The position numbers were made by a program, and so were the translations under genes. A stretch of 64,000 nt of DNA from Oceanospirillum maris DSM 6286. Lineage in GTDB: Bacteria > Pseudomonadota > Gammaproteobacteria > Pseudomonadales > Halomonadaceae. The notes below the pieces were generated by a model that saw only the letters and a list, made by a program, of their open reading frames with translations, made no database searches and was not told the DNA's origin. Where the stretch lies: assembly GCF_000422865.1 (NCBI RefSeq), contig NZ_KE383936.1, positions 1 through 64,000 on the forward strand, given 5' to 3'. Shown piece after piece: positions 1-64,000 of this stretch; position 1 is the stretch's first letter; every line of letters starts with the position of its first letter.

Positions 1-300
1 GAATCTGGCCGTTTACTTCAAGTACCCAGAGCAGGTGCGCAAAGCGATTTACACGACCAATGCGGTTGAGGCAGTACACCGCCAGTTCCGCAAACTGACC
101 AAGACCAAGGGAGGCTTCGCCAATGAAAACGCGTTGCTCAAACTGCTGTACGCCGGTATGTTAAAAGCATCAGAAAAGTGGACGCATCCGGTGCAAAACT
201 GGAATCTGACGCTATCGCAGCTGAGCATCCACTTCGAAGGACGGATCGACGGTTACGTAGATCTGTAAGCAATGGGTGACACAGAACTATGAACACCCTC
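1..300 (+). mobile_element. Right end of an IS256-family insertion sequence, cut by the window edge
   Basis: The window opens inside a mutator-type (IS256 family) transposase frame that stops at 268. About 30 bases of non-coding end follow (GGGTGACACAGAACTATG and on to the CCCTCC run near 296-302), where the terminal inverted repeat is expected. At about 300 the sequence switches into an open frame of an unrelated ATPase, which sets the probable element boundary. The left end and target duplication lie outside the window, so completeness cannot be judged. Confidence 0.75.
2..268 (+). CDS. IS256-family (mutator-type) transposase, C-terminal part
   Basis: DDE transposase that would move the insertion sequence by DNA cleavage and strand transfer. 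Only the last 88 residues are visible, read in frame from base 2 with no start because the gene runs in from the left. The stretch Y-T-T-N-A-V-E-A-V-H-R-Q-F-R-K, followed by a K-G-G-F motif and a W-N-L-T-L-S-Q-L end, is the hallmark C-terminal block of the family and carries the last acidic catalytic residue (E in NAVE). The visible part has no frameshift, so the element may be intact to the left. Confidence 0.85.
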   Translation, partial: NLAVYFKYPEQVRKAIYTTNAVEAVHRQFRKLTKTKGGFANENALLKLLYAGMLKASEKWTHPVQNWNLTLSQLSIHFEGRIDGYVDL

Positions 301-664
301 CCTATTTATCGAGAGTCGCGAAGGTACGCAGTTGAGATTTCTGACTGCCGAGAAATCTGAACACGACGCAGTCATGTCCATGAGTTCTGGTCAGGTGTCC
401 GCTCTCAGCCTTGCCTTCTTTCTTTCACTCAACAAGGTCTATGCTAAGGTTCCTCTCATTTTGATCGATGATCCATCGCAATCTCTGGATGAAATCAACG
501 TTGCTTCCTTGACCGACTTACTCCGTTGCGAACTTAAGCATTGTCAGCTGGTTGTCTCCTCCCACGAGGATGATATCTCTGCTTATATGCGCTATCGGTT
601 CGACAGAGCAGGTTTGAAGACAAGTTCGCTCAACATGCAGCTCTTGGCAAAAGATGCTTCTTAA
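300..664 (+). pseudogene. Truncated SMC/ABC-type ATPase, C-terminal remnant
   Basis: The frame is open from the IS boundary (last upstream stop at 290-292) to 664 but has no credible start, so this is the 3' end of a gene beheaded by the insertion. It shows an ABC-type signature (S-M-S-S-G-Q), a Walker B (L-I-L-I-D-D-P-S-Q-S-L-D) and an H-loop-like V-V-S-S-H-E-D, the C-terminal half of an SMC/RecF-like nucleotide-binding domain. Such ATPases occur in DNA repair and in many phage-defence systems; which one this was cannot be told. Walker A is missing, so the product should be inactive. A TTG at 332 could only give an artificial 110-residue product. Confidence 0.7.
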
Positions 665-728
665 AAGATGCTCGTGGTCATGAGAAGTGTCTGTCACTAG
701 ATAGGCTTATCCGATATCTAGAACGTAA

Positions 729-2048
729 ATGAGTAGAGTCCTTGTATTAACTGTGAATCTACAATTGCCCAAAAGGACGTCCCCTGCTGTGAATCGCCAT
801 ACCTTCCTCGTACTCCATCGCTGGCTTGGCTTGTTGCTGATTTTCCCTGTTCTATTGTTGTCGGTTACAGGCGGTGTGCTGGTTTTTAAAGATGAGCTGG
901 ATACTTGGTTAAATCCTGACTTGATGCAGATTAAGCAGCACGATCTTTACGATGTACCTCTGTCGGTGCCTCTGCTGGAAGAGCGTATTCTGGCGGTTTA
1001 TCCGCAGGCCAGAATCAGTTGGTTTGATCTGAGTTTTTATAAGGAGGCAGGTTACCAACAGCCGATGGCTGAGGTGTTGCAAACTGCAGCAGTATTCTGG
1101 TTGGCGGGTACGAATGATCCTCAGGGGAATTATCAGCCACCACCTCATAATCAGGTTTTTGTGAATCCCTACACTGGTGAGGTGTTGGGTGGTCGTCAAT
1201 GGGGTGAGTTTTCCTTTGAGCAGCCGCTACAGAACCTGATGCCTTTGCTTTATAAGCTACATTATTCATTGTTGGCGGGGCAGAATGGCCGGAAAATTCT
1301 GGGCTGGCTGACATTAGCTTGGCTGTTGTTGACTCCGATCGGTGTTTATCTGAGTTGGCCGCATCATGCGAAGTCATCTTCTGGCGGCACTGGAAGCGTT
1401 AAAAGGCCTGCCTTCCGGCATGATCTGGTGCATTGGTTGAGCTTTTGGCGCTACCGGAAGGGAAAAAATCCTTTTCAGAAGGATTTCTTTAATCATCGCT
1501 GGTTGGGACTGGTGTTTGCGCCGGTGATGGTTGTTTTCCTGCTGTCCGGCATTAGCTTTAATCTGAAGCCGCTTTATTACTCGGTATTTGACCCTTTGGC
1601 TTTAAGACAACAGGCGCATGAGCAGATACCCACATCGTCGAGAGGGCAGGCGCAGCCAATGAGCCTTGAGCAGGCAGTGGCCACCGGGCAGCGTTTGACA
1701 GAGAAGTGGGCTCAGGAAGCGGGTTTTGATGTTTTTTACCCTATAGGTCTGTCGCACTCTGCCTATAAAGGCAGTTATCTTTACCGCAGTTATTCCTCGC
1801 TGGATTATTCCGTGAATAGTGCTAAGACCAGTGTCTGGTTTTATGCGAAAAACGGTGAGCTATTAGCGCGTTTTCAGTCAACGGGTAAAAATGCAGTGGA
1901 TAGTTTTACGTTAGGGCTTGCGGCTCTGCATAAGGCTGAGCTCGGATGGTGGAGTAAAATACTGGGCTTGCTGACATTCACTGCAGTTATCTGGCTTGGG
2001 CTAACAGGTGTTCGGCTTTGGTGGTTTAAAAAGAGGCGTTATCGGTAA
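729..2048 (+). CDS. PepSY-associated TM protein (putative siderophore/flavin reductase)
   Basis: 439-residue inner-membrane protein of the PepSY_TM family, which includes ferric-siderophore reductases of the FoxB type. Four hydrophobic helices are visible near residues 27-53, 190-212, 258-282 and 408-434. The first and third begin with the same H-R-W-L-G-L motif, and further histidines sit at L-L-Y-K-L-H-Y and A-L-H-K-A-E-L-G; paired membrane histidines suggest haem b ligation and electron transfer. The ATG at 729 lacks a clear ribosome site; the in-frame GTG at 789, 11 bases after AAAAGGA, gives a more family-like N-terminus and may be the real start. No TonB receptor or siderophore gene is nearby, so the substrate is unknown. 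A strong terminator follows. Confidence 0.75.
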   Translation: MSRVLVLTVNLQLPKRTSPAVNRHTFLVLHRWLGLLLIFPVLLLSVTGGVLVFKDELDTWLNPDLMQIKQHDLYDVPLSVPLLEERILAVYPQARISWFDLSFYKEAGYQQPMAEVLQTAAVFWLAGTNDPQGNYQPPPHNQVFVNPYTGEVLGGRQWGEFSFEQPLQNLMPLLYKLHYSLLAGQNGRKILGWLTLAWLLLTPIGVYLSWPHHAKSSSGGTGSVKRPAFRHDLVHWLSFWRYRKGKNPFQKDFFNHRWLGLVFAPVMVVFLLSGISFNLKPLYYSVFDPLALRQQAHEQIPTSSRGQAQPMSLEQAVATGQRLTEKWAQEAGFDVFYPIGLSHSAYKGSYLYRSYSSLDYSVNSAKTSVWFYAKNGELLARFQSTGKNAVDSFTLGLAALHKAELGWWSKILGLLTFTAVIWLGLTGVRLWWFKKRRYR

Positions 2049-2060
2049 AGAGATGATGCT

Positions 2061-2092
2061 AAAAAGCAGAAGCCTAGGCTTCTGCTTTTTTT
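2061..2092. terminator. Bidirectional rho-independent terminator
   Basis: Perfect 30-base inverted repeat with 15-base arms (AAAAAGCAGAAGCCT and its complement) at 2061-2090, with A-run and T-run at its ends, between the convergent PepSY gene and phaC. It can terminate both transcripts. Confidence 0.9.
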
Positions 2093-2113
2093 ATTGATTT
2101 AACTTCTGGGGAT

Positions 2114-4414
2114 TTATACTTGATCCTTTTTATCCACAGCTGTTGAGTTGGTTTTAGCCATTTCAGTTTCCGCTTCCGCTTTTACAGCGGGTGCTGTCGT
2201 TTTAGAGACAGCGGGTTCTGTCACTTTGGCTTGTGTGGTTTTTGTCGCCGGTTCTACTGCAGCTGAGTTAGTGGTTTCAGTCACCGCTTTAGCTGGCGCG
2301 GTTGTTTTTGCCGCTGCCTTGGGAGCAGAGGCTGCTGTTTTTCGTACGGCGGGCTTTCTGGTCGATGCCGTTTTAGCTGGAGCCGCAGCTGCTTTTGTGG
2401 TGGTCTTGCGAGTTGAGGCTGTAGTTTTAGCTTTAGCCACTGCGGTTTTAGCTTTAGCCACTGCGGTTTTAACTTTAGTCGCTGGGGCTTTCTTACCTTG
2501 ATAAGCTGGAGGCTCATCGGCTAGGAAATCAGTAACAGCGTCTAAAAACTCATCCAGTAGTTTATGGCTAACGACAAAAATATGACCGATATTTTTTTCG
2601 ATGGTGCGGTTCAGGCCGCTGCGAACCATGCGATGGTTGTTATCTCGACGTCCCCAGCGTTCACTGGTTTTGCAAGAGCCGACAGGAGCGATAGGGTCGC
2701 GCTGGCCACAGTAATCAAACAGTGCGATATCGGCGCTGTTGAGCACGTCCATATTCACAGGTTTGCCGTCCAACTCTGGCAGGTCTGATGATAAGCAATA
2801 TTCACCTTCCCAGATTTGGTTGCCGATAAAGACGTTATTGATCCACTCCTTGTGTGAACGAGCAGGGAATCGAGTACCGCTGTGTAGCCATTTTAGAAAA
2901 GGTGCTGCATCTTGAACGGCGTCAGGGAAATTGGCGCGGGCGTAAAATCCTTCTAGCACACTTTGATCAACACCGGGTTGAATAGCGTGCATACCCAGCT
3001 CTAGGGTCTGTGGTGCAACATTACACTGACCGAAAAATAGGGTCATAAGGTCGGCATCGTAATCTTGGCGAATCACATCCCGCATTGGTTTATGACCGCT
3101 TTCGTCATCATCAAAAAGTATGGGCGATGTCATCAACACAACCTGACGAATACGCACATCTTTTCCTGTAATCTGAGCTTCTTCGATGCGCCGTGCCAAA
3201 TAAGGCATAAACAGTGTTCCGCCCATGCAGTAAGCCATCACTTCGATATTCTGCTCTGGATGGCGCTCTAGAATAAGATCCAGATAGGTGTCGTGAATAG
3301 TTTTGCCATAGAAATCGAGGCTTAACTCGCACTGATCTGCTTCAGGGTTGCCGTAATCTACCAAATAAAGGTCGTAGCCCAGTTTAAGCATGCCTTCGAT
3401 AACAGACTTTCCAGGCGCTAAATCAAATAGCTCACACCGGTTGATCATCGGGCTAGCTAAATAAAGGGTTTTTCCATTGGCTTTAACACCCTCTGGACGA
3501 GGGTAGTGGCGTAGTTTTACCGAATACAGTTCTGAGCCGGGAACCGTTTGCCATTGACTTGCGCCTAATACTGCATGGGGTGATGACAGGGCAAAACGGC
3601 GTACATCAAAAGCATCGTGTTCGAGCAACGCTAGCAGACGGTCTGCACAGGCTTGAAGGTATTCCGCATCACTATCCCGCCATTGACCATCAGGTTGAGT
3701 CTTGCGATAAGGTTGATCTTCAGGGTTGCTAAAAACCTCTGAGGTAATGACCTGAAATAGAGAGCTTAGCAGATCTTTTAGTGCGGCTAGATGGGTTTTA
3801 CCTTGGCTGTGGTATTGCCATTCCAGTTGACGGAACTGTTGAAGCTGGGAAAGCAGCCAGCTCTGGCCCTGTGGCGTTTCGCAGGCCCAACGGCAGGTTT
3901 CAGGGTTAAACGCCAGTGCTGTATTTTGATCTGCTTTTTCTTGGCCTGCTTCATCTTGGCCGCTTTTGCCTAAAACGGGTTGGGTAAATTGCCGTACCAG
4001 TGCTTTCAGTTCAGCGGCATAGGTGCTGTCGATCCGCTCATCATCACGGGCAATAAGGTCTGGGTTCTGGCCTTCGGCAACGGCTTTTCGGGTTGCTTCT
4101 ACTAGCGGGTGTACCCAGCCTGTGAACAAGCTACTAGGAATTCCGAAAGGGCGGAGCAATGTACTTTGGGTGTGAGACACTTTCAGCATTTGCTTCAGCC
4201 AAAAGCCATTCAGGTCGCTTTGCCAGTGACGCGCCCCTTTTAGGTGAGACGGGTTATCAGCACCGCTGACCATTAACGCTAACTTTAGTGCGTCGGCGCT
4301 AAGTGGGCTAGGGCTAAGCACTTTGGCATTAAGTGTCTCGTCGCGTTTACTTTTAGCGTTTATAAATAGTTTTGCATATTTGGTATAGGGTAATCCGTTA
4401 AATGTGGTAAACAT
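2114..4414 (-). CDS. phaC: Poly(3-hydroxyalkanoate) synthase with Ala/Lys-rich C-terminal tail
   Basis: Polymerises hydroxyacyl-CoA into PHA granules. An alpha/beta-hydrolase core spans about residues 290-635 with the synthase nucleophile motif A-Y-C-M-G-G (Cys396; the first residue is usually G), Asp573 in G-Q-R-D-P and His611 in G-H-I-F-V, a complete Cys-Asp-His triad. The first 290 residues form the poorly conserved PhaC N-domain. Residues about 637-766 are an added low-complexity tail made of K, A, T and P, with repeats such as A-V-A-K-A-K-T, resembling the histone H1-like tails of PhaF and PhaM that bind DNA. At 766 residues it is far longer than typical synthases (about 355-600). It lies 21 bases downstream of a small membrane-protein gene on the same strand. 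No phaA, phaB or separate phasin gene is visible. Confidence 0.9.
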   Translation of the reverse strand: MFTTFNGLPYTKYAKLFINAKSKRDETLNAKVLSPSPLSADALKLALMVSGADNPSHLKGARHWQSDLNGFWLKQMLKVSHTQSTLLRPFGIPSSLFTGWVHPLVEATRKAVAEGQNPDLIARDDERIDSTYAAELKALVRQFTQPVLGKSGQDEAGQEKADQNTALAFNPETCRWACETPQGQSWLLSQLQQFRQLEWQYHSQGKTHLAALKDLLSSLFQVITSEVFSNPEDQPYRKTQPDGQWRDSDAEYLQACADRLLALLEHDAFDVRRFALSSPHAVLGASQWQTVPGSELYSVKLRHYPRPEGVKANGKTLYLASPMINRCELFDLAPGKSVIEGMLKLGYDLYLVDYGNPEADQCELSLDFYGKTIHDTYLDLILERHPEQNIEVMAYCMGGTLFMPYLARRIEEAQITGKDVRIRQVVLMTSPILFDDDESGHKPMRDVIRQDYDADLMTLFFGQCNVAPQTLELGMHAIQPGVDQSVLEGFYARANFPDAVQDAAPFLKWLHSGTRFPARSHKEWINNVFIGNQIWEGEYCLSSDLPELDGKPVNMDVLNSADIALFDYCGQRDPIAPVGSCKTSERWGRRDNNHRMVRSGLNRTIEKNIGHIFVVSHKLLDEFLDAVTDFLADEPPAYQGKKAPATKVKTAVAKAKTAVAKAKTTASTRKTTTKAAAAPAKTASTRKPAVRKTAASAPKAAAKTTAPAKAVTETTNSAAVEPATKTTQAKVTEPAVSKTTAPAVKAEAETEMAKTNSTAVDKKDQV
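2424..2486 (-). repeat. 21-bp tandem repeat inside the phaC tail
   Basis: A 21-bp unit (GTTTTAGCTTTAGCCACTGCG on the plus strand in two exact copies at 2424-2465) plus a diverged third copy to 2486 encodes seven-residue A-V-A-K-A-K-T repeats. This suggests the histone-like tail grew by slippage. Confidence 0.8.
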
Positions 4415-4435
4415 CGTGACCTTTTCCTTGAGGTG

Positions 4436-4750
4436 TTATTTATAGTCGTTAAATGATTTGGCAGCATTTTCAAGTTGGTCGGCGTGGTGCTTACGAGCAA
4501 CTTTGTCGGTGAGCATCTGTTGATGGAGTGTTTGTAAATATTGTTTTTTCTTTTTGTTGCCATCGGCCAAGGCGTTGATTTGGTCGTTAATGGCCCAAAC
4601 CCGAATTTTTTTAATCAGGTAGATATGAAAAACGATACCGCTGATTGATACGATAAAAATAATCAGCAATTGTAACCACAGAGGCATGCTGGGATCTCCG
4701 ATAATGTCGAATTGATGGTTGAGCATCAGCAAGCCGAGTGTACGGCTCAT
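4436..4750 (-). CDS. Small single-pass membrane protein upstream of phaC
   Basis: 104 residues, not assigned to a family. One hydrophobic helix (about residues 24-46, L-W-L-Q-L-L-I-I-F-I-V-S) is followed by a charged, probably coiled-coil region rich in K, Q and N (about 50-104). It starts at the ATG at 4750; an internal ATG at 4687 just before the helix is possible. It ends 21 bases before phaC on the same strand, so the two are probably co-transcribed, and it could act in granule placement or synthase regulation. That role rests on position only; there is no resemblance to PhaE or PhaR that I can see. Confidence 0.6.
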   Translation of the reverse strand: MSRTLGLLMLNHQFDIIGDPSMPLWLQLLIIFIVSISGIVFHIYLIKKIRVWAINDQINALADGNKKKKQYLQTLHQQMLTDKVARKHHADQLENAAKSFNDYK

Positions 4751-4981
4751 TCTTTACAGCTTCTATTCTATCCTGTCAGGGTTTTATTCCAATCCCTGCA
4801 TGTAAGTTGAGTGCCTTTCCTGTTTTCTAAAGAGTGATCTGTTCAGGTGGTGGGCTGCCATAAGTTCACTTACATTTCTTTACTGTTTTTGGCCACTACC
4901 TGCCTTTCTTGACATATTTCTGACACCTTAAAACGCGAAAATCTTATCTGTTTTGGTCTATACCAGTTTGAGGGTTGGGAT

Positions 4982-7069
4982 GTGCGTTATTCAATTAAAA
5001 ATCAGCTGATTCTGGGGTTGGGGTTGTTATTACTTTTGGTGTTGGGTACTCAGCTCCTAGTAGGACTGCACTATAGTGATCGCTCCAGGCAGCTGTTGGC
5101 AGACGAAGCAGGTCAGTTGCTGAGCCATGAAGCCATGATTCGTTTGGAGCAAAGAGCTGCCTTGGAGGCAGGCCAGATTCAGCAGTTACTGGATCGGGCT
5201 TATCAGGTTACCCATGGACTGGCTGTGACCGCCGGACAGCTAAAATCGGAGGTGGCATGGGAAGATCCGGCATTACAGCTTGAACGGGAGCAGTTTATTG
5301 GTGTCCTGCGAGGCTCTCTTCTGGCCCATAAGGAGTTTTTGACGCTCTATACTGCATGGGAGGCAGATGCGTTTGATGATGCAGATGATGATAACTTATT
5401 AAATCGCCTGACGGGTTCAACTGAGGATGGCCGCTTTGCGCCTTTGCTGAGTCGCAGTGAAAGTGGCCACATTGAGATGGCACCATTAAGAGCGCATGAA
5501 AGTCAGGAACACTTTACTGACGGTACGCGGAAAGCAGAGTTTTATCTCTGTCCAAAAGAGCAGCGGGCAGCCTGCCTTCTGGAGCCTCAGCGTTTTCAGG
5601 TTCAGGGACAGGATCAGCTGTTAACCTCGGTAGTTGTGCCCATTATGCACAAAGAGCGCTTTCTGGGCATGGTGGGTGCCGATCTCTCCCTGGGCTTTAT
5701 TCAGCAGCAGGCTCAGAGTATCAGTCAGAGTCTTTATCAGGGGATGGCACAGGTACGGATTTTGAGTCGAAAGGGTATCGTTTTGGGTGATAGCCATCGG
5801 CCGTATGAAGTAGGCAACCCTATGAACGCTACGTCTGGGAGTGAGCAGACGCATTCTGACTTTTTTAATGCAGATGTACCTATTAGGCTGAAAGGAGTGC
5901 CCCGTAGTGGCTGGATATTGCAGATTCGGGTACCTAAAGCGATTGTGTTGAAGCCCCTAGTGCACCTGCAGGCGCGGTTTGCTGAAGTACAAAAAGAATC
6001 CAGTCTGATGCAGCTGGTGCTTGGACCTGTGTTGGCACTGTTGACACTGTTATTGGCAGCTTGGCTCATTCACCGCCGTTTAGCACCTTTAAGCCAGGTT
6101 CAGGCGATGCTGAAAGAGGTGGCTCAGGGTGGTGGTGATCTGACTCGTCGACTTAATGTCAGTCGTGAGGATGAGGTGGGTCGCGTAGCAGGTTATTTTA
6201 ATCAGTTTGTCGGTCAGCTTCAGGCTCTGGTCGATAGTGTACAGCGCTCGGGTAAACAGGTGCAGGGCTCCGCCCAGCAGGGGGCTGCTCTGTCTGAGCA
6301 GATGAATATCCAACTGGTATCTCAGCAGCAACAGGTCAGCCAGATCTCTGCTTCAGTGGAGCAACTGTCTCAATCCTCTCATCTGATCGCCGATAGCATG
6401 GAGCAGCTGACCCTTGATGCAGGGCAGGCTAATGCTGAAGTTTCTCAGGCGCAGGAGGTGATGTGTAACGTTGGACATGAACTGGAGTTAATGAATGGTG
6501 GGATTCATCAGGCTTGTACAGAGTCAGCCCAGCTGTCAGAACATGGTAACCAGATTCATCAGATCCTAGAAACGATCCGTGCTATTGCTGAGCAAACTAA
6601 TCTGTTGGCATTGAATGCGGCTATTGAGGCAGCCAGAGCAGGAGAGCAGGGGCGTGGTTTTGCTGTTGTAGCGGATGAAGTCCGTATGCTGGCACAGAAA
6701 ACCCAGACGGCTACCGGCGAAATCGATGGTGTCATTGAAAGACTACTTGGCAGTATTGAGTTGATTGTTGCTTCCAGTCAGCGCAGTGGTCATCGTAGTG
6801 CCTCGGTACTGAGGCAGTCACAGCACACTCAAGAGGTATTGAATAAGGTAGTGACAGGAATTACTCAGATTGATCGCCGCTGCCAGCAAGTGTTTCTCGC
6901 TGTCGATGAGCAGCAGCAGGCTGCAGATCACCTGGTGGGAGCTGTCAATCATGTGAACGAAATGGCCGCTCAGTTGCTGGATGGTGCTAACAGTAACCGG
7001 GAAGAGAGTCGTCAATTAAGAGCTTTGGCCTCAGATTTAAATGAAAAGACCTGTCGGTTTGTCGTATGA
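4982..7069 (+). CDS. Methyl-accepting chemotaxis protein, double-Cache type
   Basis: 695-residue chemoreceptor. TM1 is at about residues 9-28, followed by a periplasmic dCache-like ligand domain (about 30-340), TM2 (about 344-364, L-L-A-A-W-L-I), a HAMP domain and a long signalling coiled coil. The hairpin tip that contacts CheA/CheW carries the family core [19 protein letters not shown]. The ligand domain has a cysteine pair in Y-L-C-P...C-L-L-E-P that recurs in the receptor at 30302. The start is a GTG at 4982 after GGGTTGGGA; the overlapping ATG at 4980 is out of frame. There is no C-terminal CheR/CheB pentapeptide. It is a single-gene unit with its own terminator; the ligand is unknown. 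Confidence 0.9.
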
Positions 7070-7121
7070 AGTAGTTTTTTGCTTGGTATGACATTGTCTG
7101 AGTTTTACCGGTTGTACTGGC

Positions 7122-7157
7122 AGAAAGCCCATCCATTTGAGATGGGCTTTCTTTTTT
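7122..7157 (+). terminator. Rho-independent terminator of the chemoreceptor gene
   Basis: 12-base arms AGAAAGCCCATC and GATGGGCTTTCT around a 7-base loop, followed by a T-run, 52 bases after the stop codon. Confidence 0.9.
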
Positions 7158-7300
7158 CACCTCTTCTTGTGTCTCTTGTTGAAAATGATTCTCAACAACT
7201 TGCTGCTATCGTCGTTAAAACCCTAGTTAAAAACCGGTTAATCGGCACTATCTTGCAAAACAAAGTAAAAAACTCGGGTATAAGGGTTTTGTTCAAAGTT

Positions 7301-7325
7301 AAATGGGACTAAAATAGTCCACTAT
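7301..7325 (+). promoter_or_regulatory. IscR type-1-like operator upstream of the suf regulator
   Basis: GGACTAAAATAGTCC at 7306-7320 is a perfect 5-5-5 inverted repeat followed by ACTAT. It fits the GACT-RWWW-YAGTC core and the TAT flank of the IscR type-1 (2Fe-2S-dependent) box. It lies 24 bases before the Rrf2 regulator start, where it could occlude the promoter, pointing to iron-sulfur-sensitive autorepression of the suf locus. Binding by the adjacent regulator is inferred. Confidence 0.7.
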
Positions 7326-7343
7326 GACGATGAAGGTAAAACC

Positions 7344-7850
7344 ATGCTGAAATTGAGCAAGATGACCGATTACGCAGCGGTGTTGATGGCACATATTGCC
7401 CGCACGCCGGATCAGCTGTTTACCGCCACCGATATTGCGGAGCAGGTACAGATTCCTAAGCCTACGGTTAGCAAGGCATTAAAGATGCTGCAAAAGAGCG
7501 GTCTTTTGGTATCACTTCGTGGTGCGCAAGGTGGTTATGGTCTTGCTCGAGCACCACAGCAGATTACTGCCAGCGATATTATTGATGCCATTGAAGGCCC
7601 ATTTGCGATGACAGAATGCAGTCAAGAAGATGCCCTTTGTGATTTGCAGGAGACCTGTGGTGTGGCGGATAACTGGCAGCGAGTCAGCCTTGCGATGCAT
7701 CAACTATTAAACAGCATCACGTTGGCGCAGCTGGCCCAGAAAGAGCCGTTACAGCTGCAATGGATCTCAGGTACAGATCTGTTTTCAGTCGATGCTGAAC
7801 CGAAAAAGACCGGTATCGATATCCCGCTAGTGGCTCTTTCAAGCCGTTAA
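7344..7850 (+). CDS. Rrf2-family SUF system Fe-S cluster regulator
   Basis: 168-residue transcription factor of the IscR/Rrf2 family, type found at the head of proteobacterial suf operons. A winged helix-turn-helix (about residues 8-70; I-P-K-P-T-V-S-K-A-L-K recognition region) precedes a cysteine cluster Cys92, Cys99 and Cys105 in E-C-S-Q-E-D-A-L-C-D-L-Q-E-T-C that should hold a 2Fe-2S cluster. Start ATG follows GAAGG. The palindrome 24 bases upstream matches an IscR type-1 site. It should repress the suf genes when clusters are plentiful. It resembles the SufR-like regulators of Xanthomonas-type suf loci more than E. coli IscR because it travels with sufBCDS. Confidence 0.88.
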   Translation: MLKLSKMTDYAAVLMAHIARTPDQLFTATDIAEQVQIPKPTVSKALKMLQKSGLLVSLRGAQGGYGLARAPQQITASDIIDAIEGPFAMTECSQEDALCDLQETCGVADNWQRVSLAMHQLLNSITLAQLAQKEPLQLQWISGTDLFSVDAEPKKTGIDIPLVALSSR

Positions 7851-7868
7851 TTTTAGAGGTCTGTTTGA

Positions 7869-7894
7869 GCGGTCTATTTAAATGACCAGACCGC
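7869..7894 (+). other. Stem-loop between suf regulator and sufB
   Basis: Inverted repeat GCGGTCT / AGACCGC with a 12-base loop, 19 bases after the regulator stop, with no T-run. It may separate regulator and structural gene expression or protect an mRNA end. The rest of 7851-8043 shows no gene. Confidence 0.45.
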
Positions 7895-8043
7895 ATGTTG
7901 AATAACTCAACAGCATGATCGAGAAAACGGCTAGCCAGAAATAAATGAACAGAAGATCGCGTCTGAAACGTTTCGACGGCAATCATCTGAACCGAATTAG
8001 CATTAACCCGACAGAACCTGTAACAGGGTGGGGAGACACACCA

Positions 8044-9486
8044 ATGGCAAATCAAGAGATGGAGCAGCTTGTCCGTCGTGAGTACAAGCAAGGCTTTGTA
8101 ACCGATATCGAGTCTGATACGGTTCTTCCGGGCCTGAATGAAGATGTGATTCGTTTTATTTCCGCTAAAAAAGAAGAGCCACAATGGATGCTGGATTGGC
8201 GTTTAGCGGCTTTTGAACAGTGGAAAGAAATGACAGAGCCTGAGTGGGCACATGTTAATTATCCTACTATCGATTTCCAAGCGATCTCTTTTTATTCTGC
8301 TCCCAAATCTTCTGATGATCGTCCAAAAAGTTTGGACGAGGTTGACCCTAAGCTGCTAGAAACCTATGAGAAATTGGGTATCCCTCTGCATGAACGCGCG
8401 GCCTTAGCTGGTGTTGCGATGGATATGGTGTTTGATTCTGTTTCAGTAACGACCACCTTCAAAAAGCAGCTGGGGGAAGCGGGTGTTATTTTCTGCTCTA
8501 TCTCGGAAGCGATTCGCGAATACCCAGAGCTGATTAAACAGTACCTAGGTTCTGTTGTGCCAGTAATGGATAACTATTATGCAGCGCTGAATGCTGCGGT
8601 GTTCTCTGATGGTTCTTTCGTCTTTGTCCCTAAGGGTGTGACCTGCCCGATGGAGCTATCGACTTATTTCCGTATCAATGCTGAAAATACCGGCCAGTTT
8701 GAGCGCACGCTAATTATCTGCGAAGAAGATGCTCAGGTATCTTATTTGGAAGGTTGTACCGCACCGATGCGAGATGAAAATCAGCTGCACGCGGCGGTTG
8801 TTGAGTTAGTTGCCTTAGAAAATGCCAACATTAAATACTCCACGGTACAAAATTGGTATCCCGGCGATGAAGAAGGTAAAGGCGGTATCTACAACTTTGT
8901 TACCAAGCGTGGCGAATGTCGTGGGGATAACTCTAAAATCAGCTGGACTCAGGTTGAAACCGGCTCTGCGGTGACCTGGAAATACCCAAGCTGTGTACTG
9001 AAAGGTAAAAACTCCGTCGGTGAGTTTTACTCCGTCGCCGTAACCAACAATATGCAGCAGGCGGATACCGGCACCAAGATGATCCATATCGGTGAAGGTT
9101 CTCGTTCAACGATTATCTCTAAAGGTATCTCCGCTGGCCGCTCCGACCAGTCTTACCGTGGCTTGGTTAAGATACTGCCTGGTGCCAAAGGGGCTCGTAA
9201 CTTTACCCAATGTGATTCGTTGTTAATTGGCGATCAGTGTGGCGCGCATACTTTCCCTTATCAAGAAATCTCCAACAGTACCGCGCAGGTTGAGCATGAG
9301 GCGACCACCTCGAAGATTGGCGAAGACCAGCTATTTTACTGCCGTCAGCGCGGTATCTCTGAAGAAGATGCGGTGAACATGATCGTCAATGGTTTCTGTA
9401 AAGACGTCTTTAAAGAGCTGCCGATGGAGTTTGCGGTGGAGGCGGAAGCCCTGCTGAACGTCAGCCTTGAAGGCGCGGTTGGCTAA
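8044..9486 (+). CDS. sufB: Fe-S cluster scaffold protein SufB
   Basis: 480-residue core subunit of the SufBCD scaffold complex, which assembles Fe-S clusters in the cytosol using sulfur from the desulfurase. The sequence from M-A-N-Q-E-M-E onward fits SufB along its full length, with the family C-terminal beta-helix region ([16 protein letters not shown], about residues 375-392) and the [14 protein letters not shown] end motif. I start it at ATG 8044, preceded by GGGGAGA; the upstream open frame from 7945 is not conserved. First structural gene of the locus, separated from sufC by a 146-base gap holding a stem-loop. Confidence 0.95.
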
Positions 9487-9511
9487 AAGCAGATATACCG
9501 CAGCCTGCTCA

Positions 9512-9550
9512 GGCGACGCTGGGGTTTCCAATCAAACCCAGTCAGTCGCC
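9512..9550 (+). other. Stem-loop between sufB and sufC
   Basis: GGCGAC (9512-9517) pairs with GTCGCC (9545-9550), and CTGGGGTTT with AAACCCAG inside it. There is no T-run, so it is more likely an mRNA processing or stability element than a terminator. Confidence 0.5.
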
Positions 9551-9632
9551 GGTAAAGCTCAACAGAAAAAGAATTCAGATTTGATGGTGCAGCCGAATCA
9601 GGCCGCCATCCACAGAAAAGGTTAGAAAAACC

Positions 9633-10385
9633 ATGTTAGAAGTTAAAGACCTGCGCGTTAGTGTTGAAGATAAAGAGATTCTAAAAGGCCTGAACCTGAC
9701 CATTAATCCCGGTGAAGTTCACGCCATTATGGGGCCCAATGGTGCCGGTAAATCCACGCTGTCAGCGGTTATTGCTGGACGTGATGGCTACGAAGTAACC
9801 AGTGGCTCGATCACCTTTGAAGGTGAAGACCTGTTGGAGATGGACATTGAAGAACGTGCCCGTGCAGGCCTATTACTAGGTTTTCAGTATCCGGTTGAGA
9901 TCCCTGGGGTTAAAAACGTTTATCTGCTGAAAGCTGCCCTAAATGCTAAACGCGAGCACCTAGGTCTGCCTGAACTTGAAGCGCCAGAGTTTATGAAATT
10001 AGTGCGTGAGAAGCTGCAGTTTATGAAAATGGATAGCAGCTTTCTACATCGCTCGGTGAATGAAGGTTTCTCCGGTGGTGAGAAAAAGCGTAACGAAATT
10101 CTACAGATGCTGATTCTGGAGCCTAAACTGGCCTTACTCGATGAGATCGATTCTGGTCTGGATATCGATGCCTTGAAAATCGTTTCCGAAGGCGTCAACA
10201 GTCTGCGTGATGCGGGTCGCTCCATCGTAATGGTCACTCACTATCAGCGCCTGCTGGACTATATCGTACCGGATCATATCCACGTATTGTCCGATGGTAA
10301 AATCATTAAATCCGGTGATAAGTCACTGGCCTTTGAACTGGAAAAACGCGGTTACGATTGGGTGATCGAGGAGGCTGCTCAATGA
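9633..10385 (+). CDS. sufC: SUF ATPase SufC
   Basis: 250-residue ABC-type ATPase that drives the conformational cycle of SufBCD. Walker [10 protein letters not shown] at residues 34-42, ABC signature F-S-G-G-E-K-K-R at about 148-155, Walker [13 protein letters not shown], and the H-loop histidine in V-T-H-Y-Q-R all match SufC. The variant signature (SGGEKKR rather than SGGQ) is typical of this protein. Start ATG follows AGAAAAGGTTAG. Its stop overlaps the sufD start (ATGA), indicating translational coupling. Confidence 0.96.
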
Positions 10386-11689
10386 GTCTGGCCGAATTTA
10401 CCGATCAATGGTTAAGTGCGATAGCCCCACAAATAAGCGAAGGGTCGGGTTGGTTAACCGACTTACGCCAAGGTGCTGTTGAACAGTTTGCTACTTTGGG
10501 CTTGCCCCATGCCCGCCTAGAAAACTGGAAATACACCGATGTTAAAGCACTGGCTAAGCGTCAGTTCTCATTGCCAAACGGGCAGGCAGATGCTGTAACC
10601 TTAATAAAAGAGAGTAGTCTGGGACTGGATGGGATTCGTCTGGTATTCGTCGACGGCATTTTCTCTGAACAAGCATCCACGCTTAATAGTTTGCCACAAG
10701 GTGTGCAGGTATTGCCTTTGGCTAAAAATGCTAATGCAGCTAAGCCGTTATTAGGGCAGGTTGCAGCGGCTAACTTTAGCGGCTTTACCGCTTTAAACCT
10801 TGCGGGCTGGCAGGACGGCGTGCTGATCGACTTAGCTGCTAACGCACGATTAGAGCAACCGGTCTATTTACAGTTTGTGGCGACCGAGCAGGAAAACCCT
10901 GTGCTGGTTCAGCCCCGGATTTTGATCAAAGCGGGTACTTATGCCGAAGCCACCGTGGTTGAGCATTATGCCGGTGCGGATGATGCCGCGAGCTTAACCA
11001 ATGCGGTCACCGAAGTGGAATTAGCCGATGGCGCTAATATTACCCACTACAAACTGCAGCAGGAAAGCAGCAAGCAATACCATATCGCTAGCATGCATGT
11101 GCAGCAGCAACGTGATAGCCGCTTTACGTCCCATAATGTTTGTTTGGGTGGCAAGCTGGCCCGTCAAGATATTCAGGTTGAACTGAACGGCGAAGGCGCT
11201 GAGGTAAACCTAAACGGTTTGTACTTAGGTAATGCCCGACAGCATCTGGATAACCATACGTTGGTGAACCATAACGCGCCGCATACCAACAGTCATGAAG
11301 ACTACAAAGGTATTTTAAACGACCGCTCCCGTGGTGTCTTTAATGGCCGTGCCGTTGTGCATAAAAATGCACAAAAGATTGAAGCTCATCAGTCTAATGC
11401 CAACCTGTTGCTGTCTGATAAAGCTGAAATTGATACCAAGCCAGAGCTGGAAATTTACGCCGATGATGTGAAGTGCTCCCACGGTAGCACCACCGGACAG
11501 TTGGATGAGAATGCTCTGTTTGCCCTGCGCTCCCGTGGTCTAGGTGAAGAGATGGCCCGTGGCCTGCTAACGCTGGCGTTTGCCAATGAGGTGATCGACC
11601 GTATCGAGATTCCGGCAGTACATGACCGTATCGAAGATGCTGTGGCCGGTCGTCTGCCGGAGAAATTCAACCTGAAAGGCCTTGTGTAA
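10382..11689 (+). CDS. sufD: Fe-S cluster assembly protein SufD
   Basis: 435-residue SufB-like partner that completes the SufBC2D scaffold. The C-terminal half has the SufB/SufD beta-helix signature ([19 protein letters not shown], about residues 330-350) and the conserved [13 protein letters not shown] stretch. Start chosen at the ATG at 10382, overlapping the sufC stop by four bases and preceded by GGAGG; an upstream in-frame GTG/TTG start would add only eight residues inside sufC. Confidence 0.95.
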
Positions 11690-11712
11690 ACGAGGCCGGT
11701 GCGATTGAGAGA

Positions 11713-13002
11713 ATGCCTGAGATGAATGTCCCTGTGAATGCTTATACCGCTTCTGGCTCTGATAAAATGCAGGCTGAAGCGGAACTGGCCGCTTATATGC
11801 TGGAACTGCGCCAAGAGTTTCCGATTCTTCAGCGTACCGTACACGGCAAGCCGTTGGTCTATTTCGATAATGGTGCCACGGTGCAGAAACCGGAGGCGGT
11901 GATCGAAAGTATGAACCGCTATTACCGTGAGCTGAACGCTAATATTCATCGGGGCGTGCATTATCTATCCGGTGAAGCCACGGATGCCTACGAGCAGGCA
12001 CGGGAGAAAGTGCGTCAGTTTATTAATGCTCGTTCTAGCAAAGAGATTATCTTTGTTCGTGGCACGACAGAAGGCATCAATCTCGTCGCTAACACCTTTG
12101 GCCGACAGTTACAGGCGGGGGATGAAGTGATCGTCTCCATGATGGAGCACCACGCTAATATCGTTCCTTGGCAGATTCTGCGTGATCAGCTGGGTATTGT
12201 GCTTAAAGTGGCACCGGTGGATGAAGATGGCGAGCTGGATATGGCGGCACTGAACGCCATGATTAGCGCAAAAACCAAGCTGATCTCGGTGACTCATGTT
12301 TCTAACGCTCTAGGCACTATCAATCCGGTGAAGCAGATTGTAAAACTAGCACACCTGCATGAGATCCCGGTATTGCTGGACGGTGCTCAGGCCGTGCCGC
12401 ACCTTAAGGTGGATGTTCAGGCGCTGGACTGTGATTTCTATGCCTTCTCTGCCCATAAAATGTATGGCCCGACCGGTATCGGCGTGCTATATGGCAAAGA
12501 AGCCTTGTTAGAGTCACTGCCTGTTTGGCAGGGCGGCGGCGATATGATCGACCATGTGAGTTTTGAAAAAACCACCTACGCCGGTTTACCCCACAAGTTT
12601 GAAGCGGGAACGCCCGCCATCGCAGAAGGAATCGGTTTAGGTGTCGCCTGTGACTGGTTGCTTAATGCTGATCTAGATAAAATTGCGGCTTGGGAAGAGA
12701 TTCTGCTTAAGTATGCGACGGAACAGATGCAGCAGATACCGGGAATGCGTATTCTTGGTAATGCTGAACACAAAGCGGGGGTGATCTCCTTTGTTATCGA
12801 TGGTGTTCATGCTCAGGATATTGGTGTCTTAATTGATCAGCTGGGTGTTGCCATTCGCACCGGCCATCACTGTGCTATGCCGGTACTGCATCACTTTGGT
12901 GTGGATGCCACCGCAAGAGCCTCCTTTGCTTTGTACAATACCAAAGACGAGATCGATATCTTTATTGCGGCTCTGAACCGCGCGCGGGACATGTTGCTCT
13001 AA
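11713..13002 (+). CDS. sufS: Cysteine desulfurase SufS
   Basis: 429-residue PLP enzyme that takes sulfur from L-cysteine, leaving alanine, and passes it to the SUF scaffold. PLP-binding Lys249 sits in F-S-A-H-K-M-Y-G-P-T-G, the persulfide Cys387 in R-T-G-H-H-C-A-M-P, and the group II N-terminal motif Y-F-D-N-G-A-T-V-Q-K-P is present. The N-terminus has about 30 extra residues compared with E. coli SufS; ATG 11722 or 11767 are other possible starts. It lies 23 bases after sufD and 11 bases before sufT, so it belongs to the same operon. No SufE or SufU partner is encoded nearby. Confidence 0.95.
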   Translation: MPEMNVPVNAYTASGSDKMQAEAELAAYMLELRQEFPILQRTVHGKPLVYFDNGATVQKPEAVIESMNRYYRELNANIHRGVHYLSGEATDAYEQAREKVRQFINARSSKEIIFVRGTTEGINLVANTFGRQLQAGDEVIVSMMEHHANIVPWQILRDQLGIVLKVAPVDEDGELDMAALNAMISAKTKLISVTHVSNALGTINPVKQIVKLAHLHEIPVLLDGAQAVPHLKVDVQALDCDFYAFSAHKMYGPTGIGVLYGKEALLESLPVWQGGGDMIDHVSFEKTTYAGLPHKFEAGTPAIAEGIGLGVACDWLLNADLDKIAAWEEILLKYATEQMQQIPGMRILGNAEHKAGVISFVIDGVHAQDIGVLIDQLGVAIRTGHHCAMPVLHHFGVDATARASFALYNTKDEIDIFIAALNRARDMLL

Positions 13003-13013
13003 GGAACAAAGCG

Positions 13014-13559
13014 ATGAAAAAAGGCGATAAGATCAATCTGCTAAAAGATGTTGAAGCGATTTCGATCCCTTTTGGTAAAACCGTTACTTTGCCTAAAGAT
13101 GGCGAAGTGTCGATTATGCAGACAAAAGGCGGCAGTGTGAGTGTCGGTTTCGAATCTCGGCTTTACCTTATCGAAAGCTACAACCTTGATGCCCTTGGCG
13201 GTGAAGCAAAAGAGCGCCCGACGCTGCCCGAAGATGCCAGTGCTGAAGAGTTAGAAGCTTTTGTTTGGGAGCAATTGCGTACTTGCTACGATCCTGAAAT
13301 CCCTGTGAACATTGTTGATCTCGGCTTAGTTTATGGCTGTCGTATCGACAAGCTGATCACCGGCGAGACTGTCGTGATTATCAAAATGACGCTGACCGCT
13401 CCGGGCTGTGGTATGGGTGATGTGATTGCCGAAGATGCCCGTCGCAAAATTCTGGGTGCGCCTCAGGTATCTAAAGTGATCACGGATATTGTGTTTAACC
13501 CACCTTGGAACCGCGACATGATGAGTGAAGATGCCAAGCTTGAAACGGGCATGTTCTGA
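13014..13559 (+). CDS. sufT: Fe-S maturation protein SufT (MIP18/DUF59)
   Basis: 181-residue auxiliary factor for Fe-S protein maturation. An N-terminal SufT-specific segment (about residues 1-70, K-K-G-D-K-I-N-L-L-K-D-V-E) precedes a MIP18/DUF59 domain (about 80-170) with D-P-E-I-P-V-N-I-V-D-L-G-L-V-Y and T-A-P-G-C-G-M-G, the latter holding the conserved Cys. Start ATG follows AAGGAACAAAGCG. It ends the contiguous suf gene run; the Rieske protein that usually follows is displaced by a repeat array and a toxin-antitoxin pair. Confidence 0.93.
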   Translation: MKKGDKINLLKDVEAISIPFGKTVTLPKDGEVSIMQTKGGSVSVGFESRLYLIESYNLDALGGEAKERPTLPEDASAEELEAFVWEQLRTCYDPEIPVNIVDLGLVYGCRIDKLITGETVVIIKMTLTAPGCGMGDVIAEDARRKILGAPQVSKVITDIVFNPPWNRDMMSEDAKLETGMF

Positions 13560-13575
13560 TCAGGCTGGTTCTGCA

Positions 13576-13596
13576 TTCCCACGCGGAGCATGGGAA
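13576..13596. repeat. REP-like palindrome downstream of sufT
   Basis: TTCCCACGC-GGA-GCATGGGAA, a nine-base-arm palindrome with one C/A mismatch that becomes a U-G pair in minus-strand RNA. It resembles the GTTCCCACGC-type palindromic elements common in proteobacteria and shares its core with the array that follows. Confidence 0.65.
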
Positions 13597-13635
13597 CGAG
13601 TTTTTAGTTGTGAGACACGTTCCTGACTGGCTTCC

Positions 13636-14040
13636 ATGCTCTGCGTGGTAGCTTTCAGCGTGAATCAGGTAAACAGAACAACTGGCTCCCATGCTCTGCG
13701 TGGTAGCTTTCAGCGTGAATCAGGTAAACAGAACAACTGGCTCCCATGCTCTGCGTGGTAGCTTTCAGCGTGAATCAGGTAAACAGAACAACTGGCTCCC
13801 ATGCTCTGCGTGGTAGCTTTCAGCGTGAATCAGGTAAACAGAACAACTGGCTCCCATGCTCTGCGTGGTAGCTTTCAGCGTGAATCAGGTAAACAGAACA
13901 ACTGGCTTCCATGCTCTGCGTGGTAGCTTTCAGCGTGAATCAGGTAAACAGAACAACTGGCTTCCATGCTCTGCGTGGTAGCTTTCAGCGTGAATCAAGT
14001 AAACAGAACAACTGGCTCCCACGCTCTGCGTGGTAGCCTT
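13636..14040 (+). repeat. 55-bp tandem repeat array (seven full copies and one partial)
   Basis: Units begin with ATGCTCTGCGTGGTAG at 13636, 13691, 13746, 13801, 13856, 13911 and 13966, each exactly 55 bases apart, with a partial copy from 14021. The first four are identical; later ones differ by single bases (CTCCC/CTTCC junction, CAGGT/CAAGT). Each junction forms a hairpin CCATGC-TCT-GCGTGG, perfect as CCACGC-TCT-GCGTGG in the last copy. There are no variable spacers, so this is not CRISPR. It fills the gap between sufT and the toxin-antitoxin genes and contains no gene. Confidence 0.95.
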
Positions 14041-14060
14041 CCTCCTGTAGGTCGATCGTT

Positions 14061-14486
14061 ATGACAACAGACTTGAAAGCTTTGCCCGATATTGTTGAGC
14101 ACCTTTTCTCTGGCCGTATCCGGCTTGCCTATCTATTTGGCTCTTTTGCTTCCGGTCGTGCCGGTGAGCACAGTGACTTGGATCTGGCGATTCTGCCGTC
14201 TCAGCCGGTTTCTGATGAAGATATCTGGTCGTGGGGGCAAACTCTGGCGGTTGAACTGGGTCGGGATGTGGATCTTATCAACCTGATGAGCTGTTCCACT
14301 GTGCTGCGTTATCAGGTGGTGACGGAGGGCAAGTTGCTGTTAGATATTCAGGGTGAGGCTGCCGGATTTGAGACGGAAACCTACCGTATGTATCAGGATC
14401 TGCAGCTTGAGCGTCAGGATAACCTGAAGGCCTTCAAACAGCGCTGGCAACAGGATGCAACACCTTCGGGAGCGGATAATGAATGA
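14061..14486 (+). CDS. mntA: MntA-type antitoxin, minimal nucleotidyltransferase
   Basis: 141-residue MNT-fold nucleotidyltransferase. The active-site motif G-S-F-A-S-G-R (Gly27-Ser28) followed by D-L-D (Asp39, Asp41) and a third acidic residue in R-D-V-D-L-I-N-L (Asp71) is complete. In the HepT-MntA (type VII) systems studied, this protein AMPylates the partner HEPN toxin on a tyrosine and so neutralises it. Start ATG at 14061 follows TAGG. The coding end overlaps the toxin gene by eight bases. It lies directly after the tandem array, in a position that splits the suf locus. Confidence 0.88.
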   Translation: MTTDLKALPDIVEHLFSGRIRLAYLFGSFASGRAGEHSDLDLAILPSQPVSDEDIWSWGQTLAVELGRDVDLINLMSCSTVLRYQVVTEGKLLLDIQGEAAGFETETYRMYQDLQLERQDNLKAFKQRWQQDATPSGADNE

Positions 14487-14889
14487 TGATGTGATTATCA
14501 ACAAAGTTGTCATTATAGAGCGCTGCCTGAAACGTATCGCTGAAGAGTATCAAGGGGATGCGGAACAGCTGCGCAGCAACCTTACCCGGCAGGATTCTGT
14601 CATCCTGAATCTGCAGCGACTCTGCGAGGCGGCTATCGATATTGCCAACCGGGTGCTGCGTCTGAAAAATGGCCCAGTACCGCAAAGCAGCCGTGATTCT
14701 TTTGTTCAGGTGGAGCGTTTAGGTTACCTGCCTGCGGATCTGGCGCTTTCCATGCAAAAGATGGTTGGTCTGCGCAATATCGCCGTACATGATTACCAGA
14801 ACCTGAATATCGAGATTGTGATTTCCGTTCTGGATAAACACTTAAATGACTTTACCCGGCTGGCGCAGATGGTGTTGGCTGAAGACTGA
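14479..14889 (+). CDS. hepT: HepT-type HEPN toxin (ribonuclease)
   Basis: 136-residue helical HEPN protein of the DUF86/HepT group. The catalytic R-x4-H-x-Y motif is Arg99-N-I-A-V-His104-D-Tyr106, where R and H form the RNase site and Y is the expected AMPylation target of MntA. I start at ATG 14479, preceded by GGGAGCGGATA; ATG 14455 would add eight residues inside mntA. The overlap with mntA indicates coupled translation. The stop is 19 bases before the Rieske gene, so the toxin may share its transcript. Confidence 0.88.
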   Translation: MNDDVIINKVVIIERCLKRIAEEYQGDAEQLRSNLTRQDSVILNLQRLCEAAIDIANRVLRLKNGPVPQSSRDSFVQVERLGYLPADLALSMQKMVGLRNIAVHDYQNLNIEIVISVLDKHLNDFTRLAQMVLAED

Positions 14890-14908
14890 ACCGGAAGGAA
14901 AAAATAAC

Positions 14909-15229
14909 ATGGCTTGGATTAAAGTTGATGCCGCTGCGGCTATTGCAGAAGGTGAATATCAGCTGGTTATCACCGAAGACGATATAGAACTGTTGGTGGC
15001 TAATGTAGATGGCGAGTTTCATGCCGTCGAAAACCTGTGCAGCCACGACGGTGGCTCTCTAGAAGGAGGCTGTATTGAAGATGGCGAAATTGTTTGCCCG
15101 CGTCACGGTGCGCGCTTTTGCTTAAGTACGGGCGAGGTGACAGCACCCCCAGCCTACGAGGATATTGATGTCTATCCGGTACGTATTATTGAAGGTGTAG
15201 TTGAAGTCAGTGACGAGCCAGAAGTCTAG
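14909..15229 (+). CDS. Rieske 2Fe-2S ferredoxin of the suf locus
   Basis: 106-residue small electron carrier. The Rieske cluster ligands are Cys44-S-His46 and Cys63-P-R-His66, with the G-x-x-C-P-x-H spacing of non-haem iron oxygenase ferredoxin components. Start ATG 14909 follows GGAAGGAA; an earlier frame inside hepT is not conserved. A Rieske protein of this kind often closes gammaproteobacterial sufBCDST operons, where it may deliver electrons or be an early client; here it is separated from sufT by about 1.35 kb. No oxygenase subunit is adjacent. Confidence 0.9.
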   Translation: MAWIKVDAAAAIAEGEYQLVITEDDIELLVANVDGEFHAVENLCSHDGGSLEGGCIEDGEIVCPRHGARFCLSTGEVTAPPAYEDIDVYPVRIIEGVVEVSDEPEV

Positions 15230-15230
15230 T

Positions 15231-15248
15231 TTAATCTTAGAAGATTAA
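15231..15248. other. AT-rich palindrome in the convergent intergenic gap
   Basis: TTAATCTT-AG-AAGATTAA lies in the 34 bases between the Rieske gene and the convergent EAL-HDOD gene. It is a weak hairpin that might act as a terminator in both directions, but there is no GC-rich stem. Confidence 0.35.
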
Positions 15249-15263
15249 CTTCGCTTTAGAAGA

Positions 15264-16493
15264 TTAGCCTTTCCCCATCTCGTGAACAACGGTATCAGCC
15301 CAAGTTATCGCATCAAAAAAGCAGGTGTTAACTTCGGGCCTATACCAAGGGGATTGTTCCATCGCATCCCAATCACCTTGCTCATAGGCGATCGCAAGTT
15401 GCAAAATTTCTCCGGGAATGCCTTTGCCGAGTAAACCTTGGGCAATAATCGGTTCTAGTTTTAGTTGTTCGGCCATCTCTTGTGCTTCCATGCCTAAAGC
15501 AAGGTGCAGGTTTGATAAAGTGCCAACGGTAAAACAAGATTGAACTTGCTCTAGATTATGGAATTTTGCCAGCTCTTCGCAGGATTTAGCACGTACTAAA
15601 ATAGAGGGCAGCTGAGAGCTGGAGCGATGAGGACTTTTACTCCATAGCAACAAACTTACCATAGAGCGTAGCCGCTCTTGCCCTAGAATAACGACCGCTT
15701 GATGCAGACTTGAGATCTCTTTCTTGAACATATAACCGGCAGAATTAATGTGTCTTAGCAGGCGGTAGGTCATGCCGGGGTCCGTTACGATAGTGTCGAC
15801 TAAGAGATCGACATTCATATCTTCACGATACAACTGTTGTAAAAGTTCAAGCAGCACGACTTGGCTGCTATGGGCTTGATGGCCTTTAAATACCCGAGGG
15901 CGAGATAGGAAGAAGCCTTGGAAATAATCAAAGCCCATAGCCTCAAGATCACGAAACTCCTGCCAGCTTTCAATTTTTTCAGCCACTAATTTAACGGGAT
16001 AAGCTTTTAGCTGTTGTACTCGTTCTTTTAACTCTTCTTGGCCGTAGTCATGGGTATCCAGTTTGATCCATTGAGCACATTGAATAAGAACTCGATTGGA
16101 TTCCGTTAACACAAAGTCATCTAGGGCGATGATATAGCCCTTTTCGCGTAACTTTTTCAGGGACTGTATGACTTTCGGGCTTGGCTCTACCTGCTCTAGA
16201 ATCTCCAGAACGACCTTGCTCGTAACTGTAGGGAATAGGTCGTCTTGCTCTAACCAGAACTGAGGTACGTTAATTGTAATAGGTAAGCCTGAGCCTAGCT
16301 GACCAACACCTAAATCAAGCAGTGCCAAGGAATAAACGCGAGCACTGGCCTGAAGGTGATCTTGAACCTCTGCGGCGGTGGCTGTTTGGTTGCGACGGTA
16401 TAGCAGCTCGTAGCCGACCAGATTTAGATTTCTGTCCGTTATGGCTTGTCGGGCTAAGAAGAAGGCATCTTCAACTAAATTCAAGTCTGGCAC
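15264..16493 (-). CDS. EAL-HDOD signalling protein (motifs largely kept)
   Basis: 409-residue cytosolic protein of the YuxH type: an EAL-like domain (about residues 10-200) followed by an HDOD domain (about 205-395). The EAL half keeps a glutamate in Y-E-L-L-Y-R, an asparagine in I-N-V-P-Q, a glutamate in L-E-I-L-E, paired aspartates in A-L-D-D-F, the K-x-D of I-K-L-D-T and a glutamate in V-A-E-K-I-E, so c-di-GMP binding or weak phosphodiesterase activity is possible. Typical proteins of this design are regulators, often of motility. The paralogue directly upstream has lost most of these residues. Confidence 0.85.
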   Translation of the reverse strand: MPDLNLVEDAFFLARQAITDRNLNLVGYELLYRRNQTATAAEVQDHLQASARVYSLALLDLGVGQLGSGLPITINVPQFWLEQDDLFPTVTSKVVLEILEQVEPSPKVIQSLKKLREKGYIIALDDFVLTESNRVLIQCAQWIKLDTHDYGQEELKERVQQLKAYPVKLVAEKIESWQEFRDLEAMGFDYFQGFFLSRPRVFKGHQAHSSQVVLLELLQQLYREDMNVDLLVDTIVTDPGMTYRLLRHINSAGYMFKKEISSLHQAVVILGQERLRSMVSLLLWSKSPHRSSSQLPSILVRAKSCEELAKFHNLEQVQSCFTVGTLSNLHLALGMEAQEMAEQLKLEPIIAQGLLGKGIPGEILQLAIAYEQGDWDAMEQSPWYRPEVNTCFFDAITWADTVVHEMGKG

Positions 16494-16609
16494 TGAACGC
16501 TCCGCGGTATTTAGGGTATCAGGTTGGTTCTTTTCGAGTTAAAAGCGAACTATTTACTTACAAACCAGCTATTTACAAATGAACTATCCACTTAAACTGA
16601 TTTTTCGGC

Positions 16610-17884
16610 TCAAGATTTATACATCGCCACTTCTGTTTCTACAGCCCAGTGCTGAGCTTGTTGCATCAGTTCTGGGGTTTGCTCAGGAGAAAACAGCGGG
16701 TGTTGCTCTAGTGTTTGCCAGTCAGCTTTTTCCCATAAACGCACAAAATTTAGCACCTCTGCCAAGGGGCCTTCGTTATTAATCAGTGCGGATTGCATTT
16801 CACTGGATACTGCTAGGCTTTTAATTAGAGAATTTAAAGGCTGATCCAATGCAACATCTAATAGTGACAAAAAACCTAAGGTGAAGTAGCGATCAACCGG
16901 TGTATAGCCTAATTCTTTGGCGAGTAACTCGCAGGATTTTGCACGGGTTAAAATTTGTGGAAAAACGGTATAGGCTTTGTGGTCATCCTTAGCCCAAACC
17001 AAAATAGCCGCTAATGTTCTTAGGGTTTCTGTCCCGATATAAACCACAGCCTGATGCAAGCTATCAACTTTATTGGGTAAGCGATAGGCCGCTGAATTGA
17101 CGAATTTCAACAGGCGATAAAACAAGGTTGGCTCTTGTTCTATAACCAACTCTATTTTTGCAAGGCTACTGGTATCGTCAAATAATAGTGCCAACAGCCT
17201 TAATAATACAACGCGGTTTGCGCTATTTTTAGGTGTGTCTAAGAGTTCTGGCTTAGCAAGAAAAGATCCTTGATACAGGTCAAAACCGATGGGGCGTAAT
17301 TTTTCAAAGGCTTGCCAGCTTTCGATACGACTGACCCGTAAGCTGACAGGGTAGTGGCGAAGTTCTGTGTACAGTTTCTTCATATCGCCAAGAATAAAGC
17401 GTTGACTGTTAAGTGTGACAATATCGACTTCGCTTAGTAGCGCCTGACGATGATCGTTAGGGCCGTAGTCGGATAATGCAACTTGGAAGCCCTTGCTACG
17501 AATTTCCTTCAGTGCGGCAAGTGTTGTTGAATTGGCCTCGATATCGGGCCCAAGTTGCAGTACTAAACAGTCTTTTATCTGTGCGACAGGGAGTGTTTTA
17601 ATATTAGCAAGGCATATTTGAGAGATGGAGATAATCACCTTACCATTTTCACTTGCTTGGTCTAATCCGTAATCTAGCAGAGCAAAACTGGCGATTTTAG
17701 CGTTTACTTCAATCGAGTTTTTTTCAAGGGAGCTCGTTTTAATGGCTCTGGGTTGAGTCGCATTGGGATCAATGGTATCCGGCGCGCTATTGGTTTCATG
17801 ATAAGCCAGCTCAAAGCCTTTGCGAATAAGATCACGGTCACAAAAGGTAAGCCTTGTCATACACAAGCGGTTTATTGTTTCCAT
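16610..17884 (-). CDS. EAL-HDOD signalling protein (degenerate EAL)
   Basis: 424-residue paralogue of the preceding gene with the same EAL-like then HDOD order. The EAL domain is broken: F-E-L-A-Y-H replaces the usual start motif, A-L-S-D-Y replaces D-D-F, the K-x-D motif reads T-L-N-S-Q and the late glutamate region reads L-R-V-S-R. It should be catalytically dead and act by binding a partner. Start at ATG 17884, after AGCAGGA; a TTG at 17902 would add six residues. The gap to the downstream paralogue is 116 bases, and the pair probably arose by duplication. Confidence 0.82.
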   Translation of the reverse strand: METINRLCMTRLTFCDRDLIRKGFELAYHETNSAPDTIDPNATQPRAIKTSSLEKNSIEVNAKIASFALLDYGLDQASENGKVIISISQICLANIKTLPVAQIKDCLVLQLGPDIEANSTTLAALKEIRSKGFQVALSDYGPNDHRQALLSEVDIVTLNSQRFILGDMKKLYTELRHYPVSLRVSRIESWQAFEKLRPIGFDLYQGSFLAKPELLDTPKNSANRVVLLRLLALLFDDTSSLAKIELVIEQEPTLFYRLLKFVNSAAYRLPNKVDSLHQAVVYIGTETLRTLAAILVWAKDDHKAYTVFPQILTRAKSCELLAKELGYTPVDRYFTLGFLSLLDVALDQPLNSLIKSLAVSSEMQSALINNEGPLAEVLNFVRLWEKADWQTLEQHPLFSPEQTPELMQQAQHWAVETEVAMYKS

Positions 17885-18030
17885 TGTTGCGTCCTGCTGC
17901 AAAGTCCTGCTTGGAATGATATAGGTAGCAGGTGCTAGCCACCATAGAAATCGCCATAGATATTAATTCCACCATAAAGATGTATTTAATAACATTTTTA
18001 TGGGTGACGCCATTATTGTACCTAGAATAA

Positions 18031-18468
18031 TTATTGTACTTGGAATAATTTAATCTGGTTTAGCTGGTTTTTCAGATGCTGATGTAATACTTTCAACTGC
18101 TGTTCGATCGCCTCTGGGTAGTCGTAACTTTCGCATCGAGCAATCAAACTAATTAACTGACGTTCCTGTTCAGCTCTTTCTTGTAGCATCAATTCTTGCT
18201 CGTCTATAACTAAACTTTTTAGCTTACTCCAAAGATAGTGGAAGTCTTCGCGCTCAGTATCTGCGGCTCTAGGGCGTAGTGAGAATGCTGCTTTTGCCGT
18301 CTCTTCTAAGGCCTCTATTAGCACTGCGCGTTCGTTCATAGCGCCATTAAATTCTTGGGCAATGTCTGAATCATGTAGGCGTTGAAGATTATCTTGGTAA
18401 TCATCCAGTGATTCGTGCAGCATTTCTAGCAGATCAGAAAGTACTGTTTGTGTGTCATCAAGCAACAT
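18031..18468 (-). CDS. Four-helix-bundle protein, DUF2383-like
   Basis: 145-residue acidic helical protein with no signal peptide. The pattern S-D-L-L-E-M-L-H-E-S-L-D-D-Y near the start, a central W-S-K-L-K-S-L and a last helix with paired Q/H residues looks like the PA2169-type (DUF2383) ferritin-like helical bundle, but the match is by eye and not firm. Start ATG at 18468. It is transcribed in the same direction as the EAL-HDOD genes, 146 bases upstream of them. Function unknown. Confidence 0.6.
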   Translation of the reverse strand: MLLDDTQTVLSDLLEMLHESLDDYQDNLQRLHDSDIAQEFNGAMNERAVLIEALEETAKAAFSLRPRAADTEREDFHYLWSKLKSLVIDEQELMLQERAEQERQLISLIARCESYDYPEAIEQQLKVLHQHLKNQLNQIKLFQVQ

Positions 18469-18657
18469 AGTCAGCCTCAGGCTTTTAGGGGTTCACTAAG
18501 ATTTAATAGGCATTATGACCTTAAAGCTAAGGGGTTTCTACGGCCTAATAAGATCTTGATCTAAGATCAGTATTGAGTTGATTTGAATGATTTAATGGCT
18601 TTGAATAGGACGTTTAAAGAAAAGAGCATTGGCTTCCAGAACTTAAGGGTCAATATA

Positions 18658-19668
18658 GTGCATAACAAGAAGAGTCGTGATCTGTTTAGGCATATTATTA
18701 CCCCGTTTAATAGGGTAAGGCCGAGCAGTGTGCTGGTGGTACTGCTTTGTCTGTTTATACTTCAAGGGTGCGGGGCTCCTCCGCCTCCGCTTAAAGTTGG
18801 CAGTAATGTGTGGCCGGGATATGAAAGCCTTTACCTAGCCCGTAGCAAAGGTTTTTTAGATGACCGGCAAATTGCTCTGATCGAAAAGAGTAATGCAACT
18901 CAGGTCTTAAGAGATTTTAAGGCTGGGCTGTTAGATGCCGCCGCTGTGACTATGGACGAGGCTTTAACTCTGTTGGCCAATGGGCAGGATATTAAGATTG
19001 TCGCTATTATGGATTACTCCTATGGCGCTGACGCTCTGATGGTTAAGCCTGAGATTGCTCGATTAGAGGATCTAAAAGGCAAAACCATTTTGGTGGAGAA
19101 AACGGCGGTGGGGGCAATTCTGTTGCAAAGTGCGCTTGATACGGTGGATTTGAATGCCCATCAAGTGATTGTGCAAAGCCTGCCGGTTAATCAACATTTA
19201 AGTGCTTGGCTAGCAGATGACGTTTCTGCGATTGTAACGTTTGAACCTGTTAAGACATTATTGGCGCTAAAAGGTGGGCATGTTCTTTTCGACAGTAGCA
19301 AAATCCCTAGAAGAATTATGGATGTTCTCGTGGTTCGCTCAGATATTACAGAACAACGGCCTGACCAAATAAAAGAGCTTCTTAAAGCTCACTTTAAAGC
19401 ATTAGCCTTTATGGCTGAGGAGCGTACCGAATCGGCACTAATTCTGTCTCAGCGATTAAATATTCAACCGGATACCGTTTGGGAAAGCTTTTCAGGCCTA
19501 CACATACCAAACTTAAAAGAGAATCAGCGGTTATTGTCTTCCTCTGAAGAGCTTCAAATACAAGTCGCACAGCTAAAAAGACTTATGCTTAATCGCAATC
19601 TGTTAAGCCGAGATGTGAACACCAATATGTCTCTTTTTAGCGCAGACTTTTTACCTAAGGGGCTGTAA
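18658..19668 (+). CDS. Orphan substrate-binding lipoprotein (NMT1/SsuA-like)
   Basis: Periplasmic binding protein of the NMT1/SsuA (nitrate, sulfonate, thiamine precursor) fold. A hydrophobic helix V-L-V-V-L-L-C-L-F-I-L ends in the lipobox L-Q-G-C, so it should be tethered by lipid. The mature part begins K-V-G-S-N-V-W-P-G-Y-E, the usual first strand of the family. I prefer the GTG at 18658, eight bases after AAGGG (336 residues); TTG 18583 or ATG 18595 would add up to 25 residues without a ribosome site. No ABC permease or ATPase is near. Its stop overlaps the start of a membrane GGDEF protein (TAATG), so it is probably a ligand sensor for that cyclase rather than a transport component. Confidence 0.85.
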   Translation: MHNKKSRDLFRHIITPFNRVRPSSVLVVLLCLFILQGCGAPPPPLKVGSNVWPGYESLYLARSKGFLDDRQIALIEKSNATQVLRDFKAGLLDAAAVTMDEALTLLANGQDIKIVAIMDYSYGADALMVKPEIARLEDLKGKTILVEKTAVGAILLQSALDTVDLNAHQVIVQSLPVNQHLSAWLADDVSAIVTFEPVKTLLALKGGHVLFDSSKIPRRIMDVLVVRSDITEQRPDQIKELLKAHFKALAFMAEERTESALILSQRLNIQPDTVWESFSGLHIPNLKENQRLLSSSEELQIQVAQLKRLMLNRNLLSRDVNTNMSLFSADFLPKGL

Positions 19669-21788
19669 TGCAACCATGGAAAAACTATTGGCGGATTAAC
19701 CCCGGCCTGACTATTCTTATGAGCTCTGTGCTGATTATATTGGTGATGATTGATCGCTGGATTGAGTACGAGTACACCTTAATCCCTCAAGAAAAGATGC
19801 GCCAAGAAATTGCCTTCAGAGGCTCCACTACTCGAATGTGGCAAACGGTTTCGGATTTAATGCTTGCGGATAATCGTGTTGCGACAGAGACCTACCTTAC
19901 CAGCTATTCCTCTGACTTTGGCTTTGAAAGCGTTGCTTTAATCTTGAACCGGCAAATTCTTTTATCGAATAAATTTGCCCAGCGCGGTGATAACGCTAAA
20001 GACATCAGTTGCTATCACAGTACTTGGGTGAATCAAGCCACAAGCGGCCTTAAGCCTATTATTGAAGCGCATCCATTGCGCAGTAATCAGATTTGCGCGG
20101 TAATCCCTATCGCTCTTAAAGAACGTACGGCGAGCCTTCGCCCAGAAAGCTTAGCGGTTCTTGTGGTGCAATATGATATGACGCCGGGAATTATGTCGCT
20201 AAAACAACAGATATGGCGACCTGAGCAATTGCTGCGTTATCTAGGTTTTGCCTTGATTGCCGCTTTTCTTATTACGCTGATCATGCGGCGGTTCGTGATA
20301 AACCCGTTACAGAATATTCGTCTGCGAATGCAAGAATATGGCAGTGGCGATATGTTGGCTCGGGTTCAGCTTGAGGGCAGTTGTGAGCTTGTGGATGTTG
20401 CCAATAATTTTAACAAGTTGGCAGAACAGGTTAATGCGTCGGACGCTAAAATACGAGAGAGTGAAGACCGTTGGGTAAAAGCACTTGATGCTGCAGGAGA
20501 CGGTGTTTGGGATTGGGATCTCAAGAATGGCATCGTGTTTTTCTCTAATCAATGGAAGTTAATACTGGGTTATCAGGACGATGAAGTCGGCGATAGTATT
20601 GATGAGTGGACCAGCAGAGTTCACCCTGATGATCTTCCTCATGCGCAAGAATCTATTAAAAAGCATATTGATGGTGTCACAGATGTTTATCGAAGTACCT
20701 ATCGAATGCGCTGTAAGGATGGCCGGTATAAATGGTTTTTCGATAGAGGTATGGTTTTTGAGCGTAGCCCTAGCGGTGAGGCGTTGCGCCTGACTGGGGT
20801 TCATTCTGATATTAGTGAACAGAAGCAAGTTGAAGAAGCTCTAAAGAACAGCCAGCAGCAATTTGAGTTAGCCATGTTGGGTTCCAACGACGGTCTTTGG
20901 GATTGGCGCTTGGCTGATAACTCTGTTTATTACTCGCCCCGTTGGAAAATGATGTTGGGCTACCATGACGATGAATTGGAAAATGATTTTTCTATCTGGG
21001 AAAAACTTGTTCACCCTGATGATCTGAATAAAGCCAAAGAAGAATTAGCACTTTGTATCACCGGTAAGAAAGATCTCTACGAAGTTGAGTTTAGGCTGCT
21101 GCATAAAGCTCAGCATTGGGTTTCTGTTTTGTCTCGCGCCATTGTCGTAAAAGATACGGACAATCATGTTTCTCGCATTGTCGGCACACATATGGATTTG
21201 ACAGAAATTAGAGCGATGCAGAAAGAGCTTGAAGAAAGCCGGCAACAACTAAAGAAAATGGCATTCTATGATGTGCTTACAGGTCTGCCTAATAGGCGGT
21301 TACTGGAAGATTGCATGAATGATTTATTGGTTCACAATCGCCGAGCTGGCAATATCTTAGCGGTTGCGATGATGGACTTGGATGGCTTCAAGCAAGTGAA
21401 CGATACCTACGGTCATGATGTGGGTGATGAACTGCTCAAGTCTGTCTCGGAGCGTTTAACGTTATCAATGCGAGCAGAAGACACCATTGCTCGCTTGGGT
21501 GGCGATGAGTTTGTGCTTTTATTTACCGGGTTGCTTAAACCAGAGTCCGTATTGGAAGGCTTAGAGCGAGTCGTTCATACCATCGGCCAGCCTTATTTTA
21601 TCGATGGAAATGAGTGTCGTGTGACCGCAAGTATTGGCGTGGCTTTTTTCCCTCAAGATGGGGAAACAGGAGATACGTTACTGCGTTATGCTGACTTAGC
21701 CATGTATCGTTCTAAACAGGCTGGTCGCAATCAGTTTAGTATTTATGAAGCCTATATGAGTGACTTTGATTCAGATCACTCGGATTAG
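19668..21788 (+). CDS. Membrane sensor diguanylate cyclase (HAMP-PAS-PAS-GGDEF)
   Basis: 706 residues. TM1 is at about 14-31, a periplasmic region at about 33-185, TM2 at about 190-207, then HAMP, two PAS domains (about 265-395 and 400-525, each with the W-D-W-D/R-L and H-P-D-D motifs of PAS_3), and a GGDEF domain (about 540-700). The active site R-L-G-G-D-E-F is intact and is preceded five residues earlier by R-A-E-D, a product-inhibition I-site (RxxD). It should make c-di-GMP and be feedback controlled. The start codon overlaps the stop of the upstream binding lipoprotein, suggesting that the loaded binding protein docks on its periplasmic region. Confidence 0.92.
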   Translation: MQPWKNYWRINPGLTILMSSVLIILVMIDRWIEYEYTLIPQEKMRQEIAFRGSTTRMWQTVSDLMLADNRVATETYLTSYSSDFGFESVALILNRQILLSNKFAQRGDNAKDISCYHSTWVNQATSGLKPIIEAHPLRSNQICAVIPIALKERTASLRPESLAVLVVQYDMTPGIMSLKQQIWRPEQLLRYLGFALIAAFLITLIMRRFVINPLQNIRLRMQEYGSGDMLARVQLEGSCELVDVANNFNKLAEQVNASDAKIRESEDRWVKALDAAGDGVWDWDLKNGIVFFSNQWKLILGYQDDEVGDSIDEWTSRVHPDDLPHAQESIKKHIDGVTDVYRSTYRMRCKDGRYKWFFDRGMVFERSPSGEALRLTGVHSDISEQKQVEEALKNSQQQFELAMLGSNDGLWDWRLADNSVYYSPRWKMMLGYHDDELENDFSIWEKLVHPDDLNKAKEELALCITGKKDLYEVEFRLLHKAQHWVSVLSRAIVVKDTDNHVSRIVGTHMDLTEIRAMQKELEESRQQLKKMAFYDVLTGLPNRRLLEDCMNDLLVHNRRAGNILAVAMMDLDGFKQVNDTYGHDVGDELLKSVSERLTLSMRAEDTIARLGGDEFVLLFTGLLKPESVLEGLERVVHTIGQPYFIDGNECRVTASIGVAFFPQDGETGDTLLRYADLAMYRSKQAGRNQFSIYEAYMSDFDSDHSD

Positions 21789-21825
21789 ACGTTGATTGAA
21801 TGTGAACCCTATACAAGCCGTTAAG

Positions 21826-21855
21826 GCAAAATAGCCCAGTTTTGGGCTATTTTGC
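21826..21855. terminator. Bidirectional terminator
   Basis: Arms GCAAAATAGCCCA and TGGGCTATTTTGC (13 bases) around the loop GTTT lie between the convergent GGDEF and Kef-type genes. A and T runs flank the GC core on both sides. Confidence 0.85.
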
Positions 21856-21865
21856 TGGCGACCAT

Positions 21866-23611
21866 CTAGGTATTCGAGCTTACGGTTGTGTTTTCGTTTT
21901 CAGCAACCTTGTTTTCAGAGACAGCCTGATAGCCATCTTCTCGAACCGCATCGAGCAATTTGTTCACTTCCTTCGCTTTTACGTCAATCATTTTCAGGGC
22001 TTCACCACCTAAGTGCAAACTGCTTTCCAATGCTTCAGGGAAGGCGTTGGTGGCTCCTGCTTCGATAAGCTCTTTGCAGGCGGCTAGATCGCGGGCGCGA
22101 GAAACAATCGGCACGTTTGGATAGTCCGTTCTAATATGTTGAATCGCCCGCAAAGCTGATGGCGTATGGTCAATGGTCATCACCACTAATGAAGCCTCAT
22201 GCATGTGAGCGGCTTCTAAAAGATGGTGATCACCAACATCACCATAATAAACCGGCATACCTAACTCCTGACCTTTTGCAATATGAGTTGGGTTGGTATC
22301 AAAGGCAATATAGGGTACGCCGCGCTCTTGAAGCAATGTTGCCACGGTATAGCCTACGCGACCAAAACCGCCAATAATGACTCGGCCTGTACGGTCTTGG
22401 CTCGGAATCTCAATTTGAGGTTTTTCCACTTCTTTTTTGCCGCTAGAAAATACTTTATTTAGGGCGTCTGACGCTTTCAGAGCTAAGGGTGTTACCACCA
22501 TCGAGACCGAAATAACACCAACGGCGAGCACAAAAGTATCGTCACTAATAACCTGTAGCGCCTTGGCAGAACCAAATAAGACGAAGCCAAACTCGCCACC
22601 TTGAGAGAGCAATAGGGCAATACGAATGGCTTGTTTGCGGATATAGCCGAAGGCAAGGGTTAAGCTCAACAGCACGATAAATTTTAGCACGACGATAACA
22701 GCAATATGCTGCATAAATAACAGCGGTTTTTCTGCCAATGCCGCAATATCAATCGACATACCAACAGCCACAAAGAACAGACTCATTAGAATGCCTTTAT
22801 ATGGTTCAATCATCGCTTGAACCTGTAACCGATATTTAGAACTGGATAGTAGCATTCCCATCAGGAAGGCACCCAGCGCCATAGAAATACCGGCATAGTG
22901 CATTGACCATGCGGAGAGAAATACCGCTAACATGACAACTAAAAAGAAGCCTTCTTTATTGCCCCGCTTAGACAGCGCATCTAATGTTCTAGGTAGAATA
23001 TAGCGACCAAAAACCCCCAGCAACATCAACATACCGGCAACGGTTCCAAGCTGTTGCCACATAGGCACTTCAGCTGATAAACGACCGGTTTGCGATAGAA
23101 TAGGCACAATCGCCAAAAGAGGAACAATGGCTAAATCTTGCATCAGCAAAATGGAAAAGGAGGCGGTGCCGTGTTTACTGTTGATCTCGCCACTTTCTTG
23201 CAAAATCTGCAGTACCATCGCGGTGGATGATAGGGCAAACGTTAGGCCTATCAGTAGAGCGCTCGTCCAGTGTGGTTCAAAAAATAGAAAATAAGCGCCA
23301 ATCACTGCGCCGGTGACTAATATTTGCGATAAACCAAGACCAAACACCTCTCGACGCAGGGACCATAGCCGCGATGGTTTCATCTCAAGGCCGATCAAGA
23401 ACAGTAGCATTACCACACCCAGTTCCGTGAAATGGCGAACATCTTCTACTTCTGTGGTAACCGTTGGGCCAAATGAGTAAGGGCCAACGGCTATTCCTGC
23501 CACTAAGAGCCCTAAAATAGAGCCTAAGCCAAAATGTTTAAAAATTGCCACAGCAATAGATGTAGCAATTAAAACTACGACGGCGGAGGTGATAAAACTG
23601 TCCAGATGCAT
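21866..23611 (-). CDS. Kef-type monovalent cation/proton antiporter (CPA2)
   Basis: 581-residue inner-membrane antiporter. The first 380 residues hold the Na+/H+ exchanger domain with about 12 helices (G-L-L-V-A-G-I-A-V-G-P near residue 35 and S-Q-G-G-E-F-G-F-V-L-F near 335 are family motifs). Residues about 405-540 are a TrkA-N nucleotide-binding domain with the Rossmann start V-I-I-G-G-F-G-R-V-G. This layout fits KefB/KefC-like K+ efflux proteins; the exact subtype cannot be set, and no KefF/KefG partner is adjacent. Start ATG at 23611. Probably monocistronic. Confidence 0.88.
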   Translation of the reverse strand: MHLDSFITSAVVVLIATSIAVAIFKHFGLGSILGLLVAGIAVGPYSFGPTVTTEVEDVRHFTELGVVMLLFLIGLEMKPSRLWSLRREVFGLGLSQILVTGAVIGAYFLFFEPHWTSALLIGLTFALSSTAMVLQILQESGEINSKHGTASFSILLMQDLAIVPLLAIVPILSQTGRLSAEVPMWQQLGTVAGMLMLLGVFGRYILPRTLDALSKRGNKEGFFLVVMLAVFLSAWSMHYAGISMALGAFLMGMLLSSSKYRLQVQAMIEPYKGILMSLFFVAVGMSIDIAALAEKPLLFMQHIAVIVVLKFIVLLSLTLAFGYIRKQAIRIALLLSQGGEFGFVLFGSAKALQVISDDTFVLAVGVISVSMVVTPLALKASDALNKVFSSGKKEVEKPQIEIPSQDRTGRVIIGGFGRVGYTVATLLQERGVPYIAFDTNPTHIAKGQELGMPVYYGDVGDHHLLEAAHMHEASLVVMTIDHTPSALRAIQHIRTDYPNVPIVSRARDLAACKELIEAGATNAFPEALESSLHLGGEALKMIDVKAKEVNKLLDAVREDGYQAVSENKVAENENTTVSSNT

Positions 23612-23909
23612 TCGCTTGTTCCGTTATGTGCGATGAGCGTGAATTCAAGGGTGTGTGGGACTGACGTATCGTTCCTTATTTAAGCATAATCATCAGTCGT
23701 TGCTCTTTTGTTGCGAGCTGATAAAGCCTATTAGTTTATCAGTTTGCAATAGAGGGTTCTGGTATATAAAGGATTCGGCGTGCTTTATCCAGCGAGTAAG
23801 GCAAATTTTAGCATTTTGCCTTTAGGTTGAGTGGCCTTAGGCGTAATTGCGGTGTATTAAAGAGTAAAAATAAGCAGCCATACTGTAAGTAATGGCATAG
23901 ACCTTGACC
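23612..23909. other. Intergenic region, no gene seen
   Basis: 298 bases between the Kef-type gene and the receiver-ATPase gene, both read leftward. It should contain the antiporter promoter and the end of the kinase operon transcript; no convincing promoter motif, hairpin or small gene was recognised. Confidence 0.5.
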
Positions 23910-24803
23910 TTAGCCAAGATGAACCGCCACCTGAACACTGTTGCCGCAGCCTTGATATTCCAAACTGTCAAAACTGATACGGCGAGCCATTGCAATGCCT
24001 CGGCCATGAAGGTGGAAGACACGTTCAGGCTGAATATCCAAATAAGGCTGCCAATCAAAGCCTTCGCCTTCATCGGTAATGGTAAGTAAAATTCGGTTTG
24101 GCTGCTTTTGAAGATGTACCGACACATGCCGATCGCTATAGTGAGGGTCTCGTAAACGCTGCTCGATCTCTTTATGCCATGTTCGGCTCATCAATAGGTG
24201 GGTTTTCTGCTCGTAGTCGATCGCCAAATTACCATGCTCAACGGCATTGATAAGTAGCTCTAATAAGCCACTGGATACGCGTTTAGGTTCTGGGAATAAC
24301 TTGCTTAAGGCATTGGTCAGTAGGCGAGCTTCTGCTAGCGTTCTGAAATTAAACTGAGCATCATGCAGCATTCCTAGCGCTTGGGATGTTTCGTCTAAAC
24401 TGTTTTGAAGGATGCGGTAATTACGATATTGATTGGCAGCCTCCATCACAATGGGAAGAAGTAGTTCACGTTGGAGCGGTTTGACAAGGTAGTAATAAGC
24501 ACCGGCATCAATACCCTGCTGAATACTTTCTTGGTCTGCCGCTGCCGTTTCAACAATAACGGGGATACGGTGCAGCTCTGGGTCTCGCTTTAAACGATGT
24601 AAAAACTCAATACCGTCCATGCCTGGAAGGCCTCTATCCAGAAGAATCGCATCGATTTGAGGGGACTGGTGTCGAAGGTATTCCCAAGCATGCTCGGCGT
24701 TCGACATCAAGGTGACCTGAATATCTTCCTTCGCAAGAGTATGCTCGATAAATCCTGCAATAATATCTTCGTCTTCAATTAACAGAATCTGATAGGGCTG
24801 CAT
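23910..24803 (-). CDS. Response regulator fused to an RsbW-like ATPase domain
   Basis: 297 residues. An N-terminal receiver domain (about 1-125) has the acidic pair E-D-E-D, phospho-acceptor Asp56 in L-L-D-R-G-L-P-G-M-D-G and the switch lysine in L-V-K-P. After a linker, the C-terminal half (about 165-297) is an HATPase_c domain of the anti-sigma/serine kinase type: N-box L-L-I-N-A-V-E-H-G-N and G-box D-E-G-E-G-F-D-W. No HisKA helix is present. It should be an output protein that phosphorylates or binds an anti-anti-sigma-like partner under receiver control. The hybrid kinase 67 bases upstream is its likely phosphodonor. No STAS-domain partner is encoded in the window. Confidence 0.88.
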   Translation of the reverse strand: MQPYQILLIEDEDIIAGFIEHTLAKEDIQVTLMSNAEHAWEYLRHQSPQIDAILLDRGLPGMDGIEFLHRLKRDPELHRIPVIVETAAADQESIQQGIDAGAYYYLVKPLQRELLLPIVMEAANQYRNYRILQNSLDETSQALGMLHDAQFNFRTLAEARLLTNALSKLFPEPKRVSSGLLELLINAVEHGNLAIDYEQKTHLLMSRTWHKEIEQRLRDPHYSDRHVSVHLQKQPNRILLTITDEGEGFDWQPYLDIQPERVFHLHGRGIAMARRISFDSLEYQGCGNSVQVAVHLG

Positions 24804-24871
24804 GGCTGTTCCTTACAAGCTGCTCGGCAGCGAGTTTATAGTTCTTAATACCTAGTAATAGAGTCAGGCTT

Positions 24872-27800
24872 TTATTTTCTGCGATACTGCGTAATGGTGT
24901 CTAGTGTTTTTGCCAAAGCCAGCGATAGATGATCTAATTTGTCTGTTTTCTTAGCCATTTTTAGATCTTGTTCAATACGACTGAACTCGAATTGAAGCGC
25001 CACAAGATACAAGCTAGCCGCTGTGCCTTTGGCTTTGTGGGCTAGCTTTTCTGCCTGTTTTATTCGGTCTGTTTTAATTAAATCCTGAATCTGGGCATCG
25101 CTAGTAGAATATTGCTCTACAAACTGGGCTAGAAACCGCTGTAAGGTTGCCTTATCCCCCCAGTTTGTTAATGCCATTTCTTCGTCTAATATCGGCTTTT
25201 CTTTTTCTGAATCTGACTTCGATTGGGGTTCATTCAACTCGGCTTCATCTAATTCAGATTCATTTAGAGTATGGGTGCTGGATGAAGTATGGGCGCTGGA
25301 TGAAGTATGGGCGCTGGATAGAGTATGGACACTGGACTCCAGAGTTTCCAGTAAGGGCGTGGAAATAGGCGAATCGTGAGAAGCGGGAGAGGACTCAACG
25401 GCGCTATCTTCTTTCGCTAGCAGCTTATCTTTCGCTAGTAACTCATTAAAACAAGCGACAATTTGTTCAATTGTGAAGGGCTTGGTCAAAAGCTTGATGG
25501 CTCCAGCGGCGATGGCCTCTGCTTCAGCATTTTCGGTAACTCCTGCTGTTAAGGCGACAACCGGTAGATAACGATACTTAGGAATTTGATGTAGCTTTCG
25601 GGTTGTCTCGTAACCATCAAGTACCGGCATCTGTAAGTCCATTAGGACAAGACTGATATCCGGTGGGTTTTTCTGCCGAAGAATATCCAACGCCACTTGA
25701 CCATTTTTAGCAATAATCGCTTTTCCTGCCGCTCGTTCAATAATGCGTTGAGCAATATCGCGGTTAATATCGCTGTCATCAACCACCAGTAATGTTTGGC
25801 CTTTAAGAAGCCCTTTAGGAATAAATGAGACGAGTGATGGCTCCGTTGCTAGGGATTTTTCTGTTGTGGTTGGGAAGGTTAAAGTAAAGAAGAAGCAGCT
25901 ACCGTGTCCTTCTCTACTGGTTAGAAGTAGCTCGCCCCCCATCCGTTGTGTTAGCTCTTGGCTGATCGCAAGACCTAAACCTGTGCCACCAAATTTACGC
26001 GTAATTGAGTTATCGGCTTGGGCAAAGGCATCAAAAATCACCGACTGTTGATCTTCTGGAATACCTCTGCCCGTATCAGATACGGAAAAGCGCAGGGTAA
26101 TATGGCTTGAGGTTTGTGCTTGCTTTTGGATATGCAGACTCACCTTTCCTTGATCCGTAAATTTAATACCGTTGCTAATAAGGTTAAGCAAAACCTGTTT
26201 TAAACGGTGTAAGTCACCAAGTAAGCTTAAACGTTCAGACCCTCCGGTATTGAAGTGAAGCTTTAAGCCCTTCTGTTTAGCCGGCATTTCAGTAATGGCC
26301 TGAATTTGAGTTAACAGCATGTGTATGCTGAAAGGTGATTGTTCGATGGTTAGGCCGCCTGCTTCGATTTTCGAGAAATCAAGAACATCATTGACGATAT
26401 ACAGCAGATTTTGACTGGCACTATTAATGCTACGGATGAGTGAGTGAGCATTTTCCGGTAGCGCTTCGTGTTGCACAAGCTCACCAAGCACCATGATGGC
26501 GTTAAGTGGTGTCCGTATCTCGTGGCTCATATTGGCTAAAAAATGGCTTTTAAGGTGTGCAAGACGCTCGGCTTCTTCACGGGCTTTTTCGAGGTGCTTC
26601 GTTTCTCGCTCGTGAATCTCTTTTAGCTGGCGCTCGGCTTGAACCCGTGAGCCGATATCTTCAAGGGTTGCTAAAATAAAAATGACGCCTTCATGCTCGT
26701 AAGGGCTTAGGCCAATTTCAACATCAACTAGAGAACCGTCTTTGCATAGGCCTTGGAGGCTGTTGCCGTCGTTCATCATTTTACGGCGAGGGCGTAGATG
26801 GTTCAGATAACTTTGGCGTTGATTGGTATGTTCTTTTCGCATGGCGACAGGGATAAGGTGTTCTACTGGTAAACCTGTTAACTCGAAGGCGCTGTAACCA
26901 AAGAGTTTTTCTAACGCTGGGTTTACCAGTGAAATACTACCTGAGCTGTCGCAAACCAGTAACGGCGTATGGGAGGCATTAAAAATGACGCGGAACCGTT
27001 GCTCATCTTCCCGCTGCTTTTTAAGGTGATCGGCCTTTAAGCGATCACTAATCGCTTGGTTTTCTGCTAGTTGCTGCGCGCGCTGTGCTTTTAGGATGCG
27101 ATAGAGAATGGCACCGCCAAGGCTAAATGTTAACAGGAGAATTAATAGACCGCCGCCCCAGTATTTTAGGCGTAATTTGTCAATGGCTTTAGGTTCTTGG
27201 TGTAGTAAGAGGAATCCAACCATTTGATTGTTGAATCGCTGGGGGTCATCGTCAGGATAAAGCGTGACCCAGCTCCATAACCCTGTGCTATCTAAGACCT
27301 GATGTTGGTTGTAGTTGAGCATTTGCTGCCAAACATCGGGGAATTGTTTGCCGAATGATTTACCGTGAGATAACTGAAAGCCCCACTCCCATTCAGGATT
27401 TGGGTGTTTAAGCCAAAAGCCATTAGGGTTAATAAGCTGGATATGCAAGCTGGCTTGATCTGAGATCTGTTGTAGATCGTTGAGGTACTTTCGGGCATCA
27501 ATATTAATGACAATAACACCCTTCGGTTGCTCTTGATTCCACAGTTGAGCCGCCATACGTAACATGGGACGAAAAGGGCGCTCAATTTCACCGTGTTCAA
27601 CATTTAAGTCTATAGGGGAGATATAAAGCTGCAGCGGGTTTTCAAGCGCCATCGTTTCTTGCACGTAATAACGGTTGATCTTGTTCTGTAGCGCATCATC
27701 AGGGACACGGTGATAGCCATAGCGCTCATTTGTAATAGGCTCTACCCGTAATTTCTCTTGGCCGTCTTGATCAATCCAGCGGACTTGAACATAGTTCGCG

Positions 27801-28096
27801 TTGCGGCTGAGTAGTGACGCGAAGCTATTTTCCATCGACTTTAAGCCGTTTATCTCTGGCGCCTTTAAATCTGAGCGAATAGGTTGCTCTTGTTGCAGAC
27901 TTAACAGGTGCTCCTGCGGGACTTCTAGATTTTTTTGTAATCCGAGTAAGCTACGCTCCAGTAATGCCAGTTCATTGTTCTTCAATAGACTGATATTACT
28001 TTCGTAAAGCATCCTGACCGTGCCTCCAACAAGAAGTGTGAAGACCAAGGCGAAGGGAAGAAAGGTACGTATGAAAAGCGTACTGATGGTGGCCAT
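24872..28096 (-). CDS. Hybrid sensor histidine kinase (sensor-PAS-HisKA-HATPase-REC-Hpt)
   Basis: 1074-residue membrane kinase. TM1 is at about 8-30, a periplasmic Cache-like sensor at about 35-305, TM2 at about 312-332, then PAS (about 370-490), HisKA with the phospho-histidine near 525 in N-M-S-H-E-I-R-T-P-L-N, HATPase_c (about 640-750; G-T-G-L-G-L-A), a receiver (Asp near 819 in M-D-L-Q-M-P-V-L-D-G) and a C-terminal Hpt domain (His near 1020 in L-A-H-K-A-K-G-T-A-A-S). The complete phosphorelay is therefore in one chain. I start at ATG 28096, after CAGGGAATACGAA, rather than ATG 28126. A repeated S-S-A-H-T linker separates receiver and Hpt. It forms an operon with the receiver-ATPase gene downstream. 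Confidence 0.93.
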   Translation of the reverse strand: MATISTLFIRTFLPFALVFTLLVGGTVRMLYESNISLLKNNELALLERSLLGLQKNLEVPQEHLLSLQQEQPIRSDLKAPEINGLKSMENSFASLLSRNANYVQVRWIDQDGQEKLRVEPITNERYGYHRVPDDALQNKINRYYVQETMALENPLQLYISPIDLNVEHGEIERPFRPMLRMAAQLWNQEQPKGVIVINIDARKYLNDLQQISDQASLHIQLINPNGFWLKHPNPEWEWGFQLSHGKSFGKQFPDVWQQMLNYNQHQVLDSTGLWSWVTLYPDDDPQRFNNQMVGFLLLHQEPKAIDKLRLKYWGGGLLILLLTFSLGGAILYRILKAQRAQQLAENQAISDRLKADHLKKQREDEQRFRVIFNASHTPLLVCDSSGSISLVNPALEKLFGYSAFELTGLPVEHLIPVAMRKEHTNQRQSYLNHLRPRRKMMNDGNSLQGLCKDGSLVDVEIGLSPYEHEGVIFILATLEDIGSRVQAERQLKEIHERETKHLEKAREEAERLAHLKSHFLANMSHEIRTPLNAIMVLGELVQHEALPENAHSLIRSINSASQNLLYIVNDVLDFSKIEAGGLTIEQSPFSIHMLLTQIQAITEMPAKQKGLKLHFNTGGSERLSLLGDLHRLKQVLLNLISNGIKFTDQGKVSLHIQKQAQTSSHITLRFSVSDTGRGIPEDQQSVIFDAFAQADNSITRKFGGTGLGLAISQELTQRMGGELLLTSREGHGSCFFFTLTFPTTTEKSLATEPSLVSFIPKGLLKGQTLLVVDDSDINRDIAQRIIERAAGKAIIAKNGQVALDILRQKNPPDISLVLMDLQMPVLDGYETTRKLHQIPKYRYLPVVALTAGVTENAEAEAIAAGAIKLLTKPFTIEQIVACFNELLAKDKLLAKEDSAVESSPASHDSPISTPLLETLESSVHTLSSAHTSSSAHTSSSTHTLNESELDEAELNEPQSKSDSEKEKPILDEEMALTNWGDKATLQRFLAQFVEQYSTSDAQIQDLIKTDRIKQAEKLAHKAKGTAASLYLVALQFEFSRIEQDLKMAKKTDKLDHLSLALAKTLDTITQYRRK
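25268..25330 (-). repeat. 18-bp minisatellite in the kinase linker
   Basis: About three and a half copies of an 18-bp unit (plus strand GTATGGGCGCTGGATGAA) encode S-S-A-H-T-S repeats between the receiver and Hpt domains. Copies differ by one to three bases; the number could vary between strains without shifting the frame. Confidence 0.75.
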
Positions 28097-28445
28097 TTCG
28101 TATTCCCTGCTGACTGCTAGTGGCATATGCCGTCCTTAAATGTAAACCTGCTTTAACGCTGGCCTTAAGCTTCAATGTTTATATCAATAGGGCGATGACT
28201 GTTTTAGAAAAAGGTAATGATTGCTGATTTTCTGCATTTCGCCATGCTTTTTACTGCCGTGGGATTTTTTACTGCCAAGAAATAATAATTCAAAGGAATA
28301 AATTGGTGTTTGTAGGCTATTTGTTCTTTTCCAATAAAATTAGTAGTAAAAACAGAGTACTTTTCTGTTACTACTTAGGTAGAATATTTTTCCTAAGACT
28401 GTCGTGTTTTTTATAGCACAAATTGTTACAAATCTAAAAACTATA
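28097..28445. other. Divergent AT-rich intergenic region
   Basis: Lies between the hybrid kinase (leftward) and the alanine symporter (rightward) and must contain both promoters. A direct repeat TTTTTACTGCC occurs at 28248 and 28266 (18 bases apart). No gene, RNA or clear promoter consensus was recognised. Confidence 0.45.
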
Positions 28446-28461
28446 AAGCGCCTAAGCGCTT
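28446..28461 (+). promoter_or_regulatory. Palindrome in the symporter leader
   Basis: AAGCGC-CTAA-GCGCTT ends ten bases before the GGGAGG ribosome site of the alanine symporter gene. It may be an operator or a small leader hairpin; no regulator can be assigned. Confidence 0.4.
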
Positions 28462-28484
28462 ACCTCTAACGGGAGGCATTTTTA

Positions 28485-29984
28485 ATGCAAGCATTTGTCG
28501 ATTTTATGAACGGCATAATCTGGAGCCCCGCACTTATTTATTTGTGTTTGGGTGCCGGTCTTTTCTATTCTATTCTAACGCGCTTTGTTCAGGTCAGACA
28601 TTTTTTCGAAATGTGGCGTTTGCTACTTTCTGGAAAAAGCTCTGATAAAGGTATTTCTTCTTTCCAAGCACTAGCCGTTTCTCTCTCTGGTCGTGTTGGT
28701 ACGGGTAACATCGCTGGTGTTGCTGCAGCTATTGGTTTTGGTGGCCCAGGTGCTGTTTTCTGGATGTGGGTCGTTGCCTTTTTAGGTGCTGCGACTGCCT
28801 ATGCAGAATCTACACTGGCACAGCTGTACAAAGAAGAGCAAGACGGTCAATACCGTGGTGGCCCTGCTTACTATATCGAAAAAGCGATGGGTCAGAAGTG
28901 GTACGCATGGGTTTTTGCGATTGCGACCATTATGGCTTGTGGTTTACTGCTACCGGGCGTTCAAGCAAACAGTATCGGTAATGCCGTTGAAGCGACGTTT
29001 GGTTCTGGCGCTATGATCCAAACCGGTATGGGAGAGCTAAGCTCTGCTAAAGTATTTACCGGTGCCGCTGTTGTTATGATTTTAGGCTTTATCATCTTTG
29101 GTGGCGTTAGACGTATTGCTAACTTCACCCAAGTGGTTGTGCCTTTTATGGCTCTGAGTTACATCATTATTGCTTGCCTTGTTGTTCTTTTGAACATTGA
29201 ACAGCTACCAGGCATTATTGGTATGATTCTGGGTGATGCGTTCACACCGATGGCAGGCTTTGGTGCTGCAATTGGTTGGGGTGTTAAGCGTGGTGTTTAC
29301 TCTAACGAAGCCGGTCAAGGTACAGGTCCTCATGCAGCCGCTGCTGCAGAAGTGGATCACCCTGCTCAACAAGGTTTAGTTCAGGCCTTCTCTGTATACA
29401 TTGATACCCTGTTTGTATGTTCTGCAACAGCCTTTATGATTCTGATCACCGGTGCTTACAACGTTTATGGCGTTGGCGATACTTTCCTTGTTCAGAATAT
29501 TGCTGCAGATATTGCGGCTAACGGCCCAGTATTTACCCAGATGGCTATTGAAACGACGATGCCTGGTTTTGGTAAGCCGTTTATCGCTTTAGCGCTATTC
29601 TTCTTCTCGTTCACTACCATTCTAGCGTACTACTATATTGCTGAAACCAATGTGGCGTATCTGCGACGTACGATCAAAATGCCTGGCTTAATCTTCGCTT
29701 TGAAAGTAGCGATTATGACGTCTACTTTTTACGGTGCAGTTAAGACCGCTGATCTAGCGTGGGGTCTGGGTGATGTAGGCGTAGGCTTAATGGCTTGGTT
29801 GAACATCATTGGTATTGTCATTATCTTCTTTATGGCTAAGCCAACGATGAAGGTACTGAAAGATTACGAAGATCAGCAAAAAGCCGGTGTGACTGATTTC
29901 ACTTTTGACCCTAAGAAACTGGGTATCAAAAATGCTCACTACTGGGAAAAACGCCACGCAGATAAGCAGGCGGGTAAAGAATAA
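28485..29984 (+). CDS. Alanine/glycine:sodium symporter (AgcS family)
   Basis: 499-residue inner-membrane carrier that takes up alanine or glycine with Na+. The family signature region S-L-S-G-R-V-G-T-G-N-I-A-G-V-A (about residues 66-80), G-G-P-G-A-V-F-W-M-W and the later G-V-K-R-G-V-Y-S-N-E-A-G-Q-G-T-G-P-H-A are all present, with about 11 helices. Start ATG 28485 has a strong GGGAGG site. It is monocistronic, bounded by its own terminator. Confidence 0.93.
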   Translation: MQAFVDFMNGIIWSPALIYLCLGAGLFYSILTRFVQVRHFFEMWRLLLSGKSSDKGISSFQALAVSLSGRVGTGNIAGVAAAIGFGGPGAVFWMWVVAFLGAATAYAESTLAQLYKEEQDGQYRGGPAYYIEKAMGQKWYAWVFAIATIMACGLLLPGVQANSIGNAVEATFGSGAMIQTGMGELSSAKVFTGAAVVMILGFIIFGGVRRIANFTQVVVPFMALSYIIIACLVVLLNIEQLPGIIGMILGDAFTPMAGFGAAIGWGVKRGVYSNEAGQGTGPHAAAAAEVDHPAQQGLVQAFSVYIDTLFVCSATAFMILITGAYNVYGVGDTFLVQNIAADIAANGPVFTQMAIETTMPGFGKPFIALALFFFSFTTILAYYYIAETNVAYLRRTIKMPGLIFALKVAIMTSTFYGAVKTADLAWGLGDVGVGLMAWLNIIGIVIIFFMAKPTMKVLKDYEDQQKAGVTDFTFDPKKLGIKNAHYWEKRHADKQAGKE

Positions 29985-30056
29985 TATCACCCTATTAAAG
30001 GGTTGAACGACAGTCTTAAGGTGGGCTTAGAACGACTTTAAGCTTTCCTGCTAAGA

Positions 30057-30094
30057 ACGGTGTATGTAGATTTTCTGCATACGCCGTTTTTTTT
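30057..30094 (+). terminator. Rho-independent terminator of the alanine symporter gene
   Basis: 14-base arms ACGGTGTATGTAGA and TCTGCATACGCCGT (two G-U pairs) with a 3-base loop, then a run of eight or more T. Confidence 0.92.
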
Positions 30095-30301
30095 CATCTA
30101 CACTTATTCTTGTTATTTCTATGCATATTTATTCATATAAAACTAATACATGAACAGCGTTGTGATATAGAATCAACTGATAAGAAAAATAATTAAGTAC
30201 AAGTGCATCCAACCAAATGTCAAAGAGTATTGTTACTGTACCCCTTGCAGGAAACTCTATGAAATTAAGCAGATAAAATATCAACTATTTAGGCCGCTAA
30301 T
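30095..30301 (+). other. Leader region of the second chemoreceptor, no gene seen
   Basis: AT-rich stretch between the symporter terminator and the chemoreceptor start (total gap from 29985 is 317 bases). It presumably holds the receptor promoter; no motif strong enough to call was seen. Confidence 0.4.
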
Positions 30302-32395
30302 ATGAAAATTAAGACCCGTATTGCTTTAGCCACTGGCGCCTGTTTAACCTTATCCTCTATAACGCTTCTAGCTGCTTTTGCTTGGAAAAATAGCGAGGTT
30401 GAAGGTAAAACAGAAGAACTTGTTATCGAAGAACTAACCCTTAAAGCCCAAGCGCAGCTAGCGGCCTCTGCCGCCGCAGAAGCTGGTAAAACTGAAATTG
30501 AATTAAGCCGCGCGTTATCTATTGCCACGGGATTGGCGGGCACAACGGGTAGCTTTGTTGCCCAGCAGGGTGCGGATACTGATCGACAGATGTTTTATCA
30601 ATACTCCCGAGATGTTCTCGTACAAAATAAAGCGACTGTGATGGGGACCTTTATCGCTTGGGAGAAAAATGCAGTAAACCCTGATCACCTGTTCCGAGGG
30701 GCGATGCACACCCATGCAAACGGACAATTCGCACCCTACTGGTTTCAAAATGCTGATGGCAGTATTGGCTATCGAACCTTAGGATTGGACTCTGTTGAAA
30801 AAGCCATTGCTGCAGGTGATCATTCCGGTGATTGGTATTTATGCCCTATTAATACTCAGAAGAATTGCTTGGTTGAGCCCTACTCTTGGAAAGTTGGTAA
30901 TAAGACGGTTATCGGCACTTCGCTAACATCACCGGTTGTGGTCGAGGGTAAGGTGATTGGTATGACGGGTGTTGATATCGAGCTAGGCTTTTTAGAAGAG
31001 CTGGCTAAAAGTGCGGATCAGGCGCTTTACTCAGGCTACGGTCAAGTCTTTCTGTTGAGCCATAAAGGTCTTGTTGCTGCAGATTCTGACGGTCAATTAA
31101 CGCTTGGTAAACCTTATAATGGTCGTGAGAAATCATTCTTACTGAAGCAAGTGGCATCAGGTCAGGCGGTAACTCAACAAATGACTGACAGCTTCTGGTC
31201 TGTGCAGCCGATTCAACTATCCGGCGTTTCGACCCCTTGGGCGGTGATTATTCGCCAAGATACTGCCGTCGTTTTAGAGGGTGCTAAAGCGGTTGAAGAT
31301 TCTATGGGGCGCCAATTCCGAGAAAGCTTAGTGACAACCGTTATTATTGGATTGTTGGTAACCGCAGGGGGGATTATTGTCCTTATGTTGATCGCTCAAG
31401 GGATTGCTGCACCGATACGTAAAGCAGCCAATATGATTAATCAATTAGCCTCCCAAGATGGCGATTTAACCCAAAGGTTGAATGTTAATCGCAGCGATGA
31501 AGTGGGTGATTTGGCTGTAGGCATTGATGCTTTTATTGAAAAAACTCACAGCATCGTCCGGGATATTGCCTCTGAAATGGGTAATGTTGAAGGATCTGCT
31601 CGCCGTGCCGCAGATATATCCAATAGCAGTACTCAAGGAATAGAAAAACAGCGGGCTGAAGTGGATCAGATTGCCACGGCTATTAATCAGATGTCGGCCT
31701 CTGCTGGAGAAGTTGCGCAAATTGCAACGACAACGGCGACAGCATCCAGTGAAGCGAAAAGCTCGATCGATAGTAGTGCGGCCAATGTTCAGCGTTCAGC
31801 AGTATCGATTAAAGCTTTGTCTGAGCAGGTTGCGAGTACGTCAGAATTAATGGATTTACTGGCCCAAGACAGCCAAAACATTAGCCTGATTGTTGAATCA
31901 ATTCAGGGGATTTCAGAGCAGACCAATTTGCTGGCTTTGAACGCTGCGATTGAAGCGGCTCGGGCTGGTGAAACAGGGCGAGGCTTTGCGGTTGTTGCGG
32001 ATGAAGTACGTAATCTAGCCTCAAAAACTCAGGCATCCACCGAAGAGATTCAAGCGCTGATGAATCAGTTGCAGACGCGTACCAAAGAATCACTTGCAGC
32101 CATGCGTCGAGGTAATGAACAGTCCGATGAGTGCTTGAGTATGGCTGAGGAAGCGTCTAATCATTTGCAGCAAGTTGCAGGCGCTATATCTGAAATTGAT
32201 AACATGACCACGCAGATGGCAAGTGTTGTTGAAGAGCAGCGTGCGGTAACTGAAGATATCACCCGCAATATTGTGAATATCAGTGATGAAACAAGCCTTG
32301 TGGCCGATGGGGCGATTTCTGCAAATAATGAAAGCCAATCATTGCTTGAGTTGGTTAAAAAGCTGGAGAGTCAGCTAAACCGTTTTCATTATTAG
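30302..32395 (+). CDS. Methyl-accepting chemotaxis protein, double-Cache type
   Basis: 697-residue chemoreceptor with TM1 (about 8-27), a periplasmic dCache-like domain (about 30-340), TM2 (about 343-365, [17 protein letters not shown]), HAMP and a signalling coiled coil whose tip reads [19 protein letters not shown]. It is organised like the receptor at 4982 and shares the cysteine pair Y-L-C-P...N-C-L-V-E-P in the sensor. No C-terminal pentapeptide. ATG at 30302. It is a single-gene unit; ligand unknown. Confidence 0.92.
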
Positions 32396-32433
32396 CCCTT
32401 TTTATGATTAGCCCCTGAGCTTGCTTATAAGTT

Positions 32434-32471
32434 GAAGCCCCTGATCGTTCTATTTGACGAACAGGGGCTTC
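32434..32471. terminator. Stem-loop between convergent genes, probable bidirectional terminator
   Basis: GAAGCCCCT pairs with AGGGGCTTC, and inner GTTC with GAAC, between the chemoreceptor and the convergent GGDEF gene. There is no long T-run, so efficiency is uncertain. Confidence 0.6.
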
Positions 32472-32481
32472 TAAGAAAGCC

Positions 32482-33651
32482 TTAAGCTTCAGCGTGTTCT
32501 TTTACTGGGAAAAATACTTCGCTACCGTCTGGTGCGATGCATTTTGCACGTCCTGTTTGTTTTGCTTTATAAAGTCGTTTGTCGGCAATATCGACTAAAT
32601 CTTTCCAGTTAAGCGTCTTATCTTCATGTTGCTCCGCTAAACCAATACTGGCCGTTACCGGAGACCCATCAGGCAATGTGGCTAAACCACGTGCCATAAT
32701 ACGGGATACGACGATTTTGGCCGCTTCGGCATCAGTATGCGGTAGTAAAATCAAAAACTCTTCACCACCCCAGCGAATCGCTGCATCACCTCGACGAATA
32801 GATTCACTCAACGTTTTAGAGGCTTGGCGCAGTACCTCATCCCCAGCGTCGTGGCCGAGGCTATCATTGATTGCCTTGAATTTATCTAGATCGATAAAAA
32901 GAACAGAAAAGTTTGATTGCTGTAGTCCTGTAGCCCTAAACAGAGACTCCATAATATCCATACCGGCGCGACGGGTTAATAGCTTGGTTAAGCCATCATA
33001 GCTCGCTTTTACCATCTGAGAGATCAAATAGCGCACTTGTTGAAGAGAAGAGAACATGGATACGCCTAGAATCACTAGTAATAACCAGAGCTGCACTAAA
33101 AGCATATTAATGTCACCGCCTTCGCTGCGGTATAGGCCAAGACTGGCTAGGGCGACTAAGACAATCGAGAAGCCTGAGAACTCTTTCAGGGTCAGCGGGA
33201 ACAGTGCTAGCGAGGCGATAACCACATAGGGAAGCAAGCCGTATAAATGCATTAACGTTGCGGCCATTCCTGTGAGTTCGGCTGATTCGATTAGCGGTGT
33301 GCTAAATTGAAAAAATAGCGTTGGCACCATCAACATAACCATTAAGCAAGTCAAAGCTCGCTTCATACCGATACGAACCTTCTTTGTCACATAGGCCAGC
33401 GTTAGAAATACGGCTCCAGACACAATGCGCATTGCGATAAAGGTTAGGGCGATATCCGTCGGAAAGAAAAGCAGATCCAGCACACCCCATAAAGGAACCA
33501 AAACACCGAATAACAGTGCAAAGGGAAATATACGGCTGGCAATCAGCTCGGCACGGTGCTGGCGAATGATTTCTTGGTGTTCTTTAGCGCTGATAAGATC
33601 GGCAAACTGCTCTTTCGAGTTGACACCAAACAGTTGGTAAATCGATTGCAT
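32482..33651 (-). CDS. Membrane diguanylate cyclase with multi-helix N-terminus
   Basis: 389 residues. The first 200 hold about six hydrophobic helices (from F-P-F-A-L-L-F-G-V to L-V-Q-L-W-L-L-L-V-I-L) of a MASE-like membrane sensor with little periplasmic loop, followed by a GGDEF domain (about 215-375). The active site reads R-W-G-G-E-E-F and is preceded by the I-site R-R-G-D at the correct distance, so an active, feedback-inhibited cyclase is expected. Start ATG 33651, seven bases after GGAA; an ATG at 33705 lacks a ribosome site. Sensor input unknown. Confidence 0.88.
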   Translation of the reverse strand: MQSIYQLFGVNSKEQFADLISAKEHQEIIRQHRAELIASRIFPFALLFGVLVPLWGVLDLLFFPTDIALTFIAMRIVSGAVFLTLAYVTKKVRIGMKRALTCLMVMLMVPTLFFQFSTPLIESAELTGMAATLMHLYGLLPYVVIASLALFPLTLKEFSGFSIVLVALASLGLYRSEGGDINMLLVQLWLLLVILGVSMFSSLQQVRYLISQMVKASYDGLTKLLTRRAGMDIMESLFRATGLQQSNFSVLFIDLDKFKAINDSLGHDAGDEVLRQASKTLSESIRRGDAAIRWGGEEFLILLPHTDAEAAKIVVSRIMARGLATLPDGSPVTASIGLAEQHEDKTLNWKDLVDIADKRLYKAKQTGRAKCIAPDGSEVFFPVKEHAEA

Positions 33652-33838
33652 AAGTGTTTCCACAATGGCTTTTCCTTGGCACCTTATTATTATTCCTAGT
33701 GCCATTTTATGGGTAAGAAGCAGGTAGGTTATAAATCAAGCGCCCAACTTTATACGCTCCTTGATAGAGTATCAAAGCTAAGCCGGTGCTAGATTACAAT
33801 CCGTTGCGATACGTCAAAATAGTAATTTTCATACTGAA

Positions 33839-34291
33839 TTAGAGCTCAATCGCGGTACGAAATTTCTCTCGGCGCAGGGAAATAAGTGAACGAAACTTCC
33901 GTAAATGATGATTGCTCGCCAGTTCTCTGCGAGCAAAGGCTTCATAGGTTTGCATATCAGGTACAAGTACAACTAAGACAAAATCGATCTCTCCTGTTAC
34001 TTGGTAGCACTGCGTTACTTCGGGGCAGGCACTCATCTGCCGGTTGAAACTGTCATAAACATCAAGCTGATCACGGTTCATCTCAACTTCAACAATGACA
34101 TTAATTAAATGGCCTACGATCTGAGGACTAACGATGGATACGTCCGCCATAATCACGCCTTTTTCTCTTAGCTTTTTCACACGCTTCAAGCATGCAGGGG
34201 CAGATAAGCCAACGGTTTCGGCCAATTTTTGATTGCTGATACGATTATCTTTTTGCAGAAGGTTAAGTATTTTTTTATCAATGCGGTCCAT
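33839..34291 (-). CDS. Lrp/AsnC-family transcriptional regulator
   Basis: 150 residues: N-terminal helix-turn-helix (I-S-N-Q-K-L-A-E-T-V-G-L-S-A-P-A-C-L-K-R, about 18-40) and C-terminal RAM ligand-binding domain (about 65-145). Start ATG 34291 follows GGGAAAC; the frame extends upstream to 34360 but M-D-R-I-D begins the conserved region. It is divergent from the Gate-domain gene at 34518 and may control it; the effector is probably an amino acid. Not the same clade as the regulator beside putA by eye. Confidence 0.88.
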   Translation of the reverse strand: MDRIDKKILNLLQKDNRISNQKLAETVGLSAPACLKRVKKLREKGVIMADVSIVSPQIVGHLINVIVEVEMNRDQLDVYDSFNRQMSACPEVTQCYQVTGEIDFVLVVLVPDMQTYEAFARRELASNHHLRKFRSLISLRREKFRTAIEL

Positions 34292-34517
34292 CGGCGTGTT
34301 TCCCAAAAACTGATATTTATATATATTCAAGATTTTATTATTTATTAGGTTTTTCAGCAATTAAGGTTAATTATTATTTGTTTCAGATAAAAATAAGAAA
34401 TATAAATAGCTTTTAAGGTCTTCAAAAGAAATTTTTCATTAAACAAAGCAAGGTAAACTGGCATCCTTTCTTTCGATTCATCTATCAATATTTATCAATG
34501 TTACAGGCGTGGTGTAC

Positions 34518-35579
34518 ATGGGGCTTCATTTTAACGCGGCTATAAAGCAGCAAGGGTTATCCTTTTATCAGCAAACATTGCCATCCCTCGGGCGGGATAT
34601 TTTCAATGTCAGTTGGATGCTGTTTAAGCTAATGATACCTGTACTTATCGTGGTCAAAATTTTAGAGGAGCTGGGTGCTATTCCAATTATTGCTCATTTC
34701 CTCGAACCACTAATGACACTGGTTGGCTTACCGGAGGCGATGGGATTGGTTTTAGCTACCAATCTGATCACCAATATCTATGGCGGTATGATGATTTTTT
34801 TCCAGTTAGCCCCAGACTACCCCATGACCATTGCTCAGGTTAGTGTTTTAGGCGGCATGATGCTGGTGGCTCACAGCCTACCGATTGAAGTTCGTATTGT
34901 TCAGCTAGCCGGTGTGCGGGTTGTGATTGCGTTTATGATGCGTTTTGTCTCGGCACTTATTTTTGGTATCGCTCTTTTTCATCTTTATCAGGCACTGGAT
35001 TGGTTGCAGGAACCGGCCAGTTTGGCTTGGCAGCCACAGGCTGAAGAAGCCAGTCTTGGGCTGTGGGCCTGGCAGCAACTACAAAGCTTCGCCATGATTG
35101 TTGTGGTGATTGCGACATTAATGAGTTTGCTACGTTTTTTACGCTGGGTACATATTGAGCGTTTGATGGTTTTCTTGCTACAGCCGGTGTTGCGTCTGTT
35201 GGGCATTCGACCGGAAGCTGCCAGCTTAACCATTATCGGCATGACCTTAGGGCTTTCTTTTGGTGGTGGCTTATTGATTGATGAATCACGAAAAGGACAT
35301 ATCGGAAAACGCGATATTTTCTCTGCCATGTTATTGCTTAGCGTGTGTCATAGCCTGATTGAAGATACGTTGTTGATCATGGTGATGGGGGCGGATATCT
35401 CTGCAGTACTGTGGCTACGTTTAGTGTTTAGCTTTGCTCTGGTGGCGATAGTGACACGATTGCTGCGTTACGCCAGTGATGAATTTTGGCAGAAATATTT
35501 GATTACCGGAAAAATAGACGCGCTATCTACATCTAACAACAAAAAAGATTACTGTGGAGTAACAGAACGTGGCAAATGA
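34518..35579 (+). CDS. Gate/nucleoside-recognition domain membrane protein
   Basis: 353-residue inner-membrane protein with about eight helices and two Gate (nucleoside recognition, PF07670-type) segments, around N-L-I-T-N-I-Y-G-G-M-M (about residue 90) and G-L-S-F-G-G-G-L-L-I-D-E-S-R (about 255). Proteins of this fold are transporters or spore-maturation-like factors; the substrate cannot be set. Starts at ATG 34518 or GTG 34509. Divergent from an Lrp-type regulator, which suggests an amino-acid-linked role. Its end overlaps the rarD start by 11 bases. Confidence 0.72.
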   Translation: MGLHFNAAIKQQGLSFYQQTLPSLGRDIFNVSWMLFKLMIPVLIVVKILEELGAIPIIAHFLEPLMTLVGLPEAMGLVLATNLITNIYGGMMIFFQLAPDYPMTIAQVSVLGGMMLVAHSLPIEVRIVQLAGVRVVIAFMMRFVSALIFGIALFHLYQALDWLQEPASLAWQPQAEEASLGLWAWQQLQSFAMIVVVIATLMSLLRFLRWVHIERLMVFLLQPVLRLLGIRPEAASLTIIGMTLGLSFGGGLLIDESRKGHIGKRDIFSAMLLLSVCHSLIEDTLLIMVMGADISAVLWLRLVFSFALVAIVTRLLRYASDEFWQKYLITGKIDALSTSNNKKDYCGVTERGK

Positions 35580-36522
35580 AAATCAGACCTCTAATCAGAA
35601 TGAGGCCAGCGATAACGGGTTACGCCAAGGCATTTATTTTGCTTTAGCGGCCTATGGGCTTTGGGGGGTTGCGCCGGTTTACTTTAAATCGGTATCCGAT
35701 GTGCCTGCTTTTGAAGTGCTGATACATCGTGTTATCTGGTCAGTTGTTTTCCTACTCTTGTTTATTACGTTAACGGGTCGGCTGGGTAAAGTGGTCGCTG
35801 TCTTTAAACAGCCAAAGTTATTAGGGGGGCTGGTTGTTACCGCTTTAATTATCTCTCTAAACTGGCTGGTATTTATCTGGGCGGTGGCAGAAGGCCGTAT
35901 TTTGGAAACGAGCTTGGGGTATTTCATCAACCCTTTAATCAGTGTTTTTCTGGGGATGATTTTTCTCTCCGAACGGCTAAGACCGATGCAATGGCTCGCA
36001 TTAAGCTTTGCCGCTTTAGGCGTGCTTTATCAGTTGATTGAATACGGTAGCCTACCGTGGGTTGGTCTGGTACTGGCCTTTAGCTTTGGTTTTTATGGAC
36101 TATTACGTAAGCAGTTAGTTGTGGAGGCTGTGCCTGGATTATTTGTTGAAACCTTGATTGTGCTGCCGATTGCCCTAAGTCTCTTAGGCTGGATGCAGTA
36201 CGAAGATCGATTAGTTTTTGGTCACCAGAGCTTGCAAACTGACCTGCTCTTAGTAGCAGCCGGTCTGGTGACCACTTTTCCATTGTTGTTTTTTGCTGGG
36301 GCTGCGCGCCGATTGCCTTTGTCGATGATGGGCTTTATTCAGTACCTGGCCCCAAGTATCACCTTCGCGCTGGCGGTGTTTGTTTATCATGAGCCATTAG
36401 ACAGCACCAAGATGATCACTTTTGCGATGATATGGTTTGGGCTGCTACTCTTCACTGGTGAAAGCCGGTGGTCCCACCGACAAAAACGTCTTGCCTTTGT
36501 AAAGACTGAAGCTGATGTTTAG
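35569..36522 (+). CDS. rarD: RarD-like EamA transporter
   Basis: 317-residue inner-membrane protein with ten predicted helices in two EamA halves. The N-terminal G-I-Y-F-A-L-A-A-Y-G-L-W-G-V-A-P-V-Y-F-K and the later G-R-I-L-E-T-S-L-G-Y-F-I-N-P-L-I-S-V motifs are characteristic of RarD (named for chloramphenicol sensitivity; true substrate unknown). GTG start at 35569 after GGAG, inside the end of the Gate gene, so the two are co-translated. Its stop overlaps the stop of the convergent MFS gene by four bases. Confidence 0.88.
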   Translation: MANENQTSNQNEASDNGLRQGIYFALAAYGLWGVAPVYFKSVSDVPAFEVLIHRVIWSVVFLLLFITLTGRLGKVVAVFKQPKLLGGLVVTALIISLNWLVFIWAVAEGRILETSLGYFINPLISVFLGMIFLSERLRPMQWLALSFAALGVLYQLIEYGSLPWVGLVLAFSFGFYGLLRKQLVVEAVPGLFVETLIVLPIALSLLGWMQYEDRLVFGHQSLQTDLLLVAAGLVTTFPLLFFAGAARRLPLSMMGFIQYLAPSITFALAVFVYHEPLDSTKMITFAMIWFGLLLFTGESRWSHRQKRLAFVKTEADV

Positions 36523-37679
36523 TTCAAGCGACTTCTGCTATAGCTTATTAAAGCCAATAGCAGAATAACCGCAAGGCTGGCATGTAGCAGACTATAGGAT
36601 TGATATTCTGCCATTAGCCAGCCGGATAAAGACTGCAGCAACCCAACCCCAAAAAAGCCCAGTAAGGTCAGAAAGGCAACGCCCCGGCCCATCAATTGCG
36701 GTGGGATAAAGCCACGGCAGTGGGCAACGATCAACGCATAGGTATAGCCAAAAAGCCCCATCATTAATAGGCCGAGTGTTGCCAACCAAAAGGGTGGCGT
36801 CGGTAAGCTGATGAGTCCTAGGGATATGATCACCAGCAAAGTCCCTCCCATTACGAGAGGCTTTCTTTGACCGAAGCGTCGATCTAGTAAACCGTATAAA
36901 AACATACCTGCAGTCATGGTCAAAGACATACCCAGTAACAGGTAGCCGCGATCATTGGCACCCAGTTGATAATGATCCGCTAACCAAGGCCCAGCCCAAA
37001 GGCCGCGTACGGTCATCAGGCAGGCATAGCCGGTCAACATAATCGGGAAAATTGGCCATAGAGAACGGATCATGGCAACCTGACCGATCCCTGCAACCAT
37101 CTGCCGTAAGCTCTCCGGTTGACTACCCTCCGCCTGCCGGTCTCGACCAATAAAGAGGATACAAGCCAGAGCAGAGAATGACGTCATCGCCATCACAATC
37201 CAAAGTGCCCCACGCCAGCCAAGGTACTCTGCCAATAAAGCAAAAGGTGTGGTGCTGAAAATATCCCCTAAGTTGGCAAGAGTGAGCACGATAGCGGTCA
37301 TATAGGCGAACCGCTCTGGACTAAAGCGTCTAGAGATCACCACCATAGAGCCGGTCACCAGCGGCGCACAGCCCGCACCGATTAACAACTGAGCGCTATA
37401 GGCGGCCCAGCGCTCGGTACTCAAAGCAAACAGTGCTGTACCGGCTATGGCAATTAACATAAAACTGACAATCGTTAAACGCGGGCCAAGCCGATCCAGA
37501 GCAATACCCACAGGGATTTGTACAGCAGCAAAGCCGATAAAAAAGAGTGATGCGAGAGTTCCCAACTGGTTCTCAGATAGATCAAGATCCAATGCCAGCT
37601 CGGGGGCGATAACGGCAATTAAGCCGCGATAAAGCATGCTGATTGCGGTGGCAAACACCAGTGCGGAGAGTTCAAACAT
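36519..37679 (-). CDS. Major facilitator superfamily transporter
   Basis: 386-residue carrier with 12 hydrophobic helices. The MFS loop 2-3 motif appears as G-I-A-L-D-R-L-G-P-R (about residue 57), preceded by L-F-F-I-G-F-A-A-V-Q-I-P-V. It resembles the CynX/NimT-like or nitrate-type group only loosely, and the substrate is unknown. ATG at 37679. Convergent with rarD with no space for a terminator. Confidence 0.85.
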   Translation of the reverse strand: MFELSALVFATAISMLYRGLIAVIAPELALDLDLSENQLGTLASLFFIGFAAVQIPVGIALDRLGPRLTIVSFMLIAIAGTALFALSTERWAAYSAQLLIGAGCAPLVTGSMVVISRRFSPERFAYMTAIVLTLANLGDIFSTTPFALLAEYLGWRGALWIVMAMTSFSALACILFIGRDRQAEGSQPESLRQMVAGIGQVAMIRSLWPIFPIMLTGYACLMTVRGLWAGPWLADHYQLGANDRGYLLLGMSLTMTAGMFLYGLLDRRFGQRKPLVMGGTLLVIISLGLISLPTPPFWLATLGLLMMGLFGYTYALIVAHCRGFIPPQLMGRGVAFLTLLGFFGVGLLQSLSGWLMAEYQSYSLLHASLAVILLLALISYSRSRLN

Positions 37680-37812
37680 AGAGATCTAACATGAGTAAGT
37701 AGCCGTTTAAATCCTGGAGGATAAGATGAATAAAGGCTGACGTTAGCACAGTTACAAATAACTTTGAAAGCCATGAAGATAGAGGGCAACAGCTCAAGGC
37801 TGTTATCTGACA

Positions 37813-40305
37813 TTATTCAGAAGTAAGCCCGCAAATATCTGCTATCTTTTGGCGAAAAACAGCTAGGTCAACCGGCTTAGTCAAATAGGCCTCATATCCT
37901 TTAGTTTCAGATTTAGATCCTAGTTTAGAACGGAATGCTTGCGACGTTGCAGACAATAGAACAATAGGGATCTCCGGTGAACGCGCTTTTATAGCATCCC
38001 GTATCGCATCACCAGACAAACCAGGTAAATGATGATCCGTGATCACTAAGCTTGGAAGGTGCTCGGTGTTTCCTTCTAGCATGATAATAAATGCCTCTGC
38101 AGAGGCGAAGCTTTCGACAATAAAGCCCATGTCTTCTAATTCATGCTTTAAAAGTTCACGAATCTTTGCAGAGTCTTCTATCAGCCAAACAGGCTGCTCG
38201 TTGGCATCATAATAAGGTAATGCATCATTAGGGGCTGGGGTTATGCCTGAGATCAGCTCATTTTCGTCACCTTTATCAATAGCTAAAAGCACGGAGATAG
38301 ATGTACCTTCTCCTTCAACGCTCTCTAGAATGATGCGCCCCTTTAGCTGTTTAACTAGGTCTCTAACAATGGCGAGCCCTAGACCAAATCCATCATTATT
38401 TTTGTTACCACGAACAAACGGACTAAATAGCTGCTTGCGAATTCTATTCGGAATACCACAGCCATTATCCTTTATCGTAAATTCAACATGCTGACGATTA
38501 TGGGTGCTTTCGATAACATGAACGCTGAAATCAATGCGTCCGTTAGACGTATACTTCGCTGCGTTGTCGAGTAGATTAAGCAAAATTTGTCTTAGGGGGA
38601 TCTCATTAATCCGAACGACAGGGAAAAGGTTAGGGCTAAAATCAGCAACTAGATGATTCTTGTTTTTTTCACACAGCATTTTTGAGTTATTGCAGATCCC
38701 GTCGAGCAGGCTATAAATATAGGCGTCACTGTATTCAGTTGCCACATCATCTGCCTTTGAATAATCAATAATGCGGTTAATCAAATTATTCATATAAATA
38801 GTACTGGTATAAATAATCTGGATTATTTCACCAGATTTTTCCGGCTGGCTTTGCAATAGCTGGGTATAGCCCATAATGGATGTTAGTGGAGAACGTAGAT
38901 CATGAGAAATATGAGTTAACAGTCGTGTTTTATCATCGTTTGCTTGATGGGCCATTTTAAGTGCTTTTTCTAGCTCAGAGGTTTTCTCTTGTACCGCCGC
39001 CTCAAGGTGACCTTTTTCTTCGCGCTCTTTAGACCTTAATTGCCGCTCAATCGTTTCTTTGTGTTTCTTTACTTGCAGTGTATACACAACCAGAAGGCTT
39101 AGGATTATGCCAATTTCTACAATGATTTTTCCTTCGGCAAGGGCGGCGGTGTAGTACCAATTAGTTATATAGCCTACAAGAATAATATTGGCGACAAGCC
39201 ACCATGTAGACAAAATGACCAGTAACGTGTGTTGAAAGTCATTTTTAATTCTCAGGGAGGCGGGTACTAATAAAAGCCATATCACTGAGTAGCTAATATC
39301 AATAAAAATGCCTGTTTTTCTAAGCAGTACACCGTCCAAGAAAAAGCTCATTAGCCCAAATACAGCACTTACCGAGAAAATGCCAACTAGCACATAGCGC
39401 CATAGCTTTTGTTGCTGCATCCCTAATAGAAAAATACTCACCGTTAGAAAAAGGGTTCCAGTTAAAATCCAAGTAAAAAATCGTAGCTGAAGGGAGTAGT
39501 CTGATAATGCTTGAAAAAGAAACAGGCTAAAAAATCCATTCTTTTCCGATTCGAAAGTAAACGTAACTAAAAGCCAAATACCAAGCAGAGTTAGTTTGAA
39601 ATTTAGTTGCAATAGCAGAACAATAAACAAGGTGCAAATGGCTGCGAGTAGAGCTTGGTGGTGGAGCTGGCCTTGTATCTTTTGGTGAACAAAATCGATT
39701 GGATCCCAGCTGCTTATTTTCAGAAAGGGTCGACTGTCACTGGACACTCTAAGATAGAGATCAATCTCTTCACCATAAGCCATATTGATCGGTAGCAGTG
39801 GGTGAATGCTATCAGGTTGAGGACTATCCACCGCAGAGACTTGGTTATATCGGGCCAGAGGTCGCTTCTCTTTGGGAATGCTTAAACCTGTTACGTAATA
39901 TTGTAATAGGGTATCTTTCTTCGTGGTTTTAGATTGAGAGCTAAAGAACCAAGCTTCTACTCGGCCTAGCCTCCAAGGCGATATCTCTAACCAACGGTGC
40001 AGGTACTGAGCAGGCGAGTGAGACAGGGAAAGGGTATTTTGAAGTTTAACTTTAAGCCATATTGTAGAGTTTTGGCGCGGTGCTGCTAAATTGCTTTGTG
40101 TGGCTACAACCCAGCCCTCTGCTTTTTTTGCTTGATCAATCGACGGTAGATCCGCATCAAGCACTAGCATTTTCAATGCTAAATTATCCGTCGGAGTCAA
40201 TGAGGCAATATTCACCGTCATTGAAAATGCCCACGAACTTGGCAGTAGGCAGCAAAGAGCAATGAGGACGTATCCTAATCGATTTGGCGTATAAGTAAAC
40301 GACAT
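37813..40305 (-). CDS. Hybrid histidine kinase with 7TMR-DISM sensor
   Basis: 830 residues: signal peptide (about 1-27, cleavage near S-W-A-F-S), an extracytoplasmic beta-rich 7TMR-DISMED2-like domain (about 30-210), seven membrane helices (about 215-410), a coiled coil, HisKA with His near 466 in H-I-S-H-D-L-R-S-P, HATPase_c (G-F-G-L-G-L-A) and a receiver (Asp near 755 in V-I-T-D-H-H-L-P-G). 7TMR-DISM sensors usually detect carbohydrates or other small ligands. It starts 15 bases after the receiver-AraC gene, so the pair should form one system. Confidence 0.93.
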   Translation of the reverse strand: MSFTYTPNRLGYVLIALCCLLPSSWAFSMTVNIASLTPTDNLALKMLVLDADLPSIDQAKKAEGWVVATQSNLAAPRQNSTIWLKVKLQNTLSLSHSPAQYLHRWLEISPWRLGRVEAWFFSSQSKTTKKDTLLQYYVTGLSIPKEKRPLARYNQVSAVDSPQPDSIHPLLPINMAYGEEIDLYLRVSSDSRPFLKISSWDPIDFVHQKIQGQLHHQALLAAICTLFIVLLLQLNFKLTLLGIWLLVTFTFESEKNGFFSLFLFQALSDYSLQLRFFTWILTGTLFLTVSIFLLGMQQQKLWRYVLVGIFSVSAVFGLMSFFLDGVLLRKTGIFIDISYSVIWLLLVPASLRIKNDFQHTLLVILSTWWLVANIILVGYITNWYYTAALAEGKIIVEIGIILSLLVVYTLQVKKHKETIERQLRSKEREEKGHLEAAVQEKTSELEKALKMAHQANDDKTRLLTHISHDLRSPLTSIMGYTQLLQSQPEKSGEIIQIIYTSTIYMNNLINRIIDYSKADDVATEYSDAYIYSLLDGICNNSKMLCEKNKNHLVADFSPNLFPVVRINEIPLRQILLNLLDNAAKYTSNGRIDFSVHVIESTHNRQHVEFTIKDNGCGIPNRIRKQLFSPFVRGNKNNDGFGLGLAIVRDLVKQLKGRIILESVEGEGTSISVLLAIDKGDENELISGITPAPNDALPYYDANEQPVWLIEDSAKIRELLKHELEDMGFIVESFASAEAFIIMLEGNTEHLPSLVITDHHLPGLSGDAIRDAIKARSPEIPIVLLSATSQAFRSKLGSKSETKGYEAYLTKPVDLAVFRQKIADICGLTSE

Positions 40306-40320
40306 TAGTGATTTTTACCT

Positions 40321-41127
40321 TTATCTTAGTGCCGTTGGGCTTAGTCCAAAACGTTCTCTGAATGCCGTTGAAAAATTAGCGCCACTGGTGAATCCAAGTT
40401 GAAATGCAATATCCTGAACAGGTAATGTTGTTTCCTTTAAAAGGAATCGTGCTTCTTTCATTCGTTCCTCACGTAGATATTCAAAAACCGTAACGCCTGA
40501 GCAGGCCTTAAAGGCAGCATTTAATCTCTTGCTATTACAGCCTACAAGTTTTGCCAAAGAGTCTAAACTTGGTGGAGATGATAGACATTTTAATAGATGG
40601 ATTCTTGCACTTTGGAACAGAATTCGATTCAAATTCGACCTCGAGCTGTGATGTTTTTCTTGTGGTTTATTAGACTCAGGTAAGTCGGTATTTGAAATAG
40701 TCGAAATATCTGAGGCTGGCGGTAAAGCACACATCTCAGGCCTTCTATTTAAGTGGATTACAAGGCGCATTCTAATCTCGCCAAAATGGAACGGCTTATT
40801 AATATAATCAACCGCACCAGATAATAGGCCTTTCACTCTTTCTTCAGGGCTATTTAAAGCAGAAAGAAACACGATTGGAATATGAGCCGTTGTTGCATCC
40901 GTTGACAGAATACGGCAGGCACGATATCCGTCACACTTAGGCATGTCGGCATCCATAAGAATAAGATCAGGCTGAATCAATATCGCCTGATGAACACCTT
41001 CTAGGCCATCTTCGGCTTGAAACACACGAGCGCCGCACTGCTGTAAGTACTCTGTTATCAACATACGCTCAGTCTCAACATCGTCAACAACTAATAATCG
41101 TGTTCCTTTCAAAGAAAATGCAGACAT
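40321..41127 (-). CDS. Response regulator with AraC-type DNA-binding domain
   Basis: 268 residues: receiver (about 8-128) with acidic pair D-D, phospho-acceptor Asp59 in L-M-D-A-D-M-P and switch lysine in N-K-P-F; then an AraC-type pair of helix-turn-helices (about 170-268; A-K-L-V-G-C-N-S-K-R and D-I-A-F-Q-L-G-F-T-S-G-A-N-F-S-T-A-F-R). It is the first gene of a two-gene unit with the 7TMR-DISM kinase and is its likely output. Target genes are unknown; the divergent dCache-GGDEF gene is a candidate. Confidence 0.92.
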   Translation of the reverse strand: MSAFSLKGTRLLVVDDVETERMLITEYLQQCGARVFQAEDGLEGVHQAILIQPDLILMDADMPKCDGYRACRILSTDATTAHIPIVFLSALNSPEERVKGLLSGAVDYINKPFHFGEIRMRLVIHLNRRPEMCALPPASDISTISNTDLPESNKPQEKHHSSRSNLNRILFQSARIHLLKCLSSPPSLDSLAKLVGCNSKRLNAAFKACSGVTVFEYLREERMKEARFLLKETTLPVQDIAFQLGFTSGANFSTAFRERFGLSPTALR

Positions 41128-41296
41128 TTAGCGCCTCATAATGAACTAATTTAGTGCGTGTTACTAAAAAAGAATAATAACTTCGGCATAGGAGCAAAGG
41201 CTAGTGCCGCCCAGCAAACAGAATTATTTTCTCAAGTGATAACATCGGCCTAATAAAAATATATCCCAAAGGGATTTTTAACCTGTCGAGTAAGAG

Positions 41297-43039
41297 ATGC
41301 ATCACTTCCATAGCCTAAAAACCCGTCTTATATTAGCATTCGTTGGACTTCTTATACCGGTAACATTTGTGATCGTAATACTTTCGTATGTTGCTAGTGG
41401 TCGGGCTTTAACCGATATGGGGGATAACCTTTTAGTCGAAAAAGCTGAACGTATCAGCCTTGTTGTTGCCCGTCATATGTATGGCTCTGCTGCCGTTCTT
41501 GAAACTGCTTTTCCCACGGGTATTCTGGCGGAAGATGATATTTCCGACATGCTCAAAGAGTTACAGGTTAGATTTTGGGCGGCAACAACGCTGTATACCA
41601 AGCCGAATGACTATGTTTATTACGGAAATATTCAGGGACAGAATTTTGCAATTAAGCGTTTATCACCGACAAATGTTAATGTTCGCATTCGGTTGAATGA
41701 ACAAGAAAATCGTAAATTGTATCAACTGTCAGATGTCAATCAGCAACCACAATATCAACTCACAGAAACAGAGACCTTTGATCCCCGTGATCGCCCTTGG
41801 TTTACGCTAGCGAAGGAAGTTGATAGTCATACTTGGACGGCGGTCTATGTTGATTTTGCCTCAAAAGACCTTGTCGTCACTCGGGCAAAGCGAGTGCTTG
41901 ATAATGAACATGAATTTGCTGGTGTTGTAGCCACGGATGTTTCTTTGTCCCAACTGAATCAATTTATTTCGACACTTAGTGTTACCGACAATAGCCGCAT
42001 TCTGATCCTTGAACCCAACGGTAAGATTATTGCCGCATCCTATACCGATAACCTTAAACAACAACCGCAAGGTTTGCCGTCACGAGTCTCAATTTTGGAC
42101 AATACGGATCAGCTTATGGCTCCAGCGCTCCAGGCCCTAAAAAGTGAGAACTGGACTCAACTGTCAGGGCTGGGGCCTCAACGTATGCTTGGCAGCAACC
42201 AAGAGCCCATCCGTGTTATTTATAAACATATGACGGACGATGCAGGGTTGGACTGGATGGCGGTTATGGCGGTTCCAGAGAAAGATCTAACCGCACCTCT
42301 TCGCCAAACATTATCGGTGGTTATTTTCATTGGCGTGTTAGCCGTTTTGATGGCAATTATTCTCGGTATTTGGATCTTTGGTCGTATTGGCCTGCGTGTG
42401 CAGCAGCTTTCTGTCGCGATGCGTCACTTTGCTTTAGGTCAAACAGTGCAGTTGCCTAGCTGTGAGCAAGAGGATGAAATCGGCTTGTTAGTACAAGGCT
42501 TTAATATGATGCAAAAAGAGCTATTAACAGACCGACTAACGGGTATAGGAAATCGTATGGCTCTGGAGCGGGTTATGGGCCATTACTTGACTGAGGCATC
42601 ATCAAAAGAGCCGCAGGGAGATATTCAGAGCCAGCAAAAGGACGGGCCATTTTCTGTTTTGTTTGTTGATTTAAACCGCTTCAAACCGCTTAATGACACC
42701 TATGGTCATGATAATGGCGATCAAGCCTTGAAAGAAATATCTCAGCGGCTAAAAAACAACCTATCCGCTCGGGATCATATCAGCCGGTTAGGCGGGGATG
42801 AGTTCGTTATCGTGATCGCAGACTGCGACTTGAAGCAGGCAGTGCGTCATAAAGAGTCGATTCTTCAACTGGTTCGTACACCTTTAACTCAACTTAAAAA
42901 TATCCCACAGAATGTTAGCGTTACGTTGGATGCTGCTGTTGGTATCGCGGTATACCCTGAGGATGGAGCGGATATTTCAACGTTACTCAAAAAGTCGGAT
43001 CGAAATATGTACCTAGATAAGAGTAAAGGCTCACGCTGA
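41297..43039 (+). CDS. dCache-HAMP-GGDEF diguanylate cyclase, no I-site
   Basis: 580 residues. TM1 (about 11-32), periplasmic dCache-like sensor (about 35-335; D-P-R-D-R-P-W-F motif near 160), TM2 (about 340-362), HAMP (about 365-415) and GGDEF (about 418-575). The active site R-L-G-G-D-E-F is intact, but the position five residues before it reads S-A-R-D, without the I-site arginine, so product inhibition is probably absent. Divergent from the receiver-AraC gene (169-base gap) and convergent with another dCache-GGDEF gene. Confidence 0.9.
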   Translation: MHHFHSLKTRLILAFVGLLIPVTFVIVILSYVASGRALTDMGDNLLVEKAERISLVVARHMYGSAAVLETAFPTGILAEDDISDMLKELQVRFWAATTLYTKPNDYVYYGNIQGQNFAIKRLSPTNVNVRIRLNEQENRKLYQLSDVNQQPQYQLTETETFDPRDRPWFTLAKEVDSHTWTAVYVDFASKDLVVTRAKRVLDNEHEFAGVVATDVSLSQLNQFISTLSVTDNSRILILEPNGKIIAASYTDNLKQQPQGLPSRVSILDNTDQLMAPALQALKSENWTQLSGLGPQRMLGSNQEPIRVIYKHMTDDAGLDWMAVMAVPEKDLTAPLRQTLSVVIFIGVLAVLMAIILGIWIFGRIGLRVQQLSVAMRHFALGQTVQLPSCEQEDEIGLLVQGFNMMQKELLTDRLTGIGNRMALERVMGHYLTEASSKEPQGDIQSQQKDGPFSVLFVDLNRFKPLNDTYGHDNGDQALKEISQRLKNNLSARDHISRLGGDEFVIVIADCDLKQAVRHKESILQLVRTPLTQLKNIPQNVSVTLDAAVGIAVYPEDGADISTLLKKSDRNMYLDKSKGSR

Positions 43040-43063
43040 ACGAGTTTACTTCTGCTCGTCGCT

Positions 43064-44809
43064 TTATGGCCGAAATAAACGCACTAGGTTTCGCCCATCT
43101 GATTTTGCTTGGTACAAAGCGGTATCGGTATTGTGGATAGCTTCAGCTAGATTATCGGTACTGCATACCACGTAAACGCCGATACTAACGGTTAATGGAA
43201 TGTGGGTTAATGGGACATCGGTTAATGACTGGGTGCTGTTAATGGTTAAGCGGCCATGGACAGCCGTATAGTCATGGCTAGGATTAGTTTGTGCAATTTC
43301 AAGGCGAATACTTTCAGCCAGAGCCAATAGCGGCGGGGCTTGATCCAAAGAGACGCAGGCTAATAGTTCATCGCCACCCCAGCGAGCGGATGTGCCAATA
43401 CCGCTCATATCAACGTGTTTCTTTAGAATACGGGCGACGGTTGTTAATACATTGTCGCCATGACAATGACCGTACTGGTCGTTAATTTCCTTAAAAAAAT
43501 CAAGATCCAGCAAAATCAGACTAAAGCCTTGCCAAGGAGGGTTCATTCTTTCTTCTAAGATTTCCATCATACCGCGACGGTTTAATAGGTGTGTCAACGG
43601 ATCGGTACGTGTTGCTATCTCAAGCTCTTGTGTTCGTTCTTTAACCTGCTGTTCAAGGTGTGACTGGGATGCCGTCACCTTGGCGGCCATCTCTTTAAAA
43701 TGTTGTATTAATAGACCTATTTCACCGTGGCCTTTTAGATTATCGCTAACAGCCTGCCCTTGTTTTAATTGATCTATCGCCTTATTTAGCTGTCCTAGTG
43801 GGCGCATAATAATCACTCTTAGGGCGACATTAATCAGTACCATAAAGATAATAAGCGTTACACCGTAGATGATAAATATGCTGGAGAAGCGACTGATGGG
43901 AAGCAGCTTTTCAAGGTCAATTAAGGTGATGGCATACCAGTCAATCTCTGGTAAATAGGCCACGGCAAGCAAGTTGCGCTTGCCTCCAACTTGAATATAT
44001 TGGCTAATAACCGAGTCAGCATTTTTGTTCGCATCCTGCATAGACTGCTTCAGTATGGCTCTGTCAGTATCGGTATCGATTAGATCATCAACGCGATGTA
44101 GGTCTTTTGTCGGTTGGGTAAAACTAGAAAAGTTAATCAAATTACTATCATGATAGAGCTGGATTGCACCAATATGATCAACAAAAATATTGGTGACACC
44201 GGGCTCTACTCGCTGAACCATTTTGTCCAGCACCTCTTTCAAGTTAAGCCCTGTGCCAACAATACCTAAAACATCTTCGCCATCTTTGAGTAAAACATTG
44301 GTCCAAAGCTTTGTGGCATCCAGTTTGTCATCCCAGTTGATATTCACATGTATATTGCGGCTCTGTTTTATCTGTTGATAAAACCAAGCATCTGCAGGAT
44401 CTTTTTGATTCAGCACATAGCGTAGCTGACGACCTTGAAAGCGGTTATTGGTATCGTTATGAAAATATTCGCCTGTTTTGTAAAGCGCGACAAAATAGTT
44501 CATCTCTAAGAAATGGAAGCGGAAACTTTCCATCTCTTGCAGCGCGTTTTTACGTAAGGATGAATCATAGGGCTGGCGGGCAAACCGAATCAGAACGGCG
44601 GACTGAGCAAATTGGCGGGCTAATTCTAGCTCTCGAATAACCGGTTGCAACGTTCTCTGTCGATCATAGAGAACCTGTTTTTCGGCATAGCGAACGGCCC
44701 AATCTTCAATAATCCCTTCTGCTAGAGCACTGACAGACGGCCACGTAGCCGCAAAGGAAGCAAAGATAAGGCATAACGATGCGAGAAAAAAACGGAAATT
44801 CAGACTCAT
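43064..44809 (-). CDS. dCache-HAMP-GGDEF protein with GGDEL variant
   Basis: 581 residues: N-terminal hydrophobic helix (about 5-30), periplasmic dCache-like domain (about 35-310), TM2 (about 315-340), HAMP, coiled coil and GGDEF domain (about 405-580). The active motif is R-W-G-G-D-E-L, with the last Phe replaced by Leu, and no I-site precedes it. G, D and E are kept, so activity remains plausible. It lies 59 bases downstream of a Sel1-repeat gene on the same strand, forming a likely operon, and is tail to tail with the cyclase at 41297 across a 24-base gap. Confidence 0.88.
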   Translation of the reverse strand: MSLNFRFFLASLCLIFASFAATWPSVSALAEGIIEDWAVRYAEKQVLYDRQRTLQPVIRELELARQFAQSAVLIRFARQPYDSSLRKNALQEMESFRFHFLEMNYFVALYKTGEYFHNDTNNRFQGRQLRYVLNQKDPADAWFYQQIKQSRNIHVNINWDDKLDATKLWTNVLLKDGEDVLGIVGTGLNLKEVLDKMVQRVEPGVTNIFVDHIGAIQLYHDSNLINFSSFTQPTKDLHRVDDLIDTDTDRAILKQSMQDANKNADSVISQYIQVGGKRNLLAVAYLPEIDWYAITLIDLEKLLPISRFSSIFIIYGVTLIIFMVLINVALRVIIMRPLGQLNKAIDQLKQGQAVSDNLKGHGEIGLLIQHFKEMAAKVTASQSHLEQQVKERTQELEIATRTDPLTHLLNRRGMMEILEERMNPPWQGFSLILLDLDFFKEINDQYGHCHGDNVLTTVARILKKHVDMSGIGTSARWGGDELLACVSLDQAPPLLALAESIRLEIAQTNPSHDYTAVHGRLTINSTQSLTDVPLTHIPLTVSIGVYVVCSTDNLAEAIHNTDTALYQAKSDGRNLVRLFRP

Positions 44810-44868
44810 ATGAAGCTCTACTTACTTTTTAAGGGCTTATTTTGGCGACAATTCGATAGAGCACTTCG

Positions 44869-45840
44869 TTATCCGTTCTCTACAGTATTTAGGCTGCGTT
44901 CTAGTTGATCTTGGTACTTTTTATTTGCTTTATTAAAGCCATCACAGGCTTTTTGATAGTCATTTTCGCAAGCTGTTTTGTACCATTTAAGAGAGGCTGC
45001 TAAATTGGGGTTCCGGCGAGGGTAATCCATATATAATACGGCCAGATTATACTGTGCTACGGCGATACCGGCATCTGCTGCTTTTTGTAGCCAGAAGGAT
45101 GCTTGACCGAGATCTTCTTCTGTACCTAAGCCATAATAATAGAGATAAGCCAGTGCTAAAGAGGCTTCTGGATGATTTTGGTTGGCCGCTAAAGTATGCC
45201 AGTACAGCGCTTGTGAATAATTTTGATGTGCGCCAGCGCCATCTTCCGCAAGTAGACCTAGTTGGTATTGAGCATTGGCATAACCCTTTTCAGCGGCCTT
45301 TCTTAGCCAAGCATCTGCATTTTTGAAGCAAGTCTCTGTTCTTTTAAGACAATTTCCTGTCCCTAGCCCTTTCTTGTACATTAGGCCAAGTTGGTACTCT
45401 GCTTCCGTTAAACCCTGGTTTGCCGAAAGCTTAATCCATTTAATTGCACGGGTATGATGGCGGGGAAGGTTATCCTGGGCGATGTAATACATTCCCAGTA
45501 AATATTGGCCCTCCGCTAAACCTTGATTCGCTGCTTTTTGATACCACACATAAGCTTGCTCTGAATCATAATTACCACCACGCCCATCTTCATAAAGGCG
45601 TGCAGCCATGAGCTGTGCTCTGGCATCACCTTGTTTTGCCGCTTTAAGGAAGCTATTAAGGGCATAGGTGTAGCGTTCCTGTTGATAAAAGCGCATACCT
45701 TTATCAAAGGATGCGTGGGCCTTAAAAGCGGCACCTGAAAGCCCAAGAAACAGCATGATGTAGAGGGGAGCCCAATGAGAGAGCCATAGGGAATGATACC
45801 CTGTAAAACGTGTAAATAGTGGGCGGTGCAAGCGGGACAT
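44869..45840 (-). CDS. Exported Sel1-repeat (SLR) protein
   Basis: 323 residues. A hydrophobic segment (about 28-43) ending in A-H-A-S looks like a signal peptide after a long basic N-region; an internal ATG at about residue 29 could also start it. Residues about 45-300 are six or more Sel1-like repeats with A-x-x-x-L-G-x-x-Y-x-x-G-x-G patterns, a protein-binding solenoid of the HcpC type. Its operon position ahead of a GGDEF gene suggests a periplasmic adaptor that passes signals to the cyclase sensor. Inference from position only. Confidence 0.82.
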   Translation of the reverse strand: MSRLHRPLFTRFTGYHSLWLSHWAPLYIMLFLGLSGAAFKAHASFDKGMRFYQQERYTYALNSFLKAAKQGDARAQLMAARLYEDGRGGNYDSEQAYVWYQKAANQGLAEGQYLLGMYYIAQDNLPRHHTRAIKWIKLSANQGLTEAEYQLGLMYKKGLGTGNCLKRTETCFKNADAWLRKAAEKGYANAQYQLGLLAEDGAGAHQNYSQALYWHTLAANQNHPEASLALAYLYYYGLGTEEDLGQASFWLQKAADAGIAVAQYNLAVLYMDYPRRNPNLAASLKWYKTACENDYQKACDGFNKANKKYQDQLERSLNTVENG

Positions 45841-45974
45841 GAAAAGCCTCAGAAAGTATGGGTTGAGTCACAGTCTATTGTAATCTCATGTCGTCGCTTA
45901 GGGTATTAGTGATAACCCTGCTTTTTTTATAGATTTGGTCAGATTTCAGCCGTTATCTACCAACAGATCTGCCA

Positions 45975-46451
45975 TTAGCTATCCAAGAGATGAGATTCAA
46001 TATCCTTCACACTCTCCATGACTGCATAAGTGCTTGTTTGTAGTACATAGGGCAGGGTTGAGATCTGCTCTCCCAGCACTTTACGGTAATCTTCCATCCC
46101 CGTTGTACGTACCTTTAATAGATAGTCAAAACCGGCGGCAATCATATGGCACTGTTCAACTTCAGGTATCTGTCTGACGGCATCATTAAACGCATCTAAC
46201 GCTTTGGTTTTGGTATCGCTCAGCTTGACCTGCACAAAAGCCACATGGTTTACCCCTAGTCTCGTCTGATTGACCAAAGCAACGTAGCCTAAGATATAGC
46301 CTTGTTCTTCCAGTTTCTTCATTCGTAACTGGCAGGGTGTTTTAGACAGACCTACTCTTGAAGCAAGCTCTGTAACCGTAAGGCGGGCATTCTTTTGCAG
46401 TTCACGCAAAATTCCATGGTCGATACGGTCAAGATCATCATTTCGTTTCAT
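45975..46451 (-). CDS. putR: Lrp/AsnC-family regulator of proline use (PutR-like)
   Basis: 158 residues with N-terminal helix-turn-helix (T-V-T-E-L-A-S-R-V-G-L-S-K-T-P-C, about 25-40) and RAM effector domain (about 70-150). ATG at 46451. It is divergent from putA with a 22-bp palindrome between them. In several proteobacteria PutR activates putA in response to proline. PutA here lacks its own DNA-binding domain, which supports this assignment. Confidence 0.82.
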   Translation of the reverse strand: MKRNDDLDRIDHGILRELQKNARLTVTELASRVGLSKTPCQLRMKKLEEQGYILGYVALVNQTRLGVNHVAFVQVKLSDTKTKALDAFNDAVRQIPEVEQCHMIAAGFDYLLKVRTTGMEDYRKVLGEQISTLPYVLQTSTYAVMESVKDIESHLLDS

Positions 46452-46500
46452 ATAAGTGCACTCACAGGGTTGCTAAAAATGATGGTTAAAATGATAGCGA

Positions 46501-46522
46501 TTGGCATCAATTGATGCCAATA
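46501..46522. promoter_or_regulatory. Perfect 22-bp palindrome between putR and putA
   Basis: Arms ATTGGCATCAA and TTGATGCCAAT with no spacer, 50 bases from the putR start and about 205 from the putA start. Its length and symmetry suit an operator for the Lrp-type regulator; binding is inferred from position. Confidence 0.7.
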
Positions 46523-46727
46523 ACTTGGATAAGTTGGTACGTGATATAGGGTTATTTTATTTTATAGGCTTTATCGCTATAAAATCAGCTTATTTTTAAT
46601 AATAAGCCTGATATACAGGGGGTAAAATAAATAATAGTTTCAAAACTATAAAAAAAATAGTGAAAAAGGCTATTCGGCTAAAGCTAGAATGATTCCCCAA
46701 GTTTCCATAATAACGAAAGGTGTCGAT

Positions 46728-49700
46728 ATGACTCAGGCAATGAACACTACAACAAATGCCGCAGTACACACGACGACTGCTATCCGTGAGGCGATTCGTG
46801 ATCGCTATTTGGCAGACGAAACGCGTTCGGTTCATGCATTGGTTGAGATGGCAGCTCTGTCTGTTGAAACACGACAGCAGATTTCTGATGAAGCGGCAAA
46901 GTTAATTACCCGCGTTCGTACCTCTGCCAAACCTTCTATGATGGAAAACTTTCTAGCAGAATACGGCTTAACAACCAAAGAGGGTGTTGCGCTGATGTGT
47001 CTGGCTGAAGCGTTATTGCGTGTGCCGGATGCAGAAACGATCGACGAATTGATTGAAGATAAAATTGTGCCAGGAAAATGGCAGGAACACCTAGGTCGTT
47101 CAGAATCCGCTTTAATTAACACCTCGACTTGGGGGTTGATGGTTACTGGAAAACTGATTGCTCCGACGGATGAAAAAGGCTTATCAAGCACATTGCGCGC
47201 TATGGTTAAGCGTATGGGTGAGCCTGTGGTACGCACGGCGGTTAAGCAGTCGATGAAAGAGCTGGGTCGCCAGTTCGTTTTAGGTCGTACCATTGAAGAA
47301 GCCACTAAAAATGGCAAAAAACAGCAAGCCCGAGGTTATACCTATTCTTACGATATGCTGGGTGAAGCGGCTCGTACGGATGCTGATGCGCTGCGTTACC
47401 ATCGCGCCTATTCTGATGCCATCACTAAGATTTCATCCGCTTGTACACATGATGATATTCGGAAAAATCCAGGTATTTCGGTAAAACTATCAGCACTGCA
47501 TCCTCGCTATGAATTCGCTAAGCGCGAAAGTGTTATGGATGTGCTTGTCGAGCGTACGTTCCAGCTGGCGCTGATGGCAAAAAATGCCAATATGGGTTTC
47601 AACATTGATGCGGAAGAAGCGGATCGTTTGGATCTGTCCTTAGATGTTATTGAAGCCGTGCTAGCGCACCCTGAACTGGCAGGTTGGGATGGTTTTGGTA
47701 TTGTTGTTCAAGCCTTTGGCCCACGGGCACCTTTTGTTCTGGACTGGCTGTATGCGACAGCTGAAAAACTCGATCGTAAGATCATGGTTCGATTGGTTAA
47801 AGGTGCCTATTGGGATGCTGAGATCAAACGAGCCCAAGTGATGGGGCTTGATGGTTTCCCTGTCTACACCCGTAAAGTGAACACCGATGTTTCTTATGTG
47901 GCCTGTGCGACCAAGCTGCTAAAAATGACGGATCGTATCTATCCTCAGTTTGCGACCCATAATGCGCACTCTGTCGCAGCGATTATGAATCTGGCCGATG
48001 ATCTGGGTAAGTTTGAATTTCAGCGCCTGCACGGCATGGGTGAGTCTCTGCATGATGTTGTTGTGCAGGAAAACAAAGTACGTTGCCGTATCTATGCTCC
48101 TGTTGGTGCTCACCAGGACTTATTGGCTTACTTGGTGCGTCGCTTGCTGGAAAATGGTGCGAACAGTTCCTTTGTTAACCAGATTGTGGACACCTCTATT
48201 GCGCCGGAACAGATCGCCCGTGACCCCTTTGATGCAGTAAAGGCATTGGAAAGCATTCCTAATCCTGTAATCACTCGCTCTGCGGAGCTATTTGCGGATA
48301 AAGATAAAGGTGAGGCCCGCCGCAATTCGATCGGCTGGGATATTACCGATGCCCGCACCGTTGAAAAGCTGAATGCAGAACGTGGCGAATACCTGAATCA
48401 TCAGTGGCAAGCAGGCCCTATGATTGCCGGTGACGTGGAAGGCTCAAACCGTAAAGCGGTACTTAACCCGGCAAATCATCAGGATACGGTAGGCGAAGTG
48501 CTTGAAGCCTCTGTAAACGATATCGAAACCGCTATTGTTGCTGCACAATCTGGTCAAAAGATTTGGGCAGCACTACCGGTTACGGATCGTGCCGCTCGCA
48601 TCCGCAAGTTTGCTGATTTAATGGAGACCAATGCGCCGGAGCTGTTCGCACTGGCAACCCGTGAAGCCGGTAAGTCTCTGCTGGATGGCATCGCTGAGAT
48701 CCGTGAAGCGGTGGATTTTGCCCTTTACTACCCAGATGAAGCAGAACTGCATAACGAAGACGGCACCGCCCGTGGTTTGATTACCTGTATTTCTCCGTGG
48801 AATTTCCCTCTGGCGATCTTTGCTGGTCAGATCTGTGCCGCACTGGCAGCCGGTAATGCTGTGCTGGCTAAGCCTGCGGAGCAAACCGTACTGATGGCCA
48901 GTCGTGCGGTTGAATTGATGCACGAAGCGGGTATTCCAAAAGATGTAATTCAACTATTGCCAGGTGCCGGTGCCGTTGTGGGGGCGGCCTTGACCTCTGA
49001 TGCCCGCATTAACGGTGTCTGTTTCACAGGCTCTACACCAACCGCACAACATATTAATCGCTCTATGGCGGCGAATATGTCGGCTGATGCGCCCTTGATC
49101 GCAGAAACCGGCGGCATGAATGCTATGATCGTTGATTCCACGGCGCTGCCTGAGCAGGTTATTCGTGACGTACTGGCATCCTCTTTCCAAAGTGCCGGTC
49201 AGCGCTGTTCGGCGTTGCGTGTACTGTATGTACAGAAAGATATCGCCGATCACCTGTTAGAAATGCTTTATGGCGCAATGGAAGAATTAACCCTTGGTAA
49301 TCCTTGGCTGTTGAGTACTGATGTTGGGCCGGTGATCGATAAGCTGGCACAAGATAAAATCATAGCGCACATCAACATCTTTAAAGAGAAAGGTCGTTGC
49401 TTAAAAACCTTTGAAGTGCCAAATGACTTAGGTGATCAAGGTACCTTTGTGCCACCAACGGTGATTAAGCTCGATAGTATTAAAGAGATGGAAGAAGAGA
49501 TCTTTGGCCCGGTGCTACACGTCTGCACGTATGATGCGAGCGAGCTGGACCAAGTGATCGCTGACATTAATGGTCGCGGTTACGGCCTAACATTTGGCTT
49601 ACACTCACGCATGGATTCTCGCATTGATTACGTGACCGAGCGCATTCATGTGGGGAACGCCTATGTTAACCGCAACCAAATTGGTGCCATTGTTGGTTCA

Positions 49701-50456
49701 CAGCCCTTTGGTGGTGAAGGCTTATCGGGTACTGGCCCAAAAGCTGGGGGCCCACTTTATGTCCGCCGCTTTATGCGGATTGCCGATCAAAATGGTAATG
49801 ATGCATCACAGGGTGATCAAGTAACAGAAAAACAGGGTGATCCGGTAACAGATAGCCAAGGAATAGATCGCAAGGTAACAGAAGGCTCATTGCAAGAAGC
49901 CATTAATCTGGCGTTAAAAATGGCGGTTCGTTCGGCTGAAATCTCCACTAACTTAGTTGAACAGCAGCTAGGTGTTCTTGCGAGCCATGTTAAATCCCCT
50001 CTATTAGTAACCCGCGAAATGCCAGGGCCAACCGGTGAGTTGAACCGATTAAGCTTCCATGCCCGTGGTTTAGTGTTATGCACAGGCCCAGATCTGGAAA
50101 GTGCGACCCAGCAAGCGGCAGTTGCCTTGGCTCAGGGAAACCGTGTGGTTGCGGTTGCCTCAGGTATTAAAGCGCTGGCAGAGCAACTGGCACAGGCGGG
50201 TTTACCGATAGTCGGCCTAGACGGTGCAGTTGAAGCCACAGCCTTGGCTCATTTGACGGGGATTGATGGTATCGCGAGCAACGCAACCTCTGGGGTGCTT
50301 TCAGCCTATCGTACTGTTTTAGCGGCTCGAGATGGTGTTTTGCTGCCATTGTTAACGGAATCACATCTGCCAGAACGCTTTGTTCACGAGCGCCATCTCT
50401 GTGTGGATACAACCGCTGCCGGTGGTAACGCTAGCTTGATCGCCTCGACGAACTAG
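46728..50456 (+). CDS. putA: Bifunctional proline dehydrogenase / P5C dehydrogenase
   Basis: 1242-residue enzyme that oxidises proline to glutamate in two steps, using FAD in a beta/alpha barrel (about residues 85-480) and NAD+ in an aldehyde dehydrogenase domain (about 540-1010). The catalytic cysteine is Cys827 in S-A-G-Q-R-C-S-A. A further C-terminal ALDH-fold-like domain (about 1065-1240) makes it a long (type B) PutA. There is no N-terminal ribbon-helix-helix, so it is not its own repressor. Start ATG 46728 after AAAGGTG; an ATG at 46689 is less likely. A linker near residues 1022-1050 carries a repeated Q-G-D-x-V-T motif. Confidence 0.95.
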   Translation: MTQAMNTTTNAAVHTTTAIREAIRDRYLADETRSVHALVEMAALSVETRQQISDEAAKLITRVRTSAKPSMMENFLAEYGLTTKEGVALMCLAEALLRVPDAETIDELIEDKIVPGKWQEHLGRSESALINTSTWGLMVTGKLIAPTDEKGLSSTLRAMVKRMGEPVVRTAVKQSMKELGRQFVLGRTIEEATKNGKKQQARGYTYSYDMLGEAARTDADALRYHRAYSDAITKISSACTHDDIRKNPGISVKLSALHPRYEFAKRESVMDVLVERTFQLALMAKNANMGFNIDAEEADRLDLSLDVIEAVLAHPELAGWDGFGIVVQAFGPRAPFVLDWLYATAEKLDRKIMVRLVKGAYWDAEIKRAQVMGLDGFPVYTRKVNTDVSYVACATKLLKMTDRIYPQFATHNAHSVAAIMNLADDLGKFEFQRLHGMGESLHDVVVQENKVRCRIYAPVGAHQDLLAYLVRRLLENGANSSFVNQIVDTSIAPEQIARDPFDAVKALESIPNPVITRSAELFADKDKGEARRNSIGWDITDARTVEKLNAERGEYLNHQWQAGPMIAGDVEGSNRKAVLNPANHQDTVGEVLEASVNDIETAIVAAQSGQKIWAALPVTDRAARIRKFADLMETNAPELFALATREAGKSLLDGIAEIREAVDFALYYPDEAELHNEDGTARGLITCISPWNFPLAIFAGQICAALAAGNAVLAKPAEQTVLMASRAVELMHEAGIPKDVIQLLPGAGAVVGAALTSDARINGVCFTGSTPTAQHINRSMAANMSADAPLIAETGGMNAMIVDSTALPEQVIRDVLASSFQSAGQRCSALRVLYVQKDIADHLLEMLYGAMEELTLGNPWLLSTDVGPVIDKLAQDKIIAHINIFKEKGRCLKTFEVPNDLGDQGTFVPPTVIKLDSIKEMEEEIFGPVLHVCTYDASELDQVIADINGRGYGLTFGLHSRMDSRIDYVTERIHVGNAYVNRNQIGAIVGSQPFGGEGLSGTGPKAGGPLYVRRFMRIADQNGNDASQGDQVTEKQGDPVTDSQGIDRKVTEGSLQEAINLALKMAVRSAEISTNLVEQQLGVLASHVKSPLLVTREMPGPTGELNRLSFHARGLVLCTGPDLESATQQAAVALAQGNRVVAVASGIKALAEQLAQAGLPIVGLDGAVEATALAHLTGIDGIASNATSGVLSAYRTVLAARDGVLLPLLTESHLPERFVHERHLCVDTTAAGGNASLIASTN

Positions 50457-50492
50457 CTCCTAGCGAGAAGAAAAAAGCGTTGAGTAGAAACA

Positions 50493-50533
50493 AATAAGCC
50501 CTGGATGTTTTTTATCCGGGGCTTATTTTTTTT
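50493..50533 (+). terminator. Rho-independent terminator of putA
   Basis: AATAAGCCCTGGAT pairs with ATCCGGGGCTTATT (one G-U/mismatch) across a T-rich loop, followed by eight T. Confidence 0.92.
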
Positions 50534-50593
50534 GCGGCAATTAGGTGCCGATTACTAATATTTTGATGCTTATGCTGAACCTCTAGGTTCTGC

Positions 50594-50821
50594 TTAGGCT
50601 ACATGCTCAATACCTAGCAGTTGCCCCAGTTTATTAACACTACTGGAGATACTTTGGCTTTTTTTTCTGAACTCTTGCTGCAGCTGCAACATGGCCATTT
50701 CAAGCTTAAGGGATTGCTCTAACTCGTTGTTCAGACAGGTCTTTATTTTTTTCTTTGTAGGCTGTCCTTTTGGCACAGAGCTGAGAGTCGTCCATCCTGT
50801 ATTTAATCGCGTATTGTTCAT
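50594..50821 (-). CDS. Small hypothetical coiled-coil protein
   Basis: 75 residues, charged, no membrane segment: a basic N-part (K-K-K-I-K) then a helix rich in L, E and Q (about 30-65). ATG at 50821 closely follows AGGGTAATGGA. No family recognised. It lies on the opposite strand between putA and oxyR. Coding status is plausible but not certain. Confidence 0.4.
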   Translation of the reverse strand: MNNTRLNTGWTTLSSVPKGQPTKKKIKTCLNNELEQSLKLEMAMLQLQQEFRKKSQSISSSVNKLGQLLGIEHVA

Positions 50822-51044
50822 TCCATTACCCTATCGATTAGTTGGCAGCGCTGATGAGATCGTCACTGACCTTTATGAGCGTTGGCTTGTGTCATTAAAA
50901 CATAAGCATATTACATACCAATTACCCTTTTATTTTGTAATGTTATACCGGTTGGTATCTACGTTGGCTCTTGCAGGTGAAATATCTTGCGGCTTACCAT
51001 AGATAAAATCTTATAAAAAACCGGCATCCAAAAAGGAAGCAGCT

Positions 51045-51941
51045 ATGGTAAAGCTACGTGATTTAGAATATCTGGATGCGATTGATCGCTTTAAACACTT
51101 TGGTAAAGCGGCAGAGGCTTGTTTTGTCAGTCAGCCGACGTTAAGTGGGCAAATCATGAAGCTAGAAGAGCAGCTTAATTTACAGCTTGTCGAACGACAT
51201 CGCAGAAATGTTATGTTGACGCCAGCCGGTGAACAGTTAGTAAAAGAAGCGCGTAATGTTTTAAAGGCGGCTCAGGTCTTTGAAGAGACCGCTCGAACAT
51301 TATTAGATCCTTTAGCCGGTGATCTGCATATGGGGATGATCCCGACGCTGGCGCCATACCTTTTACCTCATATTATGGAGCCACTAAATAAACGCTTACC
51401 CAACGTGAATTTTTATCTGCACGAGAAGCAAACCAAAGTGCTGATGAAGGAGTTAAATGAAGGCAAACTGGATTTACTGATACTGCCTTGGCTGGATGAT
51501 ATGCAGGGTGTTGAGCGTTATGACCTATTTGATGAACCTCTGGATCTTGCTGTGTCGCCGGAGCATCCATTGGCGGATAAAAACAGCGTTACCTTTGATG
51601 ATTTAAATAATCAGCAATTACTCACGCTGGAAGATGGCCACTGCCTGAGAGACCAAGCGTTAGGCTATTGCTTTACCGCAGGAGCGAAAGAAGACCATCG
51701 CTTTCAGGCCACCAGCCTGGAAACATTGCGCTATATGGTGGCCAGCGGTATAGGAATGACCATGCTGCCCCGCTTAGCCACCCGTAATTTGGAAGACAGC
51801 CATCGCATCCGCTATATCCCGTTTAGGTCACCCCAGCCAACACGGAAAATATCCCTGTTAATTAGGCCTCATTACTCACGGATGACCTGCGTACGGGAAG
51901 TTGTCGCCAGTGTACGGAAGGTGATGCAAGGGCTGTTCTAA
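51045..51941 (+). CDS. oxyR: Hydrogen-peroxide-sensing regulator OxyR
   Basis: 298-residue LysR-type regulator. An N-terminal winged helix-turn-helix (A-A-E-A-C-F-V-S-Q-P-T-L-S-G-Q, about 22-36) precedes the sensor domain with the redox pair Cys200 and Cys209 in L-E-D-G-H-C-L-R-D-Q-A-L-G-Y-C, equivalent to Cys199 and Cys208 of E. coli OxyR. Start ATG 51045 follows AAAAAGGAAGCAGCT. The likely targets ahpC and ahpF lie about 5 kb downstream with an OxyR-like operator, so this is a local peroxide regulon. Convergent with the first unknown paralogue, 42 bases apart. Confidence 0.93.
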   Translation: MVKLRDLEYLDAIDRFKHFGKAAEACFVSQPTLSGQIMKLEEQLNLQLVERHRRNVMLTPAGEQLVKEARNVLKAAQVFEETARTLLDPLAGDLHMGMIPTLAPYLLPHIMEPLNKRLPNVNFYLHEKQTKVLMKELNEGKLDLLILPWLDDMQGVERYDLFDEPLDLAVSPEHPLADKNSVTFDDLNNQQLLTLEDGHCLRDQALGYCFTAGAKEDHRFQATSLETLRYMVASGIGMTMLPRLATRNLEDSHRIRYIPFRSPQPTRKISLLIRPHYSRMTCVREVVASVRKVMQGLF

Positions 51942-51983
51942 AGGCTGTGCAACAAGGCAGCGCTTCACAAAATTGAACGGTTA

Positions 51984-53549
51984 TTAATGGTTATGCAAAC
52001 GCGTGTCTAGGGCACCTCGGGTCATATCGCCAAAAACATGCAGACGATCAACACTCAGATCGCGCTCTTTGGCGGATAAGAGATTAAGCTGACGTACCAT
52101 ATTCAGTGTATCTTGATTTAATGGTGGGGTTTCATACTCGCCATTTTTGGGTGGCCAGATATCCGAGTCCAGTTTGCGCTGCCCCAGCCAAGCATTGGCG
52201 ACCAGTACCTCCGCTGTTTCTGCCATATCTTTATAGGGATCAGCTCCTTTTTCTTTCTGGAAGTACATGGCATCACTTGTTTTTCCGGCTGGCCGAGAGA
52301 GATCGCCCATTCGGGACATAAATACCAGATCCCGGGCTTCAGCGTTGTTTCTTACCGCATCGATAGCGGCCAAAGCATCGCTGTGTTCTGTCAGATCAAG
52401 CGGTTCGAGGTAATCGCTGCCAAACAAGTGCTCCATGCCCTGCACGGTAATTTCCAGATAGGCGCGCTGGTTACTGCGGTCCAGATTGTTTAGCGTGCTG
52501 GTCATATTCAACAGCTGCTCATCGCTGAACTCATAGTTATCCAGCAGGTCCAGCGTATCTTTAACCATATCTCGTCCAATGGAGTAGCTGTCATTATCCA
52601 GCCAAGCCACGTTGGCTGCTGAGCCGTCATTCAGGTTGCTGTTGTTATCGGCTTTTATTTTTAGGTCAAGCATGTGCCTGGTTTTATCAGCGGTCTCGGC
52701 AATAAATTGCAGCAAACCCTCTTTTGCTTCCGGTGAGAACGCTTTGTTTTTCAGCATTTCGTAGCTGCGTACCCCTAACTCTTCATCCAGAATATAAACC
52801 TGCATTAAGGGGATTTTTTGCGTCTCATCAACACTGTCCAGATTGTTCATCAGGCTTTGATGGTCTTTGGTGTTGTGCAGGGCATTCAGAAATGTGCTCA
52901 GGTTATCTATTGAGCTGTTTTTGTTTTGGGGTAGGCGAAACAGTTCTTTTCGGCTGTAGGTGTCCGGTTTTTCTCTTGCTTGAACCTGTTCTGTGTAGGG
53001 CTGCACCTGCTCAGCATAGGCATGAGCCTGATCGAGTATCTGTTGGCGTAGTGCTGGCTCGCTGTCAGCCAGAGTCTGCATTACATCCCGAATGTGGATA
53101 AGGTTCTGAAGATCATAGCTTTTTGGATAGAGATAACCATAGTGACCCTCCGATTGCATGGCAATCATAATATCGGTGAACTGGGACAGCTCTTCGTCGC
53201 TGAGATTTTCCGCCAATTGGAAAATATCATCCCCTTTCAGTAGGTTCTTGTAATCACTGATATTGCTGATAATGGTGTCCCGTTGTTCCGGTGACATGCG
53301 CTCCAGTAAGGCATCGGCTTTGACTTTCTGTTCGCCATGAAAAAGGTCGTCATAGGTCGCCTTGTCAATAGGCACTAACTTGGCACCATCTTCAATACCG
53401 AGTTCCCGGGCTTGTGCTTTGGTGTTTTCTCGGGCGCTCTGCACTGCCTGACGGACAGATTCAGCAGGTAATGAGGTGTTTTGTGTTCCGGTCGTGGCGG
53501 TGTTTGAGGGGCTCAAAAAACGGCCGAAATAATGGCTGGTATTCAACAT
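51984..53549 (-). CDS. Uncharacterised protein, paralogue A of a tandem pair
   Basis: 521 residues, not recognised. It lacks signal peptide and membrane segments. Residues about 8-50 are rich in S, T, N, Q and A; the rest appears alpha-helical and acidic. It is paralogous to the gene at 53766, with near-identical blocks around 70-185 (G-E-Q-K-V-K-A-D-A-L-L-E-R-M-S-P-E-Q, and D-I-M-I-A-M-Q-S-E-G-H-Y-G-Y) and 225-295 (D-S-V-D-E-T-Q-K-I-P-L-M-Q-V-Y-I-L-D-E-E-L), and diverged stretches between them. Both end with A-K-E-R-D-L-S-(V/I)-D-R-L-H. Start ATG at 53549. Surrounded by oxyR and ahpFC. No catalytic motif recognised; a structural, effector-like or regulatory role is possible. Confidence 0.85.
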   Translation of the reverse strand: MLNTSHYFGRFLSPSNTATTGTQNTSLPAESVRQAVQSARENTKAQARELGIEDGAKLVPIDKATYDDLFHGEQKVKADALLERMSPEQRDTIISNISDYKNLLKGDDIFQLAENLSDEELSQFTDIMIAMQSEGHYGYLYPKSYDLQNLIHIRDVMQTLADSEPALRQQILDQAHAYAEQVQPYTEQVQAREKPDTYSRKELFRLPQNKNSSIDNLSTFLNALHNTKDHQSLMNNLDSVDETQKIPLMQVYILDEELGVRSYEMLKNKAFSPEAKEGLLQFIAETADKTRHMLDLKIKADNNSNLNDGSAANVAWLDNDSYSIGRDMVKDTLDLLDNYEFSDEQLLNMTSTLNNLDRSNQRAYLEITVQGMEHLFGSDYLEPLDLTEHSDALAAIDAVRNNAEARDLVFMSRMGDLSRPAGKTSDAMYFQKEKGADPYKDMAETAEVLVANAWLGQRKLDSDIWPPKNGEYETPPLNQDTLNMVRQLNLLSAKERDLSVDRLHVFGDMTRGALDTRLHNH

Positions 53550-53623
53550 GGTCTAACATCCCTGTGGTTGGTACTAAACATCGAGTACTTTTTAAAAAGC
53601 TAAGTGATCTTTAAAAACTGAGT

Positions 53624-53651
53624 GGCCATTAACAGTGGCTTGTTAATGGCC
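53624..53651. promoter_or_regulatory. Perfect inverted repeat upstream of paralogue A
   Basis: 11-base arms GGCCATTAACA / TGTTAATGGCC with a 6-base spacer, 75 bases before the start codon on the minus strand. It may be an operator or a leader hairpin. A further palindrome, CTTTTTAAAAAG, lies at 53589-53600. Confidence 0.55.
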
Positions 53652-53725
53652 CGCTTAAGCAAGATGATCCTATTACCGTCACCGTTAAAGAAGCCCAGAT
53701 GATCCGGCCTCATTGAAAATATGCT

Positions 53726-53750
53726 AAAGGGCTGCTCAAGCTGCCCTTTT
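53726..53750. terminator. Hairpin between the tandem paralogues
   Basis: AAAGGGC/GCCCTTT with inner GC/GC and loop TCAA, 16 bases after the stop of paralogue B. The longer T-run is on the plus strand, whereas the genes read leftward, so it is at best a weak terminator for paralogue B. Confidence 0.45.
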
Positions 53751-53765
53751 TTATACTTCTTGTTT

Positions 53766-55337
53766 TTAGCGCTGATTTTCAGCTGATTCCGTCAGACGGG
53801 GATCTAGCATTTCCTGACTTAGAGCACTGAAAGTGTGTAGCCGGTCGATGCTTAGGTCGCGCTCTTTCGCTGAGAGTTCATGTAACTGGCGCAGTATCTT
53901 GATAGTATCGAAGTTCATCATGGGGGCTTGATAACTATCATCAGCCGTCTCTATAGGTGGCTCTACACCGTATCTGTGCTGACTGAGCCAGGCATGGGAT
54001 ACCAACGCTTCTGCGGTTTGGCTCATATCTTTGGCTGAGTCCTCGTTTTGCTTCGCGAAATATTGGCCGGCCTTCAGATACTCGTCATATTCTTTGTATT
54101 CCCCCAGTCGGGACAGCATAACCAGATTGCGGGCATCGCTATTACCTCGCACTGAGGCAATGGCTGACAATGCTGCTTTATGGTCAGCCATATCCACAGG
54201 TTCCTCGTTGTGATCTTTACCAAACAGGTGCCCCATGCCCTGAACGGTAATTTCGATATAAGCCCTTTGATTACTGCGATCCAGCCTATTAAGTTCGCCG
54301 GTCATGTTTAGTAACTGATCGTCGGTAAATCGATAATTATCCAGCAGATCTAAAGTGTCTTCGATCATCCCAGTGCCTACGCCGTAATAGTGGTCATCTT
54401 GGTCCAGCTTTAAGGAGGTGTTTTCCAGATCTTTGGAGCTATTGACTAATTGCCAGCCTTTGGTGTACAGCAAGGTTTTTTCGGCGGTCTCGGCAATAAA
54501 TTGCAGCAATCCCTCTTTTGCTTCCGGTGAGAAAGCTTTGTTTTTCAGCATCTGGTGGCTGCGTACCGCTAACTCTTCATCCAGGATATAAACCTGCATT
54601 AAGGGGATTTTTTGCGTCTCATCAACACTGTCCAGATTGTTCATCAGGCTCTGATGATCTTTGACGTTGTGCAGGGTATTCAGAAATGTTTTCAGGTTAT
54701 CCATTGAGCTGTTTTTGGGCGGGTTGAGTAGCTCTTTCCGGCTGTAGGTATCGGGTTTTTCCGTTAGTTGTACCTGTTCCGCGTAGATGTGGGCCTGGTC
54801 GAGAATCTGTTGGCGCAGTGATGGCTTACTGTCAGCCAGAGTCTGCATCACATCCCGAATGTGGATAGGGCCCTGAAAATCAGAGCTTTTTGGATAGATA
54901 TAACCATAGTGACCCTCCGATTGCATGGCAATCATAATATCGGTGAACTGGGACACTTCTTCGTCGCTGAGGTTTTCAGCCAATTGGAAAATATCATCGT
55001 CTTTCAGGAGGCTTACGTAATCACCGATATTGCTGATGATAAAGTCCTGTTGTTCCGGTGACATGCGCTCCAGTAAGGCATCGGCTTTGACTTTCTGTTC
55101 GCCGCGAAACAGGTCGTTATAACCGGGTTTATAAGTTGTCCAGTCAATAGCCTCTAACTTGGCACCGTCTTCAATGCCTGGCTGCTGGGGTTGTGCTATT
55201 TTACCTTCACTGGCTTGTTGTGCCGCCTGCTGGATCTTGCTTTGGACATTATTATGGTCAGTGCTTTGCGGGCTGACTGGTGTGGCGCTGGTTGACGTGT
55301 TAATAAAACGATTAAAATAATGAGTGGTATTAAACAT
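53766..55337 (-). CDS. Uncharacterised protein, paralogue B of a tandem pair
   Basis: 523 residues, not recognised; paralogue of the gene at 51984, with which it is collinear over the full length. It starts M-F-N-T-T-H-Y-F-N-R-F, has a Q/S/A-rich N-terminal 50 residues, and shows no signal peptide, membrane helix or known catalytic motif. Blocks of near identity with paralogue A (also at DNA level, for example 54490-54670 against 52700-52880) alternate with diverged regions, for example about 295-325 and 395-425. ATG at 55337, with AGGGAAGG upstream on its strand. The 216-base gap to paralogue A holds two inverted repeats. Confidence 0.85.
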   Translation of the reverse strand: MFNTTHYFNRFINTSTSATPVSPQSTDHNNVQSKIQQAAQQASEGKIAQPQQPGIEDGAKLEAIDWTTYKPGYNDLFRGEQKVKADALLERMSPEQQDFIISNIGDYVSLLKDDDIFQLAENLSDEEVSQFTDIMIAMQSEGHYGYIYPKSSDFQGPIHIRDVMQTLADSKPSLRQQILDQAHIYAEQVQLTEKPDTYSRKELLNPPKNSSMDNLKTFLNTLHNVKDHQSLMNNLDSVDETQKIPLMQVYILDEELAVRSHQMLKNKAFSPEAKEGLLQFIAETAEKTLLYTKGWQLVNSSKDLENTSLKLDQDDHYYGVGTGMIEDTLDLLDNYRFTDDQLLNMTGELNRLDRSNQRAYIEITVQGMGHLFGKDHNEEPVDMADHKAALSAIASVRGNSDARNLVMLSRLGEYKEYDEYLKAGQYFAKQNEDSAKDMSQTAEALVSHAWLSQHRYGVEPPIETADDSYQAPMMNFDTIKILRQLHELSAKERDLSIDRLHTFSALSQEMLDPRLTESAENQR

Positions 55338-55386
55338 GATCGACCTTCCCTGCTGTGATCTCTGGTAAGCAGTGCTTCCTGATAAA

Positions 55387-55405
55387 GTGACACCGTCCTT
55401 GTCAC
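55387..55405. promoter_or_regulatory. Inverted repeat upstream of paralogue B
   Basis: GTGACA-CCGTCCT-TGTCAC, 50 bases before the paralogue B start on the minus strand. A second GGACGGT lies at about 55463, inverted relative to the ACCGTCC in the spacer here. Possible operator; regulator unknown. The remainder of the 330-base gap 55338-55667 contains only the ahpF terminator and no gene. Confidence 0.45.
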
Positions 55406-55537
55406 ATGATTTTTTGTCATTTAGCCTGTTTTACCCAAGCTTTACCTTCTGTCTGTGGACGGTAGGTTTTTGCATGACAAAGAATCCTATCGGCAGTAGC
55501 TAAAAAAGCTTTAGTGCAGATACTCAGGATGACTCAG

Positions 55538-55576
55538 CAAAAAAAGCCGGAGCATCTCAACAGAGATATTCCGGCT
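55538..55576 (-). terminator. Rho-independent terminator of ahpF
   Basis: On the minus strand AGCCGGA and TCCGGCT, with inner ATCTC/GAGAT, form a stem followed by a run of seven T. It ends the leftward ahpC-ahpF transcription. Confidence 0.9.
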
Positions 55577-55667
55577 AACCAATCGGCTGCTTTTACTGAT
55601 TAGGCGCAGCGGGGTCGTGTCGATTGGGTTTGCGATTGTTTGCGTTACTCGGCGATAAAACAGAGGG

Positions 55668-57269
55668 TCACAGAGCTTCTGGCTCCGGTGTGCGAATCAG
55701 GTAATCGAAGGCTCCCAGTGCGGCATTGGCTCCATCGCCCATGGCGATAATGATTTGCTTGTAAGGCGAGTCGGTAACATCTCCGGCGGCGAAAACACCG
55801 GGTAAATTGGTTTCTCCACGACGACCGACGACAATCTCACCTCTTGAGGTTAGATCAATAGTATGGCTTTCGTGTCCTTCCAGAGATTTTAGAAACTCGG
55901 TATTAGGGACTAAACCAATTTGTACAAAGATACCTGCTAGCTCTATCTGTTTAGTTTCACCAGAAACACGGTCAATATAGTTCAAGCCGGTTACTCTCTG
56001 ACCATCGCCAATGACCTCTGTTGTTTGAGCCTGCATAATAATGTCGATATTACCCATAGAACGAGCTTTTTTCTGCAGAACATCGTCGGCCCGTAGCACG
56101 TCACTAAACTCTAAAACGGTAACATGCTCTACGATACCCGCCAGATCAATGGCGGCTTCTATACCGGAATTACCACCGCCTATTACGGCAACACGCTTGC
56201 CTTTGAACAGTGGGCCGTCACAGTGTGGGCAATAGGCAACGCCTTTATTACGATATTCCTGCTCACCGGGTACATTCATCTCACGCCAGCGTGCTCCGGT
56301 TGCTAGTAATATACTGCGACTTTTTAGCGTTGCGCCATTTTCAAGGGTTACCTCAATCAGGCCGCCGATCTGTTTTGCACCAATAACATCGGTAACCGAT
56401 TGATTGGACATAATATCAACATCGTACTCACGTACATGCTCTTCCAATTGGGCAACCAGTTTTGGGCCTTCGGTTTCTTTAACCGAGATAAAATTCTCAA
56501 TGGCTAAGGTATCACCGACCTGGCCACCAAAACGGGTGGTCACTAAACCTGTGCGTAGACCCTTGCGGGCAGTATAAATTGCAGCGGCAGAACCGGCAGG
56601 GCCAGCACCAACGACAAGCATATCGTAGGCTTCTTTAGCGTTTAGGCTTTCAGCTTGGCGCTCTGCTGCGCCGGTATCCAGCTTGGCCAGAATCTCTGCC
56701 AAAGTAGTGCGACCTTGGCTGAAATTTTCACCATTTAGGTAAACCGAAGGCACCGCCATAATATTACGCTGGGTGACCTCTTCCTGGTTTAAGCCGCCGT
56801 CGATCATAACGTGATGAATATTCGGGTTGATCACCGCCATCATATTAAGTGCCTGCACTACGTCTGGGCAGTTTTGACAGCTTAGGGAAATATAGGTCTC
56901 AAAGTTGTACTCGCCTTTTAGATGTCTAATTTGCTCAATAACGTCTTCATCCAATTTCATTGGATGGCCGCCGCTGTGTAGAAGGGCTAGTACCAGAGAG
57001 GTAAATTCATGGCCCATAGGGATACCGGCAAAGCGCAGCTCACGGCCTGTTTCTGCTGAACGCACGATTAAAGTTGGGCGGCGTTCATGGGCGTGGTGTT
57101 CACTTGCTGCAACAATACGAACCTTGTCAGACAAGGCGGCGATCTCTTGCGCTAATGTTGTTAATTCGATTGATTTTGCACTGTCGTCGGATACGGTGAT
57201 CAGCTCAACAGGGCTTTTTAGATGTTGCAGATAACCTTGCAGTTGTTGCTTTAGCGTTGCGTCTAACAT
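55668..57269 (-). CDS. ahpF: Alkyl hydroperoxide reductase subunit F
   Basis: 533-residue flavoprotein that passes electrons from NAD(P)H to AhpC. The N-terminal domain is two thioredoxin-like folds with the redox pair Cys131-x-x-Cys134 in S-C-Q-N-C-P. The thioredoxin-reductase-like part has the FAD motif G-A-G-P-A-G (221-226), the active disulfide Cys347-P-H-Cys350 and the NAD(P)H motif G-G-G-N-S-G. ATG at 57269, after AGGAGAGCGACC. It lies 160 bases downstream of ahpC on the same strand, with a stem-loop between them. Confidence 0.96.
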
Positions 57270-57351
57270 GGTCGCTCTCCTGTTTTGGCCGTATCCAAAG
57301 ATGTGTTAATAAACGGATAAATAATGGATAAATGTTGAGAAAAAGGAGTCG

Positions 57352-57385
57352 AGAAGCTCACCTAACGATGAGTCGGTGAGCTTCT
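57352..57385 (-). other. Stem-loop between ahpC and ahpF
   Basis: Perfect 11-base arms AGAAGCTCACC / GGTGAGCTTCT with a 12-base loop. In the ahpC-to-ahpF direction no T-run follows directly, so it may be a partial attenuator or a 3' stabiliser giving more ahpC than ahpF message. On the other strand TTTTAT follows. Confidence 0.6.
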
Positions 57386-57429
57386 TTTATCGGGCTTTCT
57401 CGTATGACGCTAGATCGGTATGACAAGGT

Positions 57430-57996
57430 TTAGATTTTGCCAACTAGATCCAGAGATGGTGCTAAAGTGGCTTCGCCTTCTTTCCATTTTGCTGGGCAAA
57501 CTTCACCAGGGTGAGCAGCAACATACTGAGCTGCTTTCACTTTACGCATCAGGTCAGACGCATCACGGCCAATACCTTCAGCGGTAACTTCCATTGCTTG
57601 AATTACACCTTCTGGATCCATCAGGAAGGTTGCACGGTCTGCTAGGCCTTGGCCTTCACGCATTACGCCAAAGTTGTTAGAGATATTGCCGGACTGGTCA
57701 CCAACCATGTAGTAGTTGATTTTGCCGATGGTGTCAGAGCTGTCATGCCAAGCTTTGTGAGTGAAGTGAGTGTCAGTCGATACGGAGAAGACTTCTACAC
57801 CCATTTTTTGCAGCTCTGCATAATGGTCTGCCAAGTCACCCAGCTCTGTTGGGCAAACAAAAGTGAAATCTGCTGGGTAGAAGAAGAATACAGACCACTT
57901 ACCTTTAACGTCTGCTTCAGTAATATTCACAAACTCGCCTTGTTTAAAAGCGGTGGCTGCAAATGGCTTAATTTCAGTGTTGATTGCTTGTGGCAT
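57430..57996 (-). CDS. ahpC: Alkyl hydroperoxide reductase subunit C (peroxiredoxin)
   Basis: 188-residue typical 2-Cys peroxiredoxin that reduces hydrogen peroxide and organic peroxides. Peroxidatic Cys48 in D-F-T-F-V-C-P-T-E and resolving Cys167 in [10 protein letters not shown] are both present, and the length fits AhpC. ATG at 57996 after GGAAGAG. An OxyR-like tetramer site lies about 140-175 bases upstream, and ahpF is downstream. Confidence 0.97.
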
Positions 57997-58134
57997 TTTA
58001 CTCTTCCTGTTCCATCATTAATGAACCATTGGGCTGATACTGAATTAGCGCTTTGGCTAAGCCCTTTCGTTGAAGTCAGAATAATTCTAAGGGGAATAGG
58101 CTGAGAGGAATAATTGATTGGGCAAATAGGTATA

Positions 58135-58196
58135 ATAGGTTTTAACTATCAGTTTGCTTGGTTTTTGATAGCTTTTTTGTGCGTTTTTGATAGCTT
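58135..58196 (-). promoter_or_regulatory. OxyR-type operator upstream of ahpC
   Basis: ATAGGTTTTAACTAT (58135-58149) is an exact fit to the OxyR half-unit ATAG-n-T-nnn-A-n-CTAT. The second half-unit at the expected 22-base offset (58157-58171) is degenerate but ends in GATAG. The direct repeat TTTTTGATAGCTT at 58162 and 58184 adds further ATAG elements, again 22 bases apart. It lies about 140-200 bases upstream of ahpC. Confidence 0.72.
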
Positions 58197-58254
58197 GCTT
58201 GTAAATTATTGATGGTTTTCTTGTGAATTGTGGTTAACAGGGGCGTTTATGGGG

Positions 58255-59973
58255 CTAGAACAGTGACAATAGTGTCGCTTTTGCGGTGCGGTTACGACCG
58301 TATCCTTTGGCCTTATAAAGTGCGTTGTCCGCCTGTTGGATTAAGCGATCTAAGGTTTTCTCATTGCTAGGAATGGTGCTGGAGACCCCTAAACTTAAGG
58401 TTACAACTTGATATTCTGAGCCTTCATGTTTCAGCTGCATATCAATAATGGCAAGTCTAAGCTTTTCTGCGATACCTGCTGCCTGCTCTTCCGTGCTATC
58501 AGGGGTTAAGATAATAAACTTTTCACCACCGTAGCGGCCCAAAAGGGAGTCGGGTACATCTTTAACCACTTGGGTGAGTGTTTTTGCTATTTGTTTTAAA
58601 CAGATATCCCCTGCTTGATGACCGTAGTGATCGTTATAGGATTTGAACTGATCAATATCGCACATAATAAGCGCCAGGGGCTGTTGAAGGTTCAACGCTA
58701 TTTGCCAGTTATCCTGTAGCCTTTGATCAAAATAGCGGCGATTGGCAGTCTCCGTCAGTGGGTCTGTTTCACTTAATATTAAGAGTTGGCGGTTGAGGCG
58801 GCGTAGCTGGTTATTGGCTTGCTGGGTATCGGTTTGAGCTTGATTGAGTCGCTGTTCGGCATGGTTTCTGGCGTCAACGAAGACCTCAAAGGCTTGACCT
58901 ATCACCGATATCTCATCATCGCCTTGAGTTGGAATAGCTTTAGGGTCACCGGCAACATGGGCGCTCATAATATCGCTAAGGTGGTCAAGACGGTCGACAA
59001 GCCGACGGCGAATAAACATCACCGTTAGAAAAATACTGATTAGAAAAAGAATGCTAAAAAAGGCTACTAAAATTAATGCGTGCTGTACCGCTTGCTCGTA
59101 GTTTCTGGCGGCCTTATGGGCGGTTGACTTTAAGCTTTGAAAGTAATTATAGCTACTGGTGGTTAACCGTTGGGCGTAAAGCCTAGCTTCTCGGGCGGAG
59201 GATAAGGTTGCACGGTGGCTTAGGGTAAGAGGCTTGCGTAAATCAAAGGTTTCTTGCACCAAAAGGCTTAGTTTGCGTTGTAGCTTTGGTTGGCCCATCA
59301 GTTGATTTGACAGTATTTGATTGGCCTGTTGCTGCAGTTGATGTAACTGTCCGTTCTTCTCTGATTTTAAGGCGATAAGGCAGGTGTTGATAATATTCTG
59401 GGCGGCTAAGAGATCTTGAGTGTCTATGGTATAGCTAAGTGATTCTTGTTGATGGCTAAGTGAGGTCTGTATCTGTTTATTGGTTTGAATGAGCTTGAGT
59501 AATAGTGCCTGTTCCTGCTCTGCAAAGCGGCGCTCTTCTTCCATTCGTAATGCTAGCTTATCGAGGCTTTTGAAGTAGGGCTTTTGCCAACGGTCAATTT
59601 CATCAATATAACCCTGTTCAATCTCATTAGTGGCTGTTAGCTGATTGCGAACATAGTGGTAAAGATCAACAAGGTCTTGGTTTAATGCACCTTCTTGAGT
59701 GACGCTTCGGTTTGTGCTTAAGATATTTTCAAAGGTTTGTGCCGCAATAACCTCGGCATCACGGGATAGTTCTGCGGCGGTCAATGCGCGTTCATAATGT
59801 AACCCGCTAAGTTCTTTCAGCCCCTGCTTTTGCTGCAACAATGCTGAGATGCTAAAGCCTGCAACGATCAGGTATAGCGCCAGTCCTCCCGCTAAAAGAA
59901 GTGTTAGCCGAAAGCCGATACTGCTAACAATATGCTTGGTTAAATATTCGAAGCGGCTCATAGCTTGACTCAT
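58255..59973 (-). CDS. Membrane GGDEF protein with GGEKF variant, paired with a binding protein
   Basis: 572 residues. TM1 (about 20-42), a long helical periplasmic region (about 45-300), TM2 (about 305-327), HAMP (about 330-380), coiled coil and GGDEF domain (about 400-560). The active site reads R-Y-G-G-E-K-F, with a lysine at the normally acidic fourth position, so cyclase activity is doubtful and it may work as a c-di-GMP or protein-binding sensor. No EAL domain. ATG at 59973, seven bases after the stop of the upstream substrate-binding gene (a TTG at 60000 would overlap it), so the two are co-expressed. Confidence 0.85.
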   Translation of the reverse strand: MSQAMSRFEYLTKHIVSSIGFRLTLLLAGGLALYLIVAGFSISALLQQKQGLKELSGLHYERALTAAELSRDAEVIAAQTFENILSTNRSVTQEGALNQDLVDLYHYVRNQLTATNEIEQGYIDEIDRWQKPYFKSLDKLALRMEEERRFAEQEQALLLKLIQTNKQIQTSLSHQQESLSYTIDTQDLLAAQNIINTCLIALKSEKNGQLHQLQQQANQILSNQLMGQPKLQRKLSLLVQETFDLRKPLTLSHRATLSSAREARLYAQRLTTSSYNYFQSLKSTAHKAARNYEQAVQHALILVAFFSILFLISIFLTVMFIRRRLVDRLDHLSDIMSAHVAGDPKAIPTQGDDEISVIGQAFEVFVDARNHAEQRLNQAQTDTQQANNQLRRLNRQLLILSETDPLTETANRRYFDQRLQDNWQIALNLQQPLALIMCDIDQFKSYNDHYGHQAGDICLKQIAKTLTQVVKDVPDSLLGRYGGEKFIILTPDSTEEQAAGIAEKLRLAIIDMQLKHEGSEYQVVTLSLGVSSTIPSNEKTLDRLIQQADNALYKAKGYGRNRTAKATLLSLF

Positions 59974-59980
59974 TGGGGCG

Positions 59981-61027
59981 TTACTTAAAGGGAGGGGCAA
60001 AGAGTACGCCGCCTTGATTCCATAATCGATTTAATCCACGATCCATATTGATAGGTGTGCTGAGGCCAAAATAACGATTATAGATTTCACCATAATTGCC
60101 TACTGCCTTGATAACGCGGTAAGCCCACTGGCTGTCTAGGCCAAGTTGCGTGCCTATATCTCCGGTCTTGCCTAGAAGGTTGAGTACTTCAAGATCCTCG
60201 CTGGTTTTTAAAATCTGATCAATATTCTTTGACGTAATGCCTTTCTCTTCCGCCAGAATAACCGCATGTACAATTGAGCGAATAATACGCGACCATTCTG
60301 GATCATCATTACGAACCATCGGGCCGATGGGCTCTCTGGAAGCCATTTCTGACAGAATAGTATAATCATTGGGGTTGTCGGCTCGGTTCGCACGATTGGT
60401 TGCTAAGTTTATACGGTCTGCGGTGTAGGCATCACAGCTACCTCGAAAGAAGCTATCGCCATTAGCAAAGATAATATCAGCCTTGTAACCCCGTGCTTTA
60501 AAGGTATCCACGAGATTTGTATGAGAGGTGGTATTGGCCGTGACACAGATGCGCTTGCCCTGTAAGTCTGATATTCGATGAATACCCGAGCTTTTACGCA
60601 CCATAAAACCTTGGCCATCAAGAAGATAGACAACTGGAAATTCGACGTGGTATTTATTCTCTCGCCCTATCGTCCATGTTGAGCTGTACATGACGACATC
60701 TGTTTTTTTATTTATTAAACTGGTAAAGCGTGATGTTGCTCCCACTTCAATAAAGTTCACAAATTCCGTATTGCCTAAAACAGCGGCAGCCGTTGCGCGA
60801 CAAAAATCGACATAGAAGCCTTCCCAGTGGCCTTCATCATTAATAGCACTGCGGCCAGGGTCATCGGGGAAAACACCGCAATCTAAATCGCCTTTTTGAA
60901 TGATCCTATCTTTAGTTTCTGCGTAGGATGGATTGGCATAAAACATGCCACCCATAAATACGAGAATTACGCTTAAGGATAGCGTCAAAATACAGCCAGT
61001 AAGGTTTTGAATTGGCGTTAGCATCAT
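59981..61027 (-). CDS. Orphan amino-acid-type substrate-binding protein (AapJ-like)
   Basis: 348 residues with a signal peptide (about 1-36, ending S-Y-A-E). The mature protein resembles general L-amino-acid ABC binding proteins (AapJ/BztA): G-D-L-D-C-G-V-F-P-D-D-P-G near the start, W-E-G-F-Y-V-D-F-C-R-A-T-A-A-A, and a C-terminal N-Y-G-E-I-Y-N-R-Y-F. No permease or ATPase gene is adjacent; instead a membrane GGDEF gene follows after seven bases. This suggests sensing rather than transport. ATG at 61027, with another ATG one codon later. Confidence 0.88.
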   Translation of the reverse strand: MMLTPIQNLTGCILTLSLSVILVFMGGMFYANPSYAETKDRIIQKGDLDCGVFPDDPGRSAINDEGHWEGFYVDFCRATAAAVLGNTEFVNFIEVGATSRFTSLINKKTDVVMYSSTWTIGRENKYHVEFPVVYLLDGQGFMVRKSSGIHRISDLQGKRICVTANTTSHTNLVDTFKARGYKADIIFANGDSFFRGSCDAYTADRINLATNRANRADNPNDYTILSEMASREPIGPMVRNDDPEWSRIIRSIVHAVILAEEKGITSKNIDQILKTSEDLEVLNLLGKTGDIGTQLGLDSQWAYRVIKAVGNYGEIYNRYFGLSTPINMDRGLNRLWNQGGVLFAPPFK

Positions 61028-61191
61028 GCCGTCTCTGTTTTCGTTCTTATTTATGATGTTGCCATGTGTTGTTAATAACTTGTTATAAATTACATTATTT
61101 TGTGTTTTTTTGTTTGCTTTGAAGCTTGTTTTTGTTAAAAAAAGCCTTTTTTATTAATCGTTTTAAGCTTTATTGATAATTAATTGTTGTG

Positions 61192-62061
61192 CTAGATTCT
61201 AAGTTGCTCAACTAGGTAATCTACGAGCAAACGTACCTTAGGTGATAATAGTCTGTTTTGTGGATAGAGCGCCCATATTCCCTCATCAGCCCCCTGAAAA
61301 GGACTGAGTAACGATACTAATTTGCCACTTTTTAGCGCCTCATCAACGTAGTAATCCGGTAGCTGAACAATTCCCAGGCTTTTTAATGCAGCGTCTAATA
61401 ATGCATGGCCGCTATTACAACGGATACGACCATGAATTCTTAAATTCCGCTCTTGGCCTTGAGATTTAAAGCGCCAGTAATCTAACGTACCTTGAAGACA
61501 GCTGTGATGGTTTAGTTCCGATAGCGTATGGGGTTCACCATGACGAGCAAGGTACTCCGGCGTTGCGCAAACATATAAGCGCCGAGACGATAAACGACGA
61601 GCGATCATACTGGAGTCGCTGAGTCGACCGAGTCGAATCGCAAGGTCAAAGCCTTCATCCACTAGATCAATGGTTTGGTTGGTAAGCTGGCAGTTCAACT
61701 CTAAATCAGGGTGACGCTGCATAAAATTATTGAGTAAGGGCGTAATATGGCTTTCGCCATAGGCCACGGGCGCAGTGATTTTTAATTTGCCCCGGGGACT
61801 CGTTTGCAGGTCGGTGAGTGCACGTTCAGCCTCTTGTAAGGCATCTAGGATTTGTCGACAGTGCTGGTAATAGATCTGTCCTGCCTCTGTAGCGGAGACC
61901 TTACGGGTGGTGCGATAGAACAACTTGCTACCTAAACGGTTTTCAAGAGCACTGACCTGACGGCTAATCTGTGCAGTAGAGCAATCAAGTTGTTTGGCCG
62001 CAGGCGTAAAGCCTCCGGTTTCATATACGGCAACAAATTCATTAACGCCTTCCCAGTTCAT
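61192..62061 (-). CDS. LysR-family regulator divergent from frmA
   Basis: 289 residues: winged helix-turn-helix (F-T-P-A-A-K-Q-L-D-C-S-T-A-Q-I-S-R-Q, about 18-35) and LysR substrate-binding domain (about 92-285). ATG at 62061, 139 bases from the divergent frmA. LysR genes in this position commonly regulate the glutathione-dependent formaldehyde genes; whether this one activates or represses is not visible. Confidence 0.88.
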   Translation of the reverse strand: MNWEGVNEFVAVYETGGFTPAAKQLDCSTAQISRQVSALENRLGSKLFYRTTRKVSATEAGQIYYQHCRQILDALQEAERALTDLQTSPRGKLKITAPVAYGESHITPLLNNFMQRHPDLELNCQLTNQTIDLVDEGFDLAIRLGRLSDSSMIARRLSSRRLYVCATPEYLARHGEPHTLSELNHHSCLQGTLDYWRFKSQGQERNLRIHGRIRCNSGHALLDAALKSLGIVQLPDYYVDEALKSGKLVSLLSPFQGADEGIWALYPQNRLLSPKVRLLVDYLVEQLRI

Positions 62062-62152
62062 GGCACTTACCCTATCTTGGCCTGTGTTGTCTTATTATTA
62101 CATAGAGGTAAAAGTGATTTTATATTTTTAGTGATTATGCTTTTTTCTGTAA

Positions 62153-63325
<1,173 letters not shown>

Positions 63326-63375
63326 GTGGTTTTACCGAGCATGTAGTAGCGTACGGGCTATTTAGGAGATAGATC

Positions 63376-64000
63376 ATGGACCGTTTAGAAAATATCAGCC
63401 GTAACCGGTGTTTTGGTGGTTGGCATAAGCAGTATCGCCACCGCTCTGATGTTTTAGATTGTGAGATGCGTTTTGCTATCTATTTACCACCCCAGGCAGC
63501 AACGAAGGCGGTGCCGGTTTTATATTGGTTGTCGGGTTTGACCTGTACCGATGAAAATTTTATGCAAAAAGCAGGCGCTCAACGTATTGCGGCAGAACTG
63601 GGCATCGCTATTGTGGCAATGGATACGAGCCCTAGGGGAGAAGGCGTTGCCGATGATGATGGCTATGATTTGGGCCAAGGGGCAGGCTTTTATCTGAATG
63701 CTACTCAGGAACCTTGGGCGCAGCATTACCGTATGGAAGACTACGTACTAAAAGAGTTGCCCGAGTTGATTGAATCGGTTTTTCCTGTGACGAACAAACG
63801 CTCTATTTCCGGGCATTCGATGGGTGGGCATGGTGCTTTGACACTGGCGCTGAAAAACCCTGAACGTTTTTGTTCGGTTTCAGCATTTAGCCCTATCGTT
63901 AATCCTGTCAATGTGCCGTGGGGAGAGAAAGCCTTTACCGCGTATTTAGGGGATAATCGAGAGGCTTGGAAAGCTTATGATAGTTGCGAGCTGATTCGGC
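63376..64000 (+). CDS. fghA: S-formylglutathione hydrolase, 3' end outside the window
   Basis: Hydrolyses S-formylglutathione to formate and glutathione, completing formaldehyde detoxification. 208 codons are visible from ATG 63376 (after AGGAGAT). It is an esterase D-type alpha/beta hydrolase with nucleophile Ser148 in S-G-H-S-M-G-G-H-G, and the conserved [13 protein letters not shown] (about 50-62) and T-S-P-R-G motifs. The rest, including the catalytic His, is expected to the right of the window. Confidence 0.95.

What the first reader, a model, noticed from the sequence alone, without database searches (positions are those of the whole stretch)
51984..55337. Tandem pair of an unrecognised protein family embedded in the peroxide-defence locus
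Two collinear 521/523-residue paralogues with no recognisable domain, signal or membrane segment sit between oxyR and ahpF/ahpC. Both have a polar S/T/N/Q-rich N-terminal 50 residues and a helical acidic body, which could fit an effector-like, scaffold or stress protein. Retention of two copies and the unusual location make this the strongest candidate for an undescribed system.
Basis: partly seen in the sequence, partly recalled or inferred. Interest (0 to 1): 0.75.

Follow-up and report, generated by a model that had tools for sequence, protein, structure and literature searches.

The report
Flagellum-linked orphan protein pair
Two related, unrecognised proteins beside a marine bacterium's peroxide-defence genes belong to a family whose genes mostly carry a flagellum-type switch, so they probably work with the flagellum and their place among the peroxide genes looks incidental.

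Summary
Both ORFs are real and where stated (521/523 aa, minus strand, 61-65% identical), with no match at E 0.001 in Pfam, NCBIfam, PHROGs, PADLOC or PDB. OxyR, AhpF and AhpC are confirmed beside them. The peroxide link fails: of 10 genomes found with the family, the gene lies beside ahpF in 3 and near oxyR in 2, and a terminator hairpin separates it from ahpF. Adjacent tandem copies occur only here.

The recurring feature is a sigma28 (FliA) flagellar promoter, TAAAGTTT-N11-GCCGATAA with 2 of 16 mismatches, upstream of 9 of 12 family genes and of 0 of 160 control genes. In its own genome copy 2's site is one of four exact core matches; the others precede flagellin, flgM and motA. Ten of 11 proteins lack cysteine over the compared length, and their N-termini are polar, as in FlgM and flagellin. 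The 12 genomes tested have one FlhA-type protein each, so no injectisome.

Best reading: an undescribed, lineage-restricted family of the late flagellar regulon, probably exported through the flagellum, like Campylobacter Feds. Export is inferred; the role outside the cell is unknown. Copy 1, G002 and G003 lack the promoter; copy 1 looks like a recently exchanged coding cassette.

The parts
53766..55337 (-). Copy 2 (c2), 523 aa, family member with the sigma28-type promoter
51984..53549 (-). Copy 1 (c1), 521 aa, no sigma28-type site in 600 nt upstream; 93.5% DNA identity to the O. linum gene
55487..55513 (-). sigma28 (FliA)-type promoter TAAAGCTT-N11-GCCGATAG, 149 nt before the c2 start codon
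   Evidence: consensus in print PMC2859248 (passages)
55188..55337 (-). Codons 1-50 of c2: polar N-terminus, candidate export signal (inferred)
53400..53549 (-). Codons 1-50 of c1: polar N-terminus, candidate export signal (inferred)
55545..55576 (-). Terminator hairpin between ahpF and c2
   Evidence: -20.5 kcal/mol, z -5.2
53726..53750 (-). Hairpin just after c2, resembles the one after the O. linum gene
53624..53651 (-). Second terminator-like hairpin between c2 and c1
   Evidence: z -4.1

Best explanation
The pair belongs to an undescribed protein family, found so far in Oceanospirillum and one other genus, that is part of the late (sigma28/FliA) flagellar regulon. When FliA is released from FlgM (general knowledge of flagellar assembly, recalled), it transcribes c2 together with flagellin, motA and flgM. 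The acidic, cysteine-poor protein is then most likely exported through the flagellar type III apparatus by its polar N-terminus, to act on the filament or outside the cell. Supported by sequence statistics: the promoter link, the cysteine depletion, the N-terminal composition. Inferred: real transcription by FliA, export, and any activity. My odds: about 0.9 for sigma28 control of the family as a whole, about 0.6 for export given that. For c1 itself sigma28 control is not supported.
For: (1) 9 of 12 family genes have a site with 2 of 16 mismatches to TAAAGTTT-n11-GCCGATAA within 300 nt upstream; in 606,856 positions of these loci, family regions included, there are 9 such sites in all, so each is a family site; other spacings from 5 to 18 score far worse (summed mismatches 38 at spacing 11, 60-77 elsewhere). 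(2) 0 of 160 control genes have such a site; the best control, 3 mismatches, is a chemotaxis receptor. (3) Own genome: 4 exact matches to TAAAGNNT-N11-GCCGATA, preceding c2, a flagellin, flgM and motA. (4) Six genomes of the second genus: 7 of 9 sites of a two-box pattern precede family genes, one flgM, one a DUF5610 protein; reversed-pattern control 1. (5) 10 of 11 homologues without cysteine, controls 5 of 62. (6) N-terminal polarity like FlgM and flagellin. (7) FliA above cut-off in 12 of 12 genomes, one FHIPEP in 12 of 12.
Against: c1, G002 and G003 have no such promoter (best 7, 6 and 7 mismatches; also none in 600 nt). The nine positives fall into about five promoter groups, so they are not nine independent cases. 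N-terminal polarity is not specific: FlgM of G002 ranks only 27th of 166 controls and one control ORF reaches 44%. The O. linum protein was counted over 521 codons; its frame runs on past that point and that extension holds cysteine. 5 of 62 controls also lack cysteine. No chaperone gene was recognised nearby (by eye). Two of six Oceanospirillum genomes with FliA lack the family. No expression or secretion data.
Confidence: 0.55

Rival explanations
1. A sigma28-dependent protein that stays in the cytoplasm, for example a motility or chemotaxis modulator or an adaptor to the motor.
For: Same promoter evidence; sigma28 also drives non-exported genes such as motA and, probably, a chemotaxis receptor here; no export data.
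Against: Cysteine depletion and polar N-terminus fit export better, but neither is decisive.
Confidence: 0.27
2. A peroxide-stress protein of the OxyR/AhpCF locus.
For: Beside ahpF in 3 of 10 genomes and near oxyR in 2.
Against: Elsewhere in 7 of 10 genomes; terminator after ahpF; flagellar promoter; almost no cysteine. I did not scan for OxyR binding sites.
Confidence: 0.03
3. An effector or toxin of another secretion system (type I or VI), with the flagellar promoter a coincidence or a cue.
For: Polar N-terminus, no known fold, patchy distribution, recent exchange of c1.
Against: No immunity gene or secretion module recognised beside the copies when I read the flanking ORFs by eye; I did not search these genomes for type I or VI systems.
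Confidence: 0.06
4. c1 is a decaying or silent leftover of gene exchange, and only c2 is functional.
For: No sigma28 site in 600 nt, hairpins between c2 and c1; remnants of a second copy in G627.
Against: c1 is an intact 521-codon frame. Its 88% third-position identity to O. linum means recent arrival, so there was little time for decay either way.
Confidence: 0.35

Closest known systems
[quoted passage not shown] seen only as described in PMC5223770 (passages), the original paper not held
   Same: Non-flagellar proteins dependent on sigma28; Feds are secreted through the flagellum, which I propose here
   Different: No sequence comparison made; a different bacterial class; secretion not shown here
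FlgM and flagellin of the same genomes
   Same: Same promoter type, polar N-terminus, little or no cysteine
   Different: No FlgM or flagellin domain in the family proteins; 4-6 times longer than FlgM
DUF5610 (PF18433) proteins of the second genus
   Same: sigma28-type site (1-3 mismatches) and no cysteine in 6 of 6
   Different: No DUF5610 match in this family; no DUF5610 in 6 of 6 Oceanospirillum genomes

Membership tests
sigma28 (FliA) regulon gene | sigma28 promoter upstream | tested here: met
   9 of 12 family genes incl. c2; not met for c1, G002, G003
sigma28 (FliA) regulon gene | FliA present in the genome | tested here: met
   12 of 12 genomes above cut-off
sigma28 (FliA) regulon gene | Transcription lost without FliA | not testable with these tools
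   needs a fliA mutant
Flagellar type III export substrate (Fed-like) | N-terminus that directs export | tested here: inconclusive
   composition like FlgM and flagellin, not specific
Flagellar type III export substrate (Fed-like) | Secretion dependent on the flagellar export apparatus | not testable with these tools
   needs secretome of an export mutant
OxyR peroxide regulon | Conserved linkage to oxyR/ahpCF | tested here: not met
   beside ahpF in 3 of 10 genomes, near oxyR in 2 of 10
OxyR peroxide regulon | OxyR binding site or peroxide induction | not tested
   no OxyR-site scan and no expression data
Injectisome type III effector | Injectisome export gate (second FHIPEP protein) in the genome | tested here: not met
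   exactly one FHIPEP in 12 of 12 genomes

The most novel reading that the evidence does not exclude
The tandem pair is a variation system for a protein made, and perhaps exported, with the flagellum: c2 is the sigma28-driven expression site and c1 a promoterless donor cassette. Coding sequence moves between strains and between the two positions: c1 has 88% third-position identity to the O. linum gene against 36-59% for five neighbours, and codons 41-280 of c1 and c2 are a near-identical block between diverged ends. In O. linum a c1-type coding sequence sits behind a sigma28 promoter and before a c2-like hairpin.
Probability: 0.1. Interest if true: 0.72.

Novelty: new member of a known kind. 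Interest (0 to 1): 0.48.

Why it matters
It turns an orphan pair that looked like stress genes into a testable flagellar hypothesis. Cargo made with flagellin and exported by the flagellum is, in the papers that I saw, described mostly from Campylobacter. A family with this signature in marine bacteria, and a second unrelated family (DUF5610) with the same signature, suggest that such cargo may be more widespread, and that a sigma28 box before a cysteine-free protein with a polar N-terminus is a usable search key.

Tried and rejected
Peroxide or stress role: rejected on neighbourhood, terminator and promoter. Known family: nothing at E 0.001; weak hits scattered and inconsistent between members (NCBIfam only for the two window proteins). 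Viral origin: 66 pattern matches in viral contigs, no relative. Internal repeats: six profile comparisons between column ranges of A4, none convincing.

Rows dropped as false before counting: G785 and G781 (59-position matches inside ORFs that read as chemotaxis receptors, by eye); G775 (reads as ClpP) and five hits of genus g347, two of five read, both glutamine synthetase by eye. G798's copy is split into two ORFs: only its upstream DNA was counted. Truncated remnants in G627 were not counted as copies.

Post hoc choices: the sigma28 site was first seen by eye. Searches used the consensus as recalled, afterwards found in print. The patterns were shaped after sites had been seen. The c2/O. 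linum upstream likeness exceeds 200 shuffles with lenient gaps (131.5 against a maximum of 114) but not with strict scoring (133 of 500 shuffles reach it).

Full report
WHAT IS THERE. Both ORFs exist as described, are 61-65% identical, and match no Pfam or NCBIfam family at E 0.001; c1 has no PDB match better than E 0.11. With nine homologues added, Pfam, PADLOC, PHROGs and PDB still gave only weak, inconsistent hits (best E 0.0081, 0.0076, 0.018, 0.21). OxyR, AhpF and AhpC are confirmed beside them.

WHERE THE FAMILY OCCURS. In the genus, 4 of 6 genomes carry it; 4 of 58 relatives, the same four; 1 of 369 genomes drawn across the class, the own one; 3 of 390 drawn across the order, or 9 of 390 with a wider profile, of which six weak hits (E 0.0018-0.0067) are dropped as false. 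Of 56 relatives of G607, 35 of them in its genus, 7 matched and 5 stand after two chemotaxis-receptor hits are dropped. A scan of named genomes returned only O. linum. The second genus is not named by the tools; it reminded me of Marinomonas, which is recall. Altogether I used 12 genes in 10 genomes: two here; one each in O. linum, G002, G003, G627, G786, G788, G789 and G798 (the last split into two ORFs); two in G607, about 11 kb apart. G627 also has truncated remnants of a second copy.

THE LOCATION IS NOT CONSERVED. Beside ahpF: this genome, O. linum and G002 (3 of 10); near oxyR: 2 of 10 (in G002 the other side holds glycine-cleavage genes). In the other 7 the gene lies elsewhere (neighbours named by eye). 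One exception to a clean picture: a peroxiredoxin-like ORF about 7 kb from the G788 copy. A terminator hairpin follows ahpF in the three linked genomes (z -5.2, -4.8, -3.7), so the family gene looks like its own transcription unit.

THE PROMOTER. Reading the upstream DNA of 11 homologues suggested a sigma28 promoter. Scoring TAAAGTTT-n11-GCCGATAA (in print: PMC2859248, passages) over 300 nt upstream, 9 of 12 family genes have a site with 2 mismatches of 16; c1, G002 and G003 have 7, 6 and 7 at best. Nine such sites exist in the 606,856 positions searched, family regions included. Of 160 control genes in the same loci none has 2 or fewer and one has 3; that one is a methyl-accepting chemotaxis receptor. 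In the window, 4 sites have at most 3 mismatches where shuffles average 0.71, and c2's is the best. In the own genome four exact core matches precede c2, a flagellin (its first codons read before a stretch of N), flgM and motA; with one mismatch allowed there are 24 sites against 7 for the reversed pattern, so weaker sites are partly chance. In six genomes of the second genus, 7 of 9 sites of a two-box pattern precede family genes. By spacer sequence the nine positives fall into about five groups: the boxes stay while spacers differ, but the cases are not independent.

EXPORT IS INFERRED. Ten of 11 homologues have no cysteine over the length compared and one has one; the O. linum frame continues beyond that length and has cysteine there. 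Of 62 control ORFs of at least 400 aa five have none, and by eye these five start like membrane or exported proteins. Six FlgM and three flagellin ORFs had none; a fourth flagellin ORF had one, in the stretch before its likely start. The first 50 residues hold 34-52% S/T/N/Q, against 28-46% in five FlgM and three flagellins and a mean of 21.5% in 166 controls. All 12 genomes tested have FliA and a single FHIPEP protein, two of these without the family. In C. jejuni the amino-termini of flagellar and several non-flagellar proteins drive export through a flagellar apparatus (PMC2764114, passages), and Feds depend on sigma28 for production and secretion (PMC5223770, passages). I propose the same logic here; nothing in my data shows secretion.

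THE TANDEM PAIR. c1 has no sigma28 site in 600 nt, and two hairpins stand between c2 and c1, so c1 may be silent, read through, or driven by another promoter. c1 and the O. linum gene share 93.5% of DNA and 88% of third positions, while oxyR, putA, ahpC, ahpF and a GGDEF gene of the same two genomes share 36-59% of third positions. This points to recent exchange; similarity ends about 20 nt before the start codon. c1 and c2 are a mosaic: third-position identity 61-97% over codons 41-280, 28-56% elsewhere, as gene conversion would leave. The hairpin after c2 resembles the one after the O. linum gene (0 of 500 shuffles); upstream regions of c2 and O. linum are alike with lenient but not strict scoring. 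I offer the cassette reading as the novel case only.

STRUCTURE AND LITERATURE. Two AlphaFold2 jobs on three sequences gave low confidence and no fold conclusion. Eight paper searches, of which I saw listings, and passages of four papers, showed nothing that I recognised as this family; DUF5610 gave 0 papers; Oceanospirillum with flagellar, hypothetical protein and secreted gave 0. The library holds open-licence papers only.

Noticed in passing
L109-L114 (six genomes of the second genus): Proteins with DUF5610 (PF18433), unrelated to this family, have a sigma28-type site upstream (1-3 mismatches), no cysteine in 6 of 6 and, by eye, a polar N-terminus: a second candidate for flagellum-coexpressed cargo.
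   Followed up: partly
window 51984-53549 and L006 10001-11563: c1 and the O. linum gene share 88% of third positions while five neighbouring genes share 36-59%: recent exchange limited to about one gene.
   Followed up: partly
L006 10001-11938: In O. linum the frame runs past the c1 stop position to 11938, overlapping the convergent ACT-type ORF at 11656-12180: altered 3' end.
   Followed up: no
window 30274-32395: A sigma28-like site (3 mismatches) directly before a methyl-accepting chemotaxis receptor.
   Followed up: no
L017 with L043 and L044 (G627 C32:251715-259783): Truncated remnants of a second family copy, on the same contig as the intact one: loss of extra copies.
   Followed up: no
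L006 8057-9622 against window 55668-57269: O. linum AhpF is 65% identical to the window's although AhpC, OxyR and PutA are 88-93%; G002's AhpF is 87% identical, so O. linum ahpF may have been replaced.
   Followed up: no
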